Shown here in pieces: positions 1 through 64,000 of a stretch of 64,000 nucleotides of DNA. Under the pieces are notes generated by a model. The model was not told the origin of the DNA. It worked only from the letters and a program-made list of their open reading frames with translations, and did no database searches. Source of the DNA: Lineus longissimus. Lineage: Eukaryota > Nemertea > Pilidiophora > Heteronemertea > Lineidae. Made by a program: the position numbers and the translations under genes. The stretch covers positions 11,596,501-11,660,500 of the forward strand of contig NC_088311.1 in assembly GCF_910592395.1 (NCBI RefSeq), written 5' to 3'. Position 1 is the stretch's first letter. The number at the start of each line of letters is the position of its first letter.

Positions 1-639
1 CACAACAAAATCATTGGCAACCATGTTTCTAGATCTAAGATTTCCCTGCCAGAAATAATATATATTTGCACCCAGCCTTGAACAAGGTTTTGGCCTAAAT
101 ATAGTGCAGGACCTAAATATTGCTGGGATTATGTCTTTCGTGTGAGTGGGTGAACGACTCTCAACTTCCAGTCACCTGTGCACCTGTTCTTAATTTTAAA
201 GCCAACTAAGTTGGTGAGAAATCCCTCGTGTGTAGCGGGCTTTAGTCACAAGCTTGACTTAGGCAGTTTTTCCATTAACCTTCCTACACACCAATTTTGC
301 TGACAAAATGACTTGGGCATTTATTTCACGAAATACTAGGTCTACTGATTGCCGGGTATTCATCTCGCGGGGAAACCCACGGTGTAGCCCATGCAGTTTG
401 CCTTCGGTAAACCCGATAGGCCTCATCATCCGTGCAGAGTGCATAGTTAGTACCAGGCGCAGTATTTACGATTGCAAGTGATTTCCGGGTATTTACCTCA
501 CCTACTATAAAAGCCACTTAGTCCGATTTCATTTGGGTAGAGCAAACTCGACAGCCCTACACCAGTCCGGGTTACACAGCACATCGGAGTTTTCGTACAT
601 CAAAGCGTAAGTTCCTTTTTTTCAAATATTGCCAAATTT
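1..639. other. Intergenic DNA, no gene seen
   Basis: No credible exon is visible. A short motif around GGGTATTCATCTCGCGGGGAAA (345-385) recurs in diverged form near 2090-2125 and 2187-2225, so this is probably old dispersed-repeat DNA. Open frames here are short and unlike any family I know. Confidence 0.4.
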
Positions 640-1190
640 AGTACACATTTACCTCTTAGTCAGGTGATCTCAGGGACCGAAGTTCGGTCCAATATAATTC
701 ACCACTTGACCACCAGGGGGCAAAATCCAAAAACCTTAAAAATGTGATTATTCCTTAACTTCTTGCCCGATTGCCACCAATTTGATATCATGGGTACATT
801 TAACCACCATACAGTATATGTCACACAGGTTTTTAATTTGACCAACTTTTCAAGGTCACAGAGGTCAAATGGCATGAATTGGCCGTCAGGCCGTAACTAT
901 GGCACGTTTCTTAACCGCAATGACTATTGATCACAAATTAAGTACACATGTACCCCTTGGTCAGGTGATCTCAAGTACCGTAGTTTGGTCCGATCTGATT
1001 TGCTGTTTGGCCTCCAGGGAGGGGGCCAAATCCAAAGTTCTTCAAAATGCTATTATTCCTTAATTCCCCGCGTTTGGCACCAATTTTATGTCATAGGTAC
1101 ATCTAATTCTAACAACCATTCAATGTGTCACCCGGATCTTGTTTAATTTGACCTACTTTTCAAGGTCGCAGAGGTCATATGTACTGTAAA
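640..1190 (+). repeat. Two diverged units of a ~300-bp dispersed repeat with CTCF-like motif
   Basis: Two head-to-tail units share, in order, a TACACATKTACC segment, TCAGGTGATCTCA, a CACCAGGGGGC-type core (707-721 in unit 1; a diverged CCTCCAGGGA form at about 1007-1025 in unit 2), a CCAAATCCAAA segment and ACTTTTCAAGGTC. The same unit recurs three times at 61.5-62.4 kb and as fragments near 41.05, 43.3 and 53.8 kb. No coding capacity is seen. Confidence 0.7.
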
Positions 1191-2504
1191 TTGGCCATTT
1201 TGGGGAAATTGTAATTGCTTGGACCTACATCAAACCTAACACTACATGACACAATACCATGCTCTTCATCCATCTTTCCTCCACATGAGGTGAGCACAAT
1301 GGCCCTGGCGTGTTCTTGGTTTGGGGCGAAACAATTTCCGCGATTTGTCGATGACCTAGTACACTATTCGTTGTCTGGTCCCCTGCCCTCGATACAGGCG
1401 GAGAGGACACTTTAGTACAGCGAGAGTTAGGTCCGGATCCCAGACTATGTGGAATCATGATCCGCCGATGTCATTGCTTCAAAATAATTTTTTAAGGTGA
1501 ACAAAAAAAATTTGCATTTGGCCAGAGACCTCTATTAGCCAGTGTGTACATTCTGTGTACATTCGATAGTGGATGAATACATGTCTCTGCCCATTTGTTT
1601 TAATTCATAAGGGGAGTGGCGAGATGTGGGTCCTTGAATAGGCTGAATATGGTGCTGCTTTCATGCGGTAGCCATCCGACTGTCGAGGCGTATTGACCAA
1701 TTGGCGCCACCGATTACATACACCGCGGCGCACCATGTGTTTAAAACTTAAAATGCTCAACCAGACCGCGACGAAGTACTTTTCGAGAAACAAACCTTAC
1801 GTTGCATCAGGATATGGTGTCCTTCAAGTTCGTGCCAAATTTCGAGGCATTGCGAGGTCTCTAAATGGGACTTTATTCTGCATCATTCGAGTATTGATAT
1901 ATAGATTTATGGTTACTATTGCATTATTGCTTTTCTTCAAATTATTCCGTCGAGAGCAGGTGAGCGAAGATTGCTCATTATTGGCTCTTTTGACAATATT
2001 TGGACGAGTTTTGTATCATGACATTATTAACCAGAGTTCAAGTATGCATTCCAGACTAGCTCAAATGTTGTTAATAACAGGGTCACTGATTACCGGGTAT
2101 TCAACTACAGGGAAAGCCCCTGTGTCGTAAACAATTTCCATAGGTTTAGGCCTATAACGGTCTATTATAACATCCAGGTACAGTACGTCGAATTCATCTC
2201 ACAAGGAAAGCCATACGTGCATGTAGGTTCCGATGTTATCGTCCTATTGTTTTATGCGACCCACTCAATAGAAAGAACGAGACCAGGTTGTGTATTACAT
2301 GATAAAGATCTATTACAGAGTTTTCATTTTACGAGGTAAAAGTATGTACCTCTCGAGAGCATCACACCACAGGCCTCAGTGCACTTGTACTGCCAGGCAA
2401 AACAAGCTTGCAACTAGAATCGATTTCATTTACAGGTAGATGGAAGCGCATAGCTTAGGCACGAGAGGAAAGATGGGTTTTTTTGATGAAATATGTCAAT
2501 AACT
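1191..2504. other. No supported gene
   Basis: A 145-codon open frame (1693-2130) starts at TTG and has no recognisable domain. I see no splice signals or repeat boundaries that I can support. Confidence 0.35.
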
Positions 2505-2510
2505 CTACTT

Positions 2511-3291
2511 TACGAAAGCCCAGAAGGCTCATTCGACAAAACTTACTTCGACAAAACTCACTTCAACAAAGACTTCGACAAAATTGATTTCGACAAAACT
2601 CACTTCGACAAAATCGACCAATCAAATCGTGTTTTACATACCTACCTATGTGTTTTACATAGGTAGGCCAGAGGTCGGTATTTAGGGCATAGTAGCTATC
2701 ATGGCGGTCAAGGATCCACCCAACACGAGGGTATCAATCTCTGATGAGCAAAACTCGTTCGTATCTATTTTCTGCTTCACTACATTTCTTGTGGACATGT
2801 ATCTTATATAGACAGATGCTTTATGTGTATGGTAGCATATCATGATACATACAAACAGATATCCGTGCCGTGATTTTACAGTAATGACAGCGTCTTACAA
2901 TTACCGCAGGCCGTTAGGCCAGGCCCTTACCCATAAATCTCATTTATAAGTAGTGTACTTAACAAGCTCTTCTACCTTTAGTGACTCGCGGTTTCGGAAA
3001 ATAAATACGAACGAGTTTTGCTCATCAGAGATTGATACCCTCGTGTTGGGTGGATCCTTGACCGCCATGATAGCTACTATGACCTATATACCGACCTCTG
3101 GCCTACCTATGTAAAACACATAGGTAGGTATGTAAAACACGATTTGATTGGTCGATTTTGTCGAAGTGAGTTTTGTTGAAGTGAGTTTTGTCGAAGTGGA
3201 TTTTGGCGAAGTAAATTTTGTCGAAGTGAGTTTTGTCGAAGTCAATTGTGTCGAAGTAAGTTTTGTCGAATGAGCCTTCTGGGCTTTCGTA
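2511..3291. mobile_element. Non-autonomous foldback DNA transposon with tandem-repeat arms
   Basis: The ends form a long inverted repeat beginning TACGAAAGCCCAGAAGGCTC. Each arm starts with degenerate copies of a ~15-bp unit, CTTCGACAAAACTCA. A unique inverted segment of about 170 bp follows, and the arms (roughly 2511-2775 and 3010-3291) are joined by a spacer of about 230 bp. CTACTT directly flanks both ends (2505-2510 and 3292-3297) and is a candidate 6-bp target duplication. No transposase is encoded. The superfamily is uncertain: a 6-bp duplication would suit IS3EU or Dada types, while TA immediately inside each end would also allow a TA-targeting element. Confidence 0.8.
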
Positions 3292-3297
3292 CTACTT

Positions 3298-3856
3298 AGT
3301 GTACAGACGGAACTCTACATAATGTATGATGGATTTGATTTTTCAAAACTCACGTGTAAATTTAGAGATTCTAACCAGATTGCTATATTTCTGATGGTGT
3401 CATTATCTTGCTGAAATCCAATGAACATGTGTCAAAATAGTCACTCATATCCCATATTGACATACACGGCTGATGCATGGTCATTGTATTAAACGTGACC
3501 AAGCCTTGAAACGTGAGGTGGCCACTGCTTATCATAAGCCCCGAGATGCGGAATGCGAAATCGCGAGATGCCAACCTCGATGAGAGTACCATGCGCCACA
3601 GGATGTATTGCAAATATGGAACCTGAAAAGGCTACATTCATGTCACCGAGGCTGTAGCAGTGAGCTATCCTTTTTTTGATTGGCCCATTGAAATAGACTC
3701 CGCTGTGCGATGTGTGGAATTTAACCTAATTTATTGCCTAGTTTCGATGATCAGACTATCCCGCACTATTTTTAGGGATGACCAGACGTTCACCAGGTGC
3801 ATGCCCTGTATCGGTCAGTCTTGTGGATGGTGACTTGTGCCGCCAGGTGTAACGTG
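3298..3856. other. No supported gene
   Basis: Non-coding. The motif TCGCGAKWTSTCATCTCG, seen near 4800, is loosely echoed near 3560. Nothing else is supportable. Confidence 0.3.
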
Positions 3857-3865
3857 TAAATAATC

Positions 3866-4560
3866 GGCTTACTGTATTTGCGCAATATTTCGCCTATTTA
3901 GCGTAATAGTACGCATGGGCGCAATCATTATTTTCTGGCACTAAAAAATTACACGGAAAAAGTATAAACGGGACAGGGAACCAGGGTAGATGTCAGTTAT
4001 CATATCATCTCATAGATGGCGCCTATCGATCTACTATTAGATAACTGTGTCGAGAGGCGGTGACCTATATGCTTGAACATCATGTCTGCTTTGGAGAAAG
4101 ATATTCTATATATCTTTATTATATCTATCTGTCTACGTATCTATCTATCTATCTGAAACCGCCCCTAATAGACTCGAAATTATTATCAGAAAGTGTACTT
4201 TGAAAGCATTTTCTGTGGGTTTGTTTTTTTATTATTATTATCCTTGAAGTCTGTTTCTCATCAATTCCACGGGAATACCGGGAACTCATCCACCGAACTC
4301 CGAGTACCAACTCCATACAAACCAAAATATCGGAGCTATAGGTCCGTCCTCGTACCTTTATCTCTGGTAAATCATGTGTGGTAAATGTATTTGGCCAAAT
4401 AATCAACACTCCCTTAGCGGAAGTAGTAGACCTCGTTCCCGATGTCTAATTGCATGCATTTCATCGTGTGTTTTTGAATAGGCATAGAAATATGTACCAT
4501 TTTTTGGGTTTTCCCCCATTCATTGCGCTAAGCGTAATATTGCGCTAAATACAGTAAGCC
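3866..4560. mobile_element. Mutator-like MITE with 9-bp target duplication
   Basis: The termini are inverted repeats of about 28 bp starting GGCTTACTGTATTT and containing GCGCAATATT. Flanking 9-mers TAAATAATC (3857-3865) and AAAATAATC (4561-4569) match at 8 of 9 bases, as expected for an aged 9-bp duplication. Nine-base duplications are typical of the Mutator (MuDR) superfamily. The 695-bp interior contains a TATC microsatellite and no transposase. Confidence 0.65.
4083..4154. repeat. TATC/TATA-rich microsatellite
   Basis: An imperfect run of tatatctttattatatc followed by tetranucleotide (TATC)n lies inside the preceding MITE. Confidence 0.8.
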
Positions 4561-4569
4561 AAAATAATC

Positions 4570-5100
4570 TTGATACATGCAGCATCCAGAACCTCGTGGT
4601 ATTATACTCACAGTATATCTTGATAAGTTGCAAAAACCTTTGTGGTCAAGACGAACATGCAGTTGCATGCAACCTTTGTATTGTCTTCGGCCCTAGTATC
4701 ATTGAATGGAGAAGTGAACAGCAGCATCAGAAATGGTGATTGTCATGGTCTAGGGAAGTAGAAAATATTGTTGAAAAAAAAATGATTACTCATTTCGCGA
4801 TCTCGCGATTTCTCATCTCGCGGTTTATGATAAGCCCGTAGCCACTGCACTGGGGTCCTTGGATGGCGCGACCCGTACATTGTGTACCTTAAGCCTTTGC
4901 TGTGCACGGTGCCGGAGAGTGCGATAAGCGGGCTGCCTGTGTGGTTCCCGGGGCGCTAGTCTTCGCAATGACTCTGCCTGATAAAGACTCTAGCAATATC
5001 GTGGACGACTGTATTTTACAGGCAGTTTTTTTCATTCATGGTGATAAACATGATTACAGGCATCTCCTATGAGTTTAAACAAGATTTTCGGAGAGAAGGA
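4570..5100. other. No supported gene; may be intron or 5' region of the following gene
   Basis: Nothing recognisable. The exon at 5432 begins with a splice acceptor, so an upstream exon of that gene may lie here or beyond the window, but I could not identify it. Confidence 0.3.
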
Positions 5101-5159
5101 TTTTGATAGAAGATTTAGCCCTTCTGATTGTACATGGATTTTGCAGACATTATTTTGTT

Positions 5160-5375
5160 TTAAATGTTCGAATTATATCTGAATTTTTCATCGATTGGTC
5201 ATTTTTTGTTTATATGGCAGAACTATTCATTCAATTGTCATTTTTCAGATTGCATCTGATATTTTCACAAATCATTGATTTTATTGTCTCAGTCAATTTT
5301 CAGATTGTATCCGAATATTTCACTCATAATGCCCTTTTTGAGATTGTATCTAAATTCTTCATTTGATATTTTTCG
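5160..5375 (+). repeat. AT-rich degenerate tandem repeat before the 5432 exon
   Basis: Four diverged copies of TTCAGATTGTATCTGAATWTTTCA lie at about 5166, 5246, 5298 and 5339, spaced about 45-80 bp. They make the DNA open in one frame (5103-5366), but the product is hydrophobic low-complexity and I do not call it a gene. The repeat ends about 60 bp before a splice acceptor. Confidence 0.5.
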
Positions 5376-5431
5376 TATTGTCACGTGTATTTGGTTTGAC
5401 ATCTGACATGTACTCAACATTCTCCTTTCAG

Positions 5432-6592
5432 ATAACCAGTCATTTCTGTTCCAACTTGCAAACCAAGGTCACCATGGCAAAAGACCTGAACGAAATCAGG
5501 ATCAAAATAAAGACATCATATGGAGAAAAGATTTTCATTTTCAAGATGAACCGCCACTTTGATGGAAATGACCAAACAGTGATGAAGACTATAGCTGAAT
5601 GGATCGCTAACAATGCAGACAGCCCCGACTGGCTCCAAGGCCCTTTATGGATGATTCTCAATGTTCGGATTGCTCACATCACTCCAGGCCATGCCCTCTG
5701 GAATCTCTTGGATCAGGACGCGCGGAGTAGCCCCACCAGGAACTACCTCATGTGGGATGGCCACGTCAAGTTCAATGACACCATCGTAGTTACTCACTTC
5801 GGACCCCTTGGTCTGGGGCAGGAAAAAAGAATGAAAAATGAATTTAATGATTATGATCAAAAGTTTTGGAATGACATGCTTCGTAATCTTGGCATAAGGT
5901 CCCTTAGAGATCTTGACAAGAAATCAAAAAAGGATAGGGAGGAAGATGAAAAAGCAATGAAAGATCTGATTGACAAACAATACCTAAAGATTAGACAAGA
6001 AAAGTGCGATGCTATTGAGATCGCAAAGGCAGTGCTTCTTGAAGTAATCAAAAGCATATTTGGGGCGCTGGAAGAAGGTGCTGAAGTCACTGCAATGCTT
6101 GCCAAGTCATTGGCTCCCACTGCTGCTAAACTGCTTCTTAAAGAGTTGACGCCCATTGTACTAAAGCAGGTTGCAAAGGAGATTGCGGCTATTAGCGCGA
6201 AACAAGGTGGAAAGTCTTTTGCAAAGAAGATTCCTGTTGCTGGGTTTTTTGTCGGCGTAGGACTCGGGGCATGGAGGGTAGCCCAGGGAGACCCGGGAAG
6301 AGCAGCCATGGAGGTGGCCTCTGGAGCTGCCTCTTGTGTACCTGGGCCCGGAACGGCAACGTCAGTTGCATTAGATGTTGCCATTGCCGGCATCGATATT
6401 GCAGAGGCCATCGAGAAATACAATGCAAAGAGGGCTCTGTTTCTGAGACACACAAGTGAATTGGAAAAAATGTGGTCAGAGGTTGATGAACTTGAAAATG
6501 CGTACAGGCGCATCACAGCTGCTTATAAAGAGTTTGACTTCGGAGAAGATGGAGAAAAATTCATTAAAGCCATAAAATATATCCCTTGGTAA
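5432..6592 (+). CDS. 372-residue protein with glycine/alanine-rich hydrophobic hairpin, function unknown
   Basis: A polypyrimidine tract with acceptor TCTCCTTTCAG ends at 5431. The first ATG in good context (GTCACCATGG) is at 5474, which gives 372 residues to TAA at 6592 with no intron, so 5432-5473 is 5'UTR of a second exon. Residues 1-140 are a mixed domain with three conserved-looking Trp patches. Residues about 150-215 are highly charged and helical. From about 215 to 335 the chain becomes amphipathic and then strongly hydrophobic and Gly/Ala/Pro-rich (around VAGFFVGVGLGAW and CVPGPGTATS), like paired membrane-inserting or glycine-zipper helices. A charged helical tail follows. I do not recognise a named family. 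By appearance a membrane-inserting or effector-like protein is possible, but that is inference. Codon use looks normal and there are no frame breaks, so it is probably functional. Confidence 0.65.
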   Translation: MTSHFCSNLQTKVTMAKDLNEIRIKIKTSYGEKIFIFKMNRHFDGNDQTVMKTIAEWIANNADSPDWLQGPLWMILNVRIAHITPGHALWNLLDQDARSSPTRNYLMWDGHVKFNDTIVVTHFGPLGLGQEKRMKNEFNDYDQKFWNDMLRNLGIRSLRDLDKKSKKDREEDEKAMKDLIDKQYLKIRQEKCDAIEIAKAVLLEVIKSIFGALEEGAEVTAMLAKSLAPTAAKLLLKELTPIVLKQVAKEIAAISAKQGGKSFAKKIPVAGFFVGVGLGAWRVAQGDPGRAAMEVASGAASCVPGPGTATSVALDVAIAGIDIAEAIEKYNAKRALFLRHTSELEKMWSEVDELENAYRRITAAYKEFDFGEDGEKFIKAIKYIPW

Positions 6593-7321
6593 ATTCAAAA
6601 TCAACGCCAGACATACATGTATATGAATGGACCGATTATCAAAACTTTATTTGGTCATTGGTTGTAAAGTTGAGAAATGACAGGTACTGTTCGCATTTTT
6701 TTATCAGAGTGATCCATGAAAGGTGACAATGGCATCATATGGCAGGGGCGTCCACTTATTAAACTACAAACGGATGGTGGCGCGTACAAGACCATCGTAG
6801 GTTTGGAGCGATACCAGCATTAACTTTTTGAGTACATGACTATATTAAACATGGAGATGTTGATGTCTATGATCCTCGTCTTTATGATGTCATTCAAAAG
6901 ATATGTATGTACGTATAATCGTGATATTATTGTACATTCATGACTAGGGTGATAGATGCAGCATTGAATTATTACGAATGCCGAAAGATGGACAGATTCG
7001 CGGCAGGCAATTTTCACGAGTAAAAACTAAAAATATCTCCAAAAAACTGCGTACCTCGTTCATTCTTTGCAAACGTATTGACCTCAAACACATTTTGCAA
7101 ACTAATTAAATGAGTTGATTGTAACCACCGGCCTATTCACCAACGGCCTAATATGACTTACTAGTAATCGAAACAAGAGCTGCTGAAGCATTTCAGAATG
7201 TAATTAATATTTTAATTCATTCATATATCCGTCTTCGTGTTCCTGGTGTACATTGAGTATATTCAGGACTTGGTGCCTTTGGGGAGAACTTCTTACTTAG
7301 ATCTGTATATAGGCTACTTTT
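6593..7321. other. No supported gene
   Basis: AT-rich non-coding DNA between the 372-residue gene and a LINE. No clear poly(A) signal was assigned and no repeat ends were found. Confidence 0.3.
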
Positions 7322-9286
7322 ATGGATGTCGAAGAGGTGGTGGCAGCCCGGGCACTGCGGAGACGTTGTGAAGCACGTTGGCGGTCATCTGGCCTTGAGG
7401 TGCACAAGCAGATCTATACTCAACAGGTCAAAGCCTCCTCTGCAATCATCAAAGAAGCGAAACGGATATACTATACTTCACACTTGTCGAGTGCTAATAA
7501 CTCTCAGCGCGAACTTTTTACAATGTTTTCAAAACTGACTGCAGATCAATTGGCTGCTACCTTGCACCTTGATGGCGTGTCTGACACTGAACTAGCTAAT
7601 AGATTCGCTGATTACTTCGATCAAAAGATTGTGAAAATTCGAAATGATTTGGACGCTGATGTGCCAACCACGGGTCAGAAACGTTGTAAAACCCTCGTCA
7701 ACCCACTTATCTCCGAGTTCGAACCAACTACAGTTAGTGAACTTAACACCATAATCAGGAACACCCCTGTTAAGACTTCATCCCTTGACCCGATCCCAGC
7801 ATCGTTACTCAAGGATATTCTCACCAACATTCTACCTCAATTGGTAGAATTGATCAATGAATCCATGAGAACTGGTGTATTTCCTGATGAGATGAAACTG
7901 GTCTTCGTTACTCCCATTTTAAAGAAACAGGGTGCGGACATTTCTGATCTCAACAACTATCGGCCTGTGTCCAACCTCATGTACTTTTCCAAGCTTCTGG
8001 AGCGTGTCGTCGCTGCTCGTCTCCACAAACATCTTGCTGAGCATAACCTTTACACTACAAACCAGTCAGCGTACCGTCCCGGTCATAGTGTTGAAACAGC
8101 TTTGACTTCAATTGCCGACAGTGTACTTCGTAGTTTGGATAGGAGGGAGGGTGTGGCCATGGTTCTGTTAGATTTGTCGGCCGCGTTCGACACCATTGGC
8201 CTCACCATCCTCCTGAGTAGATTGCGAGAAGTCTTTGGCATTGGTGGCATGGCCCTGGCCTGGTTTGACTCTTACCTCACGGGCCGGAGTTTCCGGGTCA
8301 AGGTCGGGGACGATTTGTCTGAATCGCACAGTTTGCTTTATGGGGTTCCGCAGGGCAGTGTGCTTGGGCCGCTTCTTTTCTCTTGTTACACTCAGCCACT
8401 AGGAGCGATCCTAAACGACCATGACCTTACCTCCCACTTGTTCGCAGATGACACTTAAATCTGGCGTGCGTTCCAGCTCACTCCTACGTCATCATTACCA
8501 AGTGTCATGATCAGGGTGGAGGCATGTCTTGGCGAGGTCCGCAAGTGGATGAGTGAAAACAAACTTAAATTAAATGACCTGACGACTGAGTTTCTTCTAC
8601 TTATGTCCCCTTCTCAGGATCAAATGCGAACAAGTGATATTGTACTGCACATGTGCAATGCTGAAATTCTGCCGTCCAAAAAAGCTCGCAATCTAGGTTT
8701 TATCTTTGACAACACAATGACTTTTCATGATCAAATATCAAGTGTTGTATCCGCAGGTTATTTCCACTTACGCAAACTTGCCTCCATGAAAAAATATCTC
8801 CCTGCCGGACTTTTAGTTACCTTAACCCATGCTTCTATTACATCTAAATTGGACATTTGCAATTTGTTGTACTTTGGTTTGCCAGATTATGAACTCAACC
8901 GCCTGCAGAAAATTCAAAATCAAGCTGCACGACTAGTTACCAAGAGAAGAGACCATATAACTCCTGTCCTCCATCAACTTCACTGGCTACCAGTTCATGC
9001 TAGAACTCAATTTAAAATGTTAACCTTTGCTTACAGAGCTGTGTATGGCGGTGGCCCTGCCTATCTTCGTCTGCCACTTCTTTCCACCCAGAGAACAACC
9101 AGGGCAGGAGCGGCACCGAGACTTACTCAATGTAAGTCCAAGAAGAAGACAGCCGGAGATAGGGCGTACAGTGTCAGCGCCCCACAGCTCTGGAACAAAT
9201 TGCCGGAAAAAATTAGATTGTCCAAAACAATGGCAACTTTTAAAAAATGTTTAAAGACGCACCTTTTTAACCTATATTTCCACTAG
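7322..9286 (+). pseudogene. LINE reverse transcriptase, one in-frame stop
   Basis: Reading begins inside the linker before the RT (basic RRRCEARWRSSGLEVH). It continues through RT motifs: LKKQGADISDLNNYRPVSNL, LLDLSAAFDTI with the first catalytic Asp, GVPQGSVLGPLLF, and the active-site box FADDT. The codon after FADDT is TAA (8456-8458), and the frame then continues unbroken as IW through a thumb and C-terminal region to 9286. FADDTxIW is a common arrangement in L2/CR1 elements, so the TAA is a point nonsense mutation and not the natural end. The copy cannot make a full RT but is otherwise little decayed. Confidence 0.9.
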
Positions 9287-9412
9287 ATAGTGTTTTATTC
9301 AATGTGTTTTATGGTTAAATTGTTTTATATCTATGTATGTATTGTAAAGCGCCGCTGACAATTTGATTTAAAGCGGCGCTATATAAATCCTTTTATTATT
9401 ATTATTATTATT
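7322..9412 (+). mobile_element. 5'-truncated non-LTR retrotransposon, L2/CR1-like
   Basis: This copy has a reverse transcriptase, a C-terminal domain and a 3' end. The endonuclease region is missing, as in most incomplete LINE insertions. The 3' UTR ends with a 9-bp stem (AGCGCCGCT at 9348-9356, AGCGGCGCT at 9372-9380), then TATATAAATCC and a (ATT)n tail at about 9393-9412. Such a hairpin plus a short-repeat tail is typical of the L2/CR1 superclade. No target duplication could be assigned. Confidence 0.85.
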
Positions 9413-9884
9413 TTAAAGCATTCTGAAACCTGAAATGCATGTACATGTATACGTCACATAAAACTTACATACGTCAAAACATCCGTCACACAAAGCAAGA
9501 ACCATGATATCTTTTACTGTAGGTAGGCCTTATAAGACTGTATCTCCTTATTCCTCTTTTGTGTATTAGAATTTCACCTTCTTTCCAAGGTAACAAATGT
9601 CAATGGCATGAATAACAGCTATTCGTTTCTGCACCAATCTGCTTAGGCTATATTATGATCTTTTGGTGGCATGATGATCATATGGTGGCCTTGTAAGTCA
9701 GTATTAAGTAGATACATTGACGTCAGAACACGTTATTTAGTGTAGTTTAGACGACAGGTGCTACCGCGTTAGTATACGGGAAAACGCAAGAACTGTATTC
9801 CATGCGGGAAACAGTTCTTATGATATTGAACAAACTTGCATTTGCAGCTAAATTGAGACTACTATCATCTTCCATCTCTATAAT
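9413..9884. other. No supported gene
   Basis: Non-coding DNA downstream of the LINE tail. No repeat boundaries or exons are seen. Confidence 0.3.
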
Positions 9885-10600
9885 ATCATGGTTTGAGAAA
9901 TATTACAGATCTCGTTGACGTGTTTTTTGGAGAAATTGGAGGCCTTTTCATTGCCACGTATCTCTGCAGCTCTTCCCAAATTGCACACGGATGAAATCGA
10001 CGCTGAAGCTCATTTTATGTCCTACGGGTTTGAATTTGAACTTAATAAAACCCGTCTACTGCGCAAACCATGTGCGCATACAATGAACGTAGTTTTGCTT
10101 GGATGGAAACAATGACTTTTGGAAGTGATTGGATGGACACAATCAGAGTTCACGTTTTCATGGTTTGAAAAAACGTTGCTGGGATGCAAATAATCAACAT
10201 TAGATGAGTACAATTAGATTGTATACAAATAATTTCGTGCATACTTTCATGATTTGAAACAATCAGTTTGTTAAAGTGATGGTTTGGAAATAATGATTTT
10301 GTGCGTGATTGTTTATCATCCAATACAATGGACTGGACAATTTCCTGGTTTGAGAAACCATGACTTTTTTAATTTTGATTATTTAACAAACCATCATTTC
10401 GAGACAGTTTGATGATTAGAAACCACGGATATTCAGAAAATGTATTATTTGAAAACAATAAAGTTACGTTGTTTGATTGGATGAATATAATCAAAAGAGA
10501 GCAAATTCATTGTTTGAAACAATATCGATAGGAACAGTAAATGGTTTGAATACAATTGGAATAAGCAAATTTATGGTTTGGAAATAATCTTGACTTCGTT
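9885..10600 (+). repeat. Irregular array of a degenerate ATGGTTTGRAAAYAATNA motif
   Basis: About 15 diverged copies of an 18-mer are spread over 700 bp, for example near 9889, 10101, 10131, 10160, 10249, 10281, 10343, 10511, 10542 and 10573. Spacing is often about 30 bp, with all copies in the same orientation. No ORF or flanking inverted repeat explains it. It could be an old minisatellite or a cluster of protein-binding sites. Confidence 0.5.
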
Positions 10601-11099
10601 CACTCATTTATTTCGATATAATTTGCTTATTTCAAATAATTTCGTCAAATAATTTAATTCCCACATGGCGCCTCATATGGAGCAGCGTCTTTAGCCCTGT
10701 CTTGAAACTGGTGACAGAACTATTCTCTCGCACTAAAGAGTCGATCGCGAGCGAGTTACTCATTCTGCTCGTCTGGAGTACATTGTGCCTTTTGAAAGTT
10801 TCGTTGCTAGTAAATGTATCAACGCTTCATTTTTATATGACCGATTGGAACGGGATCGCTATTCGTACCGGAATTATTTGTTCTGAAATACAATAACCAT
10901 TAATCGAAGTATTATTTGGAGAGGGAACCATTTTACCACATTCGATGTTTTAGCAGAGATGTGGAATGCTAATGAAGAAATCACGTGTTTGTCAAGCTGC
11001 AAGAGTGGAATTGCAATTGACCCAATAGTTTTTATTACCTCACTGTGTTTCCTGCTTTTCGATATTTTTCCAACTGTCGCTGTGGTCTTAAACTGCAAG

Positions 11100-11369
11100 G
11101 ATGTGTATCTTCAGGGACACGAACCGACTGCTCTAGTCCCCGGCAGCTTCGGTGGTTGGCTCCACGTCCATTTGGCTGCTCCGCACACGTTCATAGAAGA
11201 AGGATATGTTATCGGATGGCAACTGTACAACATAATCAATGGCGAAAAGTACGATGTGGATATGTTCAGACTCGTCCCTGGGGTTGCAAAAACGTTCGAC
11301 CTGGTCCACTCAACAGAGGTTACAGACTCTACGATTGGAAATAAGACATTTTTTTCGATACCCTTCAAG
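11100..11369 (+). CDS. Candidate internal exon of an unknown extracellular-type protein
   Basis: A pyrimidine-rich tract ends in CTGCAAG|GATG at 11099 (a second possible acceptor CTTCAG ends at 11114). The frame is open for 90 codons to a donor CAAG|GTAATT at 11369/11370, phase 0 at both ends. The translation alternates hydrophobic and polar residues as a beta-sandwich would (GGWLHVHLAAPHTF, GYVIGWQLYN, KYDVDMFRLVPG), and a donor stops it cleanly. I do not recognise the domain with confidence. No partner exon was found, so this may be an isolated exon of a gene with large introns. Confidence 0.4.
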
Positions 11370-13173
11370 GTAATTGTCTACATGTTTCTGAATACTTAGT
11401 AGTCTGCCTGTCGCATCGACGCCATGACTTATTTTCCACTGCAGCAGGAATCCCTGTCACACACGAATTCTATGTCAAGCTATTACTTGATCGGTCAGGA
11501 GTCAAGTACGATTGTCTATTGAAACTAATTACAATGTACTTTGATACATGATACGATATTCGAGATACTTTATCCATAAATATTGAATATTCCTTTACAC
11601 CGAAAAAGGAAGTAACACATACTAGCCAAGAAAACATCCGCTGGGCATGCTGGGAAAGACACCAACACGGTAGATAAGTCTCTCGCATGGCTTTACGGCC
11701 AATAGAATAAAGAAATGCTTTGCCTGCTTCTTTTGTGTCCTCTCAAAAAGATCGTTGCAGTTGTTTTATTTTCACATACACTCTTTTGTGTCCTCTTGCC
11801 ACGACCAATCACGGTTTCGTGTAATTTGTCTCGCTAGCTATAAATTTTCCTTTGATTTTAATACACCCTCTGTAAGTTACCCGCACTCATACTAAAACAA
11901 TAGTAAAAGGCTTGTCGTTGGTTACTAACAGGTAGTAAGAGTATAGAGTTGAAGGAACAACATTAGAAGATGCAGGACTAGAGACAGAATCCAATCGAAT
12001 GACAGTGTGAGCAAATCCAACCTCTACATCCGGGGTCTACTTGATTAGTAATTCAAAATGGCTGCACCATAGACCCTGGACACTCGCCTAGGGAGAGGCT
12101 AGATCATCAACGATTTGAGTCAATTCTGGAGAAGCACGTGTAATATTAGTCACATGACTCCTACGTCATTGGCGGATAAAAGTTAACTCCACCGACATTG
12201 CGTGAGTTGTCGAAGTCGAAGATCCCCAATCGTGTATGATTTATTGACTGTTGAGAATATGATAAGTTGCTACGAGATAGACACCACCACAAAGTATCGA
12301 TGTTGAGTACGCAAAGTATAAACAATTTGGAGGCACGTGTCCGTAACAGGACTAACACAAAATCAGCTGGAAGTTGACAAGGATCAGAGATAAATGGTGT
12401 TGTAGTTCTACCCTCCTGTAGGTGGGTTACCTCCAGACAGAAGTTAGGAAGAAAGTAAACCTTCAAGATATAGCCAAGTCAAAATGTATGTTACCGTGAG
12501 AATACTACTAGACTGGCACTGTTACCCCCCCCCCCCCCCCCGGAATCCCCTACCCGCTTGACGCACCAACCCAGATTATGATATACGGAGCATCATTTAC
12601 TTGGCCCTAATGTATCATGATTACGGGATTTCATTCGATCAATCAAAATGATTAAACACACCATCATCAATGCATCTGCTTAGAAATAAGTGTCAACAAA
12701 TAGCACGTGGTAATGTTTACTGCAGCATAAATATAGAAATAGACAATGGCACGTGGTATTTAAACGTATGGGCAATCGATCGTAAAACAATGACACGTTT
12801 TTAATTCAGTGCATGCGCAATACATCGACTCGGGTCGTTGATGATCTAGCCTCTCCCCACTCGCCTATGTCATATGCCACGTCACCGTCAGAATCCGAGA
12901 GTGACGCAGCATGTTTGACCTCTGACCCGTCTATTCGGGCACTACGTGTCAGCACTGTTTCACATGACAAAAACCGTTTGTAGCCGACCAAATAATTGTG
13001 AAATTGAGCAATTATCTTAGAGAGTATACAGATAAAGATACCTTGTACTTAAATATGAAAATAAATTATCTGTAGGGATTTTAAAATAATTTTTTCGCAG
13101 TGGCGACTCATTTTGCTCGCTATTGGCAATGTAACAAGTGCTTCCTCGGTCTTTTTTGCCAGACTAAAAGTCG
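11370..13173. other. No supported gene; contains a C17 homopolymer
   Basis: Non-coding. A run of 17 C lies at 12525-12541. The open frames here are short and family-less. Confidence 0.3.
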
Positions 13174-13416
13174 CAATTTTGCAGTGGCTGGGAAATACGG
13201 TGGCTGGGAAAGGACATCGAAAATAAAAAATTATCGGCGGGACGGCTTAATGGTGACCTTTCGCTATCCCGGGCCGCCGAGAAATTAACACCGAGACTGA
13301 GCCATTTATGCGTGTGACGTCATCAGTCTACGGGTGGGTTTTTCCGATCCCGATTGCGGTTTCCGAGAATCAGGCGCTGGATCTCGCATTGCCAAACGAG
13401 GACATTGGACAACAAA

Positions 13417-16400
13417 ATGGCTAATTTGTGGGACACTATTGCGGTAGGTAGTTTTGTAGAGATGCACGGCAGTAACGGTAGAGTGCTAATCTTAATCAAG
13501 CAATGAAAATGTGGTAAATTGGGCTCCCCAAGGTGCAAAAAATATGCCGCTCTGTGTCGGCCCACTTATGTATCATTGTATGGGCGGATATACATGCATG
13601 CATGCATCATTGCATGATGACAGATGAGTCGCGTTGTGTTGTCGTATTCTGGAGAACGTGCAAGCGAGCAAAATAGAACCTCTAGATATGTAAACAAATT
13701 GTACCAGTAGGTGAACCTAAAAATCAGCGAGTATCAGGGTGAGGGATCGGAGCACATCGAGTAAAGTAGGCATGGGTGTAGCAGCCGGGCCCGGGGTGGG
13801 GGCTTCAGCCCCCTACATTTCAAGAAATTTGTGGATTTTTTCAGACTTTCACCGTGATTTGGGGTGAGTGTGGTGTGTAGCATAAATTTTGATATTTATT
13901 TGCATTATGGGTTTCTTTCTTTTCAGAACTTAAAATTACCGATACCAGAACCATCTGAAGGGGCAGATGACCAACACAAGGAGGCACCATCAGGGTATGT
14001 ATAGACATGGACCTGAACACCTGAAATATATTGTCTCCTGAAGAAATCATAAAACATTAAGCCCTAATGTGGTTTTGATAATTTTTTTCAGTCCGAAGAT
14101 GCTTCGGTACAACCCCGGGTATGACATAAGTGTGCTGAAGGAGGTCCTTCTCCTCAATCCTTTTGATGACGCCAGTAGATGGGATGAGATTGCAAAGGCC
14201 TTTAATAAAGAGCTCATGAAAAGGCGCCCCAATGTGCAGGCCGTCAATAGTAGATCAATCAAGGAGAGGGTGGAGAAATTGTTGAAAGCTTTTAAATCAG
14301 AGCAAATGGCGGCACTGAGAAGGTAAGACATGAAAAATTTTAAGTGAACTTTAACATGCAACCACACTAGTTTCCAAGAGTTTGCATCTAATAGTGATGC
14401 ATCAATGTGTGCCTGAGGGTATCACAGAAGGTATGTACAGAAACAAATGATATGTAGCCTATTGCAGGGCAGATGCATCCACTGTAGAAATGGGGAATCT
14501 TTGATAAAATACTCAATACTTGTGCTCAATGATATTTTAATTGATTTGTTTCCTATGTGCCATTTTAAAAATGGTGGGTGTAGTAGGCTAAACTCTAAAA
14601 TCAAAGGGCCTTGATGGTACATGTTACTCTGTCTTTTCTTGCAGATCAGGAACAGCTGAAGAATACACAGAGAGAGACAGCCTTTTGACTGAGATATCTC
14701 AGATGAAGGATGAATCGCACGTCAAAAAAGCCTCTGAGACAAAGGGTTCCGATGACAAAGACATCATAAAACAGGGGGAGGCCGTAAGGAAACATGCCAT
14801 GGAAGGCATGGCAAAAAAAGGTAAGCATTTTGGTCTCAATAAAGGCCCCCAAGTTATTCAGATTCTTGTATTGTACAGGTATTGTAATGTATAGCAAGTT
14901 GTTGTTTTTGCCCGAGTACTCGTTATCCTCTTTACATGGTTTTACACCAAGACACCCCTCCCCCCGCCTGGATGGTATGTTTGACGCATTGAACATAATC
15001 TGTGCCATATAATATTTCAATCCGATATACGCTATCTTCCTGTAATTGTTTTGAATATTGCGCCTATTTTCCCAGTTATTTGCCTATCGTCACCTTTGAC
15101 ATGTTCTTTCGCTAACTTTAACTTGCGCGCGCGCTGAGACAACCCCGCGTCGTGAGTTGCGATGACGTAACATGCGCTTCAGCCATTTTCGATTTGTCAG
15201 GGAAGGTCTTCGCGGACTTCGTCCCTCTTTTTTGTGGGTTTTTTGTAACTCTTTATGGTTTGAATCGGGAGGTTTCAAGATTCAGGTAAAAGCAAAATAT
15301 GTATAGAAACCCCTAGCCCACTGTCATTCAGAATAGTTAAAGGTGTACATCAAAATCAAGGTTTGATTGTCCGTTGTCTTGAATGCTTCGCCAGAAGTTT
15401 CGATGAGTGCGCGCCTCGTGCGATGCGTACATCTATGCATTGAGCATGCACTCTGTGTATAGGAGCAACGTCTCCCAGCGATTTTACAGTACCAATATCA
15501 TTATGTCATGTACTAAGTTGTGAGAATATTTAGGACTGCTTTCAATGATCCATGTGACAGTAATATGTAGGTTTTAGTTCTCCGTGTAAGACCATGTTGT
15601 AGGAAAGACAAATTTGAGGACATTTGTATACTACAAGTATGGTTGTGAGGTACTGTTTCTGATTGTGACACATGTTTGTACTATTTCAGAAAACCCCATG
15701 TTATGGTGTTAAAAGAAGATTAGAAATCGACTCCCGAATTGTTGAGTTTTCCATCCCTGTCTCCACCATTCTTTTCTGAATCCTGCTTCTGCACTGGTGA
15801 AGATCGACATGGCGCCGATGGAAGACTTAAAGAGCAAACGCAAAGGACTGCGTGCCCGTTGCACGAGGGCTATCAACCGCCTTAAAGAGAACATCGATAA
15901 GGACACGATTTCGCTGCTGAGACTTGAGCGAGAACTGGATGCCCTTGCAGCGGACTTTAGACAGGCATGTGACATCAATACTGATATGATTTCGCTGGTG
16001 GAGGAAGATTCGACGGATGCTGATGCATTTGTTCATTGGGAGGCGGAACTGATTGAGGTGTATTACAACTTTATTGATGAAGCCGCTGCCCATCAATCGA
16101 AGCTGGCCAAAGCTCGGCCACCTTCCCCCACAGCTTCTACTAGTGGGCCTGCATCCGGTGCTGCTGTCATCACGTCGCCCCCTGCTGGACTGGTTCCTGT
16201 GTCGCCGCCAAGCGGTACTACTGCTGCTGCTGCCACGACGGCCCCTCCTGGGCTGTTTTCCGCCTCGCTGCCGACTGTTCCTGCTACGTTGCCACCCGGC
16301 TTGTCCCCAGTGATGACTGCTGCTGGTCCATTGTCGCTGTCAAGTACACCGTCCATTGGTGTACCGCTTGCCAGCCCGTCTTCGATTCGGTCTGGTGTTC

Positions 16401-19400
16401 GACTCTCTGCCGGAGTCGCGTTGGATCCAGAGCCCACCTTCGACCGGTGGATCGATGAACTGGTGGAGTTTCAAGAGACGGTATTGCCCGGTGGTGTCAG
16501 TGGTGAATTGACTATAGCGTCTGCCCTCTATCGCATAGAGGCGGGTAGAGACATTCCTACATTAAAGATAAAATCGTTCAGCGGTAAAGCGATCGATTAT
16601 GTAGACTTTATCGATAGCTTTAAACTACACATTCATGAGAAACCACATCTCAAAGATGATGCCCGTCTTGCGCAATTGAGAATGCATCTCTCTGGTGATG
16701 CTGAACGTTTGATAGCTGGTTTAGGATGTGCAGGTGTGATGTATGCAACCGCGTTGAAACAACTTAAGGACCAATTTGGGGCCCGCAGTGTAGTTGCTCG
16801 TGCCTTTATTGATAGAATTGCAAGGGGTAAAAAGATTGATAATTCTAGAGATGCACTTCGTGATTTCTCCATTGATGTTATTAATGTCATCGCAGGTCTG
16901 CAGCGCCTCCAGTACTTCGCTGATGTGAACGCCGTTGCAACTCTACGCCGCATCGTCCAGCGTCTCCCTGATTACCTCATTGACAAGTGGCAGGACACAG
17001 CCGCCCATATTCGCGAGCGTGACCCTATACGCGCGCCATCAATAACCGATCTGTCCGATTTCCTACGCAAGAAAGTCAGGGCAAAGTGCGACCCAGACTT
17101 TGGGGATCTCCGCTCCACTGACAAGGGTGTTGCTGGTAGTAAGTATGAAAAGCAAGGTACCGGTAGTCGCTCCTTTGCTGCGCAGGCTGTCAAGTATAAG
17201 TGTTACATCTGCTCTGAGCCACACAAGGTGCCTGAGTGCCCCACATTTGTCAGTAATTCAGTCTCAGAACGTCACAATCTTGTCAAGACACATAATCTGT
17301 GTTTTTCATGTCTTGTCAGGGGTCATCGATCTAAAGACTGCAGGTCGAAGAGGAAATGTGGGAAAGCTGGATGCACTAGGTGGCATCATGTGATGCTACA
17401 TGTTGACTCTCCACCTCCGATTGTCCAGTCTGCTCCTTTTTCAGGTTCTGCCACAGCGGCTATTGACAAAAATGGTATTCTGCCTGTAGTTAGGGTGTTG
17501 TTTAGGGCTGAGAATGGTAGGATCAGGCAGGGGAATGTCTTGGTTGATTCAGGGTCAACGACCAACATTATCCGGAGGGATTTTGCAAGAGGTTTGGGCC
17601 TCCAGGGCAAGAACGAGCCCATTGAAGTTCAAGTTGTTGGTGGGTCACAGCAGGGCCAGCAGGATAGTCGTAGACTAAAGTTCTGGATTTCCCATTTGGA
17701 TGGAGGGGAGGAGCACTTAGTTGAGGCTCATGAGATGGATTGCACAGTATCTGAGGTCTCACCTTTGAACATGGAATATTTGCATTCATTTTCTCATCTC
17801 AGGGATTTGAACATCTCCCACCCTGGTGGTCCAGTCGACCTAATATTGGGGGTTCAGTACAGTCATCTCCACTCAGAGGAAGAGGTCAGGCGTGGATTGG
17901 ATTTTGAGCCCATAGCCAAGCGCATCCCACTGGGTTGGTATGTAATCGGTTCTGAGGGGAAGGCCCCTAAGCGGCTGTCTGTGAATCTGGTTAGGAAGGT
18001 CGATATGTCTGACTTGTATGATCTGGAGGTGCTTGGGGTCAGAGCCCCAACTTGTCAATGCCCTGTTGATCCCATGTCCTCAGAGGACAGGAAGTCTCTA
18101 GCGCTGTTGGAGAGATCTGTGAGTCTGGAGGGGGACCGATACATGATCGGTTTACCCTGGAAGAGAGATCCCTGTCTCTTGCCTGACAATTATTGCCTGA
18201 CCAAGAAGAGGCTAATCTCTTTGGAAAGGAGTCTGTCTCGTACTCCAGAGAAGGCTTTGCTTTATGATGCCGCCGTCCAGGAGTATGTCGACAAGGGATG
18301 GGCCGTAAGGGTTGACCCCTGTGATCTTGAGAAGAGGCCTAGGTTTTATCTGCCGCATCATGGCATATACCGTCCTGATAAACTCAGCACACCCCTAAGA
18401 GTAGTCTTTGACCCAGCTTGTCAGTTCCAGGGTGTCTCCTTAAATTCTTTTCTATATAAGGGCCCAAATTTGATTGGAAACTTGTTTGGAGTATTGCTTA
18501 GGTTCAGGGAGGACTTAGTTGCTATTGTGGGTGACATCTCTAAAATGTTCCTTCAGATTTTGTTGAAGCCTGAGGATACCGAGGTGCATCGTTTTCTGTG
18601 GCGAAACCGGGATGACACAAGAGACCCTGAAATCTTCAAGCTGACCAGAGTTGCATTTGGTGATCGATCATCCCCTGACATGGCGAGCCTAGTGATGTTG
18701 AAGATAGCTGAGCGCCACAAGACGTCTCATCCGGAGGCTGCCCAGGTCCTAGAAGAAGATCGATACGTGGACGACCTGATACATTCCTGTGGAAAGACAG
18801 ACGTTGCCCGAGGCAAGATGAGTGATCTTGATGAAATCCTAGCGACAGGGAGCTTCAGAGTCAAGGAGTGGTACATTTCTCGTGGTATCGGTAAACCTGA
18901 AGGTCAGCCAGCTAGTGTGCATAGTGGTGAGTCTATTAGTCTTGGAGGTAGCGGTAACGATAGCGTCAAGACCCTTGGGGTCTCTTGGGATCATAGCACG
19001 GATTTTATCCATTTCAAGGTGAAGGATCCACCTGACTCGTCTTTGACTAAGAGGTCTGTATTGTCTCATCTGTCAACTCTCTTTGATCCACTTGGTCTTG
19101 CTACCCCAGTCACAATCACTGCCAAAATTGCCATGCAGGACATTTGGAGACTCAAGGACTTTGGTTGGGACACTGGTCTGCCCCCCGACCAGGTTCAGCG
19201 ATGGAATGAGATTTTCTCCAGTTTCAAACAACTTGAGACAGTGTCTGTCCCTAGGTCAGTTAAACCAGACGACGCATTTGGAATTCCCCAACTTCATGTT
19301 TTCGGGGATGCCAGCATTCATGCATATGGGGCTGTTGCCTACATGCTGTGGCCAACAGCTGATGGTATTAGCGTCCGCCTGTTCTCGTCTAAGGCTAGGG

Positions 19401-22400
19401 TGGCCCCACTCCACCAAACCACAATTCCGGGCCTTGAGCTGATGGCAGCTCTCATTGCCTCACGTCTGGCTAAGACTATTCATTCTGAGCTGCGTACCAA
19501 GCCTGAGGTCCACTTGTGGTCTGATTCTGAGATTGTCCTCCACTGGGTCAAGTCTGACTCTCTCTCCTTGAAGCAATTTGTTGGGGTAAGAGTTGCTGAA
19601 ATTCAGGCAACCTGGGATCCCTCAGTTTGGAAGTTTGTCCCAACAGCCCAGAATCCTGCGGATGATCTCACCAGGGGATTGACACCAGAAGAGATGGCCG
19701 GTCGCTGGATTGAGGGGCCAGAGTTTCTGAGGAAAGGAGAGACACATTGGCCAGCTCAGCCGTCGAAGATTGCTGAAAGGGATTGTGAGAAGAGACCGGA
19801 AAGACAACCCCCCAATATGTCTGCATCAGCTGTGAAGATTGTTCCACCAATCAAGTGTGAAGACTATTCAAGTTGGCCTAGACTTATCAATGTGACAGCA
19901 TTGTGCCTCCGCTTCTTTGGTAATCTGAGGGCCAGGGCAAGAAAGGAGGATATAAAGACCGGAGAGCTTGAACCAGGAGAACGAGAAAGAGCTGAAAGGT
20001 ACTGGGTTTCTACTGCGCAGAGAGGGCTCATTGATTGGGAAACTCGTTGCAAGGATCTGGCTCCCTTTGAGGACAATCAGGGTTTGCTCAGGGTAGGAGG
20101 TCGTCTTCGCAAGTCTCCGCTGTCCTATGATGAAAATCATCCTTTTCTCCTCCCAGCATCTTGCCACATTTCCAGATTGTTGATGAGAAATGTCCACTGG
20201 AAAAATGGACATTGCGGGTCTGAAAGTACTCTCTGCCATGGCCGGAGAAAGTACTGGTTTCTGAGAGGTCGGAATTTGGCACGTCAGATTGTTAGAGATT
20301 GTGTGGTGTGTAGGAAATTGCGCAAGTCTCCACTGGTCCCTTGGATGGCTGACCTACCCAGTGAGCGTCTTGCATTGTTTGCTCCAGTCTACAGTACTAC
20401 AGGCCTTGATCTGTTTGGTCCATTCTTCCTCAAATGTGGTAGAAATAAGAGCACGAAGGCTTGGGGAGCCATCTTCACCTGTGGTACTGTAAGGGCAGTA
20501 CATCTTGAGATTGTGGAAAATTTGTCCACTCAGGCATTTCTCCATGCCTTCAGGAGATTTGTCTCGCATCATGGATGGCCGTCAACTATCATCTCAGACA
20601 ATGGTAGCTCCTTTATCAGCACGGAGAAGGAGCTAAGAAAACTTGTACAGGAAGGGCGAGAGCAAATTCAAAGGTTTGCCGTCCTCCACCAAGTCAAGTG
20701 GCGTTTTATAACCCCTCTAAGTCCAAACCAGGGAGGATTTTATGAATCACTTGTAAAATTGGTCAAGAAAGGTCTCAAGTTAGTTGTTGGACAACAAACC
20801 CTCACGTGGAATGAAATGTCCACAGTATTCGCGGAGGTCCAGAATCTGGTCAACTCCAGGCCATTGGGTTATAGTTCAAATGATCCCAATGATTTACAGC
20901 CCTTAACGCCCAACCACTTTCTTCTTGGAAGAGCATCGGCTGAAACGCCACAAGGTCCATTCAACCCAACCAAAAATCTCCACAAGAGATTTGAATTTAC
21001 CCAGAGTTTGGTAAATCAGTTTTGGACACGGTTTGTTCGGGAATATTTGCCCACATTGCAAAGAAGGTCTAAGTGGCTTCGGAAGGACAGAGAGGTTCAG
21101 GTTGGTGACATTGTCCTTTTGGTTGATCCAAGTGCAGTGCGCGGTCAATGGGAGCTAGGTCGAATCGAAGAAGTATTCCCTGGAGACGACGGTGTCATCC
21201 GCAATGTTCGCGTCAAAGTCAAGACCGGTTTCAGGAATCGTTCAATTCAGAGATGTGTTCCTATCCTAGAGTGTGATGGTGAGGACAGTGATTTCGTTGG
21301 AAGTGAGGAGGTGGTTCATGAGGACCAATAGATATTGTGTTTTTGTGCCTATTGGTCTCGCCCCATATTCCATCATCATATTCCGTCATTCCAAGTTTAG
21401 TCTATTATAGACATTTCTATTGCTATATCATAAAAAATTAATGCGTCCGCGTTATAATCATAAGCGCGTCCTTTGGCGCCCGGAGGATGTTTTGAATATT
21501 GCGCCTATTTTCCCAGTTATTTGCCTATCGTCACCTTTGACATGTTCTTTCGCTAACTTTAACTTGCGCGCGCGCTGAGACAACCCCGCGTCGTGAGTTG
21601 CGATGACGTAACATGCGCTTCAGCCATTTTCGATTTGTCAGGGAAGGTCTTCGCGGACTTCGTCCCTCTTTTTTGTGGGTTTTTTGTAACTCTTTATGGT
21701 TTGAATCGGGAGGTTTCAAGATTCAGGTAAAAGCAAAATATGTATAGAAACCCCTAGCCCACTGTCATTCAGAATAGTTAAAGGTGTACATCAAAATCAA
21801 GGTTTGATTGTCCGTTGTCTTGAATGCTTCGCCAGAAGTTTCGATGAGTGCGCGCCTCGTGCGATGCGTACATCTATGCATTGAGCATGCACTCTGTGTA
21901 TAGGAGCAACGTCTCCCAGCGATTTTACAGTACCAATATCATTATGTCATGTACTAAGTTGTGAGAATATTTAGGACTGCTTTCAATGATCTATGTGACA
22001 GTAATATGTAGGTTTTAGTTCTCCGTGTAAGACCATGTTGTAGGAAAGACAAATTTGAGGACATTTGTATACTACAAGTATGGTTGTGAGGTACTGTTTC
22101 TGATTGTGACACATGTTTGTACTATTTCAGAAAACCCCATGTTATGGTGTTAAAAGAAGATTAGAAATCGACTCCCGAATTGTTGAGTTTTCCATCCCTG
22201 TCTCCACCAGTAATATCTCACGGGTTTTTATTTCAGATGACTCTACCCCATCGAAAAAGGTCAGGAGAACACAATCCATGTCTGAGTATGTAGAGTACAA
22301 AAAAGCAGAAATTGAACTTAGAAAGGTAAGAAAGCAGGAACTGCAAATGGAAAGAGAGGAGAAAGGGAGAATGTTTTCGATGATGAAGACCATGCTTGAG

Positions 22401-22415
22401 AGTATGAAAAAGTAG
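13417..22415 (+). CDS. Harbinger Myb/SANT-like DNA-binding protein, five exons, intact
   Basis: The exons are 13417-13443, 13927-13994, 14092-14322, 14645-14820 and 22237-22415. All junctions are GT-AG, phases agree (0, 2, 2, 1), and the sum is 681 nt, or 226 residues plus TAG. The start is an ATG reading MANLWDTIA. Exon 3 holds the Myb/trihelix-like domain with regularly spaced aromatic residues and leucines (LLLNPFDDASRWDEIAKAFN, then RSIKERVEKLL). Exon 5 is a Lys/Glu/Arg-rich coiled coil ending MLESMKK. In Harbinger elements the Myb-like partner brings the nuclease to the termini and to the nucleus. There is no frame damage, unlike the nuclease gene. Intron 4 is swollen to 7.4 kb by the BEL/Pao insertion, which ends 27 bp before exon 5. 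Confidence 0.85.
15047..15768 (+). repeat. 5' LTR of the BEL/Pao element
   Basis: Starts TGTTTTGAATATTGCGCC and ends TCTCCACCA. It is identical to the 3' copy except at 15551. It contains a splice-acceptor-like sequence GTACTATTTCAG near its 3' end. Confidence 0.97.
15809..21331 (+). CDS. BEL/Pao gag-pol polyprotein, uninterrupted
   Basis: One frame of 1840 residues runs from ATG 15809, the first in-frame ATG, to TAG. Order of parts: an N-terminal coiled coil and Pro/Ala/Thr-rich linker; a gag region of the type found with BEL retrotransposons (about 240-400); two zinc-knuckle-like Cys/His clusters (from about 465 and 498, CFSCLVRGHRSKDC); an aspartic protease with DSGSTT at about 580; a reverse transcriptase with YVDD at about 986; an RNase H with GDAS at about 1167; an integrase with HHCC and DDE residues at about 1534, 1597 and 1646; and a C-terminal DUF5641-like beta domain. 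The order PR-RT-RH-IN in a single frame without frameshift is normal for BEL/Pao. No stops or indels are seen, so the copy may be competent. Confidence 0.95.
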   Translation: MAPMEDLKSKRKGLRARCTRAINRLKENIDKDTISLLRLERELDALAADFRQACDINTDMISLVEEDSTDADAFVHWEAELIEVYYNFIDEAAAHQSKLAKARPPSPTASTSGPASGAAVITSPPAGLVPVSPPSGTTAAAATTAPPGLFSASLPTVPATLPPGLSPVMTAAGPLSLSSTPSIGVPLASPSSIRSGVRLSAGVALDPEPTFDRWIDELVEFQETVLPGGVSGELTIASALYRIEAGRDIPTLKIKSFSGKAIDYVDFIDSFKLHIHEKPHLKDDARLAQLRMHLSGDAERLIAGLGCAGVMYATALKQLKDQFGARSVVARAFIDRIARGKKIDNSRDALRDFSIDVINVIAGLQRLQYFADVNAVATLRRIVQRLPDYLIDKWQDTAAHIRERDPIRAPSITDLSDFLRKKVRAKCDPDFGDLRSTDKGVAGSKYEKQGTGSRSFAAQAVKYKCYICSEPHKVPECPTFVSNSVSERHNLVKTHNLCFSCLVRGHRSKDCRSKRKCGKAGCTRWHHVMLHVDSPPPIVQSAPFSGSATAAIDKNGILPVVRVLFRAENGRIRQGNVLVDSGSTTNIIRRDFARGLGLQGKNEPIEVQVVGGSQQGQQDSRRLKFWISHLDGGEEHLVEAHEMDCTVSEVSPLNMEYLHSFSHLRDLNISHPGGPVDLILGVQYSHLHSEEEVRRGLDFEPIAKRIPLGWYVIGSEGKAPKRLSVNLVRKVDMSDLYDLEVLGVRAPTCQCPVDPMSSEDRKSLALLERSVSLEGDRYMIGLPWKRDPCLLPDNYCLTKKRLISLERSLSRTPEKALLYDAAVQEYVDKGWAVRVDPCDLEKRPRFYLPHHGIYRPDKLSTPLRVVFDPACQFQGVSLNSFLYKGPNLIGNLFGVLLRFREDLVAIVGDISKMFLQILLKPEDTEVHRFLWRNRDDTRDPEIFKLTRVAFGDRSSPDMASLVMLKIAERHKTSHPEAAQVLEEDRYVDDLIHSCGKTDVARGKMSDLDEILATGSFRVKEWYISRGIGKPEGQPASVHSGESISLGGSGNDSVKTLGVSWDHSTDFIHFKVKDPPDSSLTKRSVLSHLSTLFDPLGLATPVTITAKIAMQDIWRLKDFGWDTGLPPDQVQRWNEIFSSFKQLETVSVPRSVKPDDAFGIPQLHVFGDASIHAYGAVAYMLWPTADGISVRLFSSKARVAPLHQTTIPGLELMAALIASRLAKTIHSELRTKPEVHLWSDSEIVLHWVKSDSLSLKQFVGVRVAEIQATWDPSVWKFVPTAQNPADDLTRGLTPEEMAGRWIEGPEFLRKGETHWPAQPSKIAERDCEKRPERQPPNMSASAVKIVPPIKCEDYSSWPRLINVTALCLRFFGNLRARARKEDIKTGELEPGERERAERYWVSTAQRGLIDWETRCKDLAPFEDNQGLLRVGGRLRKSPLSYDENHPFLLPASCHISRLLMRNVHWKNGHCGSESTLCHGRRKYWFLRGRNLARQIVRDCVVCRKLRKSPLVPWMADLPSERLALFAPVYSTTGLDLFGPFFLKCGRNKSTKAWGAIFTCGTVRAVHLEIVENLSTQAFLHAFRRFVSHHGWPSTIISDNGSSFISTEKELRKLVQEGREQIQRFAVLHQVKWRFITPLSPNQGGFYESLVKLVKKGLKLVVGQQTLTWNEMSTVFAEVQNLVNSRPLGYSSNDPNDLQPLTPNHFLLGRASAETPQGPFNPTKNLHKRFEFTQSLVNQFWTRFVREYLPTLQRRSKWLRKDREVQVGDIVLLVDPSAVRGQWELGRIEEVFPGDDGVIRNVRVKVKTGFRNRSIQRCVPILECDGEDSDFVGSEEVVHEDQ
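21488..22209 (+). repeat. 3' LTR of the BEL/Pao element
   Basis: Copy of the 5' LTR with one substitution at 21992. Its acceptor-like ACTATTTCAG (ending near 22130) lies upstream of, and in an open frame with, exon 5 of the Myb-like gene. Confidence 0.97.
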
Positions 22416-22915
22416 TGTTATCGTTGTCTACCTATTGTTCAAGGGACACTTTTTCTTAACGACCCTGTAGGCAGAATGACTGTCACCAATTACAATTACA
22501 ATTACAATAACTTTATTAACGTACTATAACTACAGCAAGTTACCAGTCTAGCAGCTGTTGAAAATTCATCTGACTTTTTTTGGATGAACTTTCATCCTGA
22601 AGTGTTATTTTCGTCAGATGAATTTTCGTCAGGCTTAGAGAGTGTTAATTTCTAAACAACTCATTTGGGTGAACTTTCTGATCATTTCACTGCCAACACG
22701 ACCAATAGGTCAGTAGTTTGAGATTTGTCATATAGTTTATTTTTAATTTTTGAATTTTCATTGTTGAAATAAAAATATTGTTTATGTTTCAACTTGAGTC
22801 TGAACTTCTAATTTCCCAAAAAATAGTCTATAGAAAGCCAATCCTACATGAAGAGTCTGAGAGTTGATGATGTGGCTCTTATTGGTCCTTTATTGGTCCC
22901 CCTTGTAAATCGTCA
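22416..22915. other. Convergent 3' regions of the two Harbinger genes
   Basis: Holds a short (CAATTA)n run near 22485-22510 and closely spaced poly(A) signals for both strands: AATAAA at 22768-22773 on + and its complement at 22736-22741 for the minus gene. The two transcripts therefore probably overlap slightly or end back to back. Confidence 0.55.
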
Positions 22916-23905
22916 TTAGTTCCCAATGTAATCCTGAAGTGATGGAGCCTCCATTTCAAAATAGGAGCCGGTCTGTGATCCGTATAGGCAAGTGTGAAAA
23001 TTGGTCAGAAGCCCTGCCACTAAGTAATACTTGGCAACAGGCTGAAGGAAGACCTTTAAATTCTTTTTAAAGTCAACAAAGGCCCAATATTTCAGAATTT
23101 TTCCAAATGTCCATTCCACCGAAGTGCGCACACCAGACATTGCGGAATTGAAGTCTTCTTGTTGCTGAGTGAGAACAGCTGCTCCTTCTCTGAGAACGGG
23201 GAAATTAACCAAGGGCGGTTTGGGTAAGCTGGATCTCCGTATATGTAGAAGTTGTCTCCTGTTGCCGTTCGGGGCAACTGGTCGAGCTGGCGAAGAAGAC
23301 CACTTTCCCTCAAAATACCGGAGTCATGTCTGCGTCCTTCAGCCGGCCCCCACAGATTCGCGATTAGTCCATTAGGAAGCGTCAATGATTGAAATTTAAT
23401 CGCATGTACCCTCTTGTGCCCATTGAATACCACTCTTTGAAGACGAATTGGTCGGCATATCGGCCTTACAGTCCCGTCTATGAAGCCGAAGCAGTTCTCT
23501 AGAGGGGCACCAAGGCCATGAATCGCATCAGCGTAGGAGCGAAGATGGTTGGCATCCATCCACGGCTGATCAACCGGATTTAAAAGATGACCATGCCTTC
23601 TGTAAATGAAGTCGACCGTCTCGTTTATGGCAAGTGATAGCACTGAGGTGGGTCGGCCAAACAATTCTTCCATATCAGTCAGACGGTTAGGGTATGAAAA
23701 GCGCCTGAGTGTCATGCAGAGAGCATCCTCTGCCCGTACTACAGACCGGTTTCTGCAAATTATCACCGGTCGCAAGTCGAGCACAGAGACAAGATCTCTT
23801 ATCTCATCCTTTCCAAATCTAAATTTGTCCAACCATTGCGCCTCGTTCAGTGAGTCAAGATCAAATCGGCTCCAGTTGAGGTCAAACGTCGGCTGTTTTG
23901 GTGAA
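22916..23905 (-). pseudogene. HARBI1-like Harbinger transposase with frameshifts
   Basis: The minus strand encodes the DDE nuclease of PIF/Harbinger. An N-terminal stretch DLNWSRFDLDSLNEAQW is followed by the conserved PNRLTDMEELFGRP region, the first catalytic Asp in FIDGTVRPICRP, the second in YGDPAYP, and the Glu in VEWTFGKI. TAA ends the last part at 22916. The frame changes between the second Asp and the Glu, near 23205, where two extra bases (TC in a TTCTC run) break the reading. A further upstream break near 23890 separates a possible N-terminus (MENELLHQ). All three catalytic residues survive, so the gene died recently, or the breaks are assembly errors. Confidence 0.9.
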
Positions 23906-23949
23906 GTAGCTCATTCTCCATTACAAAATCCAATAAATCTTCGTCGTCG

Positions 23950-24366
23950 AATACTTGACTTGCCAAACTCAGAAATGCAGCGCCACTTGCGGACAAAGAT
24001 AGAACAACTCGACATTTTTTTCACCGGTTTTCGCTGCGCATGCGTACAAGCCATCCGGAAACTAATAATGGCGGCAATCTGAACTTGTTTTTGAGAGTTC
24101 AAAAAGTTCTTTAAGGCTCATGATTTAAGATAATTTAGCAATCTGATAACTATTACGTGTTAAGAAACAGACGTACCACAGTTATAACCAGTTTACCTGT
24201 GTGAATTTGCTTTCACTGCGTGTAGAACAGTTGTTGTTCTCGTCCGTCGCCGCGAAAGATGACGGCTGGTACGCATGCGCAGCGAAAACCGGTGAAAAAA
24301 ATGTCGAGTTGTTCTATCTTTGTCCGCGAGTGGCGCTGCATTTCTGAGTTTGGCAAGTCAAGTATT
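23950..24366. repeat. ~100-bp near-perfect inverted repeat beside the transposase start
   Basis: 23950-24049 and 24268-24366 are reverse complements with only one or two differences. Both contain GCGCATGCGTAC-type and ACCGGTGAAAAAAATGTCG sequence. The spacer is about 218 bp. It sits between the transposase 5' end and the right Harbinger terminus and may duplicate the transposase promoter or a subterminal binding region. Confidence 0.8.
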
Positions 24367-24570
24367 GTATGGCCAGGTCCATCAAAATTCGCGCCGTTCC
24401 TCCCGTTGCCATGCTTGCGTCTATGGCGCTGCCATCTAGCGGAATTATAAAGAACTGCGTTTCTCGGGCGCCGGACTGCGAAAGTAGATTCGTGAGTTGG
24501 TGTGCCGGGAACGGGAACGAGAATAATTCTCGGTTGCGCGGTTCTCGGAACGGGATAGCGAAATGTCTCT

Positions 24571-24700
24571 ATTATCTCGGCGGGACGACTTAGTAAGTCA
24601 GGGGACGACTTAGTAAGTCGGGGGGACGACTTATTATCTCGGGGGGGGGGGGGGACGACTTATTAAGTCGGGGGGACGACTTATGAAAGCGAGGGCGAGG
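24571..24700 (-). repeat. Left arm of 21-bp tandem repeats, foldback element
   Basis: Copies of GGGGGACGACTTAGTAAGTC, several imperfect, with one copy containing a run of 14 G (24641-24654). They are inverted relative to the array at 25755-26040. Confidence 0.85.
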
Positions 24701-25740
24701 CCTGGCTGTGACTGTCTCATCTCTCTCACCATGTAGACAACTTGGCAGAGCAGCCGAGACTAATTTGGCCTGGCTGTGACTGTCTCATCACTCTCATCAT
24801 GTTGTCAACACGGTGGAGCAACCAGGACTGATTCGGCCTGGCTGTGACTTCCTCATCTCTCTCATCATGTTGTCAACATGGTGGAGCAGCCAAGACTGAT
24901 TTGGCCTGGCTGTGACTGTCTCATCTCTCTCGCCATATCAATAACTAGGCAGTGCGGCAAAGACTGATGCGGCCTGGCTGTGACTGTCTCATCACTCTCA
25001 CCATGTTGACAACTTAATAATAATATTGCCTTACTGCCTTTTTCATGAATCAATTTTGAGCATTATGTTTACAACGTAGTTGACAATAATTATAGTGAGA
25101 GAGATGAGACAGTCACAGCCAGGCCGAATCAGTCTTGGCTGTCCTGCCAAGTTGTCAACATGGTGAGAGAGATGAGGAAGTCACAGCCAGGCCGAATCAG
25201 TCCAGGCTGCTCCACAGTGTTGACAACATGATGAGAGAGATGAGGAAGTCACAGTCAGGCCGAATCAGTCCTGGCTGCTCCACCGTGTTGACAACATGAT
25301 GAGAGTGATGAGACAGTCCAACCAGGCCGCATCAGTCTTCGCCGCACTGCCTAGTTATTGATATGGCGAGAGAGATGAGACAGTCACAGCCAGACCAAAT
25401 CAGTCTTGGCTGCTCTGCCAAGTTGTCAACATGGTGAGAGAGATGAGGAAGTCACAACCAGGCCGAATCAGTCTTGGCTGCTCCACAGTGTTGACAACAT
25501 GATGAGAGAGATGAGGAAGTCACAGCCAGGCCGAATCAGTCCTGGCTGCTCCACCGGTCTGACAACATGATGAGAGTGATGAGACAGTCACAGCCAGGCC
25601 AAATCAGTCTTGGCTGCTCTGCCAAGTTGTCAACATGATGAGAGAGATGAGACAGTCACAGCCAGGCCAAATCAGTCTTGGCTGCTCTGCCAAGTTGTCT
25701 ACATGGTGAGAGAGATGAGACAGTCACAGCCAGGTCTCGC
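24701..25740. repeat. Inner palindromic arms of ~68-bp tandem repeats
   Basis: About 4-5 units reading GGCCTGGCTGTGACTGTCTC (24701-25015) face about 9-10 inverted units reading GAGACAGTCACAGCCAGGCC (25095-25740), separated by a short AT-rich centre. The right arm is twice as long as the left, so unit number changes independently in each arm. Confidence 0.9.
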
Positions 25741-25751
25741 CCTCGCTTTCA

Positions 25752-26040
25752 TAGGTCGTCCCCCCGACTTAATAAGTCGTCCCCCCGACTTAATAAGTCG
25801 TCCCCCCGAGATAATAAGTCGTCCCCCCGACTTACTAAGTCGTCCCCCCGACTTACTAAGTCGTCCCCCTGACATAATAAGTCATCCCCCCGAGATAATA
25901 AGTCGTCCCCCCGACTTACTAAGTCGTCCCCCCGACTTAATAAGTCGTCCCCCCGAGATAATAGGTCGTCCCCCCGACTTACTAAGTCGTCCCCCCGACT
26001 TACTAAGTCGTCCCCCCGACATAATAAGTCGTTCCGCCGA
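25752..26040 (+). repeat. Right arm: ~13 copies of a 21-bp repeat
   Basis: The unit is CGTCCCCCCGACTTAMTAAGT, and each unit contains a small dyad (CGACTTAATAAGTCG). Variants CGAGATAATAAGT and CGACATAATAAGT are interspersed. Because 21 is a multiple of three, all frames stay open and give spurious repetitive ORFs on both strands. Confidence 0.9.
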
Positions 26041-26199
26041 TAATTTTTTTTTCGATGTCCTTTCCCAGCCACCGTACAATTTTCTTGTCGAGGCAAATAA
26101 TTCTATATAATTTTATCATCATTAGCTTATTTATTATCCGGGTCCATTAAGTAATATCATGCTGTCAATTGATTTGTGATCGCATTAAAGCTTGCAGCA

Positions 26200-26270
26200 C
26201 ACTAGCCGCCAACTTTGGCGACAACAAGCGTTCGGCTGACGCCTCTCGACGCCAAAGTTGGCGGCCAGTG
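26200..26270. repeat. Short hairpin with 21-nt arms
   Basis: CACTAGCCGCCAACTTTGGC... pairs with the arm at 26250-26270 with one mismatch across a 29-nt loop. It may be the remnant of a tiny MITE or a structured element. No clear target duplication is seen. Confidence 0.6.
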
Positions 26271-26642
26271 GATCCCGGTCAGAGCACACCTGCCCAGAAT
26301 TGGAGTCGGACGCTTATGTGGATGTTCTATATTTCACGTTGAGTTCTGAGTAAAAGGCAGTTGTAGAGTTCCTTAGTTAGCTCTGAAGTTGTTTAAATCA
26401 ATCATGTTTGCGTCCCAACCGACATTTAGGACCCATTTTTACAAAGGCCTGCCCATATTTGTTCTTCGAAAGAAAAACATAGATCGTCAATCTACGTCCG
26501 GAAAACGATTTTCGGACAAAAAAGTAAACAACCAACTGGTAAACTTCGAAAATCTACTTCAAGTAGTCAAGAAAACCAACTGAAAACTAGGCAGACACCG
26601 AAAGACGTTTGAATTGTCAATGGCAGCAATCACTGGGCACTT
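26271..26642. other. No supported gene
   Basis: Non-coding. A 64-codon open frame (26389-26583) has no recognisable domain. Confidence 0.3.
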
Positions 26643-26933
26643 TTAAAGACCAGAGATAGTCAGAAAATTCAGCAAATCTCCAACGTAGCCTACCACTTCC
26701 GAATCCTCTATTCGCAAACGCCAAAATTCTTCCTGATCATCATCGGAGACCTCCCCCTCATCACTCCCGGATTCCTCGCCTGAATCTTCTTCGACCGGCT
26801 CAAATTGATATCCAAGGATGACCCCATGAATTCCTGCACCATCTCCATTTTCAGATGAAGCAAATGACGAAGCATCCGAACTATAATCGCTAATTGAATC
26901 TACGATGTCGCTAGAACTGCTGTATCCATCCAT
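26643..26933 (-). CDS. Possible first exon of a P2X7-C-terminal-like (GYxFEP) protein
   Basis: A 96-codon minus frame starts at an ATG (MDGYSSSSDIVDSISDYSS). It is Ser/Asp/Glu-rich and contains GYQFEPVEEDS followed by an acidic run and RLRIEDSE. The GYxFEP motif, then acidic residues, then an R-L-x(n)-D/E-S-E segment resembles the N-terminal part of invertebrate proteins that carry the P2X7 intracellular C-terminal zinc domain. A possible donor GTG|GTAGGC falls right after DSEV, where the Cys-rich domain would begin in the next exon. I did not find that exon. The frame otherwise reads to a stop at 26643. The family call is tentative. Confidence 0.35.
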   Translation of the reverse strand: MDGYSSSSDIVDSISDYSSDASSFASSENGDGAGIHGVILGYQFEPVEEDSGEESGSDEGEVSDDDQEEFWRLRIEDSEVVGYVGDLLNFLTISGL

Positions 26934-29623
26934 GTTTGTTTTGTGTTTGAATGCAAGTTGGGCACATCTTAATACGTCATCGCCTGTAGATGGCGCTGGC
27001 GATCAGTTTCGGGATGCCATTTTAATGGGTTTAGCAGAAGACGCAAAATTACTGAACAAACTTGGCCATAATTAATTATTGAGGTCTTCAATTAAGAAAA
27101 CGAACGTTTTATTGATATAATATTACCTTAACCTGAACGAAAATGCAAAGTCATGGTGCTTCAAAGTGGTATCTCTTTAAGTTCTCCAGGTGTGCTCAAA
27201 AAGATAGTTCTGTAAGTTCTGTAGGTGTGCTCTTGAGAAGAGAGTTCTGTCAGTTCTGCCAGATCTCTTAGATCTTCGCATTTTATACAGATTTTGATTC
27301 TGTCTTGCATCAGAAAATGCTAGTTTTAGCATCATCCTGAAGCTTGATTTCACACAAATCGCAAATATTGCATCAGCATTTGTTCAATATAGGAGGGGTT
27401 TTCCTATTTCAGCACTTTGCATCAACAATCTGCATATTTGTGGGTCAAGACATGAATCAGGTGTAGCCATTTCATCAGAATCACGAACCTTGCATCAGAA
27501 AATCATGCTCAAGGCAGGTGTGAATCACCCTGTCCTGACCATTGCATCAGCCAACAGTAATTTTCCATGCGCACTGCTGGCCGTCCGCGCCGGCCAGGTC
27601 GGCGGAAGATCCATTCTTCAGTATTCAACATTTCGACTTTGGGAAACAACTGATGGCGGCGTATCGGAATTCAAGGAAACACTCGATTTTAAGATACCTT
27701 CACCCTTGTACCACTGCATCATAGGTCTCATGAAACATTTAAAGTACCAGTGAACCTCATGAAATGCGTCATTTAAAGGGAGACTATAGGCGGAAACTAG
27801 GAGGTAAATTTGAAGTCTAAAAAGACTTAGGTTGTGTTTTATTCAGCGGTAGGTATAAAGTTTCGATAGTGAGACTGAAAAGGCCCTACCGTCAACTTCG
27901 TGTACCGTAACTTATTCTGACCTACCATGCTTTTGGTGATAGTTTCCTTTAAAAAGTCAAGTGATGGCCAGTTCAGTGGGTCCGAGCACGCCTGTCAAAG
28001 AGACAGAGGGTGCACATTGGGTCAGAAACTGTTGCTCACAAGGACGATCTCTGTCGTCAAATAAATTATCTTTGAGTAGCCGAAATCAACTTGTCTTACG
28101 TCATTTACAATCAGGCCTATAATGGCTTTGGTCACATCCTTTTGCACTGCCACGCATGGAACCTATGAAGAGTGTTTACTTCAACTTATGAAATGATTGT
28201 CATTTCTGATCTAATATTCACTGGAAGGACAGGACCTACCTTGCTCTAAGTGGCATACCTGAAGGCACCCACCCTCTTCCTTCCGCTGCCTTCTTTTGGA
28301 GTGCTGTAACTGTGATAATCGCAGGTTTTCTTTGGGCATTGACTTGCAGTTGCTCTGCCTCTGGTCAGTGGAATATTGGGCTCATTTTCCCCTTGGCATT
28401 GTAGCGATTTTCACATCGGGACTCTGTTACTTTTAGGTCTTTCTAGGGGGGGGGGGGGGGGTTATACCGGGTCCTAATTGAGGCATTCCCAAGTTTTCAT
28501 TGGTGCATCCCCATGGTACAGGACTGAATACCCTGCCGTGAGATGGCCGTCTAATAGACATCGTTGTATAGAAACGGGGTGGCACGGCAGAATCCTGTGT
28601 CGCGACACGGAGATCGCCAAATAATGAAATGTAAGCTCAGTACTATAAGGATGTTCACCAACTATCGCCTTCGCAACGACAAGTGAGTAAATCCGTGACT
28701 CGTGACCTTACGTTAGTCCGTTAGGGCACGCCACAAAGCTTGTAGGTAATAATATCAACGAAGTCGATGTATAAAATATCCCGGGATTTGTTTAATAGCT
28801 GCTCATGCGCACAATCGATATCATTCATGGAAACATAGTATCATATATATAAAATGTTGATGACGACGACGGTAAAACGGATGAGGAGGCGACATGTAAG
28901 TTCAGTTTTCAGTTAAACTAAAAACAATAGAGAGATTATGATAAACTCCTAATGAGTATCTTAAATCTTAAACACAAGACGGTTCTTTCATGAATTATTT
29001 GAGAACCAATTTCTCACATAAATTTGTCAGGAAAATTTACCAAAATGGCGGTTATTGCGCCTTCATTCATGCGAAACGAGATCGACGTCACGCAAAGTAT
29101 TTCTAACTTGAAATAATTCTTTTGGCGACTTTCTGCTAAAAATGACGTAGATGACCAAAATAGATGATTCAACTACTGGTTGCGAAAGATTCAGCCAAAA
29201 TCCTCCATAAAGAAGTATTTACAAACGGAATTTGTACCGGCAATAGACCCGTAAACAATACGACAAAAACGGGTTACGCGGTTTCGCTAAACTGAGACGA
29301 TATTTAAATCAGTGGTACAATTTCTTGCAGAAAATAATTCTCTTACCGATTCACTACTCGAATTTACATACATATGATAAAATAAGGTTTCATCGTTAAA
29401 ATAATGGAGTTTCAAGAAGAAATGTTGGTTCAGAATTATTCTAGATGTAGATTAGTATCGCAGTTTGGCCCAAAAAGTTGGTATAATTTTGCACATAAAG
29501 ACAGCGTGCGGAATGGCCGAACTCCGTAATCAAAGTCGCAACAAAACGCTCCTTGAACCAACCAAATAGTCGTTTTCTCCGAATTTTAACCCAAAACGTG
29601 AGTAAATCTAGGTTTTAGAGAGT
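26934..29623. other. No supported gene; short repeats and a G16 tract
   Basis: Two tandem copies of an AAGTTCTSYAGGTGTGCTC unit lie near 27179-27260. TTGCATCA recurs about five times between 27300 and 27560. A run of 16 G lies at 28446-28461, and a perfect GTGTCGCGACAC palindrome near 28596. No exons are supportable. Confidence 0.35.
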
Positions 29624-30121
29624 TTGAACGGTTATATATTCGTCACACGACAGCTCGGGACCGGTTTTACATTAAATGCAGACGACGGAAAACGCCATAA
29701 GAATTCGAAGGTTTCGCAAATAATTCTGAGTATCAAGAATTTGATTGTTCGATTAAATGGAACACATATCGAATTTTTCGATTCTAAAGTTTTAGAAGAA
29801 TTCACAAAGTTAAAAGTACCATGTGAACTCGAAATCTGGGTGCGAAACCCAGTGTCGTCACCCAACAGACATACGCCATGTGCGAATACGAGGTGAAAGT
29901 CGCTCTGTAAGATTGTTCACAAACGGTTTAAAGTGTGTCCATTTTCACGGATAAAATGTCACATGAAAGGTAGGATTTGCGAAAGGTGCTACCCAAAATC
30001 ACTTTTACCAAGCTACATGAACATTGACAGAGATGAGAGTCAGTTCCGAGTGATTTTCTGGGATAGGAAAAATAACAGGGAGACGTCAGCGCCATGTTGG
30101 CTGTTCACGAAACATGTGTAG
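29624..30121 (+). other. Two unassigned open stretches
   Basis: Adjacent plus-strand frames of 90 (29624-29896) and 62 codons (29933-30121) contain several Cys but no motif I recognise, and both start at non-ATG codons. They could be exons or decayed transposon sequence. Confidence 0.2.
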
Positions 30122-30604
30122 GTGGCATCCTAAGAAAAACTAAAAAAAAAATACGGCAAATGTGGTCTACCTCCACGATTTATCGTGAAACAATATACAA
30201 ATGCCGAGAGATTATGAATTTTGAGGGATGAGATAAACGCAACTTGATATATTGATGAAAATGTACTCCGAAGTCGACTCTGACATCTGTCAAAACGCAA
30301 TAGAATAACATGTATAGACACAGTACACCATGTACACGGCAAACTACACACAAGGTGTACACGAAACTTTGAAATTGCACAATTGAAATAGGGGAGGGGC
30401 TGTGATTTTGACGTAAATGGTGGTAAATACGAATCTGACATACAAGGTTCCATTCAAATGGAATTACAAGACACACAGCCAGGAATATTCTACAAAATTT
30501 ACTTAAAAAGGTGATATATTCTAGCGTGTGGAAAATCATGTCACACCCTTTGGGATGACCTTCAAAATTTCGAGAGGGAGTCGGGAGGCTGACAGGTGGG
30601 GCTA

Positions 30605-31675
30605 GGTAGTTGATAAAGCTTGGAATCAGTGAAACCATGTAACCAGTGATAAACCTTGGAATAGTCAGTACTAAACCGTGGAATCACTGTGCAAGTACCG
30701 CGTGAAATCGGGTGCTTTCCTTCCACGATTTATACCCTTCCAACTGCCAATCTCGTCCCAGCTGACTTTGTTGATAGCAATTTGCCAGTAGTTCCAGAAA
30801 CCACCTTTTTGCGGAGGATGACGTCATCATGGAATGCATTTGAAATGCGTTGTTGTCGTTAAAAAACAAACTTATATTCATGACGGGCCGCAATTGCAAA
30901 TATCTATAATGATTTCTTTTCAATGAAAGCAAAAGAAAGGTTTTGTGATTGTTTTGTATTCTATATACTAAAATAAAACGTATTAGAAGAATCATTTTGT
31001 ATATATAATGCTGATTAAGCTTGGTAGATAGGACAAACATGTACACGGGAATCACTAAAAAAATGTGTCCGCTTAGAACTGTTGACGTATCACGAAAGTA
31101 TCTCTACATCCCTCGATGTGTACATGAAAATGTACGAAATCGCTCATCGTGAAGGAATTCGTTCTCATTTTTCATCTCCAAACCCGGCTAAAACCTTCGG
31201 TAACAAATCTTCTTATACGTTTCTTGTCATGTTTAAGATGATGTACGAATCAGTGCCAGGCGGTACTGCATGATGTAGTCAATCTTCTCTGTATCACCCT
31301 GTATGATCACACCGCTCCGTAGTTTAAATAGGCCCCGTGTGGTGGCGTAGTAAGCGGAGCGCTGATTGGTCCATATCATGGGTGTGTGGTGGGCGTGTCG
31401 TGACGTGCATGCCCATATTTGGGAGATCAGCAATGTACACTGGAGGCGAGGTATGACTGGGTTGTTCTAAAATATAGATTGTTGAATCGGATATGCTGAT
31501 TTCTGAACTACCATCAAATTCCGATCTGATCATGTAAAAATAAGCTCCAAATATTGATTCGTAACCACCTTAGGTTCCAATGGCATTATTTCATGTTTTT
31601 ATGCATTTTTAGGACTGATTCCAAGGTTTATCATTGGTTTCAAGGTTTCACTGATTCCAAGCTTTATCAACTACC
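30605..31675. mobile_element. Non-autonomous Mutator-like element with perfect 9-bp duplication
   Basis: The terminal inverted repeats start GGTAGTTGATAAAGCTTGGA and extend about 65 bp as two or three degenerate subrepeats of GATAAACCTTGGAATCAGTG. GTGGGGCTA lies directly outside both ends (30596-30604 and 31676-31684), an exact 9-bp duplication as made by Mutator-superfamily transposases. The interior of about 0.9 kb has no transposase and contains a promoter-like stretch on the minus strand, so it may hold captured host DNA. Confidence 0.88.
31323..31371 (-). promoter_or_regulatory. Promoter-like CCAAT and TATA pair inside the 30605-31675 element
   Basis: Read on minus, GGACCAATCAGCGC is followed about 40 bp later by CCTATTTAAACTACGG. 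The spacing and order are those of a CCAAT box and a TATA box of a polymerase II promoter. No clear ORF follows (only a 12-codon ATG frame), so its target is unknown. Confidence 0.35.
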
Positions 31676-31684
31676 GTGGGGCTA

Positions 31685-34339
31685 CACCTAAAGTGTTCTG
31701 CATTGGCATTATTAAAGAAATGTAACATCTTTGACTTCATGACTGCTATGTTGTCATCATGAGTTGAATCGGAAACGGTACAGGCTTATGAGAACAACTA
31801 AATGGAATACTGGCTTGGCACTTCCTTTTTCACGGAGTGCCTTCACATTTCCACTGTTGATATTAATCCCGTCATTACCTGGGGTTATATGATACTTGTT
31901 TTTACCTGTGCCGATGGTCCTACACAGCTCTTCTTTATTTTCATGTGAAGGCCTCACCTTTTTCTGAAATTTTTTCCCTTAATAATAGGCCAAATCAAAT
32001 TTCCCTGAAATGTGTTCATGGGGGTAGGTGACTGTTAAAGAAAAAGGTGTGATTTTGTGAAATAGTAAAAAAACCCACCTTTTATTAGGCTCCGCATCAC
32101 TAATTGGACCAATCAGAGCGAAATGCACATGAAAATAGTACTTATAACATCATTTCAACAATGGAACAAAAACTGTTACTTATTTGAAAAATCGTTTTTT
32201 ATTGTTTAATGATTTTTCAAATAGCTGGTTCGAATATTTGGTGCAAATCACTATGCCAAAACATGGCAGATTTACACATTGAGTTCATACATCAATTTCG
32301 GGTCACCCAGGTAAAATTTGACCATTTGACCTCCCCAAAACTTTTGTAGCAAGCTGTGGAATATGGAGGATGTAGAATTGGCCGAAACCTTACTATGGAA
32401 ACTAGTAGAGGGCTGTGACTTTGATGAAATGTGCGAAATACTTCGTATCGCTGCCAACGCCTAGTGGCCTTGAATAGAGCTGTCTTTTAGTAAACAGCCA
32501 TGAGACACGGATATGACAAAAAGACATTTTTGATCAATGTTTATTTGTTGGTTCTGTTTAAGCAATATCGTAAATACACCAATCTTCTAATAAGGAGGAA
32601 ATATGTGTATAACCTATACAGAAACGTTGTTTTTCTTCTCCTAATTTGTTCCTTACCAAAAATTTAAGAAAATTAATTGGTGACTAAGCATGTAATTTGG
32701 CCTACGGGGAGGGGCTACCAGGTAGACCTTCTAGTGCATACTTATTTGAGCATTTGAATTCATTTTCCTTTATAGCATTGTCAAACGCCTGCATGATAAG
32801 TAACATCGAGGTATGTCTATTGAGGCGATGCATGAGCGTACATGTACAAGTACTTTACGTGTATACCTCGGTCAAAAGTAAATGAACACTTGAAATTTCC
32901 ACACAATATCTCCTAAAATATACACGACCCTCAAAAAGTTTGGGAACACTCACGCCACATGTAAAGTACAGATTTTATTCCCTATACAGGTTATATGGTT
33001 CGGTTGAGTACCACAGTTTGGTATGGGGTTTACAAACACTAAATGTCCATTTCAAGAAAAGTATTGTCAATTAGCACCTAACAAACACAAAATCCACACT
33101 CCTCGGATGGCTACTGCATAATTATTAGTAATATATACCCATCTTTGTGTGCTATATTGGCCTAATTACCCAACACAATGAGACCTGTTGACAGTGGATT
33201 TGAGTATTCTAATACAGCCATCCAAACTACCGCGCCTATTCAGAGCTCAATTCATGTCAAAGTAGACAATGTCAATTTTAATGTCATTTTAAAAAAGATC
33301 TTTATTCGCGAAAATATTCTACCGCGAATATATCCACCTTCAGCATCCGCGAACATTTTATGCCGCGAACACTTTTCGTCCTGCAGTATATGGGGGGGGG
33401 GGGGGGAACATAGGTACAGGGGAACATAGGGATGACCCCGTTTTACTGTAACATGTTGTCATCAAAATGACAAAATATGCCTAATATCTTTAGGGCTTTG
33501 GCCTAAAATCCCGGCAAGCTTGTACATTCAGAAATGGTCTTAGATCTATGAAACTATATAGTCGGTTCATCATATTTTAAGCTATTCTAAACATGTTCTG
33601 GAATACTAGTCCTAAATATTCTCATAACAGTTTCCTGGTGAATTTCTTTTATGGCTGGATGCCTGGAGAACAAATCAGCTGATAGATATTATCCGGGAGA
33701 CGTTATTATATTTCTGAAAGAGAAAATATCACATTAAACTGAAACAATGGCATTGTGCAGTTGTATACGAATTTCGCCCACGTAAACATTCACAAAGAGA
33801 GGACTCCTACAATATGTTTGTTCGGATTTTTTAGATCAAATATTTCTGATCAAAATTGGTGACGGTGAAGCAATGCATTTGGTCACTCATTTCCTCTTAC
33901 ATGTAGGCTTACAGTCGGGGAAAGTGTTATTAGATCATTGGTCACCATGGGGACTACGGAGTGCGCTCAGATTAAGTCGGAATGCCCTGACCCACTGATA
34001 TTAATTCGTCTCAGAATCTAGCAAAACATATAAAATAAATTGGCCTTTACAGTGTGGCCGGAACGCTTGTATTTCCACTATTCTCTGACCAAAACCACTA
34101 GTAGCCAACAAGTGGGTGGAGAATTCTTCTTGAAGAAAAATGAGGCAAAGATACATCATGATATCTCGATCGGTCCATTTTTGAGCGGGACAACATCAGA
34201 AAGTGGGTCGATCAGAGAGCGAGACAAGTGCAATCTGGATTCACGACATGTGGGTCACCACAACCTAAATGTCAGTACTCTCCATCTGATTTTAGGAGCG
34301 TGTTGATGACACTGGTGATTCATGATTTAGTGAGATTAC
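31685..34339. other. No supported exon; intron or 3' flank of the mosaic gene
   Basis: AT-rich non-coding DNA. A CGCGAAAATATT-type short motif recurs between 33304 and 33370, and a run of 15 G lies at 33392-33406. Further 3' exons of the minus-strand mosaic gene may lie here but none could be identified. Confidence 0.3.
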
Positions 34340-34507
34340 CTTGGCATATTGGCGGGTCACCTGTCCAGCGACCTGAAGACAGACATCTGCGATTTGTTCC
34401 AACAAGTTTGAATCCGATGTTGCAAGAATAGGAAGCTTTGCTGTGGACTTTGTCATAATCGGATAGAGATACCCTACCATTCTTTGGACTAGCTGGGATA
34501 CCACAAG
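34340..34507 (-). CDS. Sushi (CCP) module exon of the mosaic gene
   Basis: A 168-bp exon has acceptor TTTTCACAG|CT and donor CCAAG|GTAATC, phase 1 at both ends, the usual arrangement for shuffled sushi modules. It encodes one complete CCP domain of about 56 residues, starting CGIPASPKNGRVSL and with the usual four Cys (CGIP, YSCNIGFKL, NRRCLSSGRW, PPIC) and the conserved Trp in GRWTGDPPIC. Sushi modules bind other proteins or glycans in adhesion and complement-type proteins. It is the most 3' exon I could place for the minus-strand gene and lies 640 bp after a CUB exon in transcription order. Confidence 0.85.
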
Positions 34508-35147
34508 CTGTGAAAATGAGAATATAGGGTACTCGGATATGTTTAGAAACAGGCATGAGACACTCGCATACTTACTATTCCAAGCAATTACCGAGTTTAC
34601 AAAATGTTTGTGACAGTACCAAAAAACGATTAAACGTTCAGCCATTTCGCTTTTATTCAACCAGTCAAACAGTCTCAAACAAAGGCTGGTATATTTGAAA
34701 GGGATAATTATGGCAAAATGACCTAAAATAGAATTAAACCACCACGGAATTCACTTACAACTACAGAGGGTTCAAGAGTTCACCGGTCGCCATGGAGAAG
34801 CCCTCGAGAACTGATGACATAGTATGCAAAAAGGGAATCACCTCGTTCTCGTTCTCGGAGTGCATCTGAACCGCTTATAGTTTCCGCATCACCCAGCGTC
34901 TTGGTTAAATCACAATGCAGATTACATGTATCGTTTACTGACAAGTCATGATATAAGTCCATGGTTTAGTTATGTCTATAGAAGATCGCACACAATGCAC
35001 TCTGATTTTATTAAAAACTTATCATGGCCAAATTGGTTCTTTGACAAAATTCCTAAACATTAATGTTCAGATAGTCACTTTGGGGGCAATAAAAAGATAC
35101 TGGTCGCATCTTGTGCCATAGTATATTTAAAACGTTCATGCTCATAC
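34508..35147. other. Intron between CUB and sushi exons
   Basis: Lies between two minus-strand exons of matching phase 1. No repeat is seen. Confidence 0.6.
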
Positions 35148-35279
35148 CATATAATACAGCATCCCACTTCAGCGTAAAGCCCGCGAAAGTTGTTGTGCTG
35201 TCTGATTTGAAGAACACTGCGATGTCCTTATCGTCCGTCAATATAGCCGTTTTCGGAGCAGATAATCCACAAAATATAC
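35148..35279 (-). CDS. CUB domain, C-terminal exon, of the mosaic gene
   Basis: A 132-bp exon, phase 1 at both ends, has acceptor TTCATTCCAG and donor TATG|GTATGA. It encodes GIFCGLSAPKTAILTDD then IAVFFKSDSTTTFAGFTLKW, the last third of a CUB domain. It has the third Cys in xFCG, the I-x-F-x-S-D strand and the G-F-x-L-x-W end. In this gene each CUB seems to be split into three exons (1-0, 0-1, 1-1), and this is the third type. Its matching first exon may be the one at 46648-46772, with the introns between them enlarged by a LINE and MITEs. The middle exon was not found. Confidence 0.85.
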
Positions 35280-35479
35280 CTGGAATGAAAATCAAGACCA
35301 AAATAATTTCGACCAGGTTTTTGAATGCTGCAGTACAAAATCAGATCCTTTTCCCATGAAGATACTACAAGCAGTTTTGACAAGCGGCGATCCTCTGAAC
35401 TAACATGACCAATGCTCACTTCATACCACTCACATATGTAATAACCTTCGTCGCGCAGATACACTCTTTTCAAAAAGTT

Positions 35480-36222
35480 ATTTCAATGCCGTTTTTGGCT
35501 TTCTTGGTCGGTCAATCAGAGGTAGGCCCATTGACCTGGTTTGCCATTGACCACAAATGAACGAATGATGTGAATTACAACAACAAATCTGCAACTGGCG
35601 GTCGACACGCGATATTTTCAGATTATGGTTACAAGTTTTCTCTATGGATAGACATATTCGAAAAAATATTTTTTGTACAGTATCTGTGCATTCAAGATCC
35701 CAATGATCGTTTTTTAAATATTTGGGCGGAAGTAGGCAATATTCAGAAAATTGTAAACCGATGCCTTTTAGGGCATTTATTTGTTTATCCCAATTAAATG
35801 GAATGTGTTTTTAGAAAAAACGGATCATTAGCACCTGCACACACCATGCCTTGATGTGCGAGACCAAATCTGAAACGGATATGTTGCATCGTGAAGTCTG
35901 TAGGATTGTTCAAAACTCAAATTATGACCTCTGGTTAAAAGCTAATAAACTCCTTTTGAATTGATGAAATTGACATTTTTTAATGCAAATGAGAAGATAA
36001 ATGTTGGAACTAAAACATAAACTGAAATGAATATATAACCTTCTGTGAGTTATATGCTATACAAATTTTTGTTGGAAGTGCGCACTAGATGTGTCATAGG
36101 TGAACCCTAGCCTTAATGGACCCGATTAATCCATTAGCATCTTCTTTAAATGAATTACAATCATCAATGGCGCCGACAGAATATTACTTAGACATCAAAT
36201 CAATTTATTGAATTAATTGATT
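35480..36222. other. Intronic DNA, no exon supported
   Basis: AT-rich DNA between a CUB exon and the kinase-capturing transposon. Nothing recognised. Confidence 0.35.
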
Positions 36223-36287
36223 ATATATGTAGGGTGTCTATAAACCGAAGATCGAAGACCGAAGATCGAAGATAGAAGACCCACCCA

Positions 36288-36628
36288 AAACTATAAAACG
36301 AAGATCCCCCCAACTATAAAAGGAAGACCCTAATGTCAACTATAAAACGAAGATCCCCCCATCTATAAAAGGAAGACCCTAATGTCAACTATAAAACGAA
36401 GATCCCCCCAACTATAAAAGGAAGACCCTGATGTCAACTATAAAACGAAGATCCCCCCAACTATAAAAGGAAGACCCTAATGTCAACTATAAAACGAAGA
36501 TCCCCCCAACTATAAAAGGAAGACCCTGATGTCAACTATAAAACGAAGATCCCCCCAACTATAAAAGGAAGACCCTAATGTCAACTATAAAACGAAGATC
36601 CCCCCATCTATAAAAGGAAGACCCTGAT
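36288..36628 (+). repeat. Left 49-bp tandem array, ~7 copies
   Basis: Units start about every 49 bp from 36291. They differ mainly at AACTATAAAAGG versus ATCTATAAAAGG and CCCTAATG versus CCCTGATG. Confidence 0.9.
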
Positions 36629-37027
36629 GGTTTTCATTCTCATGTTCAGTTACTGTTTTCATTTTCGGTCCATGCTACATTAATGATTTGAGAAAGTAAG
36701 TGTACCGGGTACTACACCAGTCGTGTCTAGCCTTAGCAGCTTAGTGGCACAGTTTACATAAGGCGGGGAGCCCCGTACCTGTTACCATGCAGCCGTGCTC
36801 CAATATGACCTAGTTTCTCACTGTACTCATCATAGCCAGCCCTCAGCTTCGTCCAGAAGCTGTTTCTATGTGCATGTGTGTGTATCGTCATAGGCTCCCA
36901 GCAGGTTAGTTGATCACACGGCCAATATGGAATTGGTCCTACATACAGAAAAACAATCCAAACGTGCACGTGCAGGCGATGTCTACATGGCACTTGCCTG
37001 CTAGTTTTCATTGACATTGATTTTCAG

Positions 37028-37196
37028 GATTCCCTTTATCAGTTTTCAAACATGGCTTTTAAATTACCAAAATTGAATGTGTCAGGTAAACAGAAGTGCG
37101 AGACATTTTTCAAGAAATTCAAATGGGCCGATTTGAGTGTCGTAGAAGAGATCGGGCAAGGAGCTTACGGGACTGTGTTTCGGGCAAAATGTACGG
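37028..37196 (+). CDS. Captured first coding exon of a protein kinase gene
   Basis: Acceptor TTGATTTTCAG ends at 37027. Then 24 nt of 5'UTR lead to ATG 37052 in good context, with an open frame of 48 codons plus 1 nt to a donor-like ACGG|GTAATA at 37197. The product begins MAFKLPKLNV and has a glycine-rich nucleotide loop, IGQGAYGTVF, at residues 34-43. That is the start of a Ser/Thr or Tyr kinase domain, with the catalytic Lys expected in the next, absent exon. It is in opposite orientation to the surrounding mosaic gene and enclosed by Mutator-like arms, so it was probably copied from elsewhere in the genome. Without splicing, the frame runs on to a stop at 37318. Confidence 0.75.
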
Positions 37197-37404
37197 GTAA
37201 TACCATCATGGGTCGAGACTGGCAGGTCGGTCGCCAACTCCTAAATGCAGTGTTAGGAAAATCCGGAATTTACCTGAATGATCTGATCTCCTATGTCACT
37301 ACGCCGCACTCAGGCTAGCTTGCTTGTTGAAATACAGATGCTCAGTCACGTGTTATGACGTGCAAGTCTGCAGTAACTGAACTTGAGGGTCTAAAACCAC
37401 CAGG

Positions 37405-37845
37405 GTCTTCCTTTTATAGATGGGGGGATCTTCGTTTTATAGTTGACATTAGGGTCTTCCTTTTCTAGTTGGGGGGATCTTCGTTTTATAGTTGACATTA
37501 GGGTCTTCCTTTTATAGATTGGGGGATCTTCGTTTTATAGTTGACATTAGGGTCTTCCTTTTATAGATGGGGGGATCTTCGTTTTATAGTTGACATCAGG
37601 GTCTTCCTTTTATAGTTGGGGGATCTTCGTTTTATAGTTGACATTAGGGTCTTCCTTTTCTAGTTGGGGGGATCTTCGTTTTATAGTTGACATTAGGGTC
37701 TTCCTTTTATAGTTGGGGGGATCTTCGTTTTATAGTTGACATCAGGGTCTTCCTTTTATAGTTGGGGGATCTTCGTTTTATAGTTGACATCAGGGTCTTC
37801 CTTTTATAGTTGGGGGGATCTTCGTTTTATAGTTTTGGGGGGGGT
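37405..37845 (-). repeat. Right 49-bp tandem array, ~9 copies, inverted
   Basis: Same unit as the left array on the opposite strand (GGGTCTTCCTTTTATAGTTG then GGGGGATCTTCGTTTTATAG). Several units have lost or gained a G. Confidence 0.9.
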
Positions 37846-38298
37846 CTTCCATCTTCGATCTTCGGTCTTCGGTCTTTGGTCTTCGGTTTATAGACACCCA
37901 TATATGTATACACAAATAAACATGAAATTGATAGGAATTTTAGAATTTTGGTATAATTCGAAATTGTATTGCACACTGATTCTCGCTTTTTATCATTAAG
38001 TTGCTTCTTTTCATTTCTTCTATCAACTCAAATATGTTGGCTGCAAACGGAGTACAATATGAAATAGTAACACTGTGCAAATAGTACATAATGTACCAGT
38101 ACCAGGTACAACTCTCATATTGCAGACACATTAATGTATGGATATTTACCATTATTGCTGAAAATCTGAGGCTCATTGATTCTTTTTTAAAGAAACTGAT
38201 GTTTAGAAATTGGAGATGAAAAATGCAGTGCCCGACAGAAGATATACTCAGCAAATCGTATAAAACGAGAGTGCAATGTGCTTCTGTCAACGACGTTT

Positions 38299-38765
38299 CA
38301 CTCTTAGAAAAAAGGGTTCAACAAAGAACCTTTAGGCCGCTGCTGTAGGAGCATCTCCTTGAGGTTCTTCAAAGAGCCTCTCCAAGGGGTGCTATCATAG
38401 CACCCTACCAATACTGAGGGTGCTCCAAAGCACCTCATCAGGGGTTGCTTTACAGCACCCTATCATAGGGTGCTCCCACAGCGGCAAAAGGCGCTTTAAA
38501 CTTAAAGAACCTCCCAATAAGGGGTGCTCCCAATAAGGGGTGCTTCCAAGGGGTGCTTCCAAGAACCGTAATTAGAGGTGCATCCATAGGGTGCTCCCAC
38601 AGCGGCGAAAGGTGCTACATAGAACCCACCACTAGGGTTCTTTCAAGCACCTTAGCTTAGGGGTGCTCCCACAGCGGCAGGGGGTGCTTCGCAGCACCCT
38701 TTGCATATCGTAGTGTGATATGCAAAGGGTGCTAGGAAGCACCCTCTAAGTCAGGGTGCAAGACA
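38299..38765. repeat. AGGGTGCT-rich repeat cluster with hairpins
   Basis: Starts CACTCTTAGAAAAAAGGGTTC and is filled with interspersed AGGGTGCTCC, AGAACCT and CCACAGCGGC motifs in both orientations. GGGTGCTCCCACAGCGGC recurs three times (about 38468, 38590 and 38660). The CACT start resembles CACTA-type termini, but no matching right end was found. Confidence 0.65.
38693..38733. repeat. Perfect 17-bp hairpin
   Basis: AGCACCCTTTGCATATC (38693-38709) pairs with GATATGCAAAGGGTGCT (38717-38733) across a 7-nt loop. Confidence 0.85.
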
Positions 38766-41187
38766 AAACAAAAATCTGAAACCAAAATCGTAAATGCACT
38801 GACTTAGAAGTTTATTAATACAAACACTTCAATCCAATAATGACAAAAAACGATCAACCAAAAAATCTTGCCATTCAACAGATTCTGAAGAGCCAAAAGT
38901 TGTAAAGTAACTATAGGCTGCTGAAAGGGAATAGAGGATTCTGGATAATTTTAGTCAAATTAGTACATGTAGTTTTTCTGCCAAAACTTCACAACTTTAG
39001 AAAATATCGCAGAATTTTATTCTAGCAGCCAGTAAGTGTGCAACAAAGTCTTCTAAACCTCTAATTCTGTGAGAGTTCACAATATCCTGCTAGGAAATCT
39101 TTATTACTTCGTCTAATCCACTGTATGACGTCTTCCACGACCGATTGTGTATGGCAATATGACGACTACCAATATATATCAGGTTATTCAAAAAAGAACT
39201 GCCTGTCTTTCAAAGATAAATATCTAAGAGACGGAAAAATTAAAAGTATCTAAAATTGGTGCACATCTAGGATTATAGCGGCTATAAATATCGCATGTAA
39301 ATTTCAGCACTGTGACTATTTTATGTTTTACATGGCCATGCATCATGTAAAATATTATGTCAAAAATTTCCATACCAAATTTACGTCTTCATCCAAATTT
39401 CAGCAGGCCATCCTGAGATCTGGCTCGTATACAAAAAAGTTGAGAAAAACCAGTACAATCCGCTGGGAAGGGTGGCTCTTCCGATTACTTTACACCCCTT
39501 GTAATAGAGCCCATAGTCATGACAATAGGCTTCCACTGAGAAACACACGTATGACTTGATGACGGTTATTCTAAGATATCTTTTTGAAATGATCTTGGCA
39601 CGGGAAGGGCATTGTTCATGTTGATCGTGCGAAATCCGCTTTTAATACAGAGCAACACTCTGATTGGGCGCTTGTCTTCTACCGCTACAATCCGTCTGAA
39701 GGGAATGGATTTCATCAGGGGTTTGAAAAGGTAGTATGTATATTGAAAATCACTGGTTATGTCAGGATGTCAGCAGGCATGCATATTACCAAGTTTGACT
39801 AGCACTTGTTTGGGGTGACAATTGCTAAATGATACATTCTTGGAGACACTCATGGTGTTTATGACGCAATATAATTGCTAAAATCCTATTGGTTATCACT
39901 CTAATGACGTTATCATTACCATATATCCGTGAATAACGGTATTTAGTGCCCTAAAATGGGTTCCACTTAATGCAGAATTATATTTTACGAAATGTAAGGA
40001 TATCAATATGGGCTGTATGGTCTACTGTTTTACATAAATCACAAATGGCTGGGCAATGAATGATCATAACTGATATCAAAACTGCATGTATGGGTCATTT
40101 TCCAAGTTAAAGTATTTACGCGTGGCTCATCTGTCAAATCAGCGCTCAGACACAATGATAACGTCACATCACTGGCTGGCAATCATGTATCTGGTCACTT
40201 AAAAAGCTAAATCTACAACAAAACAATCAAATAGATGTAGGCTGATTTTCTTGAGGTTATATGTCGATGTTTTTCGTTGTTTCAGGTTATCAGACGTGTG
40301 AAAAGCACATTTTTAGAGAAAATGGTAAATCTCCGATGCTGCAATTGTTAAGGTGTTCTTAAAATTTCGTTACTGTTCAATAGTTCCAATAGTAACTGCG
40401 CCGAAATTTACACGATATAAGTATGATATAACATCAAAGATGGGTGCCAAATTCTGGACACTTTTGTCTGTCCATCCCTTTAGATATAAAACTATAAAGT
40501 AAGACAGGTTTTTTTCTGAATAACCTGATATTGTCCATTACGACGTAATTTCTGTTCTCTATATTGATATCAATAACACGTACCATAGGTTTGTCCTAAT
40601 TCACCTGATGCGACGTCTACGCCACGTACAACAACGCTATCAAAACTGCAGCCCTTCTGGTCACTTGGTTCGATTTCAAACTTTCCCTCGAATTCGAAAC
40701 GCACATGCTGAAGGAAAAGGACGTTACTTTAGAACACGAAAACAATTAAAATGTGTGAATCGAATGCGATTGAGAGGGGTCGGGGAAAGGGCATAATTTT
40801 CGACTAGCTTTTTACACCAGTACTAACATATTGGGCGGCAAACATTACATTTAGCTATTTATAACTAGTCTGTGAAAATACGAGGTTAGATAACCTCTGG
40901 CACTAAACTTCGGTACGATCTACTAGCTGGATCTTATGGGTCACTGTTGGGCGAAACTGAAAACGCAAAATATGCCTCACATCAATGATCTGTTGTCAAT
41001 ATAAAATGTATGTATGGTACTTCATGATTTTTACTCTTGACTTTGAAGGGACAACTCGTAATATCTCAATTACGGGTTTTTGATTTATCCAACTTTTCAC
41101 GGTCACAGATAGCGGTCAAACAGCGTAAATTGGCCATTAGAATTTAACCAATGCACATTTCAATGCACAAGGCACTGTACTCCGTTC
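38766..41187. other. Intronic/intergenic DNA without recognised genes
   Basis: AT-rich. A partial copy of the CTCF-motif repeat family (CCAACTTTTCACGGTCACAG) lies near 41085-41145. No exon of the mosaic gene was recognised. Confidence 0.35.
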
Positions 41188-43150
41188 TAGTATGATAATG
41201 TGAAGGGTACGGACGCAACTTGTGAACTTTTTGGTGAGAAGTTTAAACGTTTGTATAATTCTGTATCGTATGATATAAATGAGATGAATGATGTGAAGAG
41301 AGATATTGATACGGGTATTACCAGACATTGTATTGACAATAATCATGATCATGTATTGAGTGTGCACGAAGTTATGAAGGGAGTACAGTGTCTGAAGCGA
41401 GGTAAAAAAGACAGTAACCCCAAAATTATGTCGGATCACTTTATAAATGGGGATCATTTATTACATGTTTACGTGTCTTTTTTAGTGAGCTCCATGATGA
41501 GTCACGGATATTGCCCGATGGGGTTTGTTCGAAATAAAGTAGTTCCAATTCAAAAAAACAGTAGAAAGTCTTTGAAAACGTCCGATAATTATAGAGGTAT
41601 TTCGCTAAGTAGCGTTATTGGCAAAATAATGGATAACATATTCCTAAAAAAGTACGAGAATGAGCTAAGTACATCTGATGCCCAGTTTGGGTTCAAGGCA
41701 GGTCTCTCCACAGCTACGTGTAGCACGGCTATAAATGAAGTAATTAATTATTATAACGGTTGCAACACCGCAGTGTATTGCGTAATGCTTGATGCAAGCA
41801 AAGCATTTGATTGTGTTCATTTTGTGAAACTATTTCGAATTTTGATCAAAAAAGGGCTATGTCCATTAGCGGCTAGGCTATTAGCCAACATCTACACACA
41901 ACAACGTGTACAGGTTCAGTGGGGGAAGCATATGTCTGGTGAATTTACTGTATCCAATTGAGTTAAGCAGGGTGGGGTGCTCTCCCCCGTTCTTTTTGGA
42001 ATTTATCTGGATGAGCTTATTACGAGTATAAAAACTGACGGTTTCGGCTGCCATGTTGGCAACATTTTTTGCGGTGTATTTGCATATGCCGATGATGTTA
42101 TTCTCTTAGCACCATCGTTCTATGGGTTAAATAAGATGCTAAACACGGCTCGTCAATTTTCTATTGAATTCAAAATATCCTTCAACGCATCTAAGAGTAG
42201 ATATTTAGTCTTCGGGTCACATGACCCGCCAGGGGAGATTGTATTTGAGGGTACAAGGGTTCAAATTTCTAATGAAGAAATTCATTTGGGCATTCTTCTT
42301 GGTCCTGATGTTCGTCGGAGTAGGGTTCAGGTTTTAGTTAATGATCTGTACAAACGGACCAACATGCTTATGGCTCAGTTTAGGTACGCCAACTTTGAAA
42401 TCAGATATAAGTTATTCAAAAGTTTTTGTATGCCGCTGTATGGTTACAAGTTGCTAGATTGTTCAAAACCATACATGGAAGAATTGTATATTGCATGGCG
42501 TAAATGTATTCGTCAGATTTTGTGTTTGCCATATCGCACTCATAATGACCTGTTACCAGCCATTATAAAGGACTGTAGCGTTCAAACTCAATTGGAGAAA
42601 AGGTTCGTAAAATTCATCAAAGGACTGCGGAAATCAGGAAATACACTCGTAAAGGTTACAGTTGGATTATTATTTGCCGGGAGCGTCTCATCAGTGGGGA
42701 AAAGTCTAACTATGGTGTTACAAAAGTACAACTGGAATAGGGATCAGCTGCCTGATGAATGTATAATGCGAAGGGACATCAATAGGGAATTTTGGGGATT
42801 GGGGCATAATAGGGTTGCCATCCAAGTTAGGGAATTGCTTGAAATGCGGGAGGCAGGGAATCATATTCTCACAAAAGAGGAAATAGACATGATAATTAAC
42901 TTTTTGTGTACAGGTTGATTTGATGGAGTATTGTTTTTGGTGTTAGTTTTATTGTGATAGTTCAAGATACTAATGTAACTTATTCAGGATCATCTCCAAG
43001 AATGAGAGGTTTTCGGGTTCGACTCTCAGTCTTACCTTTTAATTTGTTTGCCTTATCGTAAACTTGTATTTGCACCCAACTCTGTATTGTCTTATTGCAC
43101 CTAATTTTTTGTTATCTGTACAACGGAAAGTAGTACGAATAAACATATAT
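41188..43150 (+). mobile_element. 5'-truncated non-LTR retrotransposon, second family
   Basis: Begins abruptly inside the pre-RT region and continues through the RT and C-terminal region to 42918. A non-coding tail of about 230 bp follows, containing AATAAA near 43138. It is quite different in sequence from the LINE at 7.3-9.4 kb (FAYADD box versus FADDT), so it belongs to another clade, which I cannot place with certainty. It is opposite in strand to the host mosaic gene and lies in one of its introns. Confidence 0.85.
41200..42918 (+). pseudogene. LINE reverse transcriptase, one in-frame stop
   Basis: RT blocks in order: DNYRGISLSSVIGKIMDN; VYCVMLDASKAFDCVHF with the first Asp; the region before QGGVLSPVLFGIYLD; FAYADDVILLAP with the catalytic Asp pair; and FNASKSRYLVFG. 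A single TGA (41959-41961) stands just before VKQGG, where related elements have a Gly codon, so a GGA to TGA change is the simplest cause. The rest is open for 573 codons. The C-terminal part after about 42450 is Cys- and Lys-containing without further recognisable motifs. Confidence 0.9.
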
Positions 43151-43534
43151 ATATTGCCGCTAATTAGTGATAAGTGATGATGAGTTGAAAACAGGTCAGA
43201 TGACCTCTAAGATTGAACCCATGTTTGATCTGAGGGCGAATGTTCGCCTCAATTGCCGAAATAAAAAATAAAAAATAGTCAAAACTCTTGAAATTAATGA
43301 CCTTATCATCTCCGAATTTTCAAATCTGGTACACTTAATGGCAAACATGGCATACTATATACTCTGGTGTGGATTTGACCAACATTTCAACGACAAATCT
43401 TGGTCAAATGGCGTAAATTGAACTGTGTAACTTTTATAAAGGATACAGGTATGATATAATACCCAGACTATTGATTCGCACCGCCTTCCCAAGGTCACAG
43501 AGGATACACGGCGACGACTAAGAGCGTAACAATG
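43151..43534. other. Diverged repeat DNA, no gene
   Basis: Contains a weak fragment of the CTCF-motif repeat family (GGCGTAAATTG near 43408; GGTACACTTAATGG near 43328). Confidence 0.4.
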
Positions 43535-43760
43535 AGGCCGTTTTTCGGTACTATCAACCAAACCAAACCAGACCAGACCTGATCAGACAATGTATGACAC
43601 CATGAATGACGTCAGTCCCGTGATGTAAGTATATGTATATCGAGCCAGAGTAGACCAGAGCATAACATGCATGTTGCGTTCATACACGGTAGACATATCT
43701 TGATTAATCTAATTCTAAACCGATATATATCTAGATTGGTTTGGCCCCATGTAAACGGCC
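43535..43760. mobile_element. Small MITE, GGCCGTTT ends
   Basis: Inverted ends GGCCGTTT and AAACGGCC, with further similarity (CAACCAAACC against CCAAACCAATC). The interior has AACCAAACCAGACC repeats. No secure target duplication is seen. Confidence 0.45.
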
Positions 43761-43960
43761 TTATTGCCACGTTCGTTAACCGAAATATTTATTGGTGATC
43801 GGTTGCAGGGATTAAAATTCGGTATGTTTTGATCTGATTCACCACTCTGCACCATTCGCCACTCGGCTACCATGGGGGGGGGGGGGGGGGGGGGCAAGCG
43901 TAATCCAAAAACCTGAAAATATGCCATTAAACTAATTAATGGCCCATAAACCACACAACA

Positions 43961-44912
43961 TACATGTTATCCTTGCCTATAACGTAGAGCCGTTTAGACG
44001 CTTTCCAAAAAGACCGCATTCCGATCCGATCCGATCGAACCCCATTCCAGACCGGATGTGGTCTCATTTTAATGTACCCGTTTAGACGCTAACAGCAATG
44101 AGGACTGATGTGGACTAATTTCTTTTGGTTCCAACAATAATCCGCAGGATGTCGCGGTGGCGACAACGATTTAGCGCCACAATGCGGGTTATAATGGTAC
44201 TAGGCAAGCTCGTTCTTATGGTAGCTGCTGTCTAGCTTCCGCTGAATGGATTGATCGCTCCAAATATGTATGAGATCGAAAACAACCGTGTCCGTGAACT
44301 TATCCTTCACCATATTGGAATAATGAAAATAAGCCAAGAGAAAATACTATAAAACTGACAATCAAAACGACATTAATTCCCGCGAAAATACACGTGTTTA
44401 TAATGAAAGGAAGTATTGCCGAAGTACCATATCCAATACGCATGCGTGTAGGTAAAAAAATTAGTCCAGATGAGACCGCATTAGGCCCGATCGCGTTTAG
44501 ACGACCAAATTTGATCCGGATGCATCCGGATGTATCCGGATTAGCCCCAATGGAACCAGCAAAAGAGGTGGACCACTTGAAGACCCGATGGGACCACATG
44601 ACCCCCGATCGGTTAGCGTTTACACCAGGGAAATTTAGACCGCATTCGGATTCGATCGGATCCCATCGGGCCTTTTTTCTGTCGTCCAAACGGCCCTATT
44701 GCAATGAGGCCCAATGGGGTATATAATAGTGGTTCTTGAATAATCATAATGTAACCCGGCAAGACTAGGCCAAGAGGGCGGAGTTTACTACAAAGATTTC
44801 TTGAGTATTCACATCCACTCCTGGTGATACCCCTTTACGGGCCTAAAATGTATTATACATCTTCAATTGTACGAGAAGGTATAGAAGACGTTATAGGCAA
44901 GGATAACATGTA
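43961..44912. repeat. Outer 25-bp perfect inverted repeat around a MITE
   Basis: The 25-mer at 43961-43985, beginning TACATGTTATCCTTGCC, is exactly inverted at 44888-44912, about 900 bp apart. It lies just outside the MITE at 43987-44696 and is not part of its ends. Confidence 0.8.
43987..44696. mobile_element. MITE with GAGCCGTTTAGACG ends and TA duplication
   Basis: Left GAGCCGTTTAGACGC and right GGGCCGTTTGGACGAC (read on minus) are followed inward on both sides by A-rich sequence and GACCGCAT / CGATCCGATC motifs. TA flanks both ends (43985-43986 and 44697-44698). The interior has CATCCGGATG direct repeats and no transposase. Confidence 0.65.
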
Positions 44913-46647
44913 TATAATGGATGCACCCACAGCAATGACAATGCATCCACCGTAGTTGGGTATTCGATTTGACAGGTTTTTTTGTCTTAATTTTTTCAGT
45001 ATCAGATAAAGAGTATATCTGGTCACAATGTTTTGCTCACTTCGGCATCCATGATTTTTCATTCGTTCGCCCAAAGCAGCGTAAACCAAAGAAAATCACA
45101 TGTGGTGTCTTCTTTAAATTAGTCCAATATAACAATTTTTATTGTAACTTTACGATCATATTCTTTTGATTTGTGTTCTTCAACCAGATACGACCATTTT
45201 GCAAGGATTTTTAGCGCATTCATTTTGACCGTCAAACAAGCTCATGTTTCTCATCATTAAGATACTTTTGCCGGTCGATTTACAGTGCATCCTTTTGGAA
45301 ACCCAAGAGGATAACATAACTAAGTAAATACAACTGAAAAACAAGATGGAATTCAATACTGGTACAAAGTTTTAAGAATGCAAAAAATATCGGGTGAGAA
45401 AAATTATTTGCTGTTTTCATCTTCAGTTGGTTATATTTCACATGTGACCCGCATTTTCACTACATTGTCCTGAGACTAATTGCAATTCAGATGTTACTCT
45501 ATTTGCTTTCCATAAATATTAATATGCAATTCTAAAATGAACTTAAACAAGTGGTTTGTACGAAGCTTGTAAAACACAGTTGAGACACCGCGCTGCGCGA
45601 TTGTTGTAAACTTTGTCCCGTGGGTGTACTTTTTCATCGGCGATTTTAGTGGCATGGTCACTTTCTTACAAACGATGTCCTCAATCAAGTATACATACGT
45701 ATCTGTACGACTGTAGTTAAGAAAATGATCATAATATAGACAAGGACAATTGAAAGCGTGGTAGCAGTTCCCTCATTTGACACTGTATGCATCTACTTTT
45801 CTACGGATCGAACCAGTGCTCATTGATGCAGTACTTCTACATAGATGCCACACCAGGAAAGCTGTTTTTACTTCACCTAAATATATCAAAAGGTTTTGCC
45901 TAAAACCCTGAGCACCCTCTGTCAGCGGAATATGAAAAGTATGGTTCAATGTCAAAATCACGGTAAAGGCAAGTTCGGACTTACGTTGTCGCAAACGTCA
46001 TTTTTCACAATTGTAAAACATTCTTACTTAATTGCTGATGGACCAGATGATGTTACGTCACATCCGTACAACCGGGAAGGTTTCATCAGTGTTATTGATA
46101 TCAAATCAACATAATTGCTGTAATGTGTTACAGCTTAACTTAAAAAATTCGGAATCTTTGGATTCTCAATTGGTCCATTAAACTTGAAAAGTAACGTTCA
46201 TGCATATGAATTCATTGTATGAAAACTTGATCTCTTTTGCTGGTGTTTTTTAAACTTTGCGATTCGACCCGCTATCATTTAGTTTTTAGATGAATAATTT
46301 CTAGTTCATTCGATACACATGTCATTGACAACTAATATCGGGCGTTGGGTCTTAAAGGCCGAGGGTGTTCGTTATAAATGTGAGATTTATGATTGATTGC
46401 AACAAATTCCAATTGCATTCAATACATACTTGAGTATATTCAGTTTTCAACATTGCCGTTATGTAGACAGATTATCATATACTAAGTATACCATGTGTCA
46501 GCAAAGTATGCATGATAAAGTATGCATGGTAACTGCACTACAGTATTATGTAACTGCATATCTATTTTCATTACCCACGATAAAATACGAACGGCGTGCA
46601 CTCCTTAAAAATAGCAATGAATGTAGATCAATAGAAAGAAAACGTAC
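44913..46647. other. Intronic DNA, no exon supported
   Basis: AT-rich. No repeat ends or domains recognised. Confidence 0.35.
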
Positions 46648-46772
46648 CATTCCATTTGGAACGCTTATGTGCCAGGCACAATCGGCATCGTTTTGATATT
46701 TGTAAGGATAGTTCTTGCTGGAGACAAAGCCGCTATTACCCATCCGTCTATACCACGAACCACACCCAGACA
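46648..46772 (-). CDS. CUB domain, N-terminal exon (second CUB of the mosaic gene)
   Basis: A 125-bp exon with acceptor TATTTTTCAG and donor GAATG|GTACGT. Phase is 1 at the start and 0 at the end. It encodes SGCGSWYRRMGNSGFVSSKN then YPYKYQNDADCAWHISVPNG, the first CUB third. That has Cys 1, the G-x-x-x-S-x-N-Y-P-x-x-Y core, Cys 2 and the C-x-W-x-I strand. It lies 250 bp after the last exon of the preceding CUB. The rest of this CUB is not seen nearby and may be the exon at 35148-35279. Confidence 0.9.
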
Positions 46773-47020
46773 CTGAAAAATAAATCAGATCGTCTTTAAA
46801 TACATCATCGAAAGGTACGTACATGTAGGTGTCAGGTGAAATGGCATAGGAGAATTGGCAATAGGCGAATTGCCATTAGACATGTTAGATGAATTGGCAT
46901 CAGACGAAATGGTAACAAACCGGTGGGTTGACAAAACGTGCTCGACCAATGAGTGACGTGAGTAACTTTTTTGTGCCCGTGATTCATCCCTGTATCCTGG
47001 CGAGTAGAATTGTTACTCAC

Positions 47021-47149
47021 TTGTTGGTGGAATTGCTCTCCATGTGAGCGAGAAACCTCTGCCAACGTGACTCCCATCTGATTTGAATACCACTACCATG
47101 TCGTTATCTTGAGATATTATATCGGCTGGTTTTCCATGACAGTATTTAC
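47021..47149 (-). CDS. CUB domain, C-terminal exon (first CUB of the mosaic gene)
   Basis: A 129-bp exon with acceptor TTCTTCGTAG and donor ACAA|GTGAGT, phase 1-1. It encodes KYCHGKPADIISQDNDMVVV, then FKSDGSHVGRGFSLTWRAIP. This is the last CUB third, with the YCxGxPxxI, V-x-F-x-S-D and RGFSLTW elements. With the exon at 48544-48677 it would make one CUB if a 0-1 middle exon lies between them. CUB domains bind protein or calcium-linked partners outside the cell. Confidence 0.9.
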
Positions 47150-48543
47150 CTACGAAGAATAAGTGCATAACATTGTATGAAATGCACGACCAATAATGTA
47201 TCAGATCATCAATCCAAAAGTAGGTTGCACATCAAGAATTGGCCCCTTTTTGTAGCAGTGGTCACATCGAGGGCTAATGTCTCTCTGATTGCAACAGCCA
47301 GAAACGACTCTTCCTAAATACACTATCGAAAGATTCACAGCTAACCAATGATCGGCAATAAAAATCAACTTTATTACGAGCACTCCTCCAATAGAAATGG
47401 CACAAACTGGTAAATCACCTTCACTCTCAATACTGATCAGTAAAAATAACTATTTTATAGTAATGTTTGACAACGCTGGGAGCACCGACAGTCGTGACTG
47501 TGAAATTAGTTACTTAACTATCAAATAGTAATTCTAAAGATTGGTCAAGGGGGTGAGATTAGCCCATACGGCAACACAGGTGATCGGGATGTTTGGTTTC
47601 AATGTCTTATTCCTTAAATGATCGTCATGAAATTAATTCATAATCTAATCATTTCAATTTAGGACCTTGGTTATGAAAAGTCATGCTAATTTGGCTGTAA
47701 TGTATGCTGAGATTAGCCCACTTCAATTCACCTTTCCTTGCCATTATAGTCAATGGCAAACCTGGAACCAGTAGAGATGACTTGTAGGAATCAATTAAAC
47801 CATAAAAACCAATATATATCCCACTTGAGACGCTCTTATGAAATAAAGCAAAAAATTTTAAATTAAAAAAAAATAAATTCTAGCGGGTTCGAAATGGGGA
47901 TAAGGACCATCGTCACTAAGATCCAACCGTCCTGATCCGAGAAGCAATTGCTGTGAGCAGTCAATATCACAATTTAGTGATTTTCATAACTCACATATTT
48001 CGCCCTTTGTAAAGGTAATTGGAAATCATATTCATCTTGAACACTATCAAGAAATTACTCCTAACAAGGAATTATCGGCTATGGTCGTTCGAAGGATAGA
48101 GATCGGGCATTTAAACCATGGCGTTCCCTCTTTTTGTGCAAAACAGTCAGCTTTCACGTACCAGTTGGTGTGGTGGATGACGTATCTTCGTAAAGACTGA
48201 CTGAATCAAAAGCGCAACTTGGATGATTTTCTATGTTGAAAAGACTGGAAAATCGTATGAGAATTCGCTGAAAAGCAAGAAAAAGCGTAATATCAACATA
48301 ATTATAGGCAAAGAGTTTCTGATCTCATAACATGGTTCTTTAGACAGATATGTTTTGGAAATGAACCTGGTAGTATTCCATAATACGAGTAGGCTTGGTA
48401 CCGCTATCGGTATCCGAGAGATTTTATACATAAAAAACCCAACAACGAAAAGAAAGATATAGGCAGTGTTTTAGGTATGATGAAATGTGACCCCTGTCTA
48501 CTCTAGTGCACACAAACAGAATATTTGGCCATTCGGTACTTAC
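47150..48543. other. Intron inside the first CUB; middle exon not located
   Basis: A CUB middle exon (phase 0 to 1, about 100 bp) is expected here. I could not pick one with confidence. Confidence 0.4.
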
Positions 48544-48677
48544 AGAACGACTGGGTACGGTTATGATCCATGTACAGTTAGCTCTGTGGTTGTAGTTATG
48601 TGGGTGGTACATACTGGAAAATGTCCCACTGAGACCGGTTTGATGTCTTAATGAACCACAGCCAGAATCTGTATTAT
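48544..48677 (-). CDS. CUB domain, N-terminal exon (first CUB of the mosaic gene)
   Basis: A 134-bp exon with acceptor AACTTTCAG and donor TTCT|GTAAGT, phase 1 to 0. It encodes DSGCGSLRHQTGLSGTFSSM then YHPHNYNHRANCTWIITVPS. As in the exon at 46648-46772, Cys 1, the S-x-x-Y/H-P-x-x-Y core, Cys 2 and C-x-W-x-I are present. The shared split position and phase show that the two CUBs arose by duplication. Confidence 0.9.
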
Positions 48678-50753
48678 CTGAAAGTTTGGAAAAATTGTTC
48701 GAACACATGTACATGTACAGTAGTTTCTCGCATAGCTTGCCGTCTGACCCAGGCCTGATTTGAAATTTTTTCTAAGTCCAGCGAAGTTGTCAATTTTTAC
48801 TCAAAGCTGCCCTTAGAAATGAGTAGTGAGTTGCAACCGTTGATTGCTTACGACGGATAAAATGTTGCCACGTAAATGAAGTGAAGGCAGATGCATTATT
48901 TCAATGGCAACTTGCTATTCCGTTCACCAGGATATGGATACATTTTATCTGATGAAGCAAAGAACAATTTTGTTTATTCTTGATAATTTGGCTCTTCATC
49001 TAAAAATTGTAAATCATCTTCCTTGTCACTCCTCCAGTAAAATAACCCCCTGTACAAATCCCCCCCCCCGTCAAGTGAACATTCCCCTTTGGAGCGGAAC
49101 TCTTTCTTTACAAAGGTGCTTTCGCCTCCGTTTACACTCCCTCCCTCCAGCTCGTGGCAAGTCCTATGCAAACCCAGCTAAAGAGAAGCTTTCGACGCGT
49201 CGTAGTGAACTCCTTTTTTCAAAACATTCTATGGCTATGGCTACAATGTGACAATTGGGTGGAAGATCATCAGGTTAGTGACGATGAGAACTTACAATTA
49301 TAAAACCATTAACCAAGTACAATGTCTTTCTTGTTTCTTTAAATGTGGGTGTGCATTTTGGGTGACATAATAGGCAAGGGCATACATGAAGCGAAGCGGC
49401 GACTTTATATGGGGTTTTATGATATCAAAATTGTTCATGTTTTCACCCAAAACTAGGCTGCTTGAATTATAAGCAGTCCATTGTGACATTACCCCCATGA
49501 ACGATGTCCTCAGGCAGGATCAGTTTCATGAGATCAGAAGGAAGTGGTCCGTAGGAAATGCCCTATATTAAGCCCAATTGGTCAGAAATTCATGTACATT
49601 TCCATAAGATCAATCAAAAGATTAATAAACACCTGTTAGTAATGACCACCATTCGAAATGGCCTATGGTAGGTTGGCCATAGTTGCCAATTGTGTTCAAT
49701 GCTGTGAACATCCGTCTTGATAGCCTGTTTTTCGACGTTAGCTCTCTCGGACAGTTATGTGCGGAGTATTTGGAACGTGAATACAGTTTGGAACGTGAAC
49801 AATGTTTAAAGCTTACATTTGAGCATAAAAACCCAAGCGACCAGTTTAGCAAACACTCTCCGTCAGACACCCGTCCGCCATGTTTTGAACTACCATTTAT
49901 CCATCTGGGGTGACAAGCAAGTGTCTTATTGACTTTCATGCTTTAAGTGTGGTTAGTTATCCTTTCACTCAGATGAGAGGAAAATTACGATGCAACATCC
50001 GGACATATTTTTCATAGGAAAACAGAACTTGTCCTTTTCTTCAGTCCAGGACCTGCACCAGATAGCTAGACTTGAAGGCAGGTTGCTTGATACTTTTTGT
50101 CTCTGTCTGCTTGTTGTAGGAATTACATGTACAACAGCCAACATATGCAATTTTTCTAATGTCGTCACCTCTATTCACGCATGCGCACAGGCCTTCAAGT
50201 CGAGTAAATTTATTCGAAAAAGGCTGAGCCACAAGTCACTAGTCATCCGCTGACAGCGACTCAGCGTTATTCTTGGCGCAAACAACTGGGTTCCGACCAG
50301 AATATGACTGTGCCAAATGACGTTGAGCACTATTTGTCTATTGTGCGGCCAGCAATGTATTAAGAAAAGGTTTTATCTATTCCTACTTCATTGATTTGTG
50401 AACTTACCTCTGCAATGCTCTGGAAGATAAGATGGTATAAAATAATCAGTTTAATCGTTCTTTCAAAAACACGCAATAGTCTAATTTCAGGTAAATATGT
50501 ACATCAACTACCGGTATCTATTACCAATTGCCTTAGAAGTTAGACATCGTCAATCAACCTAATGCCAAATGTTTTCTGACCAATTTAAAGAGTTCAGATG
50601 AAAAAACCCGCTAAAAGCCGTTCAGAAAACAAATGAGATAATTATGGCAGGAAATCCAACATTTGTTTCGGAACTACGGTTAGGGGTTGCAAGGCCGATG
50701 AATCCACGGAAACTCTTTCAAGGCACCTCAGTGCAAAGCATATATCTAAGCCA
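48678..50753. other. Intronic DNA, no exon supported
   Basis: No clear repeat boundary or domain. Confidence 0.3.
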
Positions 50754-51170
50754 TGTACCGTGGAGGGCTAAAGCCCTCCAGAATGATATTTGGGGCCGAA
50801 GGCCCCCCTATAGGGATGAAGTCCCGAAAGATGGAAACGTTTTTCAAGCATACACAAAATGCACTACAGCATAGGAAGCCATTTTTCGAACCTGCCACCC
50901 TCACAAAAGCACCCGATTTCGTACACAAGTTCAAGCTTTTTTGCAAATCAAACAGTTTCTACATGATCTAAAAAATACGAGTATCAGTATCCAACATTGA
51001 TAACCTGACAATTATTTTGTTTTCACGGTAGAATTCGACATTTATTTAGAGAATATGCACGAGCCTGTCAGAAAACTAAAAAGTCACTCCGCAATCATCC
51101 TTCGGGAATTGTCTCTACAAGGGGCCTTGGCCCAAAATCCTCTTGGAGGACTTTAGCCCTCCACGGTACA
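50754..51170. mobile_element. MITE with TGTACCGTGGAGGGCTAAAG ends
   Basis: Terminal inverted repeats of about 25 bp (one mismatch), with internal GGGGCC-type hairpins (GGGGCCGAAGGCCCCCC near 50790, GGGGCCTTGGCCC near 51121). Length is about 417 bp with no ORF of note. No clear target duplication. Its right end lies about 17 bp from a degenerate copy of the PAN exon. Confidence 0.75.
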
Positions 51171-51182
51171 ACTTCCTGTGAT

Positions 51183-51231
51183 TGTCCACAGTGAGCAGGT
51201 CGGCCTGCGATATTGGAGTGGCTTGTAGAGT
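51183..51231 (-). pseudogene. Decayed copy of a PAN/apple exon fragment
   Basis: On minus it reads PLQYRRPTC, against SFQYRKPTC of the good PAN exon at 54171-54380. Over the best 35 bp I count 29 matches. The rest is unrecognisable and a MITE end lies directly beside it. Confidence 0.6.
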
Positions 51232-52250
51232 GATGACAGGATCATCATGATAAGCTCTTACATGTTCTATAGATTAACGTATGTAAGCGGCTAATCACAG
51301 CAGGTAATCATGATATCAAGCTCCAGCATGGTTAATTGCTATCAAAGCGGGTAGTCATGATATCAAGCTCTAGCGTGTTGAATAGCTTAGCTCAGGCATG
51401 CTAATCACAGCGGGAAAGGATGGTACCAAGCTTAGTCTTAGCTTGGCCGCAGATTCTCATTATTTTCACACATTTTCTTACACTACTTTTTACATTTATC
51501 ACACGTGCGTCTTGTCAGTGACGTAGGCTAGAAGGCCGGGCAGAGTGCATATTCACCTCGCAATAATTATCAGGAATCGAACCGGACTGCATTTTGGTCT
51601 CCCAGGTATCATTACATAGGGGTATTTATGTTACAAGTTTCAAGTCAAAATAGGTTAAAAATTTACCAATGATCAAGCTGTTTCAGTGTTTTAGTGTTAG
51701 CTACCTGGTGGCCAAACCAGGAATCGAACCGGACCAAAATTTAGTCAGCAAGGTTTCATAACATTGGGGTATATATATACTGAGTTTAACCCTTTAGCTC
51801 CTGTGGGTCTACACATTTTTTTTCTACATCTCCCTGAAGATTTCCATGTATTCCTATAGTGAATATACTTTTGGCAAAAGAGATACAAAAAGTTGAAAAT
51901 GAAGTACTACAAGTGATACTTATTTTGAAGCTAACAATCATACCTACAATAATGATATCACTAATTTTTCATTCTAACCCCTCGCCTCCCTAGAGGGGAC
52001 GATATATCGTACCTATATTTTGTCTCGCGCATACCTAATGCATACGTATAGAACTCGCGGTACACGTTAGACACTATTGTACGGTGTATTCATGTCCCTG
52101 GTGATCAGCAGAAGACTATATTTAGTTTCATTCATAGTTTGCAGAGGGCGCTGCAGTTTGATTGGCGCTTGTGCAGCCTCACAGTACAAGGACCGATTAG
52201 CATATGAATAAATATTATGTTGTATTATTCGATCAATCAGTAGCAGACAC
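51232..52250. other. Diverged repeat DNA, no gene
   Basis: Contains two GGAATCGAACC stretches (51573 and 51720) in decayed repeat copies related to one near 53989. No exons. Confidence 0.35.
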
Positions 52251-52252
52251 TA

Positions 52253-53001
52253 GTTGCTTTTACACGAGGACTGTTTTAGCCCTCCTCACCTCGAGCCACT
52301 TGAAGCCGGATCACCTGTAACTGGCTTTGCGCTGTCTACACGGAGACGGATCAAATCGCCGGCCCCAGGTCAGTTCAGGCCACTTAAACCACTAACCCGT
52401 CGCATGGTGGCGCGTGTTTTCATGAACTGCTACATACAGCACTACTCGATTTTAGTACCGTGCGCAAAGTGACTCGAGGCCAGATCGGTTCTACACGAGA
52501 GATTAAGCGTCTTGAAGTGGCTCCAACCCGCCTCAAGTGACTCGAGACTGCAGTGCTAACGCGCCTCGGTGTAGAACGAAATCAGAACCGTCTCCAAGAC
52601 GCTTCAAGACGCTTAATCTCTCGTGTAGAACCGATCTGTAAAACCGTGTAGAACGAAATTAGAACCGTCTCCAAGTGACCTGACCCGAGGCGCGTTAGCA
52701 CTGCAGTCTCGAGTCACTTGAGGCGGGTTGGAGCCACTTCAAGAGGCTTAATCTCTCGTGTAGAACCGATCTGGCCTCGAGTCACTTTGCGCACGGTACT
52801 AAAATCGAGAAGTGCGGTATATAGCAGTTCATGAAAACACGCGCCACCATGCGACGGGTTAGTGGTTTAAGTGGCCTGAACTGACCTGGGGCCGGCGATT
52901 TGATCCGTCTCCGTGTAGACAGCGCAAAGCCAGTTACAGGTGATCCGGCTTCAAGTGGCTCGAGGTGAGGAGGGCTAAAACCGTCCTCGTGTAAAAGCAA
53001 C
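52253..53001. mobile_element. 749-bp near-perfect palindromic MITE
   Basis: The arms of about 320 bp are almost exact inverted copies, starting GTTGCTTTTACACGAGGAC and joined by a spacer of about 110 bp that itself repeats GTGTAGAACGAAATYAGAAC. TA lies at 52251-52252 and 53002-53003, consistent with a TA-targeting (mariner-like) duplication. The arms encode the same 72-codon frame on opposite strands only because they are mirror images. TCTCGTGTAGAACCGATCTG recurs several times. Confidence 0.88.
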
Positions 53002-53003
53002 TA

Positions 53004-54170
53004 ACAGCCAAAGGTTATCAATCAAGTTACGTTGATCATTTACAGGTTGTAACTGCATCAATTACAGTTACATATACATTTACTTGTTTAAATCAGAAAA
53101 ATCAATCAATTAGAGCAAAATCAATCACAAAATATTGATTATTATCAATTATTGATTACCTCTTACCCAATCGATACCCAGAAACAACGCCAATTGATAG
53201 CCAAGGTAATCAGCTTAACAAAAATGTATGGTTTTATTAATCAAGGATGCATAATGAAGGAGCTACAACATTCTTAAGTATTTTTACGTCATTTTGCATA
53301 AAACTGGTAAAACATCTCGGTACATAGCGTAACATTGGCCTCGGGAGCCAAAGGGTTAACCCCCCCTGGTATCGACAGCATTAACCCTCTCAGCAATTTA
53401 GTAAAAATTCATAAAATGGCCCTGTAGTAAACAATAGAATGATAAGAAGTTCCTAACTGATCAAAAAAATCCATAAAGAAACCCCAATGTACGATAATCC
53501 AACATAATATCGATCGAAAAACAAAACCAGGCAGTCTCCTACACATGAATACATAAATGGGGTCAGGAGGCTGACTCGCCAACTAGCTATAGCCCTGTAT
53601 TACTCGGTAAAATGTACATCAACCCACCTAGGAACGAGTTTTATTATGAAGATTACACTCTTAAGCATCGCCCCTGTGATGTTACTTTACTTCTCGGCCG
53701 CTTGGATATCGTAGGGCGGGAGTTTTAAACACGGGCGGCTACGGGCGGCACAGGAGCTAAAGGGTCAAAGTCCATAACTCCAGTAGTTACGAAACATGTC
53801 ACCATCGGCTAATTCACGCTATTTAACCTCAGTCTGTAACCTTGAAAAGGAGGTCAAATCAAACCCCAGGTGATATGTTATGTATCGTCATTACATGTAC
53901 CTTTGATAAAAATTTGGTGATGCTCGAGCCTTTAGTTAGACATAGTACTTTTTGTGTTTTTGGATTTAGCCAACTGGTGGCAACATTAGGAATCGAACCT
54001 GACGGACATTTGGTCTCCCAGGGGTCATTACCTAGGGGAACATGTACCAACATTCAAGTCGATAGCTCCGGCAATTACAGAACGTGCCTTGCTAACAGAC
54101 GATGATGACGACGACGGACGATGCGCCATAAGACAAGCAATTCTGTATTTCTTAGAAGATTCATACTTAC
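53004..54170. other. Intronic DNA with old repeat fragments
   Basis: Includes a TCAATTATTGATTACC-rich AT stretch (53030-53230) and a fragment of the CTCF-motif repeat family at about 53770-54080. Confidence 0.35.
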
Positions 54171-54380
54171 TTGTGTACTGCGCAAAGCCCGTATGACCAA
54201 CATTCATCAGTTGAGATTTAGAACACACGAAGTTCTTCAGCCAACAAGTCGGCTTGCGATATTGGAATGACTTGCAGTCGGCTCGTCTGTTGCATGTGTC
54301 CCTACACTGAACGAAACTCACTTTACTCGACCATATATCGTGACCTCTGCAAATGCCGTTCTCAAATGTATATGAACATG
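54171..54380 (-). CDS. PAN/apple domain exon of the mosaic gene
   Basis: A 210-bp exon with acceptor CCTCCATTCCAG and a strong donor ACAA|GTAAGTATG, phase 1-1. It encodes one PAN/apple module of about 70 residues: ACSYTFENGICRGHDIW, CRDTCNRRADCKSFQYRK, then a Cys-rich end. The pattern C-x2-x-C-x-x-x-x-C-x-x-F-x-Y and the later C-x-L form the usual PAN disulfide core. PAN modules mediate protein or carbohydrate binding outside the cell. A decayed fragment of the same exon at 51.2 kb points to an earlier exon duplication. Confidence 0.85.
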
Positions 54381-54740
54381 CTGGAATGGAGGTAAATGAT
54401 ACTAATTAATACATATACTTAGCATATTAAACTGAGTACTCTTGGCAGAGTTTATCAATTACACAAATAGATCACTCTGCTCATGCACCCTTTCATTTTA
54501 CACACTTGAAATTAGTGTTTAGAGAAGTTGTACTGAACTGGGGGTTCATAAAAGAAGAAAGAAATGCTTTTCTGCAAATAGCAAATAACAGCAAACAACA
54601 AGTAAACTCCGATCTATGTCTGTATCGTCATCACAATCATCACCAGTTGCCATTTTCCAAAAGATAAACAATAAAAGATATTTCTTGTCTGGAAAAGAGA
54701 ATCATACAGCCTATTCCCTCATAGATATCGAGTATAGTCC
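54381..54740. other. No supported gene
   Basis: Intronic DNA upstream of the PAN exon in transcription order. Nothing recognised. Confidence 0.35.
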
Positions 54741-55899
54741 GGGGCATTGGTTTGATGAAGTGTTGCGTCCCCATGTGGAGGCAGAAAACAGTGAGCAGTT
54801 CCTCATTATCGTGAACAGATATCGGGTACATATATAGTTGCTTAACTCTGCATGCTGTATACTGAGATAAAGTTATTCAAGCTTGAGGATACAGTAAAAC
54901 AGGGATCATTTACCTATGAACGATGATATATTCTAGTTCCGGTTGTAAGAGACCCACAAAGGAAAAAACTAAATTCCGCCAAACTTTTTATTATGCACTG
55001 GTGTTGAATATTCTTTTGTGCAAACTGGCCTATAGGGAATGTCTCAACCGAGTTGGTGTTGGCCGGCGTTGCTGTCAGTGGCATGTTCCTTCCGCGTTTC
55101 TTCCGATACTGAGTCCGGTCCTGGTCAGTTAGGCTCTGATAGTTAGGAACCTTACGGACCATGAAGTCGAATAAACCCGACGGTGAAAATTGAGAGTTTT
55201 CGCAACCTCCCGGTCTGTCTGCAATGAGTGTTTTTGGATGATTTACGTCCGTAATGTTGTAATAGGCCAATGGCGAAAAACAAACGGAAGGAATCCTTTG
55301 ACGCAATGCTGCTGTCCGGGTTTAGGGCAGGAAAACAGATATTTCCCGTCCGAACTTTTCTGAAAACGACTTGCCACATAATGTTATGGTGACCTCATCC
55401 CAAACAGGGCATTGGTTTGATGAAGTGTTGCGTCCCCATGTGGAGGCAGAAAACAGTGAGCAGTTCCTCATTATCGTGAACAGATATCGGGTACATATAT
55501 TTCATTCCGGCCGGACGACATCCATCGCTCAACCACTGGATGTAACAGTAATGAAGTCATTTACGTCAAATGATAAGAAACAATGGAAGAACTGGAAGAG
55601 TGCAAACACAGCTAATTATGGACAATGTCCTAAAACCGCATTTCATATCCTGAGCCAGGCTTGGCATGCTGTTGATGCAGCAGTTATCGTGAACGGTTTT
55701 GAAGCGGCCTTTCATGACAGGGAGAATGATGTGGGACCACTGTCAGTGGATGACGGGAATGACGATGATATTGAGTTCATTGACGGAAGAAGAACTTGGC
55801 CTAGTTGGCGACTTAGCAGGAAAGGGGTTGCAGCTGTCTTGGGACACCCTGCATAGATTGTTCGAACGAAGATTTTTCGCGTCAAGATCAGTATTGTAA
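54741..55899 (+). pseudogene. Pogo-like DDE transposase fragments with an internal duplication
   Basis: 55407-55856 encodes HWFDEVLRPHVEAENSEQFL, then ITSIAQPLDVTVMKSF-like sequence (in the DNA, TTSIAQPLDVTVMKSF). This is the third catalytic region of the DDE_1 (pogo/CENP-B/TIGD) family, where QPLDV is highly conserved. A helical tail with QAWHAVDAAVIVNGFEAAF and an acidic end follow. The first 94 bp of this (55407-55500) are repeated exactly at 54742-54835. No N-terminal helix-turn-helix or first Asp is present, so this is a dead fragment in an intron of the mosaic gene. Confidence 0.65.
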
Positions 55900-56681
55900 G
55901 ATTACGATCCTTTTAATAGAATTAAAATGTTAGTTCATATAAGTGCTCATGTCTGTTTCATAAAGCTGACCAGACCGCGCTAATCCATGCGTGGCACGGC
56001 AATTCAAAGCCTGGCGCGGCCGCCCATCGGTCACATATCGAGGAAGGTGTTCGAATCAGGAATCATGAAGAGTGATCGTACTATTTTGGATGAATAATGA
56101 AGCAACCTACGTGGGCGGAGCATATGGTGTCTTAGGACCGGTGTAACATCTGTGGTTGTTCCCCATGTTTCAGTGTTTCCAAACAATAGGCAGCTAGAGA
56201 GACCATGACTTTTCAATAGGGGGGATACACAGAACAACTCGTCAATCTATTTTTGAGCGTTCCCAAACAATGAGAGGAAACACTCAAAAACAGAAACACT
56301 CAAAAACATTACACCGGCACAAGAGTACATACATCACTAACGCTCATTGTACACACTGACGTGCAGCATAGACCACGGAGTTCAATGATATCCGAAAACA
56401 ATAAAATAGATTGGAAATTATGCCTTATGAACCCTAGTTAAGCAACATTTGAAATGTAGAAAACGCACGGGAGTCATTTGATATTAAAGGGTTTCAGTTA
56501 CGTAGCTAAAAATATTGAACACACAAGCAAGACATCAACACAGCACCTATCATCCCTGAATGTTGCAGCGCTCTCCACCAACGGTTATGGTGGTTGTGTC
56601 CAGAATTATTTCATTTTGTCATTCTTTTAGGAATTGCTTTGCCGATTTCCAACACTGTCAGTGTGATGGTCATGTACTCAC
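55900..56681. other. Intronic DNA, no exon supported
   Basis: A small cluster of CACTCAAAAACA direct repeats lies near 56270-56310. Nothing else. Confidence 0.35.
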
Positions 56682-56726
56682 CTGGACCAGCCCGTGCTGG
56701 CGTGGTTTTAGGGGTCGTCATTGCTT
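56682..56726 (-). CDS. Small Thr/Pro-rich linker exon of the mosaic gene
   Basis: A 45-bp exon with acceptor TTTTCAG (ending at 56727) and donor CCAG|GTGAGTACATG, phase 1-1 like its neighbours. It encodes AMTTPKTTPARAGP, a typical O-glycosylated hinge. It lies between the vWA and PAN exons in transcription order. The short length lowers certainty, but both splice signals are good and the phase fits. Confidence 0.6.
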
Positions 56727-58458
56727 CTGAAAAATAAGTAATAAGTTATGAGGGACTTCATCAGACTGCCAGAAATCGAAGACTATAGATTCAAAACGTA
56801 TGCTTTCTTGTTGCTGGTACTATTACCTTTCACACCATGGCTTCTCGCCCCGATTGAATTATAGCGACGTCATGACATCTGGAGAAACAAGCTGTTGACT
56901 TTGGAATAGTCGGTGAGTGATTTTTTCCTTATTGCATAGATTTACCATGAAAGTTGTTAAGACATCTAAAATATGATTTTACGGCCCCGAGCATGGTTAT
57001 AATGTGCTTAATTAGCGTGGTACTCCTTGTTCAGACGAACTATGATCAATTTCAAAGCGCCCGTGCGGGTTCCTGGAAAACTCGGTTAAATAAGTACGCG
57101 GCCGAATAAGTACTCAACATGTGACAAGTTGCGTAAGACTACTAGTTGTTGATGTCTGAGCGAAAACAAGGCTAGCGGATCGGAGGCGGCATCGGGTTTG
57201 GAGGAGCAGGACGTGTTTTCTCATCTCTCCTGAATAGTACAGTTTTCGTCAAGAAGCCGGTGAATCTTTCAACACTACAAGCAGCGAGTTTAGTTAGCAC
57301 GACTAGATGAGAGCCGAGTGATCCAGTTTCCGAACTTCCGACCAAGTTTTTAGAAGAAGTGGTGCCCCTCCCAACGGACCCAAGCCAAGTTCTGTCTCTC
57401 TCCAAACCCAAGAAAACGATGAGCGTCTGAATGAAGGAGAGTGTAGTCCGGACCATAGACATGCCCCGGTAACGTGAATCTTCATTCTTCTATATCTGCC
57501 ACTCCTAGTTGCCAATGGTTCTGGGATGTTTGGTGGAATAAATACGCTTCATTATAAACAGATCAATAAGCCTGCCGGCAGCGCGGTTCTGTAAATTCGT
57601 TTGTCTAAAAACCACACCCAACCGAGTATTATTTCGTTGGGTGTGGCCACAAATATATATATATTCAGGAGTAAGTCTCCTTAGTAAAAGAACACTAGAA
57701 TAAGCCAAAAATAGTTTCTTCATTCAGTTAAATATGCTCATAGTTAAGAGCTTTTTAATTGTATTGTACGTCCTGTTAGTCGTCAAGTGCTCAAATAGTT
57801 AAGAGCCTTCATAAATATATGAACATTAGTATAGTCCATTGGACTTTAAATTTAAACTAATATAATAGCCCTTGTCTGCAACAAAGGTTGCAAACGAGAG
57901 ACCTTCGAATCGACGGTGAGGAAAAATAACCGTCGAAATATCGATACCAAGCTGTTCGTGAAGGTGACACAACCAGCCCAGCTGTTCGTGAATTCAACCT
58001 GCCCAGCAGTTCGCGAAAGGGTCCAGACTTCAGCAGCAGCCAGATCAAGAAACAAAAAGTCGAGTTGCACCAGGTAACAGTTTTTACCATTTATAATTGC
58101 TTGGTGACAACACTCCTTTTATGATTACAAGTAACCGTAAATGGAGAAAAAACAATTAGTACCAATTCCCCCAAGATCACCCGCTTAACAAAACTCGGGA
58201 AGGGTTAATTGATTCTTCAGCGATTATTCAGTGTTATTTGGGAACTGACAACATCAATGTGTCATTATAACGTGGCCATTTGAGAATTGTGACCCTAAGG
58301 ATCCACTGTGGGCCCCAGGCCCTGGCATCCATTCCGCAAGCTGACTGGACCGTGGCGTGTCTATGGGACTGCGTGTGATTTTCTCTAATAACTATGCCCT
58401 GATCAGAAAAATGTTTTCGATGACTATGGCGCTAGTGTTAGTTATTCATGATATTTAC
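56727..58458. other. Intronic DNA with short repeats
   Basis: A hairpin CCACACCCAAC/GTTGGGTGTGG (57603-57640) and three copies of AGCWGTTCGYGAA at about 57950, 57980 and 58010. No gene. Confidence 0.4.
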
Positions 58459-59016
58459 CACTGCAAATTTTCTGAGCAAGGGTTCCGATGAAGTTGACCA
58501 ACAGTTTGAAGTTGTGCACTCTGAAGACTTTTGAAGAATCCGAGGCAATCTCCTGCAGTAGTACATCATCGGTACGGTTACCGATCCCAAAAGCGAACAC
58601 GTCGATGCCTTGCGCCTTCACCAGATCTGCCTCAGCCTTCAAATGTAGACGTGAATTTGCTCTCCCGTCGGTCATGACTACAAGAACTTGTGGTATTCCA
58701 GCGCGGTGACCGCCAGTTGCTGTGAAGATCTTTGTTCGAATGTCTCTTAGGCCGAGGTCTATGGCCGTCGATCCGCCTGGATGTCTAATACCCTTAATAG
58801 CTTTCAGTAGGTCATTTTTCGTTGTGTAGTTGGTGAAATCGAACTTGACTGTGGACCGAGTGGAAAACAGCACAGCGGCAATAAGCGCAGCATCTTGTCC
58901 GATTGTGTATTTCGTTACAACCTTTTCAACGAAATTTAACATTATGAGGAAGTCCTTATCCGTTACGCTACCAGAGCCATCGAGGAGGAAGGCAACATCG
59001 ACTTGGAATTTGCATA
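58459..59016 (-). CDS. von Willebrand factor A domain exon of the mosaic gene
   Basis: A 558-bp exon with acceptor TTTCTCCTCAG and donor AGTG|GTAAAT, phase 1-1. It encodes one complete vWA domain: CKFQVDVAFLLDGSGSVTDK (MIDAS DxSxS), GGSTAIDLGL (MIDAS Thr), VVMTDGRAN (MIDAS Asp), VFAFGIGN and a last helix ending QKIC. All metal-coordinating residues are present, so ligand binding through a divalent cation is expected. If the donor were not used, the frame would stop at 58442. It is the most 5' exon I could find. The signal peptide and start exon should lie further along the minus strand, at higher coordinates or outside the window. Confidence 0.9.
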
Positions 59017-60325
59017 CTGAGGAGAAAATATTATCAGAGGTTGCAATTCAAACAATTATAGTACGTCATAAGACACTTATACTTTTTCACACTGTATGAA
59101 TTATTTCGCACCATGCCTTAACTAGTATGGGGACAGAGGTGATTCTGTATGAAAATATTGTCCCCCCTCCCATACTTAGAATCTTGATCTTAGAAGAGGA
59201 CCTCTTGCCTCTAGGAGTAAAAAAAACCATTTGGTATGTATTTTGGCCAGATCTATCGTGTTTTTATGAATGGTGAAGTTGTGTTGTTTCTGGTAGGTGG
59301 GGTGGGGTGTTGGATGTGGTTCTTTACATCCATGGCAATTGACTATTTCCACTTTTGCAACAATTTGATGATGTTGAATGTTTAATATTTTGAAGAGATC
59401 ATGTCACAAAATACAGGATCAGCTCAGCAACATGAAATATGTTGCAAAAATAAAAGGTAGTACACAACCCATGCAATTTGGCAACCATTTTCAATTTGTT
59501 ATTGCAACAACTTTTTGAAAAAATAATGATGGCAACATACAGATTGGACTATTAAACCAAGGGACATATACGAGAAATTACCACCAAGCATCAATTGCCC
59601 ATCAAGTGCAGCACTACAATATTTTTGGTAGGCATGTTGAATTTGATGTTGATGGGCTTTTCCTAACACATGTACATTCAACGATAACAATGGCAAGGCC
59701 CTTTAATCCAAGTATTACACGCCATAATTGATCACCTAGCTTTAATAAGGCATGAGAAACGATCTGCTATTTCAATGCAGTTAAATTTGCAGATTTTCGA
59801 TGGACTTATTGGCCGCTGTCTCGAAAATGGTGAAGCTGAAGAATAAATTGTTGGACGAAACAAGTGCATGACACCCTTATTCGCGAAATAGTAACACAGA
59901 TCAGATGTGTGTACAAAAACAGCCTTTAGCGACCTACTTGAGAGCCATTTTGTATTTGGCGTTAAGGAAATTAGTTATTCGAAAGAAAGAAATATGTAAA
60001 GAGATCTATAGATGTAGTCACCACATACACTGGGTTTAGACACCAGAGTTGACAGGGACAAAGTCTGCACTTAAAACAATTTTATTTTTAATCTATGATA
60101 TTTCCAACGTCTTCGAAATCCCGCAGATAACTTAATTAGCGACAGGACTAAAAAATAAAAGGTTTTAATCAGTAAAATCGAAAAACGCGCTCTTGCAGAC
60201 GATCCGCCTTTTCGATTTTCGGATATGACGGTCAGCGCCATCTGACGTTCTGCGAGGCAATCGGAAAAAAACACGAAAGAGAGCTGGAGGTGTTGACAAG
60301 TTACTAATGAAGAAGAAAACATTAG
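59017..60325. other. No supported gene
   Basis: AT-rich DNA, probably an intron upstream of the vWA exon. Confidence 0.3.
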
Positions 60326-60750
60326 ATGCTGCAGTGCAATAAGGTTGGCCATGATCGCAAGAGCCACGGCAAACAAAGATGCAGATATTGCTTGAACAAG
60401 GGGCACAAAAAAATATCATGTACCATTGGTCATGCGAGGGTGCATGGTCACTTTGGTTGTGCTCAAGACAAAATGAAAGATGTACAGAGAACCAGTACAC
60501 GTACGGCAATTTAAGGACAAATTTAAATTAGATATGAGGCGACAATTAGCAAGAGTGATTGCTAAAACAGAAATTGACATTCTCACAAGAACAATTTTAG
60601 GGCTCGTGGCCAATCCATAGAGTAATAGAGAAGCCATCCTCGAAGATACTGAGTGGATGTCAGGGATTGGCAGACATACAGTTTCAAGGGTAATTTCTAC
60701 AATCAAGACAGGAGAGTGGCCAAAGATGAAGAGATAATCCAAATATGATT
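60326..60750 (+). pseudogene. Degenerate transposon fragment with CCHC knuckle
   Basis: A short frame holds CRYCLNKGHKKISC, a CX2CX4HX4C zinc-knuckle pattern. Downstream, in another frame, is RRQLARVIAKTEIDILTRTI with at least one stop, then VSRVISTIKTGEW. It looks like the DNA-binding half of the same dead element whose catalytic end lies at 62.5-62.9 kb. The pairing is inference. Confidence 0.35.
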
Positions 60751-61544
60751 GCTATTGGTATTCAGTGATTTATATTCAGATGAAGAATGAAAGACCATCC
60801 TTTACAATCAGTCATCAGATGGATGTCATTGTCCTGGGCTATGTCTATTCTTGTCTCCAACTGATTAAAATTAAGAATGAATGGAAATTGTATTTCAAAA
60901 TGATTATCATGGCATATCATTCCCTTACAACATTTTGAGGAAAACAATTTCAAAGCCCAAAAATTACCAGAATAGACGTTTTACTTTTAGGAATGCAACT
61001 ATGTCATTCAAAAACCGGTCACCTTCCAAACACAAACTGACGCCGTGACGGGTGGCCAAACATATATGTAGTGTTCCAGTACCTATGCAACACAGTCAGA
61101 CTCACTGGACCATGATATAGATACTTAAAATGAATATGAATACAAGGTTGTGACTGTGACTGAGCAAAACTATTTTAAACCAGGGGTGACTTCTCTACTT
61201 AGCTTTTTAAACCTTCATTTTATTTTAATTTACTTTCACTTGTACAAGCAGCCACAGAGACAAGAGGTGCCCACCTAAGTAAAATCATTGACAGAAAGAC
61301 TGCTGCACATATTCATCACACTATTCATCACGCTTGATAAGAAACAAGTCAAGCCAACTCCACCAAATCAGGAACAACATGGCTTTTTATCATGGAACTA
61401 TACTGAGCTACAAGGTAAAATAAAATTGCAATATAAATGACAATGACATGCTTGATTTTAATCAGGACTAAAAGTCCATTGTCCCGGGCTTGATTTGGTT
61501 AATTTTTGGCTCAACTGAAAGTCTTTACAATGACGTAGTGTCCG
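60751..61544. other. No supported gene
   Basis: AT-rich DNA without motif or repeat boundary. Confidence 0.3.
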
Positions 61545-62395
61545 TCGTCCGTCGTTAGACATGGGTGGCACGTTTCGTTACCACTGAAGCTATTGAACTC
61601 CAACTTGGTACACATGTACCCCTTCTTGACCGCTACTCAGAGATCGAATCGCGACCTCATATGATTCACGGTCAAAAGTGAAAACATTATACTGGTCCGC
61701 AAAAATTTGAAAAAAAATATGGTAGGTACTTCTTGCAATGCTACATCACATATCCTCCTTGTTTTCGATTTGACTTACTTTTCAAGGTCACAGAGGTCAA
61801 AGTATGTCGGTGACACTACCGTTAGACAATGGCGGCACATTTTGTAACCGCTCTAGCAAGAAATCTCAAATTTAGTACAAATGTACCCCTGGGTGACCGC
61901 TACTCAGAGAGTGAAACGTGGCGTCATATGATTCACGATTTGGCCACCAGGGGGGCCAAACGTCAAAAGTGAAAACGTGAAAATATGCGATTGTTCCCTT
62001 ATTGCTGGTCCGAAAAACTTGAAAAAAATATGGTTGTACTTTTAGCAATGGTGCATCATATATCCACCGCGTTATTTATCCGACCTACTTTTCAAGACCA
62101 CATGATCAAGGTAGTCTGGCGGCACCACGTTAAAGAACAGTGGCATGTTTTGTAACCGCTTTAGCCAGAAATCTCAAATTTGTTGCAAATGTACCCCTGG
62201 GTGACCCCTACTCAGAGACCAAATCGTGGCGTCATATGATTCACGGTTTGGCCACCAGGGGGCCAAACGTCAAAAGTGAAAATATGCCATTGTTCGCTTA
62301 ATACCGGTCCGAAAAGTTTGAAAAAAATATGGTAGGTACTTCTGGCAATAATACATCATATATCGTCTGCAGTTTTTTTACCTACCAAGGTCCTT
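61545..62395 (+). repeat. Three tandem units of the CTCF-motif repeat
   Basis: Units start near 61561, 61831 and 62141 (periods about 270 and 310 bp), each with GGCACRTTTYGTWACC, ACAAATGTACCCC, GACCGCTACTCAGAGA, CATATGATTCACG and TTTCAAGGTCACAGAGGTC. Two units contain TTTGGCCACCAGGGGGCCAA (about 61938-61960 and 62247-62267). Same family as 640-1190. Confidence 0.85.
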
Positions 62396-62467
62396 TGACA
62401 CAGGTGAGCACATGGTCCCTGGACCATTTAATTTGTCTTTTTACACCAAACAAAAAAAAGAGAAATT

Positions 62468-62880
62468 GTGTTAATACTGCTGACCGTGTATGGCGTTTTT
62501 GTGCTTGATAATGCTGGTTATCACAAGCTTCTGATGAATCCAGAGGATTGCAAAATAACGTTTTGGGCAAAAAAGCAAGCTGGAGAATTAAGAGATCTTT
62601 GGGCCAGTGGGGCCATACCTGGTACCTATAACAAAAAACCAAAGCCTTGGAACTGAAATGTTGGGGACAGGAAAGTACAAGATCTTTTAATGGCCACCAA
62701 CTAAAAGCTCATTTTTGACCACATTCGCCAGCATTTGAATCATGGGCCTGGTTTAACTAAGGTTAAACACATAGCGTCTTAGCATTGACAAGAAGTTATA
62801 TTCCTCCCCTAACCATCCACAACTGAATCCCATAGAAAAAGCCTGGAAAACTGTAAAAAATTATGTCGCCTCAAAAACGA
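62468..62880 (+). pseudogene. DDE_3-type (IS630/Tc1-related) transposase remnant
   Basis: VFVLDNAGYHKLL carries the second catalytic Asp of the DDE_3 fold. Further on, in another frame, SSPNHPQLNPIEKAWKTVKN carries the third acidic residue in the family's NPIExxW motif, ending at a stop after NYVAS. Stops and frame changes lie between them, so the gene is dead. Confidence 0.6.
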
Positions 62881-62912
62881 GCTTCATACCACTTTTAGCA
62901 TGACCGGGGACC

Positions 62913-63236
62913 TTGTCAAAGAACGAATCCCGGACAAAAAGGTCACAGATGGAACATAGAAAGGTCACAGATGGTACATGGGAAAAAAAGAATAAGAAAT
63001 GCGAAGGAGAGGAATCCAACCTTGCCAAAATCCACGCCGAACAAGACAAGACACTAAACCACATTGTGATAAAACTTGGGGAAAACGGTGATGTAACTTC
63101 TGACTCTGATGAGGATGATGAGGATGACGAACGACCCGAACCAGAACCGATGGCCATCATGACTGAGGGTATCTTCGAAAACGATTCCCATCTGTTGGAA
63201 GACGAGTTTGTCAATGGAAATGGAATGGGCTGATGG
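62913..63236 (+). other. Acidic open frame of unknown nature
   Basis: An open frame of about 106 codons, rich in Lys/Glu then Asp/Glu (TSDSDEDDEDDERPEPEP), starts at a non-ATG codon. It follows the transposase remnant. It may be a tail of the same element or an exon of an unrelated gene. No family recognised. Confidence 0.2.
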
Positions 63237-64000
63237 GTGGCATTGAAAGTGATATAGAAGAATGAGTTTGAAATCTTGTCGTATTAACGGCAACACTCCA
63301 TCACTGACTGTTTCCTGCCGCGCCACTGCGCCCACTGTGCTAGGCCTGTGATGAGATGACGTACTCGACCAAACCTGTCTACAACATTCTGCGCGTCGAT
63401 AGAGTCCAACATTTGCCTGGTCTTCCACAGTAGTAGGCGTCACCCATATGGTCAGGACGCTGAATTTTTATGATCACGCCGTCCAAGTACAGGACAACAT
63501 GTTTCTCAGCACCTTCAAAATCTTCAAGAACTGTACTTACTTCATTTTTAACAAATATGGCTGCTTTGCTTGGGTTGAATAAACCTCAGGGTATAATTTG
63601 AGTAAAATTGTGCACTAAGCCTTATTTTACCCAGGGTTAACTCGAAGTAGACTTTACCCCCGTTGAGAAGTCAAATATCAGGTATACTTGGGGTTATCTT
63701 TACCCTAGGGTAATAATCTGAGGGTAACCTTTACTTTCTCAAGACTTGACCTCACCCACTGCATCAAGTCATGAAGTGGTGTGTGTGTAATGACACCGCG
63801 GTTTCCGACATCGTCATGCATTCATGATCCAGTTGCACTTTGTTATAAAATATGAATTGACATTCAAGGTTTTTAATATAAATACTAAGTGTACCACTTC
63901 AAAACACCTATGTTACCTTTGATGCTAATTATTCAGGCTAAAAGTGGAAATAATGGTAATGTTTGCAGAGCGAATTCTTAGAAATCGGAGCACGTTCGTT
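63237..64000. other. No supported gene
   Basis: Short palindromic TTACCCTAGGGTAA-like motifs cluster at 63590-63740. Nothing else is supportable. Confidence 0.3.

Follow-up and report, generated by a model that had tools for sequence, protein, structure and literature searches.

A kinase fragment between foldback arms in Lineus longissimus is very probably a deletion remnant of a MULE-like transposon with a predicted kinase and a putative deubiquitinase of its own

Foldback-type MULEs with 9-bp target-site duplications (TSDs) are already known, as are transposon-borne viral-tegument-like deubiquitinases (VTDs). Among the former, Tm1 of root-knot nematodes is a Mutator/Foldback family that, in the accessible part of its description (PMC3169594), shares with the family described here (F1) composite terminal inverted repeats (TIRs), a variable number of tandem repeats, 9-bp TSDs and MITE-like copies beside transposase-encoding ones; Tm1 differs in repeat unit, ends and host, and in that text the word "kinase" does not occur and no VTD was seen. 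The VTDs of Helitrons and Helentrons (Erven et al. 2022, PMC9741609) resemble that of F1 in being carried by a transposon and in having Cys and Asp-x-His, and that paper notes cnidarian VTD domains fused to transposon-associated domains, but Helitrons and Helentrons are rolling-circle elements whereas F1 is a TIR element with a MULE-like transposase and a kinase, and the searched text of that paper has 0 occurrences of either "MULE" or "kinase". Giant eukaryotic transposons also bear accessory enzyme domains on a mobile element, as does F1, with 0 occurrences of "kinase" in the accessible part of the review (PMC6431247) and likewise 0 in a paper on MULE evolution (PMC6446971). Animal Pack-TIRs, in the part of their description at hand (PMC8277862), and plant Pack-MULEs hold a gene fragment between TIRs, as does the copy studied here, but its fragment comes from the family's own gene and is a remnant of internal deletion. 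A limited literature search, largely outside subscription journals and Repbase, showed no kinase-carrying DNA transposon among the titles and abstract openings listed, and within that search the addition made here is the kinase together with the VTD and the transposase as one module.

The stretch analysed (the window) comprises 64,000 nucleotides (contig C4:11596501-11660500) of the 391-Mb genome of the heteronemertean Lineus longissimus, and the element of interest, the window copy of F1, occupies 36232-37899. Its ends read GGGTGTCTATAAACC at 36232 and 37899, with an exact 9-bp ATATATGTA immediately outside each, and its parts are as follows.

36223..36231, no strand: left TSD ATATATGTA, abutting the left end
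36232..37899, + strand: whole element, 1668 bp, read as non-autonomous and internally deleted
36232..36279, + strand: left TIR, 48 bp, 92% complementary to the right one
36289..36629, + strand: left arm of 7 tandem 49-bp units, each with a CTATAAAACGAAGATCC-like and a CTATAAAAGGAAGACCC-like half
36630..37203, + strand: left family interior, leader and kinase gene start, 96-99% identical to the 14.9-kb copy
37052..37203, + strand: first 50 codons and 2 bases of the element's kinase gene, ATG at 37052
37202..37203, no strand: internal deletion junction with a shared AC (2-bp microhomology), where long-copy position 1626 is joined to 13860
37204..37401, + strand: right family interior
37402..37834, - strand: right arm of ~9 tandem 49-bp units, inverted
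37852..37899, - strand: right TIR
37900..37908, no strand: right TSD ATATATGTA, abutting the right end

An earlier note on this DNA had described the exact duplication, the long arms of 49-bp repeats and an ATG opening a frame with IGQGAYGTVF, and all of these hold; the frame runs MAFKLPKL...IGQGAYGTVFRAKCTGN. The coding piece gives little when taken by itself, with weak kinase matches in the PDB for its 49 residues (best E 0.021), no match in a Pfam search, and no match for the 88-aa window frame among the similar-length candidates of the protein collection; Rfam and tRNA scans of the whole window returned 0 matches. The 49-bp units carry two TATAAAA-like boxes each (a few of them mutated), ~30 across the two arms, which are possible promoters or transposase sites.

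Searching the window's own genome with the interior (36640-37400) revealed at least 63 matching pieces at 96-100% identity, the window's own included, so that F1 is present in dozens of copies, these counts being lower bounds. Twenty stretches were fetched (two of them one long copy), giving 21 copies with that of the window, and both ends were located in 13; the remaining 8 (L009, L021-L025, L027 and the second copy in L026) have a second end that lies outside the stretch or was not found. Exact duplications flank 13 of 13 two-ended copies (9 bp in 10, 10 bp in 3), and the window's duplication is therefore not a product of chance. MULE-superfamily elements make target duplications of 8-11 bp, a range that holds F1 (9-10 bp) and the related family F3 (8 bp), and the 13 copies also have the foldback feature, inverted arms of 3-17 tandem units whose numbers differ between the two ends; the Mutator-like assignment proposed earlier is borne out as MULE/foldback-type. 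Identity between copies is mostly 98-99.8%, and such near-identical copies with exact duplications at many sites show F1, on genomic evidence, to be mobile.

The longest copy (C3:10315112-10329969; 14,858 bp; TSD GTTTCAACA) served as reference for the others, and the fetched copies are, with few exceptions, collinear with it, their internal deletions differing from copy to copy. A search for elements with the same ends and different cargo, which the earlier note had advised, met this collinearity for the most part; two of three long inserts (L021 and L011) are nested repeats, consisting of an element with 56-bp inverted ends and of a dispersed repeat that the window contains as well, and the third, an extra piece of the long copy (401-1232), had no match other than itself in the sequences compared. 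Other exceptions are L017 and L018, where an inverted left piece replaces the right interior, and L022 and L024, in which the right interior beside an array is all that is visible. In L026 (C9:14835000-14844000) two F1 copies that share their deletion borders exactly are separated by 7.2 kb and probably stem from local duplication.

What the short copies lack can be read from the long one. A 579-aa frame at 1475-3211 holds a kinase domain (Pfam Pkinase, 1.7e-30, residues 30-348) with the catalytic motifs VVVKK (Lys), HRDIKPAN (HRD) and DFGESRS (DFG), and after it a second domain carrying NDGTNAC and VVDTHP; by these motifs the protein is a eukaryotic-type, Ser/Thr-type protein kinase of predicted activity, and the kinase identity given earlier to the window's coding piece is genuine. 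Further along, a 738-aa frame at 8020-10233 contains a MULE domain (PF10551, 8.9e-5; 23.3 bits, where the cut-off is 27.6) and a Cys/His stretch that we take to be SWIM-like. Transposase relatives were also scored for the MULE domain (E 9e-4, 0.025 and 1.2e-4; 20.1, 15.4 and 22.9 bits), every score including that of the long copy falling under the Pfam cut-off of 27.6 bits, and one relative (P0116) had no MULE Pfam match; the F1 transposase had 30 matches in the protein collection, and a scan of viral contigs with the transposase alignment (A2) gave 33 pattern matches, of which 0 were confirmed. The NCBI gene model P0003 (686 aa) starts in the kinase C-lobe, covers the protease domain, enters linker exons at SLSRIDG and then takes in an N-terminal portion of the transposase, with GT and AG readable at its exon borders in the long-copy sequence, and it ends at a frame break between a 188-aa and the 738-aa frame. 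Kinase, VTD-class domain and MULE-like transposase thus face the same direction and apparently form, in F1, one spliced gene. The long copy is the sole F1 copy in which the transposase was seen, and because of its frame break no intact autonomous copy was seen among the 21; the autonomous MULE with the same TIRs that the earlier note had called for was seen as this long copy with a MULE-like transposase, in a form that is not intact.

Because this long relative carries a complete kinase beside the transposase, the kinase piece of the window derives from a gene of the element itself rather than from a fresh capture of host sequence. We consider it very probable, in sum, that the window element is a MITE-like copy, shortened by internal deletion, of a MULE/foldback transposon whose longest copy has a kinase, a VTD-class domain and a MULE-like transposase. 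The splice donor described earlier at 37203 is in fact the join left by the internal deletion, the same bases continuing as coding sequence in the long copy; GGGTAATAC was accordingly rejected as a donor, its bases being kinase codons that run into the junction.

The domain after the kinase has a predicted fold that matches the VTDs and looks like a putative VTD-class cysteine deubiquitinase, an assignment decided by the fold search. In the 13 pieces of its alignment (A4) the catalytic Cys, Asp and His (Asp-x-His) are invariant, a further row (P0007) reading DPN at the Asp-x-His position, and A4 aligned with both catalytic stretches of 8adb at a weak score (E 1.2). Pfam searches with the domain from 13 members gave a best E of 0.04, to an unrelated family, and Herpes_teg_N in 1 of 13 at 0.18; the F1 and F3 domains scored weakly against each other.

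With the 579-aa protein as query, 106 of 7991 scored candidates matched at E <=1e-3, and 18 of the 106 span 94-100% of the query, VTD domain included. The kinase ranking has a gap between 3e-36 (P0077) and the next match, a generic kinase at 8e-13, and the strong matches with names come from Lineus, corals (Desmophyllum, Oculina, Acropora, Montipora) and the mussel Mytilus. In a tree of 25 family members and 11 generic kinases, the latter all fell on one side of one branch (85/89), although they were drawn from the same search and are thus not a full sample of host kinases. One relative on a 4,840-base contig (P0136) is a single 1252-aa frame with the kinase at 30-295, a VTD-like domain with NDGRNAC and VDTH next, and a MULE match at 989-1067 (below cut-off); it is collinear with P0003 in alignment (5e-26 and 2e-13).

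Within the L. longissimus genome, the kinase part gave 38 matches, the near-identical ones being F1 copies, the next 74% or less and the weakest ordinary kinases, while the transposase gave 55. After merging into 30 kinase and 38 transposase loci, a kinase lay within a linkage window of 12 kb of 4 of 38 transposase loci against 0.07 expected under uniform placement (binomial P 8e-7), a P that is too small, since two of the four are copies of one family (X, ~99% alike) and only three cases are independent. At all four, which rank among the five best transposase matches, the kinase lies 4.7-6.9 kb upstream on the same strand: the F1 locus on C3, the family X loci at C14:10.29M and C1:14.20M (kinase 46%), and C1:11.20M (kinase 46-48%). 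No kinase lay within 12 kb of the other 34 (the fifth-best, on C17, and 33 weaker), so the kinase is not required in all relatives; two further pairs, 27 and 57 kb apart, were excluded from the count. On C1, family X has a 233-aa frame between kinase and transposase that matches 8ADD (1.3e-5), including QC and FDSH, and Herpes_teg_N at 3.8e-4, below cut-off.

Family F3, found on C6, C8 and C13, has the order kinase, VTD-like frame and 660-700-aa frame. Its C8 copy (11,541 bp; 8-bp TSD ACTGTTGG; arms of 16 and 20 units of 21 bp) revealed a TIR when more flank was included, none having been found in the 4-kb loci. The VTD-like frame gave Herpes_teg_N at 7.5e-4 (below cut-off) and is 36% identical to its family X counterpart; the 660-700-aa frame had no transposase Pfam match, and its C-terminal 104 columns match the P0108-type transposase profile (hhalign probability 93), and we treat it as a putative transposase. 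The ends of family F2, on C14, read GGGTGTCTACAAA; this family has a TSD of 10 bp and a kinase exon that is broken, at ~40% identity, from which it follows that F1-type ends and kinase were already together before F1 and F2 split; equal flanks suggest that F2 copies were duplicated along with their surroundings. By the same order in diverged families, the kinase-transposase association is, as far as sequence comparison reaches, old. At another locus, L058, no ends were found when tested. L039 (C1:13369201-13370367) holds a broken relative of the F1 kinase with VTD remnants, 67-74% identical, and at L045 (C20:6431653) a kinase relative and, by eye, reverse-transcriptase-like sequence share one open frame and look fused.

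These data bear on three other accounts of the kinase. That the kinase-VTD piece is an old passenger retained without function seems to us improbable, even though just 5 of 13 two-ended copies retain the IGQGAYGTVF exon and 1 of 13 the 579-aa frame (in those keeping much of the kinase, on C11, C13 and C8, the frame is shorter, at 518, 486 and 424 aa). The kinase of four F1 copies shows 0-2 silent and 1-3 changing substitutions per pair, and F3 shows 2 and 2 in the kinase, 1 and 3 in the VTD and 5 and 7 in the transposase, counts that are too small to judge selection and that come with several exon borders set up to ~15 bases off; in the transposase, too, silent changes are not in excess between copies, which is what young ones should show. 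Against a passenger, moreover, kinase and VTD motifs are conserved between homologues at 31-46% identity, and the order is constant in families with differing transposases and is found elsewhere as a single-frame fusion (P0136).

A host gene family of kinase-VTD proteins, beside which transposons inserted or whose members they mobilised several times, would fit the annotation of some relatives as host kinases (ULK1-like, CDK2 homolog) and the absence of a P0108-type transposase match near most kinase loci, but we judge it very unlikely, for the kinase sequence lies within exact TIR and TSD boundaries in F1, F2 and F3, it is upstream on the same strand in the four linked loci, and it shares a gene model with the transposase (P0003). 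Finally, the Pack-MULE reading of the earlier note, in which the window copy or its immediate ancestor recently took up a host kinase exon as part of an undescribed gene-capturing family, has genuine kinase codons between TIRs and a window copy without transposase on its side, but is highly improbable given an interior common to the copies as part of the family, a whole kinase beside the transposase in the long copy, which refutes capture for the window copy, and a genome in which the search for a parent kinase locus returned no near-identical match beyond F1 copies. Gene capture by TIR elements, which that note did not know as routine in animals, has in any case been described, with 370 Pack-TIRs in 100 animal genomes in the accessible part of the source (PMC8277862).

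Taking the window element as a deletion copy with a fragment of its own gene, we propose that the repeated CTATAAA(A)CGAAGA units in the arms serve as binding sites for the transposase, which would excise the element and reinsert it with a 9-bp stagger. Short copies, that of the window included, may arise by faulty gap repair at a 2-bp microhomology, and would be mobile only when a long copy provides transposase in trans; they disperse kinase 5' ends across the genome. Whether kinase and deubiquitinase act for the element we regard as evenly balanced: the deubiquitinase might spare the transposase or a partner from the proteasome, and the kinase might modify the transposase or host factors of repair, checkpoint control or silencing. 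The usual picture of a cut-and-paste transposon is a transposase between two ends; if the proposal is true, this element carries out phosphorylation and ubiquitin editing of its own, controlling its transposase or disarming host control. We give about equal weight to belief and doubt in a broader reading, namely that this is an old, widespread animal TIR class in which kinase, deubiquitinase and transposase form a working unit, with many coral, mollusc and nemertean kinases annotated as host genes (ULK1-like, CDK-like) as its members or descendants. Kinase and deubiquitinase in constant order across diverged families would mean a role for the element in host signalling and protein turnover, and annotators should beware that a gene listed as a host ULK1-like or CDK-like kinase can belong to a transposon.

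Elsewhere in the window, an inverted-arm element at 2514-3290 has 15-bp repeats (TTCGACAAAACT...) and matching ends near CGAAAGCCCAGAAGG, and at 24577-26040 inverted 21-bp-repeat arrays flank arrays of a 68-bp unit in what looks like another foldback-type element. Long frames at 15746-21331 and 22916-23910 are presumably a BEL/Pao polyprotein and a Harbinger-type transposase.
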